32,748 bases of DNA from the IMG/VR virus record IMGVR_UViG_3300043803_001266, positions 1-32,748 of that record, one strand, 5' to 3'. The notes under the pieces were generated by a model. It had not been told where the DNA came from. It saw only the letters and a program-made list of their open reading frames with translations, and made no database searches. Source of the DNA: a virus. The translations under genes were made by a program, and so were the position numbers. The first letter of the stretch is position 1; each line of letters opens with the position of its first letter. This document shows positions 1 through 32,748 of the stretch, piece by piece.

Positions 1-2
1 AT

Positions 3-812
3 GAATATAATAAAAAAGATATATCTGCACAATGGATCGATCAGCCTGTTAATACATCCAGATTTGATGAGTATATATTATGGACAGAGCAAGCATCATA
101 CAACATTCCCTTACTTATTAATAGTAGTTATTTATTGCCTAAAAATATAGTTTTTTCTTATAGAGATTGCTATTTTTGGAAACAAATATATGATAGTATT
201 TTTGATACTAATGTGCCAGTTTTGGAATCTTGTAGAAATAGTTACTTATATCCATATAGTGATGAATATAAAGAATATGTATTAAGTATAACTAATAATA
301 AAACAATTGTAGATTTACATGGAACAGGATATAGTTCGGGACATTTTTTTAAGCAACAGGGTGTGGAGCAGAAAATATTGTTTGTCAGTGAACACGCCGA
401 TAATAATATCAAAAATATCAATATAAAAAATTTGATAATGTGTTTTGATAGAATATTTCCAGAAACACTAGAAAATACCAGATTTAATCATAATACATTA
501 GCTTCTAAGCATGGACTAAAATGTTGTTGTGGTACAACGCTAGAAAAATTTAATATTCCTCCGGATCTTGGGCCGATGGTAGGATGGGGTGGAGAAGCTA
601 TCCGAAAAAAGAGCGAGCACAATCAAACTATTTGTAAAATATTCGATAACTGCATAAAGTCTGCTATACAAGGGTGTATATGGTATAGAGATCGTATTAA
701 TGGGGAAGAAGATTTAACTCAGATACTAATGAAATTAATGAATAAAGTAACATATACTGATAGTGTTGTACATTCGTTATGGGAAAAGCGTAAAAATATA
801 AGGATAATATAA
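3..812 (+). CDS. Partial gene, possible HAD-like/surface-glycan associated protein
   Basis: The frame is open from base 3 without a stop, so the true start lies to the left of the window and at least 270 residues are visible. I do not recognise the family with certainty. Visible landmarks are FSYRDCYFWKQIY, then SCRNSYLYPYSDEYKEYV, then TIVDLHGTGYSSGHFF. The order RDC..W, a residue stretch ending in EY..YV, and a VDLxGTGxS loop recalls HAD-like proteins seen in polysaccharide clusters, but this is recollection and not a search. A CCCG stretch lies in the second half. The stop overlaps the start of the sulfotransferase gene (TAATG), so the two are translationally coupled. A TTG at 135 could be taken as a start but has no ribosome site, and coding clearly continues upstream of it. 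Confidence 0.6.
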   Translation, partial: EYNKKDISAQWIDQPVNTSRFDEYILWTEQASYNIPLLINSSYLLPKNIVFSYRDCYFWKQIYDSIFDTNVPVLESCRNSYLYPYSDEYKEYVLSITNNKTIVDLHGTGYSSGHFFKQQGVEQKILFVSEHADNNIKNINIKNLIMCFDRIFPETLENTRFNHNTLASKHGLKCCCGTTLEKFNIPPDLGPMVGWGGEAIRKKSEHNQTICKIFDNCIKSAIQGCIWYRDRINGEEDLTQILMKLMNKVTYTDSVVHSLWEKRKNIRII

Positions 813-1396
813 TGATATTATTATATGATCAACAAACCGCAATTATTACTTTACCAAAAACTGGCAGTACCGCACTGTTTGAAACATTATGTAGAGTTCC
901 ATATAGGGGAGTTTTCTGTATTGGTCCTAGCGGAAATGATCCAAAATATTATGATCATCATTCAATAATTTTACCACAAGCGCAATTTAAGTGGAAGGTG
1001 GTTGTTGTGGTAAGACATCCGCTACAAAGATTGGTGAGTTTATGGGCTCATATGGCAAAAGAACAAGTAATGACTTTTCAACCAATAACACAATTAAAAC
1101 ATTTTGTTGATGCTGTGGCAAATGAATGGTATGAATTTTATTTTTATAGATCTAATCAATGTGATATTATTAAAGATCTAGCATATGATTATATTATTAA
1201 AAATGAATTTTTAGAAGATCATTTAATTAGTCTAGATATATTAAAACATAAAGGACAACTATTAAGTAGTAATCAGTTTGATCCTACTATAAATTCTAGC
1301 ACACCAAAATATCAAGATGTATTAACATCGGAAATGATAGAAAAATTAAAAAATTGGTGGGAACCAGACGCTATTAAATTTAATTATACTATTTAA
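812..1396 (+). CDS. Sulfotransferase-like protein
   Basis: This 194-residue protein would move a sulfuryl group from PAPS to an acceptor, probably a glycan. The 5'-phosphosulfate loop is seen near the N-terminus as ITLPKTGSTALFETL (about residues 12-26), and the 3'-phosphate motif as VVVVRHPLQRLVSLWAHM (about residues 63-80); both are hallmarks of the sulfotransferase fold. It is at the short end of the family but has no obvious break. The ATG overlaps the upstream stop by one base. The gene ends head-to-head with the minus-strand adhesin operon, the two stops sharing four bases, and no terminator is visible at the junction. A phage copy is unusual; a role in sulfating a fibre glycan or host surface polymer is inferred. 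Confidence 0.82.
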   Translation: MILLYDQQTAIITLPKTGSTALFETLCRVPYRGVFCIGPSGNDPKYYDHHSIILPQAQFKWKVVVVVRHPLQRLVSLWAHMAKEQVMTFQPITQLKHFVDAVANEWYEFYFYRSNQCDIIKDLAYDYIIKNEFLEDHLISLDILKHKGQLLSSNQFDPTINSSTPKYQDVLTSEMIEKLKNWWEPDAIKFNYTI

Positions 1397-2502
1397 TTAA
1401 CTTCTGGACAACACTTTCCTATACACGGACCAAAGACACCCCTAGCAGCATAACCAGGACTACAACAATAAACACAATTTCCATTTGTTCCAGGAACATC
1501 ACCAGCATAATCATAATTAACTGGGCAAGTTGGTGCAATATTACCGTCTCCACAATAAGTTCCTGCATCTATATTATCTACACAAACGTCATCAACACAA
1601 CATCCACAATCACTACAATCACTATTTATAGTGCAAGATTCGCATTCTCCGCACACACCATTTCTACAGCATTGCCCTTCGGCACAAAAACTAGTACAAA
1701 TTCCATTCACACAACTTTCGCAACTATTCGGATCGCACGGAGGATCACACAGTGGTCCACTAACAGTAATATCTTCACAATTCTGAACGCTAGTTTTTTC
1801 TACATTAGTTACTATTTTTGTAGGTTGTATATTTCCAATCAAAACCTTAGTATTGCACCAATTTAAAGTTTCTATATCTGATAATGTGTTACAACTTAAG
1901 CATTGAGAGACTAGAGATTCTTTAAGATTTTTGTAATATACTACTTTATTGAAGTAGGTTTTAAAAATAGAAACTAAAGTATCATATGATACTGAATATA
2001 CTTTATTCTGAGAATCACTAAAAGATGGCATAACAGCATCAGAATCATCATCATATAGTGCTTGAGAATAATTTAAAATACTTTGATAGTATATCTGATC
2101 TTCCATAATTGATCCTAATATCACATTTGTATTATTAATATTTACTAAAACACCTTCATCTAAAGAACTATCATAAGAGTTATTAATAATATCTATTTGA
2201 GCGTTTTTTAAGGTATCTAATGGAGGATCGCTAATATATCCGCTTCCTATGTATCTATATATAATGTAACACTCCCATTCTGTGGTACTTTCATTGTCGT
2301 CTGTACTAGAACAAGGTTTGATAATATTACTAGAAAACTGTGAGATAACTTTATTTTCTCCAGTAGTTTTATCAGTACGTAATACTGGGGCAGTTTCCGA
2401 CTTGTCTATAGATACAACTCCATTGTTGGATATTGTTCCAATAAATTGATAAGAGTATTGATTTAAGCAGTAGTCGTTTATATTTTGATAGTTACAGATC
2501 AT
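1393..2502 (-). CDS. Cysteine-rich tail-type protein, paralogue 1
   Basis: This 369-residue protein is the last of three tandem paralogues. It starts MICNYQNINDYCLNQYSYQF like its neighbours. The middle (about 120-205) has the look of a DUF4376-type phage tail domain: a short beta segment, then helices with Y..L..I...YF.KV..YK..K..L. The C-terminal third begins CDPPCDPNSCESCVNG and holds a dense run of cysteines (GQCC, GCC, CSPGY, KCCP) suggesting disulfide knots or small EGF-like modules. The start overlaps the stop of the upstream paralogue by one base (TAATG). No signal peptide is apparent. A virion adhesin or tail-tip role is inferred from its position after the large fibre gene. Confidence 0.7.
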   Translation of the reverse strand: MICNYQNINDYCLNQYSYQFIGTISNNGVVSIDKSETAPVLRTDKTTGENKVISQFSSNIIKPCSSTDDNESTTEWECYIIYRYIGSGYISDPPLDTLKNAQIDIINNSYDSSLDEGVLVNINNTNVILGSIMEDQIYYQSILNYSQALYDDDSDAVMPSFSDSQNKVYSVSYDTLVSIFKTYFNKVVYYKNLKESLVSQCLSCNTLSDIETLNWCNTKVLIGNIQPTKIVTNVEKTSVQNCEDITVSGPLCDPPCDPNSCESCVNGICTSFCAEGQCCRNGVCGECESCTINSDCSDCGCCVDDVCVDNIDAGTYCGDGNIAPTCPVNYDYAGDVPGTNGNCVYCCSPGYAARGVFGPCIGKCCPEVN

Positions 2503-3548
2503 TATGTATACTCACATTGTTGATCGACGCACGTTCCGGTTCTGGTGAATGGTCCAGAGTAAGATGCTCTGGGTGATGGTAGTTGTTCTTCACAGGTCAG
2601 ACTAAGACTAGATACCTCAAAATCTTTTGTACAGCCTAGTGCTTCGGGGTCGCCACCGCATGTGTATCCAGCTGGACATTCGTCGCATGTTGCAACAGTG
2701 CCAGCGTCTGTACAATAGTAATATGTACAGTCATTATTTACTTCACATTCCGGACAACTTCCTACACACTGTCCATTAACACAACTTTCACAATTAGCTG
2801 GATCACACGGAGGATCACAAATTTCTGGTGGTAAACTAACTAATATTGGATTTTTATATGTTGAAATATCAATACTTTTATTTTCTTTAAATATATTAAC
2901 GGCTACTTTATTTTTACATAATGATTTACTATTTATATCTTCACTATTAGTGTCTGCTGATACTTGAAATAACAAATCATCTTTTATATTTTTAACTTTA
3001 GCTACTTTATAAAAATAAGTTTTTAGCAAGCTTTTTAGATCATTATAACTAAAGTAATAAGCTATATTATTAATGTCTAATATATATGGCATAACACTAT
3101 TAGCGTCTTCATTATATAGTATATTAGCTAAACAAAATATGTTGCCAAGATGAATTTGATTTTCAGTAGAACTATCTAACATTATAGTATTAAAATTATC
3201 TAAATTTATACTTATACTATCTTGCAGATTAAGATCATAGTTATTAGTAATTTCTTCTTGTTTATTGTTTTTAACAATGCTTGTATCAACTTTACTAACT
3301 AAATTATTATTGTTGACAAAAATTTGATAACATTCCCATACTGATATTACTTCTACTAAATCGTTGTTATCACAAGGCAACACATATAAATCAGTATTTG
3401 GGCTAATAGTGATAACTTCACCAGAGTCTTTGTCTGTACGAATAACACTAGTAATTAAATCTCCACTAGTTGCTGTGGGAATACTAGCATACTGATAAGT
3501 AAACTTATTTAAACAATAATCATTTATATTTTGATAGCCACATATCAT
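2502..3548 (-). CDS. Cysteine-rich tail-type protein, paralogue 2
   Basis: This is a 348-residue middle member of the tandem family. I start it at MICGYQNINDYCLNKFTYQY because this aligns with both paralogues and its ATG overlaps the upstream stop as ATGA; a start 27 bases earlier would add nine unrelated residues. It shares the N-terminal domain, the DUF4376-like middle (IHLGNIFCLANILYNED, then YFYKVAKVKNIKDDL) and the CDPPCDPANCESCVNGQC module. After that module its tail differs completely from the other two, with TCDECPAGYTCGGDP and an ending GTCVDQQCEYT. Function is unknown; an exposed receptor-binding or decorating role is inferred. Confidence 0.7.
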   Translation of the reverse strand: MICGYQNINDYCLNKFTYQYASIPTATSGDLITSVIRTDKDSGEVITISPNTDLYVLPCDNNDLVEVISVWECYQIFVNNNNLVSKVDTSIVKNNKQEEITNNYDLNLQDSISINLDNFNTIMLDSSTENQIHLGNIFCLANILYNEDANSVMPYILDINNIAYYFSYNDLKSLLKTYFYKVAKVKNIKDDLLFQVSADTNSEDINSKSLCKNKVAVNIFKENKSIDISTYKNPILVSLPPEICDPPCDPANCESCVNGQCVGSCPECEVNNDCTYYYCTDAGTVATCDECPAGYTCGGDPEALGCTKDFEVSSLSLTCEEQLPSPRASYSGPFTRTGTCVDQQCEYT

Positions 3549-4684
3549 GGCGAACATCCTCCAGGACCTCTCCAAGATTCACATTGTATACAGCAATCAT
3601 ATTCTGTTGAATACAAATTACCAGAATATTGATTATCTCCAAAATCATCTGGTATATTTCCGGAACATTCATCATATACAATATTAGCAGTTGATGTGTA
3701 AGGTAGATTTATTTGCTCGCATATATCGTCTTCGCCACAAACCCAGCATCCACAAGCCCCACACACTCCGTTATTACAACACTGTCCTTCGGAACACAAA
3801 GTAACACATTCTCCATTGACGCAGCTCTCACAACTATCAGGGTCACACGGCGGATCGCACAATTTTTCTTTTTCTTCACAACTTAATGAACTAAATTTAA
3901 CAATAGTACTATTTTTACTGGATAAGTTTGTGTTTTTATCGGAAGTTAAGGTTGATGTGTAAGACGGAGCAAAACCTTGTTTTTGAATATCAGATATTGT
4001 ACTAGAGTTTAATACATTATTTATCAAATTATCTTTTATTATCTTATAAGACTTTAGTTTATTAAAATAGTTGGACAAAATATTAGTTAGATTATAATAG
4101 TTTAAAAAATGAGCATTATTATAGTAATCTATCAGCGGCGGTAACGGAGACGAATCATCATTAGCATTTAGTAGTGTGGCTAGTGATAGTATATTGCTAA
4201 AGTTAATAACGTCGTCTTTTTTTGCTGGTAATACTATGCTAAAATTTGTAGTTTCAGAAATGGTAGTATTAGAATATGCTCCGTTTACTGATAAACTAAT
4301 ATCAGTAGCAAAATTAGATATTGTGATTAATAAACCATTATCTAGAGCACTATCATAGTTGCTATTGATAAGATCGATCTGAGCTAATTGGTAATCTTCT
4401 AACGGAGGGTCACTAACGGGTCCACAATTATTATTTTTATACCACAAGTAACATTCCCACGCATTAAGCTCAGGACTTTCGTCATTAAGGTCGCAAGTTT
4501 TTATTTGTAATGATGAATTAGGTTGTAATAAAACTATTTCATTAGTAGTTTTGTCTGTTCGATAAACTGATCCATCGTATCCAGTATTTGCTACTACATA
4601 ATTATTATTAGTAATAAAGCTAGCATATGCATATGAATATTTATTACAGCAATAATCGTATATATTAGCATAATTGCATATCAT
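3545..4684 (-). CDS. Cysteine-rich tail-type protein, paralogue 3
   Basis: This 379-residue protein is the first of the three tandem paralogues to be translated. It starts MICNYANIYDYCCNKYSYAY and reaches the common CDPPCDPDSCESCVNGEC module near residue 280. Between them lies the same helix-rich domain, here enlarged by an insertion around NGAYSNTTISETTNFSIVLP. The distal part (CSEGQCCNNGVCGACGCW, later DCCIQCESW) is partly like paralogue 1 and partly unique. The ATG overlaps the stop of the large fibre gene as ATGA, so the adhesin and all three paralogues form one translationally coupled chain. Function is not known beyond probable virion association. Confidence 0.7.
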   Translation of the reverse strand: MICNYANIYDYCCNKYSYAYASFITNNNYVVANTGYDGSVYRTDKTTNEIVLLQPNSSLQIKTCDLNDESPELNAWECYLWYKNNNCGPVSDPPLEDYQLAQIDLINSNYDSALDNGLLITISNFATDISLSVNGAYSNTTISETTNFSIVLPAKKDDVINFSNILSLATLLNANDDSSPLPPLIDYYNNAHFLNYYNLTNILSNYFNKLKSYKIIKDNLINNVLNSSTISDIQKQGFAPSYTSTLTSDKNTNLSSKNSTIVKFSSLSCEEKEKLCDPPCDPDSCESCVNGECVTLCSEGQCCNNGVCGACGCWVCGEDDICEQINLPYTSTANIVYDECSGNIPDDFGDNQYSGNLYSTEYDCCIQCESWRGPGGCSP

Positions 4685-7600
4685 GAGAATTTAAATTCCG
4701 ATAAATCAATACATGAAACACTTCCAGATTTTAATCTAATATATCTATAATTCCAGTTACCACTTATATTTTTTTGAGTAGTAGAATCTGTAAAGAAAGA
4801 GGGGATCGTAGCAGCAAAATTTTGAATTGTAACCCAACTAACTCCATCGGTACTACCCTCTAATAAAGCATGGTTCAGATATGGTGCTCCGTAAGTATAG
4901 TGTGGACGAATAAAAATATTTGTTACATTTTTAATACTTCCAAAATCAGCAGTTATATAAGCAAGACCACTAGCTCCAGCGCAGCTACTAAAAGTACTAC
5001 CATTTTCATTAAGATTATCCTTTAATTTAGATACTAAAATATCAGGAGTAGCGGCACCACAACAAGGACTACTCGTAGAGAAGGCCCAGGTTGTGGGAGA
5101 AGGATTTGTTATTTTCGGAACTGTTATTACAGAATTAATACTATTACTAAAATAAACACTATTTTTTGTTTGTAGTTGTAGTGTATATGTACCTGGCCCA
5201 TTAATAGCAACTGTTGCTGATGTTACTCCGCTATAATTAATTGCCGTTTGAACTGTTGGAGTAAATTGATTCCAATATTGTAAACGGTAAGATATGTTTG
5301 ATGGAGTATCAAATCCACTACCGATTGGTCCACTAGGAGCTGACCAAGATAAAGATATTCCTGTTGTGCCAATAGCAGTTGCTGTTACAGAAGTTGGTGG
5401 TTGTGGTGCGCCAAGACCCTTGCCTAATATTGTGGCAGTATTCGACCATGGGGATACTCCTGTAGCATTATATGCTCTTATTCTAGCGTATAAATCTACT
5501 CCACTATGAGATATGCATTGAGTATGATAATTAAGTCTACCAGGAACAGATAATGTTGTTAATTGACTAGAAAATGAAGTGTTAGCAGCATATTGAATTT
5601 CATAACCTGTAATGGGTAATCCTCCATTATTAGACGGTCCAGACCAGTTTAATATTGGAGAGTGAGTATTAGTAGTAACTCCAGTAACATTTCCCTTAGT
5701 ATAATAACATCCGGTATTGGTTGATGCTCCAATAATATTAAATGTTTGTTGTAGAGATATTGTTGATAATGAATTTAATGAAGAAATATTATTTTTAGTA
5801 GAACCAACCAAAAAGTCATTAGTGATACCACCATAAATATACAATATTCCAGTAGAAGATAATGACGAAAATACTCCAGCATGAACAGCTGCTCGTCTAA
5901 AATCAGAAAAACTCATATATGGATTAGATCCATAAACTTGTCCAGTAAATGCTATGCCTCCATAACTAAAATTAGCCGTTTGATAAGAATTATTTATTAA
6001 TACCGAATATATCCATCCAGCATATAGTGCATAACCATAAAAACTTGAAGTATTTACTGGTAGAGAGTTTGAGGCAGAACCGTAATTCAACTCTCCCACA
6101 GTAAGATTAGTTGGGGCTGTGGGTGCAGAATAAGGACTTTCTGGAGCAGTAATAGAGGTATTAGAATAGCTGCCGATGCCGATAATATTAGCTGCTCTTA
6201 CTCTAATATAGTAAGGGGTTTTATTAGTTAATCCTGTAATAGTTTTACTAAGAGATGTTGAGGTGGTAGTAGTACTAGAAGAGAAATTACTATTTATACT
6301 ATAATCAATAAGATAGCCAGTTATCGCTGATCCTCTTGATATTGGTTTAGTATATGATACTATGATAGATGCATCCCCTGGGAAAAGATTAGTTATTGTT
6401 GGAGCATTTGGGCTTTGTTTAGCTAACGAACCAGTAGGACTATACGAACTAGAACCAACACTATTATTAGCTTTAGCTCTAAAATAAAATGTATTATAAT
6501 TACCAGTTATTGGTACATCAAAACTTATATTAGGAACACTATTTTGTGTTATACTAGTTGTTAAATTTGTAGCAAACCCTGATCCAGATGATGAGTATAC
6601 AGTATAATTAATTATGGGGGTTCCGCCGTCATCTGTTGGGGCCGACATTGATACTTGAACAGTATCATCATCTACCCATGAAGCACTAATACTTTGAGGA
6701 GCATTAGGAACAGTAACCGGCTTGTTTGGCATAGCTAATACTGTTGACGAATACGGCCCGTATCCTGAAGCATTGTGTGCTCTGATTCTAAAATAGTGAT
6801 TAACACTATTTGTTAGTCCGCTAAGAGTAATTGGTTCATAATTGGCCACATGCAAAGAGCCGGTTGTTGAGGTGAAGGAACTTGATGAGCTTTTTTCGAC
6901 ACTAACGTGATCTATTATTAATCCGCCATTACCACTGGGCGGTAAATAATTAAGAGTAACAGCAGCATTACCAACAAGAGATGATAATCCTGTGGGAGCG
7001 GACGGTGTTGTTTTGCTTAGTGTGAAAGACGATGGAGTACCAGTACCAGCCAAATTCATTGCTGCTACTCTAAAGTAATAATTACCAGTAGTTGTTAATT
7101 CGGGATTAAACTTGCTAATACTAAAGTTTCTTAACGAACCAGAAACATAAAAAGTAGAATTATAATTTGGAACATCCTCAACATCAGGAAAATTGCTATA
7201 CATTGATCGATCTATTCGATATCCTGTTACCGGCGATCCTCCATTATTATTTGGTCCATTCCAAGATAGATAGGTTGTATCAAATCCCCAAACTCCTGTT
7301 AATGATGTTAATCCAGAAGGAACATTATAGGCTGGAGCAACCTCGAAAATATTAGATAGTGGTGATTGACCGTAAGAATTAACACTATATAATTTAAAGT
7401 AATAGGGACTACTATCACTTAGGCCCGTTATTGATCCTGATGAATCACTAAAAGTAGATATATTAATAATATTATTTGGAGTATTACCATATAATACAGC
7501 ATAACTTATAGTAGTGTCACTATTAGTGGGGGCATTCCAGTCTAAATCAACTTTACCAGTACCTCTTATAATATTAACACTAGTAATAACTCCTGGTTCT

Positions 7601-8511
7601 TTACCATAAGGAATTTCATCATCAACAATTAATTGTAAATTTAGTTCAGAGTAAAGATTCTTCGTATCAGCAACAAGATTAAGATAAGAGTTTTCCGTAA
7701 TGCTTGCACTAAAACTATCTATTAAAATGTTGTTATTTTGAGATATACTAATTTTTGGATTAGATGATCGTGGTGGTACAGGTAACGGTATGTTGATTCC
7801 AAATTTTCTACTACTTTTACCAGCTCCGGTACCAGCTTTCAGAGTAGCGTCAACTTTTTGATAGAATCTTTTGCATTTAGTTAATTCTTCATTATAGGTA
7901 ATAGGTTTAAAATTACTCACAACATTACCAATTTCTAATTTAGCTCTACCTATATCAATAATAGAATTATTAGCTAATCCACCACTAGGATATATTTCTA
8001 CTAGTAAGGTAGAAGCATTAGACGGAACACTAAAAGAATTTTTAAATAGTGTCCAAGTATCAATGGAAGTTAAAGACCCACTAAATTTAGCATCTATAAT
8101 CTCTATTTTACCATTACTTATGTTATCAAAATTAGGACTATAATATACGTTACCATATACCGGACCACTCCAATTGCTATCAGAAGGTTTTTTAGCATAA
8201 AAACTAAATGTGAGAGTTTTACTCCTAATATCTAGTGTAGTATCACTATCAACAGCTTGACTCAAAACCGGATACGATCCTGAAGATAGTGTTTTTAGTC
8301 TTATACAATTAGATGCGTTATCCAACCCAATATTACCAGCTAACCGTGAAGCTTGATTGCCTCCATTACTAATCATATACCATCTGTCTGCGGTAAATCC
8401 ACCAGCAAAAAATGGAGATCCTCTTTGCCAAACGTCAAAATTACCGTTTATTAATAGATTATCATTACTACTTCTAGTAATATTTTGTGCATAATTTAAT
8501 ATTTTAACCAT
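4681..8511 (-). CDS. Large adhesin/tail fibre with FN3 repeats, LCCL-like and F5/8C domains
   Basis: This 1276-residue protein probably binds the host surface. Residues 1-220 begin with NLLINGNFDVWQRG and TADRW, a pattern frequent in phage fibre proteins with a jelly-roll carbohydrate-binding fold. From about 305 to 1135 there are roughly seven fibronectin type III repeats, each with P.AP..L near the start and YYFRVRA.N..G.G.YS near the end. The sixth is interrupted at about 820-900 by a segment with FTGQVYGSNPYMSFSDFRRAAVHAG, which resembles an LCCL domain. Residues 1140-1276 look like a discoidin (F5/8 type C) domain: ITADFGSIKNVTNIFIRP and a final NWNYRYIRLKS. The start has an AAGGA ribosome site eight bases upstream. 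It heads the coupled chain of cysteine-rich genes. Confidence 0.82.
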   Translation of the reverse strand: MVKILNYAQNITRSSNDNLLINGNFDVWQRGSPFFAGGFTADRWYMISNGGNQASRLAGNIGLDNASNCIRLKTLSSGSYPVLSQAVDSDTTLDIRSKTLTFSFYAKKPSDSNWSGPVYGNVYYSPNFDNISNGKIEIIDAKFSGSLTSIDTWTLFKNSFSVPSNASTLLVEIYPSGGLANNSIIDIGRAKLEIGNVVSNFKPITYNEELTKCKRFYQKVDATLKAGTGAGKSSRKFGINIPLPVPPRSSNPKISISQNNNILIDSFSASITENSYLNLVADTKNLYSELNLQLIVDDEIPYGKEPGVITSVNIIRGTGKVDLDWNAPTNSDTTISYAVLYGNTPNNIINISTFSDSSGSITGLSDSSPYYFKLYSVNSYGQSPLSNIFEVAPAYNVPSGLTSLTGVWGFDTTYLSWNGPNNNGGSPVTGYRIDRSMYSNFPDVEDVPNYNSTFYVSGSLRNFSISKFNPELTTTGNYYFRVAAMNLAGTGTPSSFTLSKTTPSAPTGLSSLVGNAAVTLNYLPPSGNGGLIIDHVSVEKSSSSSFTSTTGSLHVANYEPITLSGLTNSVNHYFRIRAHNASGYGPYSSTVLAMPNKPVTVPNAPQSISASWVDDDTVQVSMSAPTDDGGTPIINYTVYSSSGSGFATNLTTSITQNSVPNISFDVPITGNYNTFYFRAKANNSVGSSSYSPTGSLAKQSPNAPTITNLFPGDASIIVSYTKPISRGSAITGYLIDYSINSNFSSSTTTTSTSLSKTITGLTNKTPYYIRVRAANIIGIGSYSNTSITAPESPYSAPTAPTNLTVGELNYGSASNSLPVNTSSFYGYALYAGWIYSVLINNSYQTANFSYGGIAFTGQVYGSNPYMSFSDFRRAAVHAGVFSSLSSTGILYIYGGITNDFLVGSTKNNISSLNSLSTISLQQTFNIIGASTNTGCYYTKGNVTGVTTNTHSPILNWSGPSNNGGLPITGYEIQYAANTSFSSQLTTLSVPGRLNYHTQCISHSGVDLYARIRAYNATGVSPWSNTATILGKGLGAPQPPTSVTATAIGTTGISLSWSAPSGPIGSGFDTPSNISYRLQYWNQFTPTVQTAINYSGVTSATVAINGPGTYTLQLQTKNSVYFSNSINSVITVPKITNPSPTTWAFSTSSPCCGAATPDILVSKLKDNLNENGSTFSSCAGASGLAYITADFGSIKNVTNIFIRPHYTYGAPYLNHALLEGSTDGVSWVTIQNFAATIPSFFTDSTTQKNISGNWNYRYIRLKSGSVSCIDLSEFKFS

Positions 8512-8519
8512 AGATATCC

Positions 8520-8690
8520 TTAACTAGTAGTTTTATCTTTATTCTGTTCTGTTAAGTTCTTATTAATAGTATTTAGTTTTTCATAAAGTTGACCAATAGC
8601 TACCAAATCTTGGGCCTTAAAAACGCCCCTTTGAGTAGCAAGATCAATAACCACCATAAGATTCTGAATATCACCTTGATTTAATTCCAT
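8520..8690 (-). CDS. Small protein, 56 residues
   Basis: A 56-residue reading frame fills the gap between the 107-residue protein and the large adhesin. It starts MELNQGDIQNLMVVIDLATQ, continues with an AQDLVAIGQLYEKL helix and ends in a polar KNLTEQNKDKTTS tail, so it is predicted to be all helical. An AAGGGG ribosome site stands a few bases before the ATG, its stop precedes the ribosome site of the adhesin gene, and it lies in the same direction as its neighbours. Similar tiny helical proteins occur beside phage fibre genes, perhaps as assembly helpers, but I cannot assign a function. Confidence 0.72.
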   Translation of the reverse strand: MELNQGDIQNLMVVIDLATQRGVFKAQDLVAIGQLYEKLNTINKNLTEQNKDKTTS

Positions 8691-8701
8691 AATTTTTCCC
8701 C

Positions 8702-9025
8702 TTATTCTGGACTATTAATTGGAGCAATAACACCCTGTTCTGCTCCAGCTTTTCCTATATATAATAGTAATGATTGCACTATATTTGCAAGGTCACTATC
8801 TTCTGCGCTTTTGCTTAATAAATTATCAATAACTAACCAAGTTCCGTTATCTCCCGGCATATATTCGGCCACACCATCAAATACTCCAAATTTTTTCAAA
8901 CGAACTCTAGCAGTAGCCTCACCGCCCAAAGTTCCCGCACTAATAATTATTTCTTCAACCCATAATTTATCATATGTTTTTGCTGGAACTGTAGATACTA
9001 TTGCTGGGACTAAATTTGGTAACAT
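8702..9025 (-). CDS. Small phage structural-type protein, 107 residues
   Basis: I do not recognise the family. The sequence is MLPNLVPAIVSTVPAKTYDK, then a beta-rich middle (LWVEEIIISAGTL, ARVRLKKFGVFDG, GTWLVIDNLL) and a C-terminal helix (DLANIVQSLLLYIGKAGAEQ). A strong AAGGAG ribosome site sits before the ATG. It lies between a long fibre and a 56-residue helical protein in the late operon, which makes a fibre-associated or baseplate-associated role plausible. A plus-strand frame covering the same bases has no ribosome site and is treated as a shadow. Confidence 0.68.
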   Translation of the reverse strand: MLPNLVPAIVSTVPAKTYDKLWVEEIIISAGTLGGEATARVRLKKFGVFDGVAEYMPGDNGTWLVIDNLLSKSAEDSDLANIVQSLLLYIGKAGAEQGVIAPINSPE

Positions 9026-9034
9026 AAATTCTCC

Positions 9035-10981
9035 TTATATTGTATATACGAGTTTTTCACCTGTAAGTTTTTCTAATAATCTTATAGCTTTAAGCATGTC
9101 AACATTAATTTTCTTACCATCACGTTCAGAATAATATGACCATGCCATATCTTCACTTGGTCCATCTGGAATAAGAGGGAATGAGTGAGGAGATATTGTT
9201 GTAACATTACCGGCTTCATCTCTTACGCGAAGTTCTGACGAACTACTAATATCAGCAGCAAATAATACAACTCCATCAATAATACTAGCAGATGGTGCGG
9301 TGCCATTTTTTATATGAACGCAACCAACTGCCGATGTTGCTTTAGCAGCGCCATTAATTCGTAAATTTCTATCGCTATCTATTCTTAATGCTTCATTTCC
9401 AACAGCATCAAAAACAATATCATTTCCAATACTACTTATGTCTGGAGCATAAGTTGTTGATGTATCTTGAAATGCTAGTCTGCTTCTAGTTGCACCAGTA
9501 TTATTTATATATACTACAACATTGTTAGCGGTACTTGCATTTCCAATAACATGTAAAAGATAAGCAGCGGCAGCCGTACCTATTGCAACATTTCCTCCTT
9601 GTCTATTTAATATAAGATTTTGGTGACCAGTTTCAGCATTATTAGTTGACTGTATCTCAGCATACTGACCAACACCAGCTTCATAATAACAACTCATTTT
9701 TAGTCTTTGGTCTAAATTATCTATTAAGATAGATGTACGACCAGCATTAGTATCTCCGAATACAGATAGTTTTTCTGGAGGACTACTTGTACCTATTCCA
9801 ATGTCTCCAGCACTAGTTATTCTCATTCTTTCTGTATTATTTGAAGTTATTACTAATGGATAATTATTTCGAGTACCAATATATCCCAATCCAGCTCCGG
9901 AATATAGTTGAACCTGTGCGCCAGTTGAACTTGTTTGTCCTTGAAGAAATAATGCGGCATCAGATGATGTACGTTGAATATCTAATGTTGTAGATGGACT
10001 ACTTGTTCCTATTCCAACATTTCCACCAGTAGTAATCCGCATTCTCTCAGTAAGCGTCGATCCTCCAAGATCACCATCTTTATTAAAGAATGCAATATGT
10101 TGAGATACTTTATTTGTAGCGCTGGATGGAATAAATGCGATTTTTGATCTATACCATCCTGTTATACCATCATCTCCAACGCCCATGTTATATGTGATTG
10201 ATCTGTCGCTACCATTACCAAATATATCAAGATCTCCTCTAACTTGTAGGGCAGAAGAACCAGCAGATGCTGGTGTGACACCAATTCCAACTTTACCATC
10301 ATTAGTTATTGTAATACGCGACGTTCCAGAAGTAGCGATAGATATATTAGTATTTTCTCGATTCCATACATAAGCATTACCAGCAGAATCCTGTAATAAC
10401 TCAAACCCATCCGTAGATGTTTGTCCCGTAGTAGTATTTGTTAGTTTTAATGAAGTAGCGGTTGCTGCATGTATATGTAATCCAGAGTAATTATTATTTA
10501 CAAACGTTGGGGTGGTTGTTCCTATCCCAACATTTCCAGAACTATCAATAACGAACGGCGAAGTATCACCAGTAACATCATTAACAACAAAACAGTTTCC
10601 AGTACCATCATGAGTAATAGTAAGGGGTACATTTGTACCGCTAGAACTAATTGTAATTCCAGTTGAGAAAACCGTAGCAGCGGTAAATGTTTTAGCACCA
10701 CTAATAGTTTGAGTTCCAGTAGTTCGTACAACCGTACTATCAACAGCTATACTATCCGCACTAACACTTATTCCATCGCCCTGACCAATATCTATTGTTC
10801 TATTTTCCGCAAGACTTCCACCACCAGCCAATCCGCTTCCTGCGGTAATTGTAATGTTACTATGGGTATGTCCACTAACACTAACTCCGGTATTGTTAAG
10901 TGTTAAAGATGTAAAATTACCACTATTAGCAGTGAAATTTCCACTAGTAGTTAAATCGTGATCGTTAAAATTAATACTCAT
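9035..10981 (-). CDS. Tail fibre with VGIGT repeats
   Basis: This 648-residue protein has the sequence pattern of a trimeric phage fibre. The N-terminal 50 residues contain GNFTSLTLNNTGVSVSGHTH, whose HxH motif is the type that coordinates metal ions along fibre shafts. Residues 45-110 have SGLAGGGSLAENRTIDIGQG. A series of beta-prism repeats follows, each marked by GNVGIGTSSPSTTLDI or a close variant (at least five). Such repeats commonly precede an S74 intramolecular chaperone, but here the end is a short helix, MLKAIRLLEKLTGEKL, and no chaperone motif is seen. The start lies five bases after the stop of the upstream fibre, with only a weak ribosome site, so reinitiation is likely. Confidence 0.78.
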   Translation of the reverse strand: MSINFNDHDLTTSGNFTANSGNFTSLTLNNTGVSVSGHTHSNITITAGSGLAGGGSLAENRTIDIGQGDGISVSADSIAVDSTVVRTTGTQTISGAKTFTAATVFSTGITISSSGTNVPLTITHDGTGNCFVVNDVTGDTSPFVIDSSGNVGIGTTTPTFVNNNYSGLHIHAATATSLKLTNTTTGQTSTDGFELLQDSAGNAYVWNRENTNISIATSGTSRITITNDGKVGIGVTPASAGSSALQVRGDLDIFGNGSDRSITYNMGVGDDGITGWYRSKIAFIPSSATNKVSQHIAFFNKDGDLGGSTLTERMRITTGGNVGIGTSSPSTTLDIQRTSSDAALFLQGQTSSTGAQVQLYSGAGLGYIGTRNNYPLVITSNNTERMRITSAGDIGIGTSSPPEKLSVFGDTNAGRTSILIDNLDQRLKMSCYYEAGVGQYAEIQSTNNAETGHQNLILNRQGGNVAIGTAAAAYLLHVIGNASTANNVVVYINNTGATRSRLAFQDTSTTYAPDISSIGNDIVFDAVGNEALRIDSDRNLRINGAAKATSAVGCVHIKNGTAPSASIIDGVVLFAADISSSSELRVRDEAGNVTTISPHSFPLIPDGPSEDMAWSYYSERDGKKINVDMLKAIRLLEKLTGEKLVYTI

Positions 10982-10986
10982 AATAA

Positions 10987-13959
10987 TTAACCATAATAAG
11001 TTTGAACTAAATTAGTTGCTGCTGTCCAACGAATATTATTACTAACTAATCCATTAACATTAATATCTAAACTAGATGTTCCGGTATTAGCTACAACGGT
11101 TGCCGCTACTCCGTTCAGACTGCTATCAATAAAGTTTTCTTCTATAATTGATCCAACTAAAGCTGTGGTATTACTATTTCTTTTAATACACCCTCTAAAA
11201 TTCCATCCAGCAGCACCACTGTTGGATATACTCAAACAGGTCAAATTAATATTAAAGTTCCAAACTCCGCTAACTGGTAATACTAGTTTGCTAGAAGATC
11301 CGTCAGTATACAATGTTGTTGTAGAAGCGTTAGATGTGCTATTACGCAAAGTTAATAAAGTCTGCTTAGAATCACCATCATTATTAAAATAACCATTGCT
11401 TAATGATAAAACTCCACTTAAACTATTAGTACCAATTCCTAATTTATTAGAATCATAATACAAACCAGATCCAACATCTATGGCCCCGCCAGATTTTGTT
11501 ACTAAAACTAGTCCGCTCGTTGATCCTAAAGATCCACTATTGGTTATATTACCATGAGAATGAGTTAATGATGCATACTGAGCAGGACCGCCCAAACCGG
11601 CCCACTCCACAACATCTCCGGATGCTCCGGGATTAGATAATACAAAAGTTGATCCATCAGTCGCAGTATAATCTTCACCATATAATAATTTAAAACCATT
11701 ATAATATACTGATAAATTACCAACTAAATAATTTGGACTAACGCTAAATGTATCTTTAGTTGTTGATAGTATTTCATAGCCAGTTATTGCAGAGGCGTAG
11801 AGATTAACGCTAACACTGCCATTAGTATCATCATAGCTAACGCTTATTCCTGTACCTCCAATAATGCCCGTACCAATAATATCCATTACATCTTCTGTAT
11901 TTAAATTGGATCCGCCGGTAGTACCAGTAGCATGAATAGTAAAAATACCATCGCTTGACGATAAGAAAATTCCTGTTCCAGCTACTATATTTTTAACTGG
12001 CAATAAGCCGCTAACGCCACTATTGAAATCTGTAATTTGTGAAACCGTATGAGTATGTCCATTCAAACTTACGCCCGTACCATTAACTTGTAGACTCTGA
12101 GTAAAATTACCGCTAGGAGCGCTAATACTTCCAGTAAAAGTTGCTCCGCTAAGATTTGCTTTACCAGCTAAAGTATTTGTAATCGTTGTGCTAAAATTAG
12201 CATCGTTTCCTAGCGCTGCTGCTAACTCATTCAAAGTATCCAGGGTAGATGGCGCAGAATTTACAAGATTACTAATTTCTGTTCTTACAAATGAGGTACT
12301 AGCTATTTGATTAGTATTTGTACCACTAGTTGCTGTTGGAACTAATGGAACTCCTGTAAAAGTTGGACTATTGTTAAATACTAATAATCCAGAACCAGTC
12401 TCATCAGATATTACCGAACTTAATTGAGATGATGTAGTATTTGCAAATTGATTTAGAGTTCCTGTTAACGGAGCATATATCCCGTTAACCAAGCCACTAA
12501 CCGAAGAGTTAAAATTAGTTATATCACTAGAACTATGAGTATGACCACTAAGACTCACTCCAGTATTATTAACGGCTAGATTTGTAAAATTTCCACTAGT
12601 AGAATTTATTAGCCCATTAGACGTAAGTCCATTAACAAAATTATGAATTGCATTAACTGTTCGATTATTATCCACATGTAAATATTGAGAGTGATCATCA
12701 TCACCTAGCCCGAACAAACTTCCGTGATCATTCTGAGTAACTTCAGCAATAGTGCTAATTACGGTTACTCGTATATCAAGAATACTAAGTAAAGTACATT
12801 TAGGAACATTTGTATAATCACTATCACCAGCAAATATTAGTCGATAAAGAGGTTTAACTTCGCTTAATGGAAGATTAGTAAGATTAACATCACTCCAAGA
12901 GTTATTGCTCTCAGCCGATCCTTGATTGCTATCAATTCTTTGACCCATAATACTAATAATAGGATCATCAATCTGATTAGTTGCAAGAATCCATACTGCG
13001 AAGTATCTTGTTTGTCCACCGGGACTAACATCGGGAATTGTCCAATTGCCACCAGTTAATAAGTTATATTGTGGTCCATTAGCACCATATTTAACAGGAT
13101 AGTCTGTTGCGGTATTCTTAACCCATTGACCAGTGCTTCCCTCGTGATAATAAACGGGAATTTGAGCAATCGGGCTTAACTCTTGACAGAACGGATCAGC
13201 ACTAGAACTATCAGTAATATTTATTTCAATATCTTCTTGATAAAGAGTACCATTACCAATTGATATAGTTGCATGACTATTGCTAGACCCATCTCCACCT
13301 AAAACATAATTACTAATACTCAAACCATTAACATATTGTGCGCCAAAAGTATTATGAATCCACTTGTGAGTGCTAGTGTCCATCACAATTCCGTGACGTT
13401 CTTCAGCAAAGAAAGTCATTTGTCCACTAGGACCAACTCCACTATTCCAAGCTACATATGCGATAGGAATGTCACTACTAAAATCAAAACCTGTAGTTTT
13501 ATTTGATATTTGATTATTAATAGTGTCAAAATGAATATAATTAATTTGGGTAAGATTTGGTATAGTTAAACTATCACCACTAGTTTTGACAACTTTAATA
13601 CCTTTATTATAATAACTATATGAACTTCCTGTGGGTTCTATTGTAAATATGTTTCCACTAACACTAATTCTACTATCAGTTCTATTAACAAATCCTTGAG
13701 GTTGTTGACTATCAACATGAACTAAGTTGGTAGAAGCAATGGTATAAATACCACTATTATTAGTTATAGATATATCATATCCAGCCGCTATATTCTGATT
13801 GACTCCACTAAGCTGTGTCCAAACCGAAATACCATCACCTATCTTAAAGATTTTATTAGTTAAATCATATCCTGGTTCACCACTAGCTAATACTGGATTA
13901 GCAGTACTCCATTCTGAACCTGAGCCTTTTCTAATTATGATATAATCATTTACTGGCAT
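10987..13959 (-). CDS. Long tail fibre with Mtd-type N-terminal domain
   Basis: This 990-residue fibre starts MPVNDYIIIRKGSGSEWSTA and contains GEPGYDLTNKIFKIGDG at about residues 27-43, the pattern of the major tropism determinant N-terminal domain that anchors fibres to a baseplate. Later parts carry DHGSLFGLGDDDHSQYLHVD (about residue 415), two GHTHS/GHTHT motifs, and an SPTFTGVPLVPTA stretch typical of phage fibre shafts. The last 150 residues are beta-rich (SNKLVLPVSGVWNFNINLTC type) and may form a C1q-like head; this is a weak reading. A GAGGA ribosome site precedes the ATG. It belongs to the run of three consecutive fibre genes. Confidence 0.8.
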   Translation of the reverse strand: MPVNDYIIIRKGSGSEWSTANPVLASGEPGYDLTNKIFKIGDGISVWTQLSGVNQNIAAGYDISITNNSGIYTIASTNLVHVDSQQPQGFVNRTDSRISVSGNIFTIEPTGSSYSYYNKGIKVVKTSGDSLTIPNLTQINYIHFDTINNQISNKTTGFDFSSDIPIAYVAWNSGVGPSGQMTFFAEERHGIVMDTSTHKWIHNTFGAQYVNGLSISNYVLGGDGSSNSHATISIGNGTLYQEDIEINITDSSSADPFCQELSPIAQIPVYYHEGSTGQWVKNTATDYPVKYGANGPQYNLLTGGNWTIPDVSPGGQTRYFAVWILATNQIDDPIISIMGQRIDSNQGSAESNNSWSDVNLTNLPLSEVKPLYRLIFAGDSDYTNVPKCTLLSILDIRVTVISTIAEVTQNDHGSLFGLGDDDHSQYLHVDNNRTVNAIHNFVNGLTSNGLINSTSGNFTNLAVNNTGVSLSGHTHSSSDITNFNSSVSGLVNGIYAPLTGTLNQFANTTSSQLSSVISDETGSGLLVFNNSPTFTGVPLVPTATSGTNTNQIASTSFVRTEISNLVNSAPSTLDTLNELAAALGNDANFSTTITNTLAGKANLSGATFTGSISAPSGNFTQSLQVNGTGVSLNGHTHTVSQITDFNSGVSGLLPVKNIVAGTGIFLSSSDGIFTIHATGTTGGSNLNTEDVMDIIGTGIIGGTGISVSYDDTNGSVSVNLYASAITGYEILSTTKDTFSVSPNYLVGNLSVYYNGFKLLYGEDYTATDGSTFVLSNPGASGDVVEWAGLGGPAQYASLTHSHGNITNSGSLGSTSGLVLVTKSGGAIDVGSGLYYDSNKLGIGTNSLSGVLSLSNGYFNNDGDSKQTLLTLRNSTSNASTTTLYTDGSSSKLVLPVSGVWNFNINLTCLSISNSGAAGWNFRGCIKRNSNTTALVGSIIEENFIDSSLNGVAATVVANTGTSSLDINVNGLVSNNIRWTAATNLVQTYYG

Positions 13960-13991
13960 AAAATATCCTCAAAACCTACCAGTATTATAAA

Positions 13992-15728
13992 TTATGGAGT
14001 ACCACCATCAATTACAGCATAATATAAATATGTAGGATTATTAGCGCTAACGCCACTAATTCTTGTTAAACCATCAATAACTGTGCTAGTTTGACCAAGA
14101 TTTACTGTTGTGGAACCTAGCGTTACGCCACTACTAGCTAAATTTGTTACCGGAATATTAGTTGGTAAATAAGCTACTCCAATAGTACCAGCATTAATAT
14201 TACTAGCATTTAAATTAGTAACATTAGAACCATTTCCATTAAATGTAGCATATATAGTACCAGCATAAAAATCTCCATTAGCATCTCTCGCCACTATAGT
14301 ACCAGTAGCATTAGCATGAGTAGCATTAGTAGTAATTGTATATGCAGTACCATCATCAACACCAGGTGATGTTGCTGATAATCCTGTGCCGGCCACAGTA
14401 ATTGTACTAGCATATTGACCAGTCGTATCTGTACCAAGAGTAACACTATTATTTGCTATGGTTGTATTAATAGTTAAGACACCATTACCAAGCTCTGTAA
14501 GAGTAACACTACTAGTACCAGTAACATCTCCTGTTAATGTGCCAGTAATTACTGGACTTGGCAAGCCACTTAGATTAACAAAATTTCTATAATAACTACC
14601 ATGTTGACCATCTAACAAATCAGCATTTAAATTATTAACTAAAGTTGAAGACGATACTGATAGTGGCGCAGTACCATTAGGCACTGTAGATGTGATAGTA
14701 TTAGCTGTAATGTCTCCGCTAGTATAAACATTGGGAGACGAACCAGAATTACTAATAAATTCCCATCTACTATCATTAATATCCCAAACTATTTGATGAA
14801 CTTTACTATTATCATGATCAAGAACTTGCAATCCACCCAAACTTTCTGTTCCAGAAACATTAACTTGTATGATATTATCTCCAATATCAACAGTTGTACT
14901 ATTAACAGTAGTAGCAGTACCCTGAACAACCAGATTACCTCCAACGGTAACATTTCCATCAGTAGTTAAGTTTCGTAAACCAGTTATATCTTTACTACTA
15001 TCCAGTACAACAGCTCTACTAGCCGATGCTGTTCCAACAACAACCCCAGATAAATATGTTAACTCATTTAGTGTGGCTTTGGTAGATGCATCTGTTATAT
15101 TACTCCATAAATGAGTATGATTAGTATAAGCATATCCTGTGGTATGAATAGTTAATATATTACTATTACTATCATAACTTAAAACAATGCCAGTACCAGC
15201 ACTAAGAGTTGTGTCTACTTGATCAGAAACCGCATTCGCAAAATCTGTGATCAAAGTTGATGGTATGCCAGTAACACAGGCTTTTAAGGTTCCAGCACTG
15301 TCATCATATGTCCAAGCTATCCCTGTACAGTTGCGTAAAAATCCGGTAGTTGTATGGTCTCCACTACCAACAATATCTTGAACGCCTTCTGCGTCAACAG
15401 AAGCGACTGATACAAGATCCAATACTGCTTGATTAAAATTATTAACTTGAGAGGTGGCTATTCCTGTTACTCCAATAGTAAGTGTTGAGCCATCCGGTCC
15501 TAATATTAATCCAACACCACTATTACTTAAAAAGCCACTTGGTACTATAGCCGTAAATGGTAGTCCACTGGCCCAATGTGTTGAACCATCGCCTATCTTA
15601 AATCTTTTTGTTGTAGTATCATAACCTAATTCACCATTATATAATATGCCTTGTCCTAAAATACCAGAGGCATTATTCCATTGGGTTGTTGATCCTCTTC
15701 TAAATTGAATTAAATTATTAATTGGCAT
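13992..15728 (-). CDS. Tail fibre with Mtd-type N-terminal domain
   Basis: This 578-residue fibre begins MPINNLIQFRRGSTTQWNNA and has NGELGYDTTTKRFKIGDG at about residues 33-50, again the Mtd-type N-terminal domain. The shaft carries NHTHLWSNITDASTKATLNE, a SASRAVVLDSSKDI block, and NADLLDGQHGSYY, an element found in many phage fibres. The C-terminus (GGTP) has no recognisable chaperone. An AAAGG ribosome site lies ten bases before the ATG. It is the first of the three fibre genes in transcription order, directly after two small structural proteins. Confidence 0.8.
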   Translation of the reverse strand: MPINNLIQFRRGSTTQWNNASGILGQGILYNGELGYDTTTKRFKIGDGSTHWASGLPFTAIVPSGFLSNSGVGLILGPDGSTLTIGVTGIATSQVNNFNQAVLDLVSVASVDAEGVQDIVGSGDHTTTGFLRNCTGIAWTYDDSAGTLKACVTGIPSTLITDFANAVSDQVDTTLSAGTGIVLSYDSNSNILTIHTTGYAYTNHTHLWSNITDASTKATLNELTYLSGVVVGTASASRAVVLDSSKDITGLRNLTTDGNVTVGGNLVVQGTATTVNSTTVDIGDNIIQVNVSGTESLGGLQVLDHDNSKVHQIVWDINDSRWEFISNSGSSPNVYTSGDITANTITSTVPNGTAPLSVSSSTLVNNLNADLLDGQHGSYYRNFVNLSGLPSPVITGTLTGDVTGTSSVTLTELGNGVLTINTTIANNSVTLGTDTTGQYASTITVAGTGLSATSPGVDDGTAYTITTNATHANATGTIVARDANGDFYAGTIYATFNGNGSNVTNLNASNINAGTIGVAYLPTNIPVTNLASSGVTLGSTTVNLGQTSTVIDGLTRISGVSANNPTYLYYAVIDGGTP

Positions 15729-15746
15729 ATTTAGTACCTTTATAGG

Positions 15747-15965
15747 TTATGGTGATCCGCAGTCTAGTTCATAAAAATAATTATCTAAATAATAATCCAA
15801 TCCATCAACTCCAGTCTTTTTGATTTTTGTTAATGGAATATTGTCTGGTAAATCTGAAATTAAAAATTTTTCAGTATTCACAACTTCAATATTTAATGAA
15901 ACCTGATCTTCAACAGTAACTATATTGGCCTCATTTGAGGTTTCAATAACAATAATATTGCTCAT
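15747..15965 (-). CDS. Small structural-type protein, 72 residues
   Basis: The protein is MSNIIVIETSNEANIVTVED and onward, ending YYLDNYFYELDCGSP; no family is recognised. I use the ATG at 15965 because it overlaps the stop of the upstream gene as ATGA; a TTG nine bases earlier is possible but less convincing. The middle (LISDLPDNIPLTKI) and the C-terminal DGLDYYLDNYFYEL resemble the short linker proteins often found between a baseplate-proximal protein and a fibre. It lies 18 bases before the first fibre gene. Confidence 0.62.
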   Translation of the reverse strand: MSNIIVIETSNEANIVTVEDQVSLNIEVVNTEKFLISDLPDNIPLTKIKKTGVDGLDYYLDNYFYELDCGSP

Positions 15966-16390
15966 GTCTGACAATCCAATGCGGTTTCAGAACTACTATA
16001 TCGTTGTTTAATTGTTATTACACCATAAAGTAATCGTATAGTATAATTACCACCATCTCCATAGAATTCATCTGGTGATTGTAATTCAAGATCGTATTTA
16101 GCACTATCAAAGTCAAAATTATTGGTAGTATCAGATGGTAATAATAGGGTTAATCTACCATCAGTACCATCTATATAAAATTTATATAATGAATAATCTG
16201 CATTAGTGGTAGTATATACTTTTGTTGATGCTAGACTTTTTTTACTAACAGATAAATATTCGGTCTTCATAGTTAATCTAGCACACCAATTAGTAATATT
16301 AATAGGATTTTCATTAGCATCTTTATATACTAATGATATTCTAAAAGACGATCCTCTTTCTATAGTAAAATTATAGTTAGCGGCTGACAT
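15962..16390 (-). CDS. Beta-rich phage structural protein, 142 residues
   Basis: The sequence opens MSAANYNFTIERGSSFRISL, followed by KDANENPINITNWCARLTMK. The combination of an ERGSSF start, a D.N..PI.ITN.. turn and A.LTMK is typical of small phage tail or baseplate proteins with an immunoglobulin-like fold (comparable to the N-terminal domain of BppU-type upper baseplate proteins). A second beta block is DGRLTLLLPSDTTNNF and YDLELQSPD. The ribosome site AAAGGG lies before the ATG. It sits between the connector-type gene and the fibres and may attach them to the tail. Confidence 0.68.
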   Translation of the reverse strand: MSAANYNFTIERGSSFRISLVYKDANENPINITNWCARLTMKTEYLSVSKKSLASTKVYTTTNADYSLYKFYIDGTDGRLTLLLPSDTTNNFDFDSAKYDLELQSPDEFYGDGGNYTIRLLYGVITIKQRYSSSETALDCQT

Positions 16391-16401
16391 TAATGCCCTT
16401 T

Positions 16402-16917
16402 CTAGAACATATTTTTATGACGATGATTATCGTAGGCGATAAGCATAAATGGATCAAATTTATTGCCAACAAAAGGACTAAGTATAGCAGCAACTGCTGT
16501 AGCTTGTTGAACATCCCAGTGTTCTGATAAGTTGCTATACAACTGACACGGACCGTGCTGTATAATTTCTTTAAAGCCTGATAAATGATTGGATATTGCT
16601 AACTGAGCAGGACCAAGACCGGCCCTTACACCTTCTAGCGCTGCTCTGGTTCTAAAATTACTTTGATCAATAATACAAGCTGCTTTTAAACTAACTAAGC
16701 AAAGAAAAATCTCGTCTTTATTGGCTGTGGGATCAGGATTTATGGTATTATTTATACTATCAACATTATATTCTGTTTCTAATTGAACATCAAACTGAAC
16801 ATATCTAGCAGCTACTGTTATAACTTGTGTTAATCTATCATCATTATAACTAGGATTATCAGATAAATCATTTATTAAAACTCTAACTAAATTAATAATA
16901 TCAGATTGCCAAGCCAT
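16402..16917 (-). CDS. Putative head-tail connector/adaptor protein
   Basis: A 171-residue, mainly helical protein. I start it at MAWQSDIINLVRVLINDLSD because an AAAGGAG ribosome site is correctly spaced from that ATG; an earlier in-frame start adds 12 residues over the ribosome site and is rejected. The N-terminal RVLINDL..NPSYNDDRLTQ followed by AARYVQFDV is the arrangement seen in head-completion adaptors (an HK97 gp6-like pattern), and it is the first gene after the major capsid gene. Family assignment is by pattern and position only. A terminator separates it from the capsid gene, so it may be transcribed partly by read-through. Confidence 0.6.
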   Translation of the reverse strand: MAWQSDIINLVRVLINDLSDNPSYNDDRLTQVITVAARYVQFDVQLETEYNVDSINNTINPDPTANKDEIFLCLVSLKAACIIDQSNFRTRAALEGVRAGLGPAQLAISNHLSGFKEIIQHGPCQLYSNLSEHWDVQQATAVAAILSPFVGNKFDPFMLIAYDNHRHKNMF

Positions 16918-16956
16918 AATATCTCCTTTGTTATATACTAATGTATTATACACCTA

Positions 16957-16990
16957 AAAAATAAGGCTGGCACTAGGCCAGCCCTATTTT
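16957..16990 (-). terminator. Intrinsic terminator after the capsid gene
   Basis: On the minus strand the arms GGCTGGC and GCCAGCC form a seven-base stem around a CTAGT loop, with A-rich flank before and a TTATTTTTT tract after. It lies about 25 bases past the stop of the major capsid gene and ends roughly 40 bases before the start of the connector-type gene. Because the flanks are A-rich on one side and T-rich on the other, it could also stop plus-strand transcripts. It probably sets the capsid transcript apart from the lower-level tail genes. Confidence 0.85.
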
Positions 16991-17013
16991 ATAATCAAGT
17001 TATTATGGTTATA

Positions 17014-18027
17014 TTATAGAGCGCCAAGTAGCACTCTACGATTATCAAGAACAGCAAAACCTTGTTCTGCCCAACCATAGAAACCAGCTCGTTTTTGACG
17101 ATGAAGTGTATCATCTTCAAAAATTTGAACTTCTTGACGAACTGGCATAATGAAGCTGTCTCTCTTGCGAAGATCAAGACCAACAACAACTTCTAGTTTG
17201 CTGCCAGGAAGACTACCACTAAGAGTATTGCTATAGAATAGTTGATACTCTTGACCTTCACCAAGTTCATCAAGATCGTGAAGATTGATGCCGAATACTC
17301 TGTTAAGAGTACCGTCAGCAGCAGTATAAATTTCACGACGAGTAACTTCATCAACTTGGTCGATACCCCAATTACGAATATCTTCCATAGCCTCTGGTGA
17401 AACATAAAGATCGGTCAACATACCACGATTATTACTAGCGGAGTTACCACCGCCGTTACGTCTCATGACTGTTTTCATCAAAGAAACCAATCTCTTGCTA
17501 AATTGACCAGCTGTAGCATCGCTATCGTAAACTACGATATTGCGATCAACACCAGCGGCAAGAACAGTGTGCCAGCCGTCATCATTCATCTTCTTGACGA
17601 ATGAACCTTCTAGCACTTCCATGGCACGACCAACAACATCCCAGCGAGCATCACGAGCATACTTTAGTAAGTAGTCGATACTAGCTCCGATGTCATAGGT
17701 TGGAACCATGACGTAATCGCCTTCAACATGACGTTCTGGAATATAGCCGTGATTAGGAACAGTATAAGCAACAAAGTCTTTTTCTGTTCCAGGAGCTAAG
17801 AAATCTAGTGGGAATTCAGGAGTAGCACTTTGAGCCAATTGAATGGGTTCAAAAATACCATCAAGAATATCACCACTCAACAAACCTTGACGAAGTGGAA
17901 GCTCTAGTGCTTTTGCAAATTCTGCATTAGCAGCAAGAGATACCTCTCTATTAGCAGAACCAGATTTTACCAAAAGATCGGTAAGTTCTGGTGTTGGCTT
18001 AAAAGCTTTAGTATTAACTTCTGACAT
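17014..18027 (-). CDS. Major capsid protein, HK97-like
   Basis: This 337-residue protein is assigned as the major capsid protein from length, position after the scaffold and decoration genes, and sequence character. It has a helical N-terminal arm (residues 1-60, FKPTPELTDLLVKSGSANRE), then YIPERHVEGDYVMVPTYDIG, a long spine-type helix (YLLKYARDARWDVVGRAMEV), a central LTDLYVSPEAMEDIRNW that is characteristic of HK97-fold A-domains, and VVGLDLRKRDSFIMPVR near the end. A GGGAG ribosome site is in place and an intrinsic terminator follows, which suits a heavily made protein. Its codons look more GC-rich than those of the neighbouring late genes. Confidence 0.85.
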   Translation of the reverse strand: MSEVNTKAFKPTPELTDLLVKSGSANREVSLAANAEFAKALELPLRQGLLSGDILDGIFEPIQLAQSATPEFPLDFLAPGTEKDFVAYTVPNHGYIPERHVEGDYVMVPTYDIGASIDYLLKYARDARWDVVGRAMEVLEGSFVKKMNDDGWHTVLAAGVDRNIVVYDSDATAGQFSKRLVSLMKTVMRRNGGGNSASNNRGMLTDLYVSPEAMEDIRNWGIDQVDEVTRREIYTAADGTLNRVFGINLHDLDELGEGQEYQLFYSNTLSGSLPGSKLEVVVGLDLRKRDSFIMPVRQEVQIFEDDTLHRQKRAGFYGWAEQGFAVLDNRRVLLGAL

Positions 18028-18053
18028 AAGTGTTTCTCCCTTATTTTAAAAAA

Positions 18054-18503
18054 TTATCGAATGTTGACTGAGACTTTGGCGTAACCATCAGCATCTACTT
18101 TGCTCAAGAATGAGCCAATTTGCACAGCGTTGGTACTTGTGGTAGAAATTAGGCCATTAGCACCAACATAAGCGCCGCTACCAGCACTTGGGGTACCATC
18201 AACCAGATTTGTAGTAACTTGACCAACACGCAACAGTGTGACTTTGCCACCAACTTGCACTTCATCTTTGTGCCAATTGATGTGCTGTCTGGTTAGATCA
18301 TAATTGACTACGTCATTTAATAGAACGCCGACTGGAAGAGAACCGCTAGCAGCAGCAGCATATGCCACAACAGCAGCAGAATCATCCATTGCTACGCCTG
18401 AACCACTAGTTGTAGTGCAAACAACACCGCCCCTAGCGCCAGTTGTATTCATGAAAAATGATACATCGGTAAGTACTTCGATACGATCAGGTTTAAGAGC
18501 CAT
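18054..18503 (-). CDS. Capsid decoration-type protein
   Basis: A 149-residue protein between the scaffold and the major capsid genes, a place usually taken by a head decoration or stabilising protein. It begins MALKPDRIEVLTDVSFFMNT, then a glycine-rich, alanine-rich part (ARGGVVCTTTSGSGVAMDDS) and beta strands (VQVGGKVTLLRVGQVTTNLV). The fold is probably all beta. The ribosome site AAGGGAG overlaps the last codons (KGE stop) of the upstream gene, so the two are tightly coupled. A decoration role is inferred; the family was not recognised from a motif. Confidence 0.68.
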   Translation of the reverse strand: MALKPDRIEVLTDVSFFMNTTGARGGVVCTTTSGSGVAMDDSAAVVAYAAAASGSLPVGVLLNDVVNYDLTRQHINWHKDEVQVGGKVTLLRVGQVTTNLVDGTPSAGSGAYVGANGLISTTSTNAVQIGSFLSKVDADGYAKVSVNIR

Positions 18504-18504
18504 A

Positions 18505-20034
18505 TTATTCTCCCTTATTAAGTTTTTTGCCTAGTCTAGCACATACGAATTCAACAAGTTCGGCACGGGTAGTGTCTATTGAAGAAACACTTTCTGAGCC
18601 AACAGATAAATTAACTGATTCTTCAGTTTCTACAGTATCAAGCAATTCTGGAGTAACTTCTTCATTCTCGCTAGCTACTGATTCTTCTGCTTTATAATTG
18701 TTAGTAAAAAGTGTTTTGAATGTTTCAAATGTGTCATCATCAACTTTTTCTAGCTTATCAACAGTTTCATTAGCTAATTCTTTAGCTACACCAAGATCGA
18801 TAAGAGCGGCCATTCTTTTGTTCTTTTTCTCTTTTTTCATGTCTTCAACTTCTTTGGCCTTATAAGCAGCGATAGCTTCTTTAGCTTCTTCTAGTTCTGC
18901 TAGTGCAGCTTTGTATTTTGATTCATACTCAGCTTTCATTAGAGCAACTTCTTCTGCCATTTTCATAGCTTTCTCTTCGGCCATCTTCATAGCCTTTTCT
19001 TCTGCCATTTTCATGGCTCTCTCTTCAGCCATTTTCATAGCTTTTTCCTCAACCATTTTCATGAGAGTATCTTCATCTTTATTCATTGGAACAGCAGCTT
19101 CGGTTTCTGTTGTGTTAGTCACTACTTCTGCTACTGGAGACTCATTGGTGTTTTCTGTGACCACTGATGCCTCCGATACTTCAGTTGCTACGTTATTTTG
19201 TGTTGTGTCTAAACTCATATCTATTGTCTCCGGTATACAGGTTGACTGATTCAGTAATACACCTAATTCTTCGAAAGAATCATTTTTTTTATCACAAATA
19301 CAACTTTGTGAAAAAATTATACTATCAGGATTAGCGGGCTTATTAACAAAACCCTTTCCAGAAAAAGTAATATTTCGTAAAACTCTACCAATTTTATAGT
19401 TCTCATGTTGGCCAACTCCACCATAAGCTCGTAAAAACTTGGTTAAATGGGCCGTACTTTCGTTTCTTGGTAATGTAGAATATTTACCATTTTTAGTATT
19501 TAGCAATCCATAATCAAATCCTTTAAAAAAACATTCCATACTTACAAATTTGGTTCCATTTTCAATTTCTGAAATTAATGTTTCTGCTCTATTTTTAAGT
19601 TCAGGATCTGTAAATCCCCTATAAATAACGGATCCTGTTAATATATGATATTTATCTGGTAGTTGATCTAATGGAATATCTTTATCTATAATATTTCCAC
19701 TATCATCAATTGGCCAATTAGCAGTTATGTGGCCGATTATAGTATTTTCATCGTGTTCAAGATTTGTTGGTTTGTCTTCTGGAGAATCTTTTGCTGCCCA
19801 AACTTCTGCTTTGTCAAAAATATCATCATTTTTATTCCAAGATGAACTTACTAAAATAGATTGAACATAATATAAATCAGAATCTTTGACAGATGCTTCG
19901 CTTTTTACCATACATCTCATTGCTGGTTCGTCTTTAGAATCAGCTTTTTCTGCAATAGATGCATAGGTTATGGATGCGGATGATTTGATAATATCTTCTA
20001 GACCATCTTCTTGTTCGGCAATAAATATATTCAT
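18505..20034 (-). CDS. Prohead protease-scaffold fusion
   Basis: A 509-residue protein lying between portal and capsid genes. Residues 50-240 look like a prohead protease: SILVSSSWNKNDDIFDKAEV, then a candidate histidine in NLEHDE (about H94) and a candidate serine in KFVSMECFF (about S165), followed by GRVLRNITFSGKGFVNKPAN. Residues 240-320 are a disordered, threonine-rich and glutamate-rich linker. Residues 325-400 form a strongly charged coiled coil with an eight-residue repeat KAMKMAEE, and the end is acidic. The fused arrangement lets the scaffold be destroyed by its own protease. The start is two bases after the portal stop with no clear ribosome site, so reinitiation is likely. Catalytic residues are inferred by pattern. 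Confidence 0.72.
   Translation of the reverse strand: MNIFIAEQEDGLEDIIKSSASITYASIAEKADSKDEPAMRCMVKSEASVKDSDLYYVQSILVSSSWNKNDDIFDKAEVWAAKDSPEDKPTNLEHDENTIIGHITANWPIDDSGNIIDKDIPLDQLPDKYHILTGSVIYRGFTDPELKNRAETLISEIENGTKFVSMECFFKGFDYGLLNTKNGKYSTLPRNESTAHLTKFLRAYGGVGQHENYKIGRVLRNITFSGKGFVNKPANPDSIIFSQSCICDKKNDSFEELGVLLNQSTCIPETIDMSLDTTQNNVATEVSEASVVTENTNESPVAEVVTNTTETEAAVPMNKDEDTLMKMVEEKAMKMAEERAMKMAEEKAMKMAEEKAMKMAEEVALMKAEYESKYKAALAELEEAKEAIAAYKAKEVEDMKKEKKNKRMAALIDLGVAKELANETVDKLEKVDDDTFETFKTLFTNNYKAEESVASENEEVTPELLDTVETEESVNLSVGSESVSSIDTTRAELVEFVCARLGKKLNKGE
18949..19059 (-). repeat. 24-bp coding repeat in the scaffold coiled coil
   Basis: About four and a half direct copies of a 24-base unit encode the eight-residue repeat KAMKMAEE (with an R-for-K and V-for-A variant). 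An eight-residue period is not the usual heptad, so the helix would need a stutter at each repeat. The copies differ at synonymous positions, which shows selection on the protein rather than very recent duplication. Such tracts can expand or shrink by slippage, changing scaffold length. Confidence 0.85.
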
Positions 20035-20036
20035 AA

Positions 20037-22235
20037 TTAATTATCTAAAGAATAGAGGGTAGTATAGAATGAAGATTTAGCTTGTTTAATATTTTCAGTA
20101 GACAATTCTTCTTGCAAATCAGATTTTAATCTATTTAACCATACACTATATATATCCATAGTAGCTAGAATTTTTTGATCATTTATAGTTTCTAGTTTAC
20201 TAACAACAGAATTATGACTAATATTTTCAAAAGGATCTAATGTGAATAAAATTTTAGTTTTAGTTTTTTCTAATTCTTTGCTTTCTTCATTAGATAAGCT
20301 TCTAAGATTTTTTTTATTATAGAAGTCTAAAATAATAGGATTAATAATATTACTAATTTTATCCTGAGCATTATTTGCCCATATATTTAAGCTAGCTCCT
20401 GTTTGAGGAGAAAATTGCTTTTGCTTTCTTTGGGTGGTATCTTTACTATTTTTAGGACGACCCTGATTAGGTTGTCCAGATAAATTTGGTCCAACAGATG
20501 GTGCTACTGGCGAACCAAGTTTAGGCATTGCCAATTCTTGTTTAAGTTCCATAGCATTTTTTTCGCCATTTTTCTTTTTTTCTAATTCTAGTCCAACTTG
20601 ACTAGGAGATACTAATCCACTTTGTAGAGCTATTTTCTTTAATGAATTTTCTAATTGAGGATCATGCCACGGCCCAGCTTTTCTAACCATACGATTTTTT
20701 GCCCTATCTTTAGATTCTCTTGATAGTCTTGATTTTTCTATATCGGCATCAAAACCAAAACGACTATGTAATAATTCGTCACTAATAAGATTACGATCTG
20801 CTAATTGAATAAGTAAAGCCTTTTCGGAATCTTCATTACTAAGATCCATTTTATCAAATTCTATTTTAGCAGGATATCTAAAACCCATAGCTTTTTGTAC
20901 TATCGCTATTTCATTCTCCCAGAATTCTGTTAATACATCTCTTCCGTATTGTAATCTTTGTGTGAGGGTTTTTAGACTAATAAAATTATTTGTTGTTCCT
21001 GCTGCACCAAATGTGCCGGTGAGCGTTGGAGGAATACCAAGACCAGCATATACGCTATTTAAATGAGGAATATATTTACCTTCTCCTAAAAATTGATGCA
21101 CACTAGTTTTACTTTCTAGCAAATCAATATCTGGACCCCAAATAAGATCCATTGTACCACCACCAACATTATTGCCTAAAATTTGTGCTAATTTACTGGT
21201 TGCTGCTTTGGTAGGAGATATTTTATGTTCTAAGCTACCTAATTTAAAAATACGAATATTAGATATCGCGCCATCTAGTGCTGACATATCTGCTAATTTT
21301 AATTTTTCAAGAATGGTAATATCGTCCATAATAGCATATATCATAGGATATGCCCAGCTTTGCCAATCATCTTTCTTGTAATGAAAGACTAGAGTTTTAT
21401 TAGGATCTAATGGATATCCACGTTTTTGTTTTGCTGCCTCGACAATATTTTGTGGTAAAGAATTAACAATCTGTTTTTCAATTTCGGTTTTTGGAGCTAA
21501 TATAGCTTTTCTAATTGGTGCTGGTAAAGAAATTTCAAGTAATTTTTGTTGTGCAAATGATGCTATTGGGCCAGCCGTTATGTCTACTACAACAGGATCT
21601 ATAAAAGTATATTTCCAAGGAATTTCTCTTTTTTCAACGATTGGAGTTATAATTTTATCTACCAAGAGATCTGGAGATGATACGCTCTTATAAAGATCGT
21701 TAGCTACTTTTAAGCTTAGTTTACCTGTTTGTCTATTAACAACAACGTTTCCAGTCTTGTATAGATTATTTAAAAATCTTTCGCTACGATCTTTACCCCT
21801 AATCTTTTTAAACCATTGTTTATAAAATCTTTCTATTCTTTTATCTTTATGAACCAATCTAACTCCCTGAGAAGCAAAATCGCCCATAAGGTCAATAACA
21901 TTTTTTACTAAACCAACTCTTTGATAAATATCTTCGGCTTTTTGCATTATCTGTTTTTGTCTAACAGGAATAGCTTCGCCTGGTCTAAAATAATAGTAGT
22001 CAGATTTGGTTAATCCTGGTCTGCCTGACGTATTACGATCAAGATCAGAATAATCAAGATTATATCGTCTTGTTGCGCCCGCTTTTTCAACAACTGTATA
22101 TTCAGACAATGATTGTCCAGAAATTTTCATGGCTTCTTGTCGAGAAGCTTCGTCGTCTCCCCAAGCTATAAAAGCTGGTTCGTCGGGATTATTGGTCGTA
22201 TTAACTGTTTCGCTTTTTGGATATTTTTTAGCCAT
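20037..22235 (-). CDS. Portal protein
   Basis: A 732-residue protein directly downstream of the large terminase gene, where a portal is expected. It would form the dodecameric ring through which DNA enters the head. The N-terminal part has AEDIYQRVGLVKNVIDLMGD, typical of the portal region where a helix pair precedes a first beta block, then VDKIITPIVEKREIPWKYTF and DPNKTLVFHYKKDDWQSWAY. The centre contains MSALDGAISNIRIFKLGS, LGEGKYIPHLNSVYAGLGIP and TLTGTFGAAGTTNNFISLKT, a pattern of phage portals. The C-terminal 170 residues are a charged extension with a polyproline/asparagine linker. The ribosome site is weak. Confidence 0.83.
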   Translation of the reverse strand: MAKKYPKSETVNTTNNPDEPAFIAWGDDEASRQEAMKISGQSLSEYTVVEKAGATRRYNLDYSDLDRNTSGRPGLTKSDYYYFRPGEAIPVRQKQIMQKAEDIYQRVGLVKNVIDLMGDFASQGVRLVHKDKRIERFYKQWFKKIRGKDRSERFLNNLYKTGNVVVNRQTGKLSLKVANDLYKSVSSPDLLVDKIITPIVEKREIPWKYTFIDPVVVDITAGPIASFAQQKLLEISLPAPIRKAILAPKTEIEKQIVNSLPQNIVEAAKQKRGYPLDPNKTLVFHYKKDDWQSWAYPMIYAIMDDITILEKLKLADMSALDGAISNIRIFKLGSLEHKISPTKAATSKLAQILGNNVGGGTMDLIWGPDIDLLESKTSVHQFLGEGKYIPHLNSVYAGLGIPPTLTGTFGAAGTTNNFISLKTLTQRLQYGRDVLTEFWENEIAIVQKAMGFRYPAKIEFDKMDLSNEDSEKALLIQLADRNLISDELLHSRFGFDADIEKSRLSRESKDRAKNRMVRKAGPWHDPQLENSLKKIALQSGLVSPSQVGLELEKKKNGEKNAMELKQELAMPKLGSPVAPSVGPNLSGQPNQGRPKNSKDTTQRKQKQFSPQTGASLNIWANNAQDKISNIINPIILDFYNKKNLRSLSNEESKELEKTKTKILFTLDPFENISHNSVVSKLETINDQKILATMDIYSVWLNRLKSDLQEELSTENIKQAKSSFYTTLYSLDN

Positions 22236-22287
22236 AATATTAATTGTAATGCAGTAGGATTATGATGTGATTACTTTAATAATACAC

Positions 22288-24312
22288 TCAATTATTATAA
22301 ATACCCAAATATATATCGTTATCATTAGCGCTGGATGTAAACCATTCTGGACCTTTGTACATTTGGCCATTTAATTTTGTAGCATTTTTAGCATTTTCTC
22401 CTACAACATCATATTCAATAGTTTTATATGATCTAGTCATTTGTCTAGCTAACATATTAGCAATAAGCAAGGCGCTATATCTATCTTTTCTTAATCTGCC
22501 TTTTTTACCACTAGTTAGTTTTATTTCTGGAGTATCCCATCTATCTCTAGCATTAGGGCCCTGACTAGTTTGTGTCATAACAATTGTGGTTAATTCATTT
22601 TTAAGTTCTTCAATTTCTACAACACATTCGCTAAGATTATCATAAATAGGATTAAGATCTGTTGTTAATATATCCTGTCCTTCTGCTGCTAGCGTTAAAC
22701 CTAGTGTAAGATTATCAAATCTTGGAAATAGCAATACTTTATCTTCCATATCTTTTCGTAAACCATGATTAGCTTGACTAGTCCAATCTGCTCTAGCGAA
22801 TTGTATAAGTTCAAGTATGTGCAAGCCTTGCTGATTATCAGTTTCTTTGGATTTGCTGTAGTCTATAGTTGGCCAAATTAATATTTCTCCATCATTTAAC
22901 TTATCCGGATCATGTAAGGCTTCTTCTATAGCTATACCTCCTCCTTGAGCATCTAATCCTATTCTAGCGCATGGAAAAGTTTTCATTAAATTTCTAATTT
23001 TTCTTGCACAAAAACCATAGAAGTCATGATCTTCTACTAGCCCTGTCTTTTGACGATCTTTAAAATTACTACGATTGGTTGTCCAGCAATATACTACTCT
23101 ATTATGATCATTGTTTAATTCTAAAATAACTATACTAAAATTATCATTTTCTGATGCAGGATCGATACCGTATATGTATTGCTTGTGTGAGGAACCCTTT
23201 ACTATTGCATCAAAAAGTATTGGCCTGCCTTGGGAGTCTGTTATATTTTTTTCTGTTGATACAACACAACTTTCTACTAAACTACGCCTAAAAAATCCTT
23301 CACTGTCCTCAACAAAACAAGCAGCATATTCCATATTATATATACCAGTATGAATAGTGGCTTTTGCTCTAGCAACTTGTTTATCATCCATAAATCCTTT
23401 AGGGATTAATTCATATGGTATTCTTACTATACTATAATCTTTCCAATTAAAATTTTCTGGAACACTTTCTGGAAATACATCTTTAAGTTTATTAATATCT
23501 CCTTTGCTATTAATAATAGTTTTGTATCTATTCCAATATTTAGCAAAATGCTTAAAGGCATAGTCTGCTGTTCCTGATATTATGGCCTGATTGCTCATTT
23601 TTGTGTCTAATGCTTCTAATTCATCATTCCATATACCCATTTCTTGCATCGCTGTTTTTTTAGCTTGTTCTTTGACATTTTGTATTGGACTAGCACTCAC
23701 GGCTGCGAAACCTGAAACAACCGTTTCATAAATATCGGGCGATATTGACGCAAATTCGTCTGCGATAATAATATGTGCTCTTAAACCTCTAATTTTACTA
23801 CCGTCACCCATTGGAATAGCAATAGCCCAGCTATCGCCATATCTCATTGTACATCTATCAACATCTCTTCGTGGACCGTCATCATTACCGTTGAATATGC
23901 TCCTTAGAATTGGGCTATTTCTCCAAATCGTTTCCATATATTCAAAAATCACTTTGCTTTGACGAAATGCTGCACCAACTATAACTATTTTGGTTCCAGG
24001 AATAAAGATACATTTTAATGTAGCATATAATGCTAATAAAAAACTTTTACCAAAACCACGACTAGCAACAAACATTGGAAAAGCTCTATTCCAAAATTCT
24101 TGTAATATTGCTATCTGCACAGGATGTAGTTCAATATTCATTAGCAGTTTGCATGTTGATCCTAAATAGTTCGGATCTCTCATAATTTTTAATAAATGCT
24201 TATCTGGATTTTCTATATCTTCTCTGGATCTATTAATCATAAGATTACGACTAATAGTTAGTTTAGATAAATCTCCTAGACCTAACCATGCATCATCAAA
24301 ATTATATGACAT
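22288..24312 (-). CDS. terL: Large terminase subunit
   Basis: A 674-residue packaging motor. The ATPase part has a Walker A motif ASRGFGKS (residues 83-90), Walker B IIIADE (182-187) and a coupling-type SGTADYAFKHF (from 246). The nuclease part has IYGIDPASENDNFSIVILEL (Asp at about 384), RIGLDAQGGG (Asp at about 454) and a late RKDRYSALLIANMLARQM block, consistent with an RNase H-like fold. I start at MSYNFDDAWL, an ATG that overlaps the upstream stop by 11 bases; an earlier TTG would add 11 residues inside the upstream gene. The subunit would act with a small terminase, for which the 273-residue HTH protein at 26623-27444 is the best candidate. Confidence 0.93.
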   Translation of the reverse strand: MSYNFDDAWLGLGDLSKLTISRNLMINRSREDIENPDKHLLKIMRDPNYLGSTCKLLMNIELHPVQIAILQEFWNRAFPMFVASRGFGKSFLLALYATLKCIFIPGTKIVIVGAAFRQSKVIFEYMETIWRNSPILRSIFNGNDDGPRRDVDRCTMRYGDSWAIAIPMGDGSKIRGLRAHIIIADEFASISPDIYETVVSGFAAVSASPIQNVKEQAKKTAMQEMGIWNDELEALDTKMSNQAIISGTADYAFKHFAKYWNRYKTIINSKGDINKLKDVFPESVPENFNWKDYSIVRIPYELIPKGFMDDKQVARAKATIHTGIYNMEYAACFVEDSEGFFRRSLVESCVVSTEKNITDSQGRPILFDAIVKGSSHKQYIYGIDPASENDNFSIVILELNNDHNRVVYCWTTNRSNFKDRQKTGLVEDHDFYGFCARKIRNLMKTFPCARIGLDAQGGGIAIEEALHDPDKLNDGEILIWPTIDYSKSKETDNQQGLHILELIQFARADWTSQANHGLRKDMEDKVLLFPRFDNLTLGLTLAAEGQDILTTDLNPIYDNLSECVVEIEELKNELTTIVMTQTSQGPNARDRWDTPEIKLTSGKKGRLRKDRYSALLIANMLARQMTRSYKTIEYDVVGENAKNATKLNGQMYKGPEWFTSSANDNDIYLGIYNN

Positions 24313-24865
24313 GTTTTTTAGCTTTACTAATAGCTTGATTAACAACCATACGAACTACTGTTGGAATAAATGGAATATTTCGTTCTTTGCATTCTTGTTT
24401 AAGCCATTCTATAATTGTTTCTGTATTATCTTCACACCATTTTACTCCTTTAGTATTCATTTCATTAGCATGTTTCATACATTTGCATGTTGGTGTTATA
24501 GATACGCCAACGCTTTTAATCATTTGTGATAGTATTGTACCAGGACCATTTGGAAATTCTTCTAACGTAGGAGGAAACAAAGATCTTATTTTAGCTGCCG
24601 GATCTGATCCTAGTTTTTCTTTAACTAATTTTTCTCTAATGGAACTAGAATAATCACCCAAATTATCATATTCTTGATCTGATTCTACCAAAGGAAGCAC
24701 ATAGGGTAATGAGTCTATTCTTGCTACTAATTTTTTTTGATCCGGACTATCAATATAAGTTATTTTTAAATCTTGTAAAGTTATAGATTCTGGCTGAGTA
24801 ATTTTTTTAGTTGATGGATCAGTATATGGCGGAGGAGTAATTGTTATAGGAAAATCAAGTCTCAT
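24302..24865 (-). CDS. Protein with CxC and WC motif
   Basis: A 187-residue protein between nuclease and terminase genes. Its N-terminal half has a proline-rich start (MRLDFPITITPPPYTDPSTK) and a strand-rich segment. The C-terminal half has a marked motif, CKCMKHANEMNTKGVKWC (C127, C129, C144), followed by ETIIEWLKQECKERN and a basic end. The spacing C-x-C-x(6)-MN-x(2)-G-x(2)-WC looks like a compact metal site, but this is an inference and I do not recall a named family. Its start lies 11 bases inside the end of the ERCC4 gene, and it overlaps the terminase start in turn. A packaging-associated or DNA-binding role is plausible. Confidence 0.7.
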   Translation of the reverse strand: MRLDFPITITPPPYTDPSTKKITQPESITLQDLKITYIDSPDQKKLVARIDSLPYVLPLVESDQEYDNLGDYSSSIREKLVKEKLGSDPAAKIRSLFPPTLEEFPNGPGTILSQMIKSVGVSITPTCKCMKHANEMNTKGVKWCEDNTETIIEWLKQECKERNIPFIPTVVRMVVNQAISKAKKHVI

Positions 24866-25334
24866 TATGTAAATTTCCTTTTTCTTGATTATAAATTTTA
24901 TGTAATAAATATCCTGCTAGATTCTCAGCATAAGAATGAGATCCGCAAAAATATACTTTAATATTATGTTTTAATTGCCAGTCTGTTATATTTTTTAGTA
25001 AAAAATTTGCAGTAATTTTAATATATTGCCACTTGCTTTTAGGAATATTAGATCCTATTGGATATATTAGAATATCTTTTAAAGAAAATTCAAAAAGCAT
25101 AAAAGCATATTTTGTTTCACTTAACCTTTGTATAACATCCTTGAATCTGCTTTCTGTAATATTAGTTGCTAGTTCACTAACACTCTTTTTTCTTTCTATT
25201 GCTACTAAATTTTCTAATCCTTGTATACTATAATCTCCAGTATCTAATTTATTTACAGCTGTAACTTTATTTCTAAAAGTCCATGGTTGCTGTTCTCTAG
25301 AATCAATAATTATGGTATATTCAGGATCTGTCAT
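24855..25334 (-). CDS. ERCC4-type nuclease
   Basis: A 159-residue structure-specific nuclease of the XPF/ERCC4 fold. The catalytic signature is plain: IIIDSREQQPW (Asp11, Arg13, Glu14), then LDTGDYS (Gly33-Asp34), then AIERKKSVSEL (Glu47-Arg48-Lys49). The rest, YAFMLFEF and a C-terminal helical stretch, matches the length of stand-alone phage and archaeal forms. It lacks the HhH domain found in longer XPF proteins. Such nucleases cut branched DNA at junctions or flaps, so it may resolve replication or packaging intermediates. It overlaps the HNH gene upstream by 14 bases and the CxC gene downstream by 11. Confidence 0.88.
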   Translation of the reverse strand: MTDPEYTIIIDSREQQPWTFRNKVTAVNKLDTGDYSIQGLENLVAIERKKSVSELATNITESRFKDVIQRLSETKYAFMLFEFSLKDILIYPIGSNIPKSKWQYIKITANFLLKNITDWQLKHNIKVYFCGSHSYAENLAGYLLHKIYNQEKGNLHNET

Positions 25335-25596
25335 CTTTTTTCTTGTCCGCTACTATTTTTAAAAAAACTGCTTCGTAATAAGTTTCAATGCCCCTGATCA
25401 TTTTATGATGTTCGTAACATAGTGTTATTCCATTGTTAACATCGTATCGTAATCCAGGATGATTTGCCCACGTTTTTATATGATGAGCATTTATCTTTTT
25501 TTTACTATTACAATTGGGCCATTGACAAGTTTTGTTGTCTCTTGTATAGACCCCTTTTCTCCACTGTTTGTATTCTAAAGAATTAAAAAATCTCAT
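25321..25596 (-). CDS. HNH endonuclease
   Basis: A 91-residue HNH protein. The metal-binding cysteines are C24 and C29 (CQWPNC) and C60 with His63 (LCYEHH); the catalytic core is INAHHIKTWANHP (His38-His39) and an asparagine at NNGITLC. The length is normal for a stand-alone phage HNH protein. HNH proteins often sit close to the terminase genes and help cut concatemers during packaging, which fits this operon. The start overlaps the stop of the dehydratase gene as ATGA. It does not look like an intron-borne homing enzyme, because the neighbours are continuous. Confidence 0.88.
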   Translation of the reverse strand: MRFFNSLEYKQWRKGVYTRDNKTCQWPNCNSKKKINAHHIKTWANHPGLRYDVNNGITLCYEHHKMIRGIETYYEAVFLKIVADKKKDDRS

Positions 25597-26633
25597 GAAA
25601 CAACTTTTTTATATTTGCTATGGGCGTATTGTTTAACGTCATAATCCACCATATCTTGTACTAGCTGCTCAAAAGATATTTGTGGTTGCCATCCTAAAAT
25701 ATGATAAGCTTTTGTGGATCGTCCTCGTAAATAATCTACCTCTGCTGGTCTAATAAATTCGCTATCAATTTCCACATAATCTTCATAATTTTTATTAACC
25801 AAATTAAAAGCTATGGATAAAAATTCTTTAATAGAGTGTGATGAGCCGGTGGAGATAACAAAATCATCAGGAATATTTTGTTGTAACATAAGATGCATAG
25901 CGCGCACATAATCTTTAGCATGGCCCCAATCTCTGCAACTATTTAGATTACCAAGTTTAAGTTTTTCATTTGTTAGATTGTTTTGTAGCATACCTATATA
26001 ATTAGTAATTTTTTTAGTAACAAAATTTACGCCGCGTCGTGGACTTTCGTGATTAAATAGTATGCCGCAACAACCAAATAGATTATATCCTTCACGATAT
26101 ATTCTTACCAAATGATGACTAGCTAATTTGCTAGCGCCGTATGGACTTTGAGGCTTAAAAGGAGTAGTTTCGTCTTGAAATTTTTCTATAGTATTTAAAT
26201 CATGATTTTCGGCTGCTGAAAATTCTTGACCAAACATTTCGCTTGTGCTGGCCTGATATAGTTTGGTGTGGGGCGAATAATTTAATAGATTTTCTAGTAT
26301 ATTAACTACGCCGCCGGTATTTACGCTAAAAGTTAAATTGGGCTGTTTGAAACTGGTACCCACATGACTCTGAGCTGCTAGATTATAAAATTCGTGTGGA
26401 GAATACTTTTTGATTATATTACATACAGAATGAGAATCTGTAAGATCACCTTCTTCTAACAAGAATTTAGGGTTATGCAGAAGATGGGATGCTCTTGATA
26501 ATCCATTATTATTGGATAGTCTTCTGTGAATTCCTATTACTTTAGTATACTCTGGTAGTGATAGCAGATATTCGGCCAAGTATGATCCGTCTTGACCTGA
26601 AATTCCTGTAATAACGGCAGTTTTATTTGTCAT
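25593..26633 (-). CDS. gmd: GDP-mannose 4,6-dehydratase
   Basis: A 346-residue extended short-chain dehydrogenase that would convert GDP-mannose to GDP-4-keto-6-deoxymannose, the first step to GDP-fucose and related sugars. It has TGISGQDGSYLAEYL (GxxGxxG, residues 10-16), the EFYNLAAQSHVGTSF block, the catalytic TSEMFG (T130) and SPYGASK (Y165, K169), ESPRRG (196-201) and RDWGHAKDYV, all diagnostic of Gmd. The length is normal and no key residue is missing. It is wedged between the HTH protein and the HNH gene with overlaps on both sides (11 and 4 bases), so it is part of the packaging operon. No reductase partner is visible here. Confidence 0.95.
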   Translation of the reverse strand: MTNKTAVITGISGQDGSYLAEYLLSLPEYTKVIGIHRRLSNNNGLSRASHLLHNPKFLLEEGDLTDSHSVCNIIKKYSPHEFYNLAAQSHVGTSFKQPNLTFSVNTGGVVNILENLLNYSPHTKLYQASTSEMFGQEFSAAENHDLNTIEKFQDETTPFKPQSPYGASKLASHHLVRIYREGYNLFGCCGILFNHESPRRGVNFVTKKITNYIGMLQNNLTNEKLKLGNLNSCRDWGHAKDYVRAMHLMLQQNIPDDFVISTGSSHSIKEFLSIAFNLVNKNYEDYVEIDSEFIRPAEVDYLRGRSTKAYHILGWQPQISFEQLVQDMVDYDVKQYAHSKYKKVVS

Positions 26634-27444
26634 ATTTTTCCACGCTTTCTGGTGTTAAAAAGGGGCGATCTATATTATTATTAGAGTATGAGTGAAGTTG
26701 CTCAAGTTTATTTTTTTGATTAAGAGTGGCTAATTTCAATATTTCCATTTCACGACCTTGTTTTTCTCTTAATTCTTCGTCTTCTAGCATTCGTATTAAT
26801 CCTACCCAAGAGCTTTTACCATCTTCTATTCGTTTGATTCTTTGCTCCCTAGTAGCTTTAAGATCTTTACTAATTTTTTGTTGTTCGTTAAGAAGCTTGG
26901 TATATTCATTAGTATAATTAGCGATACTGTTACGGGCGAATGATAGCTGCGTTTCCAGGTTGGCCAATTTCGGAATATCTCTTTGATCCTCTGATTTAGC
27001 ATACTCTTTATCAACCTCGGTTTGTATTTTTTCAGTGTCGGCTATGTGTCTTTTACGCTCTTTCATACTCCGATTAATAAGAATATCAATAGTAATAAAT
27101 TGTTTAATTTGTAATTCTTCAGCAGGAAGAACATCTTCTCTGAATTGTTTAATTAAACTTACCCAAGTGTTCTCAAAGTATTCTAATTCTCCTGATGTAT
27201 TGTCAAATTGTTTAGTAATTTCGGGCCAAAACGGCTTAGTATGAAGTTTAAGTTTTAAATATTCAAGGTCTGCTATGGATTCTTGGTCAGTAAATAAAAA
27301 GTTTTGTTCCGCATATTTTTGTATCGGGGCTATGTTTCTGTTAAGATTATTAGCAATATCGGCCACAGATAAAGAATGAATATTATCTTTAATATATTTT
27401 TCTTCGTCTAGACTGAGTTGTCCTCTTTTTTTAGGAATAGTCAT
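26623..27444 (-). CDS. HTH and coiled-coil protein, candidate small terminase
   Basis: A 273-residue protein. Residues 8-50 (QLSLDEEKYIKDNIHSLSVA, DIANNLNRNIAPIQKYAEQN) form a helix-turn-helix related to the one in the 82-residue protein at 28266-28514. The remainder is almost wholly helical and charged, with long coiled-coil stretches (ADTEKIQTEVDKEYAKSEDQ, LLNEQQKISKDLKATREQRI). An N-terminal HTH followed by a coiled-coil oligomerisation region is the plan of a small terminase subunit, and the gene lies in the same operon as the large subunit, though four genes away. The call rests on this plan and not on a recognised family. The start overlaps the sigma-like gene as ATGA. Confidence 0.58.
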   Translation of the reverse strand: MTIPKKRGQLSLDEEKYIKDNIHSLSVADIANNLNRNIAPIQKYAEQNFLFTDQESIADLEYLKLKLHTKPFWPEITKQFDNTSGELEYFENTWVSLIKQFREDVLPAEELQIKQFITIDILINRSMKERKRHIADTEKIQTEVDKEYAKSEDQRDIPKLANLETQLSFARNSIANYTNEYTKLLNEQQKISKDLKATREQRIKRIEDGKSSWVGLIRMLEDEELREKQGREMEILKLATLNQKNKLEQLHSYSNNNIDRPFLTPESVEKYDK

Positions 27445-28073
27445 TGGTAATTAGCTATAATATTTAATATAGTTTCTTTAAGTTTATTTAATTCTGCACT
27501 AGGTATTTTTTGTCCGTGTTTTAATTTGATATAAACGGCCCTGTCTGATGGTAGCATATGTTTGTCTATTAGTTCTAGTAGTTCCTTATTTGCAATATCA
27601 CCACAAATACTAGATTCATTACTAAAAACATTCATATCATCTATATTTTGTGGGGTCATTAAATTTTTCTTATTATTATTTCTTTTTTCCCATAGTTTGT
27701 ATAGTTCGCAATCGCTCTTGTTTGAAAATGCTTTACATCCATTGTTTGAGCAGGAAAGAGAAGGATCATTTTCGGGACATTTAAAACAAGGTTTATCGGG
27801 CCTTTGATAGTGATCTCTTTTATAATTAAAAAGTCTATTTCTAACGTGGGTCCATAGGAAGTTTTCTAGGGGCCTTTTGTTATCATATTTATCTAAACAT
27901 TCTAAGCCAAAAATAATAGCTTGTTGTTTCATATCTTCAAAACTATGATATCCAAATTTAAATTTATGTGCTAATTTTTTAGCAACATTATCTATAGCTT
28001 TTAAAAAGTCTTCTTCTTGAACATTATTCGGCAGACAAGGCTTTTGGGTCTTTTTCTTCTTCTTCTTTTTCAT
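27441..28073 (-). CDS. Sigma region 2-like protein with cysteine-rich insert
   Basis: A 210-residue protein with a lysine-rich start (MKKKKKKKTQKP). Residues 22-90 resemble sigma-70 region 2: an initial IDNVAKKLAHKFKFGYHSFEDM, then IFGLECLDKYDNKRPLENFL, then WTHVRNRLFNYKRDHYQRP. It continues with a cysteine cluster (CFKCPENDPSLSCSNNGCKA, then a later C) that could bind zinc, and ends with a helical LIDKHMLPSDRAVYIKLKHG and IPSAELNKLKETILNIIANY, in the position of region 4. Such a protein could redirect host RNA polymerase to phage promoters. The ATG at 28073 lacks a clear ribosome site, so it is probably reached by coupling from the upstream 53-residue frame. Sigma activity is inferred. Confidence 0.72.
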   Translation of the reverse strand: MKKKKKKKTQKPCLPNNVQEEDFLKAIDNVAKKLAHKFKFGYHSFEDMKQQAIIFGLECLDKYDNKRPLENFLWTHVRNRLFNYKRDHYQRPDKPCFKCPENDPSLSCSNNGCKAFSNKSDCELYKLWEKRNNNKKNLMTPQNIDDMNVFSNESSICGDIANKELLELIDKHMLPSDRAVYIKLKHGQKIPSAELNKLKETILNIIANYQ

Positions 28074-28185
28074 GCAGTAGTTCTGCTATTGTTTTTGTGG
28101 ATTCGGCCTGTAAATCTTCTGTAACATCTATTTGTTGTGCTGTAGTATGTAATACTGACGGTACAAAATTGTAATTTTTATTCAT
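28024..28185 (-). CDS. Small overlapping protein, 53 residues
   Basis: A 53-residue frame starting MNKNYNFVPSVLHTTAQQID lies at the head of the late operon and ends in an acidic KEEEEKDPKALSAE tail. An AAGGG ribosome site is nine bases upstream of the ATG, better than that of the next gene. It overlaps the sigma-like gene by 50 bases in a different frame: the same run of A and G encodes acidic residues here and the lysine tract there. A leader-peptide or coupling role is the simplest reading. It is too short for a family call. Confidence 0.6.
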   Translation of the reverse strand: MNKNYNFVPSVLHTTAQQIDVTEDLQAESTKTIAELLHEKEEEEKDPKALSAE

Positions 28186-28195
28186 AAAGCGGCCC

Positions 28196-28223
28196 TTGCT
28201 AACGGTTATGATCGTATTATAAT
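28196..28223. promoter_or_regulatory. Divergent promoter region with shared -10
   Basis: The 80 bases between the divergent genes contain ATTATAAT. On the plus strand TTGCTA and TATAAT are separated by 16 bases (28196-28223), driving the HTH gene. On the minus strand TATAAT reads across 28216-28221 with a weak -35 (TAAAGG, 17 bases before it). Since the two -10 elements share bases, RNA polymerase could occupy only one side at a time. The plus-strand side is fair; the minus-strand side is weak. Confidence 0.5.
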
Positions 28224-28265
28224 AATAAGGTTACTACACCTTTAGTCTAGTTCAAGGAGATAAAT

Positions 28266-28514
28266 ATGAGGTCATCTTACCATAAGTGGAGCACAACAGA
28301 GTTGCAGTATATAAAAGATAATCATGCTATACTAAGCGATGATGAATTAGCATTAAATATAAGCAGAATATCTGGCAACGATCAGATTACAGCACCAATG
28401 ATTAGGAGACAAAGACGAAAACTATCTTTGAAAAAGAGTCGCGGAAGGAAACCCAAAAATAGAAACTTTGTTCAAGATAGTATCGTTAGCGCTGGTATTC
28501 AAGCTTCTAATTGA
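28266..28514 (+). CDS. Small HTH DNA-binding protein, 82 residues
   Basis: The protein starts MRSSYHKWSTTELQYIKDNH and has an HTH-type pattern LSDDELALNISRISGNDQIT, followed by a strongly basic tail (RRQRRKLSLKKSRGRKPKNR) suited to DNA contact. Its first 45 residues resemble the N-terminus of the 273-residue protein at 26623-27444 (TTELQYIKDN versus DEEKYIKDN), so they share a domain. AAGGAG stands seven bases before the ATG. It is alone between a divergent promoter and a terminator, which is typical of a regulator gene and suggests a role in the switch between the early and late sides. The regulatory role is inferred. Confidence 0.78.
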   Translation: MRSSYHKWSTTELQYIKDNHAILSDDELALNISRISGNDQITAPMIRRQRRKLSLKKSRGRKPKNRNFVQDSIVSAGIQASN

Positions 28515-28543
28515 ACATATAGAAGTTGGTATCAGATAAAATT

Positions 28544-28568
28544 GGGGAGCATCATGCTCCCTTTTTTT
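28544..28568 (+). terminator. Intrinsic terminator after the HTH gene
   Basis: A perfect inverted repeat GGGAGCAT-C-ATGCTCCC (28545-28561; in RNA probably a six-base stem with a short loop) is followed by seven T residues. It lies 30 bases after the stop and ends the single-gene transcript. It also marks the boundary between the AT-rich and the more GC-rich part of the window. Confidence 0.92.
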
Positions 28569-28646
28569 ATTAGTTATTAGGGGAATACGGCCAATTATTT
28601 TATGGTGTTCGGATCGTGTTTGCACCACCCCCGGCCGCCGCCAGTT

Positions 28647-28663
28647 TTGAGAATCGTTCTCAA
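28647..28663. promoter_or_regulatory. Palindrome TTGAGAA-N3-TTCTCAA
   Basis: A 17-base perfect palindrome with seven-base arms and a TCG centre. It is the size of an operator. It resembles a Fur-type box, but it also has the TGAGA half-site seen in reverse orientation in the TCTCA-N3-TGAGA sites downstream, so a phage regulator is equally possible. It is not followed by a T tract and is not a terminator. Confidence 0.45.
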
Positions 28664-28694
28664 TAAAATGAAAAAACCCCCCTACTAAGCGGGT

Positions 28695-28879
28695 GACGCA
28701 AAATGCTGTGCAAAATGCTACAGTATGACGCAAAATGCTACAGTGATCCTTACCCCCGTCTCAAATTGAGAATGCTGTAACCCTATATTTTTCAAGGGGT
28801 TATGGAAAATCGTATTTTTTTTCTCGAATGGCACGACATTCGCATATATATCTGGCAACAAAGAAAGAGAGAAAGAAAA
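28695..28879 (+). promoter_or_regulatory. Promoter module copy 1
   Basis: First of three copies of one module. CAAAATGCT iterons start at 28699, 28711 and 28731. A TCTCA-AAT-TGAGA palindrome is at 28759-28771. The 29-bp site TGTAA-N19-TTATG is at 28776-28804. Next come an A/T tract, a TGGCACG...CGC box with GG at 28830-28831 and GC at 28842-28843 (ten bases between), a TATATAT run, and the leader AAGAAAGAGAGAAA at 28861-28874. Spacing from the palindrome to the 29-bp site (17) and from there to the GG (54) is the same in the other copies. This copy has the most diverged 29-bp site. The bases from 28569 to 28694 hold no gene. Confidence 0.78.
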
Positions 28880-29110
28880 ATGGAAAACCTTATCGTCCTC
28901 AACACCGTTTCTGAACTTCGTGATCTGATCAATACCACGACGATGACCACGTTTGTTGGTCGCGTTGCTTTCGCAATGGATCTTCTGGAAAGTGTTCGCC
29001 AGAATGACAACATGATCGAAATCAATCATGAATTGGGATTCTGTGATGATGGTGGATTCATCCAGATTGATGAAATGGGTTACGTGGTCGATGACTATGC
29101 AATCCAGTGA
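28880..29110 (+). CDS. Small early-type protein, 76 residues
   Basis: The protein begins MENLIVLNTVSELRDLINTT and ends in an acidic DEMGYVVDDYAIQ. No family is recognised; a helical N-terminal half and a strand-rich C-terminal half are likely. I use the ATG six bases after the purine leader AAGAAAGAGAGAAA rather than an in-frame ATG 78 bases earlier, which would extend through the promoter and leader. The same leader is found before four other small genes here. Codon use and base composition are clearly less AT-rich than in the late operon. Confidence 0.75.
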   Translation: MENLIVLNTVSELRDLINTTTMTTFVGRVAFAMDLLESVRQNDNMIEINHELGFCDDGGFIQIDEMGYVVDDYAIQ

Positions 29111-29126
29111 TTCCCTATAAGGGGGG

Positions 29127-29154
29127 TTGTGGCGGAAGAAAAGTTTGGTAGGAT
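29127..29154 (+). promoter_or_regulatory. Sigma70-like promoter, GTTTGG family
   Basis: TTGTGG and TAGGAT are 16 bases apart; the spacer ends AAAAGTTTGG, identical or nearly so to the promoters at 29992 and 30889. A small CCCT-ATA-AGGG hairpin (29113-29123) lies between the stop of the upstream gene and the -35. This copy has the least consensus -35 of the three. Confidence 0.68.
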
Positions 29155-29178
29155 CGTAGAAAAGAAAGAGAGAAAAAG

Positions 29179-29364
29179 ATGGTTTACCATGTTGGTGATA
29201 GGTTGAGTGTGGTCTATAGTACTGGCGAATCGTTCACCGGTGAACTGGTTAGCGTTCGTGAGATTCCCAACAAGGGAACGTTGATTCTGGTCAACGATGA
29301 TACGGTGGGCTATCGGTCCATGTATGCCGACAAGGTTGTGAGCGTGATCGTGGAGAATGCTTGA
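29179..29364 (+). CDS. Small beta-barrel-like protein, 61 residues
   Basis: The protein runs MVYHVGDRLSVVYSTGESFT, then a GELVSVREIPNKGTLILVND stretch and a final SMYADKVVSVIVENA. The alternation of strands with GDRLSVVY, GELVSV and GTLILV suggests an SH3-like or KOW-like small barrel; this is a structural guess with no named family. It has the purine leader and its own promoter, and its stop is directly followed by the start of the next gene (TGAATG), so the two are cotranscribed. The 62-residue protein at 31140 has a loosely similar strand order. Confidence 0.72.
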   Translation: MVYHVGDRLSVVYSTGESFTGELVSVREIPNKGTLILVNDDTVGYRSMYADKVVSVIVENA

Positions 29365-29565
29365 ATGGATACTAACTACTTTCAATCGTCGTTCGAGAGT
29401 ATGGAAACGAGTACCATACGATTGTGGCTCCACGAAGCCCAAGTACGACTGCCCCATGAGAGCGGTAGCGTTCGTGAAATACTGAAGGAAGGTATACGCG
29501 CGTCTGCTCGTGAACTGTTGTACAGGTATAGGGAAGAGTCTCGCAGGCTGAACGCTAGAGCGTAA
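29365..29565 (+). CDS. Small helical protein, 66 residues (paralogue of 30935 gene)
   Basis: A mainly helical protein starting MDTNYFQSSFESMETSTIRL and ending in a basic YRYREESRRLNARA. It follows the upstream stop without a gap and has no leader of its own, so it depends on coupling. It aligns with the 64-residue protein at 30935-31129: METSTIRLWLHEAQ versus METDILGRWMVNMQ, and ARELLYRYREE versus AGELLRRYHEN. Function is unknown. The stop codon lies inside the first 29-bp palindrome of the following regulatory pair. Confidence 0.72.
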   Translation: MDTNYFQSSFESMETSTIRLWLHEAQVRLPHESGSVREILKEGIRASARELLYRYREESRRLNARA

Positions 29566-29642
29566 ACCCTTGCACCGTAAGGACTTACGGCGAAATCGGG
29601 CCGCCATTTTTGACGTAACTCCTTATGTATCAAGCACTTACG
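29561..29642. repeat. Pair of 29-bp palindromes, pair 1
   Basis: Site one (29561-29589) is CGTAA-N19-TTACG, and site two (29614-29642) also has perfect CGTAA/TTACG arms with 19 bases between. The starts are 53 bases apart, close to five turns of B-DNA, so proteins bound to both would face the same side. The link between them contains GCGAAATCGGGCCGCC, conserved in pairs 2 and 3. The site-one core CCGTAAG-GA-CTTACGG can also fold as a small hairpin. Confidence 0.85.
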
Positions 29643-29660
29643 TCGCCCCCCAAAGGTGGT

Positions 29661-29841
29661 GTAGCAAAATGCTGTAGCAAAATGCAACACCTGTAGCAAA
29701 ATGCCTCACCTTGGCACACCCCCGTCTCAAAATGAGAATGTCGTAAAGTGTTGTGGCGTAAGGACTTAGGAAGAAAAAAATATTTTTTGCTGAATGGCAC
29801 GGAAAGTGCATTATATAGAGACATAAGAAAGAGAGAAAAGA
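29661..29841 (+). promoter_or_regulatory. Promoter module copy 2
   Basis: Iterons CAAAATG(C/CT) start at 29665, 29678 and 29697; the TCTCA-AAA-TGAGA palindrome is at 29725-29737; the 29-bp site CGTAA-N19-TTAGG is at 29742-29770; a long A/T tract follows; the TGGCACG-N4-GTGCA box has GG at 29796-29797 and GC at 29808-29809; TATATAG comes next; and the leader is at 29825-29838. Palindrome-to-site (17) and site-to-GG (54) spacing match copies 1 and 3. An alternative sigma70 reading is TTGCTG-N17-ATTATA. Confidence 0.82.
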
Positions 29842-29985
29842 ATGAGCAAGATTGAAGTTTACTATTCCGATTGCTGTGGTGTTGAGATTGTTGGTGATAT
29901 CGCTGGTCTCGAATTGTGTCCCCGATGCTGGGAACACTGCGACTGCGTTATCGAGGAAATCGACGATCCATCATGCCCCGCCTAA
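29842..29985 (+). CDS. Zinc-ribbon small protein, 47 residues
   Basis: A 47-residue protein, MSKIEVYYSDCCGVEIVGDI and on, with paired cysteines DCCG (C11, C12) and CPRCWEHCDC (C26, C29, C33, C35). Short proteins of the type CCG...CPxCxEHC are common in phages and are expected to bind one zinc ion. The exact role of such proteins is not known to me. The start follows the purine leader by three bases. The tail is acidic (VIEEIDDPSCPA). It is transcribed from module copy 2. Confidence 0.82.
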   Translation: MSKIEVYYSDCCGVEIVGDIAGLELCPRCWEHCDCVIEEIDDPSCPA

Positions 29986-29991
29986 TAGGGG

Positions 29992-30019
29992 TTGACGCGA
30001 CAGAAAAGTTTGGTAGAAT
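29992..30019 (+). promoter_or_regulatory. Sigma70-like promoter, GTTTGG family
   Basis: TTGACG and TAGAAT are separated by 16 bases, the spacer ending AAAAGTTTGG. It is the best match of the family to the sigma70 consensus. It begins seven bases after the stop of the zinc-ribbon gene, and a CCCC...GGGG inverted repeat overlaps that stop. Confidence 0.85.
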
Positions 30020-30045
30020 CAAGACACAAGAAAGAGAGAAAGAAA

Positions 30046-30360
30046 ATGGAAAAGTTCCCTATTGTCGAACAGTACAAGCGTACAGTGCGTGGTATCTTCT
30101 ACGGTATGGCGATCCCTTGCGACAAGCGTACCGCTGATGGTGGTACGATTACCAGCGAGAAGGTATTGAAGTTCAATCGTTCCGCTCTGCGAAAGATTGG
30201 CAAGAGTAAGATCGAAAAGGCCGACCCCCGCATGGTAGGGGGTGAGGATCGTATGCGTTTTCCAGTTGGCAAGCCTGGCTCCCCCGAAAGAGTGGTTGCT
30301 CTCGCAGAGCAGTACGCTAGCCTCATGGATGATGAGATATCCCCCTTCGTGGGGGATTGA
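30046..30360 (+). CDS. Small basic protein, 104 residues
   Basis: The largest gene of the early-type region, starting MEKFPIVEQYKRTVRGIFYG. The N-terminal two-thirds is basic (ALRKIGKSKIEKADPRM), the end is acidic (ASLMDDEISPFVGD). No family is recognised. The start is chosen after the purine leader (30028-30041); an earlier in-frame TTG would run back into the promoter -35. A hairpin with arms ACCCCC/GGGGGT lies inside the gene at 30224-30243, and another overlaps its last codons. Confidence 0.75.
   Translation: MEKFPIVEQYKRTVRGIFYGMAIPCDKRTADGGTITSEKVLKFNRSALRKIGKSKIEKADPRMVGGEDRMRFPVGKPGSPERVVALAEQYASLMDDEISPFVGD
30339..30357 (+). promoter_or_regulatory. Hairpin at gene end, loop TTCGT
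   Basis: Arms ATCCCCC and GGGGGAT (seven base pairs) enclose a TTCGT loop immediately before the stop codon of the 104-residue gene. No T tract follows, so it is not a standard intrinsic terminator; it could protect the mRNA end or slow the ribosome. The inner part is coding, but the perfect pairing of third positions is unusual. Confidence 0.6.
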
Positions 30361-30386
30361 CATTTGTTCAGTAGATCATAACTTGA

Positions 30387-30468
30387 CGCAAACCCTTGTC
30401 CCATAAGGACTTACGGCGAAATCGGGCCGCCCCGCTCGACGTAAACCCTTGTGCAACAACAACTTACA
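30387..30468. repeat. Pair of 29-bp palindromes, pair 2
   Basis: Sites at 30387-30415 (CGCAA-N19-TTACG) and 30440-30468 (CGTAA-N19-TTACA) are again 53 bases apart, with the same GCGAAATCGGGCCGCC link. The stretch 30361-30663 holds no gene; it contains this pair and module copy 3. Confidence 0.85.
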
Positions 30469-30485
30469 GCGACTCCAAAGGTGGT

Positions 30486-30663
30486 GTAGCAAAATGCTGT
30501 GCAAAATGCTACAGTGTGTGGCAAAATGCTACAGTGCCACGAATCGCGTCTCAAACTGAGAAAATCGTAAATCCTTGAAAATACTAGACTTACGATCCCA
30601 AAAATATTTTTCGGACTTTGGCATGGGAAGTGCATTATATAGAGGTATAAGAAAGAGAGAAAG
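30486..30663 (+). promoter_or_regulatory. Promoter module copy 3
   Basis: Iterons CAAAATGCT start at 30490, 30502 and 30522; the TCTCA-AAC-TGAGA palindrome is at 30549-30561; the 29-bp site CGTAA-N19-TTACG is at 30566-30594; then AAAAATATTTTT; a TGGCATG-N4-GTGCA box with GG at 30620-30621 and GC at 30632-30633; TATATAG; and the leader at 30649-30662. Spacing agrees with the other copies (17, 54). It has the fullest palindromic arms of the three. Confidence 0.84.
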
Positions 30664-30885
30664 ATGAAAATGAGAAAGCCCCCTAAGACTGAAACGATTC
30701 GGAAGAGCATTTACCGTTACGCTTACAATGCGGGTTTCATATTCTCGCAAGAGAACGATGGTTCCGTTCGCCTGTTCGATATCAAGGCGAATTACTGGGT
30801 TTTTCGCGGTTCTAAGGATCGGGCAGTCCAGATGGTTATGGATGACTTGTGGGCAAAGTATTTTAGGCTCCATCCCTCAAAGTAG
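30664..30885 (+). CDS. Small basic protein, 73 residues
   Basis: A protein starting MKMRKPPKTETIRKSIYRYA with a basic N-terminal helix, then GFIFSQENDGSVRLFDIKAN, where strands suggest a small mixed fold, and a C-terminal helix (AVQMVMDDLWAKYFRLHP). Family not recognised. The ATG follows the leader with only one base between. It is driven by module copy 3, and the next promoter begins four bases after its stop. Confidence 0.73.
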   Translation: MKMRKPPKTETIRKSIYRYAYNAGFIFSQENDGSVRLFDIKANYWVFRGSKDRAVQMVMDDLWAKYFRLHPSK

Positions 30886-30888
30886 GTG

Positions 30889-30916
30889 TTGACGCGGCGG
30901 AAACGTTTGGTAAGAT
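30889..30916 (+). promoter_or_regulatory. Sigma70-like promoter, GTTTGG family
   Basis: TTGACG and TAAGAT are 16 bases apart, the spacer ending AAACGTTTGG. Unlike the other two family members it is followed by an ordinary AAGGA ribosome site rather than the purine leader. Confidence 0.82.
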
Positions 30917-30934
30917 TGAAGAAAAGGATTAGAA

Positions 30935-31129
30935 ATGACTGACAGCGAAAAGCAAGTTTTAGATTTTATTAGAAAGATGGAAACCGATATACTTGGAAGA
31001 TGGATGGTAAACATGCAAAGTGTTTCCAGTAATGTTTCCGTCCACGCTAGAACGTTTCCTAATATGTGCGTTAGTTTTGCCGCTGGCGAATTGCTTCGAC
31101 GTTATCACGAAAATAGAAATGATAACTGA
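30935..31129 (+). CDS. Small protein, 64 residues (paralogue of 29365 gene)
   Basis: A protein of 64 residues: MTDSEKQVLDFIRKMETDIL, then a serine-rich, valine-rich middle and AAGELLRRYHENRNDN at the end. It shares the MET..., W and ELLxRY elements with the 66-residue protein at 29365-29565, so the two came from one ancestor. AAGGA lies before the ATG. It is followed by a second gene ten bases on, just as the first paralogue is preceded by one, so the cistron order is reversed. Function is unknown. Confidence 0.72.
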   Translation: MTDSEKQVLDFIRKMETDILGRWMVNMQSVSSNVSVHARTFPNMCVSFAAGELLRRYHENRNDN

Positions 31130-31139
31130 AAGGAAATGT

Positions 31140-31328
31140 ATGAATAGCCTCGATAAAATTCTGTCTGCTATGCGAACTGGCAAGTATGGTAGCGTGGTGG
31201 ATACTAAGGGTAAGATTCATGTTGGCATTATCAATTCACTATTGCGTGAAGATGGCAGTAATAAAAACTGGATCGTAACGGTGAGCAACCGTACAGTTAC
31301 TGAACAAGTGTTCATTCATGCCAGTTAG
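31140..31328 (+). CDS. Small strand-rich protein, 62 residues
   Basis: The sequence starts MNSLDKILSAMRTGKYGSVV, followed by VDTKGKIHVGIINSLLRED and NWIVTVSNRTVTEQVFIHAS, predicted to be mostly beta strands. I use the ATG with an AAGGA site seven bases upstream; a much longer frame upstream overlaps the previous gene and is rejected. Strand order is loosely like the 61-residue protein at 29179. It closes a two-gene transcript; no poly-T terminator follows. A TGGCTATAGCCA palindrome (31363-31374) lies shortly after it. Confidence 0.7.
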   Translation: MNSLDKILSAMRTGKYGSVVDTKGKIHVGIINSLLREDGSNKNWIVTVSNRTVTEQVFIHAS

Positions 31329-31375
31329 GATTGTCTCAGCATAACCTGTCGGTTTGCAAGAGTGGCTATAGCCAG

Positions 31376-31457
31376 CGTAAACCCTTGAACCGTAAGGACT
31401 TACGGCGAAATCGGGCCGCCCCCGGCGACGTAACTCCATATGGGACAAGCACTTACG
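31376..31457. repeat. Pair of 29-bp palindromes, pair 3
   Basis: Sites at 31376-31404 and 31429-31457, both with perfect CGTAA/TTACG arms, are 53 bases apart and share the GCGAAATCGGGCCGCC link. They lie upstream of a sigma70-like promoter rather than a GG-N10-GC module. Between pair and promoter are a degenerate iteron-like AGCAAACGCTGTGC and an AATCTT/AAGATT inverted repeat. Confidence 0.85.
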
Positions 31458-31516
31458 ACGAGTAGCAAAGCAAACGCTGTGCCACAAAAAATAATCTTTT
31501 TTCTAAGATTTTCTGC

Positions 31517-31544
31517 TTGACAGTGTCGATAAGTAGTGTAGAAT
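31517..31544 (+). promoter_or_regulatory. Sigma70-like promoter, GTCGATAAGTA family
   Basis: TTGACA and TAGAAT are 16 bases apart. The spacer contains GTCGATAAGTA, shared exactly with the promoter at 32358. The conserved spacer suggests an operator for a regulator that would compete with polymerase. Confidence 0.85.
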
Positions 31545-31571
31545 CCGACCATCACCCCAACGGAGGTTCTC

Positions 31572-31763
31572 ATGTACGATTTCGAGGACATCAACGCGAT
31601 TCTTGCTGGTATGGCCGACGAGGGTATTCTGGAACCGATGGTCGAGCCGATTGACGAACTCGACTGCCATCCGCTCGACTGGGCAGAAGTAGTCGGATGT
31701 GCGGACGATATTTTTGACGAAGTGTATCTTGACGACGCTGGCAATCCGTGGTATCTTGTTTGA
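31572..31763 (+). CDS. Acidic protein without Lys or Arg, 63 residues
   Basis: A 63-residue protein, MYDFEDINAILAGMADEGIL and on, with 18 acidic residues and no lysine or arginine at all. A GGAGG ribosome site precedes the ATG. It may be helical with an acidic face. It is the first gene of a three-gene transcript; the next gene starts ten bases later and is even more acidic. No family is recognised. A DNA-mimic or protein-sequestering role is possible only by analogy. Confidence 0.76.
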   Translation: MYDFEDINAILAGMADEGILEPMVEPIDELDCHPLDWAEVVGCADDIFDEVYLDDAGNPWYLV

Positions 31764-31773
31764 AAAGGAGAAA

Positions 31774-32049
31774 ATGATGAGTCACCCCGATCCGCTGTAT
31801 GATCCCGATAACTCTTACGAGGATGATGATATGAATTACGATGATCACGACGATTTCTATCAAGAGGTCGAAGATTACAACGATTATTACATCGAGGAAA
31901 ATAGCGTGGACGATGACGACTACGATGATAGCATGGATGGTGACCATGATAGTGCCATGACTTCAGCCGGTTGGGGAACCGATGAAGATTATGGATCGTA
32001 TCACGATGATATTGACGCTTATCACGATTACTACGGGGAGGATTTCTGA
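31774..32049 (+). CDS. Extremely acidic Asp/Tyr-rich protein, 91 residues
   Basis: This protein starts MMSHPDPLYDPDNSYEDDDM and has about 28 Asp, 7 Glu and 13 Tyr in 91 residues, five His, and no Lys or Arg. The longest Asp run is DDDD. I choose the ATG five bases after AAGGAG; a second ATG directly follows, so residue 1 or 2 may be the true start. A longer in-frame extension overlaps the previous gene and is rejected. Such a charge pattern resembles known phage DNA-mimic or anti-restriction proteins, or a disordered acidic binder. The Tyr content is unlike Ocr and suggests low order. The next gene begins two bases after its stop. Confidence 0.78.
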   Translation: MMSHPDPLYDPDNSYEDDDMNYDDHDDFYQEVEDYNDYYIEENSVDDDDYDDSMDGDHDSAMTSAGWGTDEDYGSYHDDIDAYHDYYGEDF

Positions 32050-32051
32050 AT

Positions 32052-32258
32052 ATGATCGATTACATTTGCGATAACATCACGGTTGACAATGATTCGGAAG
32101 ATGGTATTTTTCTTGGAAACAAGATGGTTGTAATTTCTGTTCCGGAGTGTGGCGGTACTGATCCTTTGGACAGGTATGACCACCTTGTGTCAATATCCGG
32201 AGCGTTGGAAAATGCTCTGGACTGCGGTGTACGCTCGTTCAGTTACAGTAAGATTTGA
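32052..32258 (+). CDS. Small protein, 68 residues
   Basis: The protein starts MIDYICDNITVDNDSEDGIF and continues LGNKMVVISVPECGGTDPLD with strand-forming VVISV and a C-terminal helix (ISGALENALDCGVRSFSYSK). It has an acidic first third. A GGAGG site lies ten bases before the ATG inside the previous gene. Family not recognised. Its stop is directly followed by the fourth 29-bp palindrome pair. Confidence 0.72.
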   Translation: MIDYICDNITVDNDSEDGIFLGNKMVVISVPECGGTDPLDRYDHLVSISGALENALDCGVRSFSYSKI

Positions 32259-32340
32259 AGCAAACCCTTGCCGCGTAAGGACTTACGACGCGGCGGGCGG
32301 CACGATTTTGATGTAAGTGCTTACTGCACAAGCACTTAGA
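32259..32340. repeat. Pair of 29-bp palindromes, pair 4
   Basis: Sites at 32259-32287 (AGCAA-N19-TTACG) and 32312-32340 (TGTAA-N19-TTAGA) keep the 53-base offset, but the outer bases and the link have diverged (GACGCGGCGGGCGGCACG in place of the usual link). The second site has an internal AAGTGCTTACTG. These are the weakest sites, which helps define which positions are constrained. Confidence 0.75.
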
Positions 32341-32357
32341 AAATATTGCAGTTTTTC

Positions 32358-32386
32358 TTGACAAGCGTCGATAAGTATGGTATCCT
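32358..32386 (+). promoter_or_regulatory. Sigma70-like promoter, GTCGATAAGTA family
   Basis: TTGACA and TATCCT are 17 bases apart; the spacer contains GTCGATAAGTA, as at 31517. The start codon is only six bases past the -10, so the transcript would be nearly or wholly leaderless. Confidence 0.78.
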
Positions 32387-32392
32387 AACACC

Positions 32393-32563
32393 ATGAGCAA
32401 GCGAAAAAAGAGTATCGTTGTGCAACTGAATGTTCGTCCGTTGTGGGCTCTTGGTACGGGCCATCACGACCACAAGAGCGGAAGCGGACAGCACGACAAT
32501 CGACCCAAGCGACTTCGCACTCGCGAAGCCAAGAATCGACAGGCCGTGAGGGATGGTTGGTAG
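32393..32563 (+). CDS. Small strongly basic protein, 56 residues
   Basis: The protein reads MSKRKKSIVVQLNVRPLWAL, then GTGHHDHKSGSGQHDNRPKR and LRTREAKNRQAVRDGW. It is very basic (many Arg, Lys and His), suggesting nucleic-acid binding. Small phage proteins with R-P-L..AL followed by a GxH motif and a basic end are familiar, but I cannot name one. The start is six bases after the -10, with no ribosome site, implying leaderless translation. An overlapping plus-strand frame (from about 32443) is a shadow. Confidence 0.72.
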   Translation: MSKRKKSIVVQLNVRPLWALGTGHHDHKSGSGQHDNRPKRLRTREAKNRQAVRDGW

Positions 32564-32622
32564 TCCTACCTAATCCTACGGATTTGGATTGTGTGGATGT
32601 AGTCAGCCAAAAAATAGATCAC

Positions 32623-32650
32623 TTGACAAAATAGATTTCTCGACTAAAAT
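32623..32650 (+). promoter_or_regulatory. Sigma70-like promoter
   Basis: TTGACA and TAAAAT are 16 bases apart. The spacer differs from both other families. It drives the last, cut-off gene, which has an AAAGGAG ribosome site. Confidence 0.85.
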
Positions 32651-32670
32651 ATCGTTCAAAGGAGAAAACG

Positions 32671-32748
32671 ATGCTTACTCTTCGACATTTTCGTAAGATC
32701 GAGAAGGAAATCAAGGGACTGAAAAAGTGCCAAAGTATTTATAGCCGG
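32671..32748 (+). CDS. Partial gene, N-terminus only
   Basis: The first 26 codons are visible, MLTLRHFRKIEKEIKGLKKC and on, and the frame is open at the window edge. An AAAGGAG site lies correctly before the ATG and a promoter lies upstream, so the gene is likely real. The visible part is a basic amphipathic helix. Nothing more can be said. Confidence 0.68.
   Translation, partial: MLTLRHFRKIEKEIKGLKKCQSIYSR

Follow-up and report, generated by a model that had tools for sequence, protein, structure and literature searches.

Some early genes of a group of uncultured bacteriophages appear to be under sigma54-like promoters

In a group of uncultured phages, part of the early genes appear to be expressed from sigma54-like promoters. 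Sigma54 promoters are silent until an ATP-driven activator, usually linked to nutrients or stress, opens them, whereas the usual view of phage transcription is that it relies on sigma70, on phage sigma factors or on phage polymerases. The promoters in question lie in three ~180-bp modules of record IMGVR_UViG_3300043803_001266, of which the 32,748 nt analysed here constitute the window. We consider it probable (about two chances in three) that these modules are enhancer-dependent sigma54-type early promoters, used by the host sigma54 polymerase with a host activator of the NtrC type. The host's RNA polymerase, with the host's sigma54, would form a silent closed complex on a -24/-12 box, an AAA+ enhancer-binding protein of the host (NtrC type) would occupy three dyads ~120-155 bp upstream of the start and loop over to open that complex, and transcription would begin a few bases 5' of a polypurine leader, an element common to the phage's sigma70-type promoters. 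The early timing of the block, the use of host sigma54, the identity and origin of the activator, the looping and the transcript start are what we infer.

Probable promoter modules in the window

The original prediction was of a ~180-bp module present three times with nearly invariant spacing, and the element positions, when remeasured, agree. The starts of the iteron CAAAATGC (28699/28711/28731 in module A, 29665/29678/29697 in B and 30490/30502/30522 in C) reproduce its offsets of 12/20, 13/19 and 12/20, with A and C, rather than T, as the last base of iterons 2 and 3 of module B. Outside the modules, CAAAATGC occurs in the window as a single copy, at 23544, so the iteron core is specific. 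The TCTCA-N3-TGAGA palindrome is present in each copy as described, at 28759, 29725 and 30549, at distances from iteron 1 of 60, 60 and 59 in A, B and C; the GG-N10-GC box follows the palindrome at 70 in all three, its spacing kept, and the leader then lies 32, 30 and 30 beyond the box. The features, with coordinates and strand, are:

28694-28742, +, module A, three dyads (GCA-AAA-TGC cores) centred at 28702, 28714 and 28734
28759-28771, no strand, module A TCTCA-N3-TGAGA palindrome
28777-28803, no strand, module A 27-bp palindrome, GTAA..TTAC family, 11/15
28829-28844, +, module A sigma54-type -24/-12 box TGGCACGACATTCGCA, 19.1 bits; predicted start near 28855
28861-28874, +, module A polypurine leader
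28880-29110, +, 76-aa gene behind module A
29127-29154, +, weak sigma70-like promoter, 7/12; the same leader follows at 29162
29660-29708, +, module B, three dyads centred at 29668, 29681 and 29700
29725-29737, no strand, module B TCTCA-N3-TGAGA palindrome
29743-29769, no strand, module B 27-bp palindrome, 13/15
29795-29810, +, module B sigma54-type box TGGCACGGAAAGTGCA, 19.4 bits; predicted start near 29821
29825-29838, +, module B leader
29842-29985, +, 47-aa gene behind module B
29992-30019, +, sigma70-like promoter TTGACG-N16-TAGAAT; the same leader follows at 30028
30485-30533, +, module C, three dyads centred at 30493, 30505 and 30525
30549-30561, no strand, module C TCTCA-N3-TGAGA palindrome
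30567-30593, no strand, module C 27-bp palindrome, 12/15
30619-30634, +, module C sigma54-type box TGGCATGGGAAGTGCA, 16.3 bits; predicted start near 30645
30649-30662, +, module C leader
30664-30885, +, 73-aa gene behind module C
31469-31484, -, reversed sigma54-like box TGGCACAGCGTTTGCT, 20.6 bits, no iterons; 5' of a sigma70-like promoter at 31517-31544

Two elements attributed to the module are in every copy but extend beyond it. The palindrome, given as 29 bp and measured as 27 bp (GTAARNNCTTNNNNNNNAAGNNNTTAC; starts 28777, 29743 and 30567, matching at 11, 13 and 12 of 15 positions), belongs to a family also found outside the modules and common to sigma70-type promoters, with 12 matches of at least 11/15 in 28201-32748, as against 1.1 expected from shuffles, and 9 more across the 28 kb that precede 28201. 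The leader AAGAAAGAGAGAAA has five copies, of which those at 29162 and 30028 come after sigma70-like promoters.

In a gapped alignment of the three copies, the elements are 74-87% identical and the spacers 41-59%, consistent with spacing having been kept though the intervening bases differ. The earlier interpretation is supported in part, the elements being more constrained than the spacers; there is also extended similarity between the copies that fits cassette duplication. That similarity is what would favour regarding the modules as recent duplications, or replication iterons, devoid of promoter function. This we consider very improbable, given the conservation of elements above spacers, their association with leader and box in diverged relatives, and the position of each window module directly 5' of a start codon; replication iterons were rejected as the iteron sets travel with the box and leader.

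The sigma54-type box and its iterons in related phages

The module does look like a promoter, as originally proposed, but the GG-N10-GC box had not been recognised as a sigma54-type core. It comes very close to a perfect sigma54 -24/-12 element, its GG and GC being separated by 10 bp within a TGGCACG-N4-TTGCW context, as in sigma54-dependent promoters. With a matrix built from 29 Salmonella sites in Table 3 of PMC3844500, the boxes of B, A and C score 19.4, 19.1 and 16.3 bits, within the 15.7-22.6 bits of the training sites, and together with the reversed box at 31484 (20.6 bits) they are the four top-scoring sites of the window. There are 229 sites of at least 16 bits in 79 relatives, near-identical loci included, versus 3, 9 and 5 in Markov sequences; the reversed matrix gives 4. 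In a relative of 230,691 bp, eight of nine sites of at least 15 bits are inside 161.3-167.3 kb, a single GC-richer block. Counting from the C of the -12 element, transcription is predicted to start at ~28855, 29821 and 30645, 4-6 bases 5' of the leader; the median position relative to the leader is -4 for sigma54-type promoters (n=21) and -2 for sigma70-type promoters (n=72, with a narrower anchor). TATAAT is absent from all three modules.

The 79 related phage loci contain 120 leader-anchored promoters, 84 sigma70-type, 21 sigma54-type and 15 other. Two or more iterons accompany 17 of the 21 sigma54-type promoters and none of the 84 sigma70-type or 15 other promoters, in counts that treat loci as independent and ignore common ancestry. 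This agrees with the upstream activating sites of sigma54 promoters, located mostly 70-150 bp upstream according to PMC3844500. The two classes are bimodal, and a sigma70 core (at least 9/12) is lacking in 20 of the 21 sigma54-type promoters, the exception being L018, where the match overlaps the promoter's own box and so attains the threshold; for this reason, and as the -10 is inconstant, an extended -10 or ordinary sigma70 promoter was rejected for the modules. A blind scan for iteron pairs gave 26 loci that have genes in common with the window, and 24 of them have a box downstream, versus 2 of 91 others, kinship being ignored. L151 and L189 share no window gene and yet have iterons with a box, which counts against the sigma54 reading.

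Orthologous genes are found behind either promoter type. The family of the gene at 28880 is preceded by a box and three iterons in 9 distinct loci (four with the box at -74, past the script's cut of -70, counted as a box) and by a sigma70 core without iterons in 10, and orthologues of the 73-aa gene (30664) are mostly behind sigma70-type promoters, in a comparison covering window frames other than 31139, 31775 and 32392. As judged from the sequences, the promoter cassette is interchangeable, the same genes being behind sigma70-type promoters in other group members; the module architecture, the identity of the box and, in the leader-anchored set, the restriction of iterons to promoters with a box have the same basis.

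The iterons are 17-19-bp dyads with a 3-bp centre, placed like enhancers, and this is the geometry of NtrC-type sites. From 45 distinct contexts the consensus is GTGTWGCA-AAA-TGCTACAC, from which single window copies deviate; its half-site agrees with the NtrC consensus at 5 of 7 positions. In close relatives the iterons stay at about -130/-117/-98, with the palindrome still at -70. More distant relatives have other iteron sets, with spans of 52 or 63-64 bp and, in forward modules, a proximal site mostly 69-95 bp from the box, and most lack TCTCA-N3-TGAGA, which L020 keeps. The proposal of a rigid complex with invariant spacing is thus not supported by comparison with homologues. Of 53 sets, 49 have spans near 2, 3, 5 or 6 turns of the helix, so that flexible, looping enhancers fit better than one fixed assembly. 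There are altered cores within conserved dyads in L017 and L027, and a dyad of the CTGCCA-N3-TGGCAG type is visible upstream in L022, L024, L025 and L029, which are without the usual iterons; the first three pass the two-site threshold, in a set that left out L029. At a stricter threshold, 11 of 42 modules have fewer than two dyads, which counts against the sigma54 reading; at least 8 of these 11 have GCAAAATGC iterons.

Reversed boxes and a possible second reader

Also counting against the sigma54 reading, an AT-rich TATATA is often located 3' of the box, where a -10 element would lie, and similar boxes are also seen in reverse orientation and as pairs with gaps of 2-4 bp. Such pairs cannot hold two polymerases at once, which suggests a second reader of the box sequence. 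TGGCAC-N5-TGC could then be the site of a phage or host DNA-binding protein resembling sigma54 in specificity, and the modules promoters of sigma70 or a phage sigma with TATATA as the -10, at which the box protein and the iteron binder would activate transcription much as T4 MotA does. The reversed boxes are grouped in arrays of quantised spacing, with convergent gaps of 2-4 (19), divergent gaps of 7-8 (9) or 16-18 (6) and tandem gaps of 10-11 (5) or 21-22 (3), with one forward tandem at 29, and a sigma70-like core (at least 9/12) is present within 130 bases downstream of 73 of 93 reversed boxes, versus 23.5% of random places. These phased arrays, mostly 5' of sigma70-like promoters, support such a DNA-binding protein, as do the frequent TATATA where the sigma70 class has its -10 and a sigma region-2-like phage protein encoded at 27441-28073 (phrog_1740, E 1.3e-6; sigma factors, gp55 among them, are matched weakly by Foldseek, never at E <=0.001). 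The box nevertheless fits the sigma54 matrix, TATATA is missing from some modules (L019, L029 and L133, for example), the sigma70 core is absent as noted from 20 of 21 promoters, and the iterons are far upstream at varying distances, for which looping is a better fit than contact activation. In T4 middle promoters the MotA box replaces the -35. The modules resemble these in having an activator box in place of the -35, but the window box is 16 bp, two-part and at about -26 to -11, with distant iterons, and differs in sequence and place from the consensus of a MotA box at -30 with a TATAAT -10. Overall, a sigma54-like DNA-binding protein in place of sigma54 seems rather unlikely.

Tentatively, the phage clade may use host sigma54 for a portion of its early programme while also marking many sigma70 promoters with reversed boxes in helically phased arrays, to be read by silent sigma54 polymerase or by a sigma54-mimicking phage protein as an insulator, sink or shut-off switch. 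We know of no such use of sigma54 sites.

Proposed activator, host and known systems

The preferred reading, enhancer-dependent sigma54 promoters, places the sigma54 and the activator in the host. No Sigma54_activat domain was found in 65 virus records, 17 of them >100 kb and the largest 231 kb, although the records may be incomplete, and neither a sigma54 gene nor HTH_8 was found in 41; a phage-encoded activator or sigma54 was rejected for these records. A phage activator overlooked through incomplete records, none being known to be complete, or through divergence beyond the Pfam model is improbable, as the control search was positive in 14 of 14 genomes. Two neighbouring regulators had no match at E <=0.001 in fold searches.

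Relatives of the terminase in genome contigs fall in four unrelated MAG bins, and host assignment by this route was rejected. No sigma54 was detected in the SAR202 bin, a point against the sigma54 reading. The closest phage terminase is that of the Alphaproteobacteria bin, which has sigma54 and five Sigma54_activat matches, three of them strong; a P-II gene was not found in this bin, nor were matching dyads near its sigma54 and Sigma54_activat genes. A dyad search of 398 Pseudomonadota genomes gave 19 with a match, at most one place per genome, versus 8 with the reversed control; with this slight excess, and no matching dyads in the four bins, no host regulon is recognised, which also counts against that reading. 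Among GenBank phages, 28200-32748 has no relatives by DNA, nor do two of the proteins, and the terminase matches 43 records, of which the 20 listed have 22-30% identity across no more than 78% of its length.

As in glnA-type sigma54 promoters with NtrC sites, there is a GG-N10-GC box within the Salmonella score range and there are upstream dyads, the outer sites in the window being ~32 bp apart. The modules differ in being on a phage, in having triple sites with overlapping dyads that differ in sequence from the NtrC consensus, in sharing their leader with sigma70 promoters and in having reversed boxes nearby. Cyanophage genes are under host PhoBR control in experiments reported in PMC10976474, likewise a link between phage genes and sensing by the host; control there is experimental, whereas sigma54 and an AAA+ activator are proposed here from sequence alone. 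In Pectobacterium phage Q19, gp2 is putatively sigma54-like from a weak HHpred match (PMC7693777), a protein, whereas here there are promoters and no sigma54 gene was found. There is no phage promoter of the enhancer-dependent sigma54 kind among the matches listed in the open-licence PMC literature; in the portions available, rpoN, named in the abstract of a paper on a jumbo phage, relates there to the flagellar receptor (PMC11877940), and in a sigma54 regulon survey phage appears only as phage shock protein (PMC12316311).

With promoters built like the activator-dependent sigma54 type, the early genes may answer to a host regulator. If so, a signalling protein of the host would act as the gate for early phage genes, the activator, and through it the host, would be indicated by the enhancer dyads, and the orthologous genes behind both promoter types would constitute a natural experiment on the purpose of the gate.

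Promoter modules and the identity of the box

The virus record behind the window, which spans the full 32,748 bases of its IMG/VR entry, is probably a fragment. Across the left 28 kb, GC content is mostly 29-42% and the genes, which include tail, terminase-like and sugar genes, are mostly on the minus strand. A sulfotransferase-like gene (812-1396) and a GDP-mannose 4,6-dehydratase gene (25593-26633) are present among the structural genes. From about 28.5 kb, GC content is up to about 46% and the genes are small and on the plus strand; between 28000 and 29000 the step is from about 33% to 46%. Modules A, B and C, the ~180-bp promoter repeats, are all located in this GC-richer part, each followed directly by a small gene. 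The three repeated modules of the original prediction are confirmed, and recomputation bore out the distances between their elements. Their interpretation as promoters with spacing kept by an assembled protein complex is partly supported, and is sharpened here to a probable enhancer-dependent sigma54-type early promoter cassette.

A score matrix was built from 29 intergenic Salmonella sigma54 sites from PMC3844500; these training sites score 15.7-22.6 bits under their own matrix. When run over the window, the top plus-strand sites are the boxes of the three modules (19.4, 19.1 and 16.3 bits), with the runner-up at 14.0 bits. The minus-strand maximum, at 31484, scores 20.6 bits and its runner-up 10.8.

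Relatives were fetched from IMG/VR with a 104-aa neighbour gene, and the best 80 of 108 confirmed stretches gave 79 distinct loci (1.2 Mb), selected by protein and not by motif. The terminase is present in 68 and the sigma-like gene in 71 of the 79. One locus, L001, is a 100% match to the tested proteins of the window and is not independent of it. At a threshold of at least 10/12 matches to the sigma54 consensus, the 79 loci contain 214 distinct sites versus 28, 27 and 14 after shuffling. Of the nine sites of at least 15 bits in a 230,691-bp relative, eight are inside 161.3-167.3 kb, a block with a GC content of 0.39-0.41 where most of the record has about 0.32; nine tRNA genes lie beyond it, at 175.5-178.6 kb. 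From the promoters and small genes within it, we infer that this block is an early region.

Leaders, iteron pairs and promoter exchange

The leader AAGAAAGAGAG (A[AG]GA[AG]AGAGAG, followed by a start codon) provides an anchor independent of the box. The 120 non-redundant leaders divide into 84 with a sigma70 core, 21 with a sigma54 box in the corresponding position and 15 with neither by threshold (first-pass classes: 82 sigma70, 20 sigma54, 15 neither and 3 both). Two or more GCA-N3-TGC iterons are present within 260 bases upstream in 17/21 of the sigma54 class, 0/84 of the sigma70 class and 0/15 of the others (sigma54 versus sigma70, Fisher 3.7e-16, shared ancestry ignored), and the TCTCA-N3-TGAGA palindrome in 9/21 and 0/84 of the sigma54 and sigma70 classes, respectively. 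With a narrower leader anchor, predicted starts in both classes are just 5′ of the leader, with medians of -4 (sigma54, n=21) and -2 (sigma70, n=72).

A blind search of IMG/VR for GCAAAATGC pairs, in which the box was not used, identified at least 117 new loci. Among the matches listed, 26 loci share genes with the window and 24 of these are followed by a sigma54 box at a distance of 30-190 bases, not all independent as L139 and L188 repeat contigs already in the set; the two without a downstream box are L107 and L093, the latter having its pair at a contig end. Of the 91 listed loci without shared window genes, two (L151 and L189) have a box.

The gene behind module A has orthologues preceded by the box and three iterons in nine distinct loci, four of which were scored 'weak/none' due to the position cut of the script, and orthologues preceded by a sigma70 core without iterons in ten. 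The corresponding counts are 2 and 7 (1 weak) for the gene behind module B, and 1 and 13 (1 weak) for that behind module C; L001 is counted within the box-bearing loci for all three genes. Near sigma70 promoters (L045, L057, L061, L067, L070 and others) there are also further dyads, such as CCTTACGATATTGTAAGG and TGTCAA-N6-TTGACA, and GTCGATATAAG is frequent 3′ of the -10 element.

Enhancer dyads and reversed boxes

The iteron consensus, from 45 distinct contexts, is GTGTWGCA-AAA-TGCTACAC. First-to-last iteron spans in 53 non-redundant sets, a few of which are chance sets or neighbours of reversed boxes, are 19-22 (13 sets), 31-33 (18), 52 (4) and 63-64 bases (14), with outliers at 12, 27, 43 and 59; a phase test at 10.5 bp yields a p value of about 3e-14, ancestry ignored. 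L017 and L027 have a changed core with the dyads kept, and a different dyad, related to CTGCCA-N3-TGGCAG, is present in L022, L024, L025 and L029. By a stricter dyad score, 26 of 42 modules have at least two dyads of the first type, five of the second type and 11 neither; random windows have two dyads in 0.7% and 0.9% of cases. In L071, L099 and L132, a TGCCA-N3-TGGCA-like dyad replaces TCTCA-N3-TGAGA, centred about -64 from the box.

Sigma54-like boxes are also present in reversed orientation, in 93 contexts. A sigma70-like core (at least 9/12) is present within 130 bases downstream of 73, versus 23.5% of random places, and ten have at least two iterons in that same interval. The profile from 94 non-redundant minus-strand boxes is TTTGGCAYR-N2-ATTTGCT. 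In the window (31469-31484, minus strand) and in L001-L079, reversed boxes occur in helically phased arrays. Box-to-box distances are quantised, at 2-4 bases for convergent, 7-8 or 16-18 for divergent and 10-11 or 21-22 for tandem pairs, and several relatives have a reversed box beyond the iterons, so that the enhancer is flanked by a box on both sides. These reversed boxes constitute a second layer of sigma54-like sites that does not fit the cassette reading. A convergent pair cannot hold two polymerases. Either only one of the two sites is in use at any given moment, or these boxes are read by free sigma54 or another protein. It is primarily for this reason that we retain the unlikely alternative in which the box is read by a DNA-binding protein other than the sigma54 polymerase.

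Neighbouring regulators and the source of the factors

Features adjacent to or repeated beyond the modules are:
27441-28073, minus strand, sigma region-2-like protein (phrog_1740, E 1.3e-6; PDB sequence match, E 4e-4)
28266-28514, three-helix protein (model pLDDT 80)
29562, 29615, 30388, 30441, 31377, 31430, 32260 and 32313, 27-bp palindrome GTAARNNCTTNNNNNNNAAGNNNTTAC

The sigma-like protein has weak Foldseek matches to sigma factors, including T4 gp55, and may be a late sigma factor of the gp55 type. A fold search with the three-helix protein gave no significant match. The palindrome, which also occurs outside the modules as pairs 53 bases apart, is probably the operator of another regulator.

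A search for the Sigma54_activat domain in 65 possibly incomplete records (about 4.96 Mb), namely the window, 49 relatives and 15 more, found none; the 64 relatives total 4.93 Mb and controls were positive in 14/14 cases. Searches for Sigma54_DBD and HTH_8 in 41 virus records were likewise negative. Relatives of the terminase are present in four bins named Alphaproteobacteria, SAR202, Gemmataceae and Flavobacteriales, all but the SAR202 bin having sigma54. As the virus records searched yielded no activator or sigma54 domain, sigma54 and its activator, if the promoters are sigma54-type, are most likely those of the host. Modules A, B and C are most likely an enhancer-dependent early promoter cassette of the sigma54 type that uses host factors.
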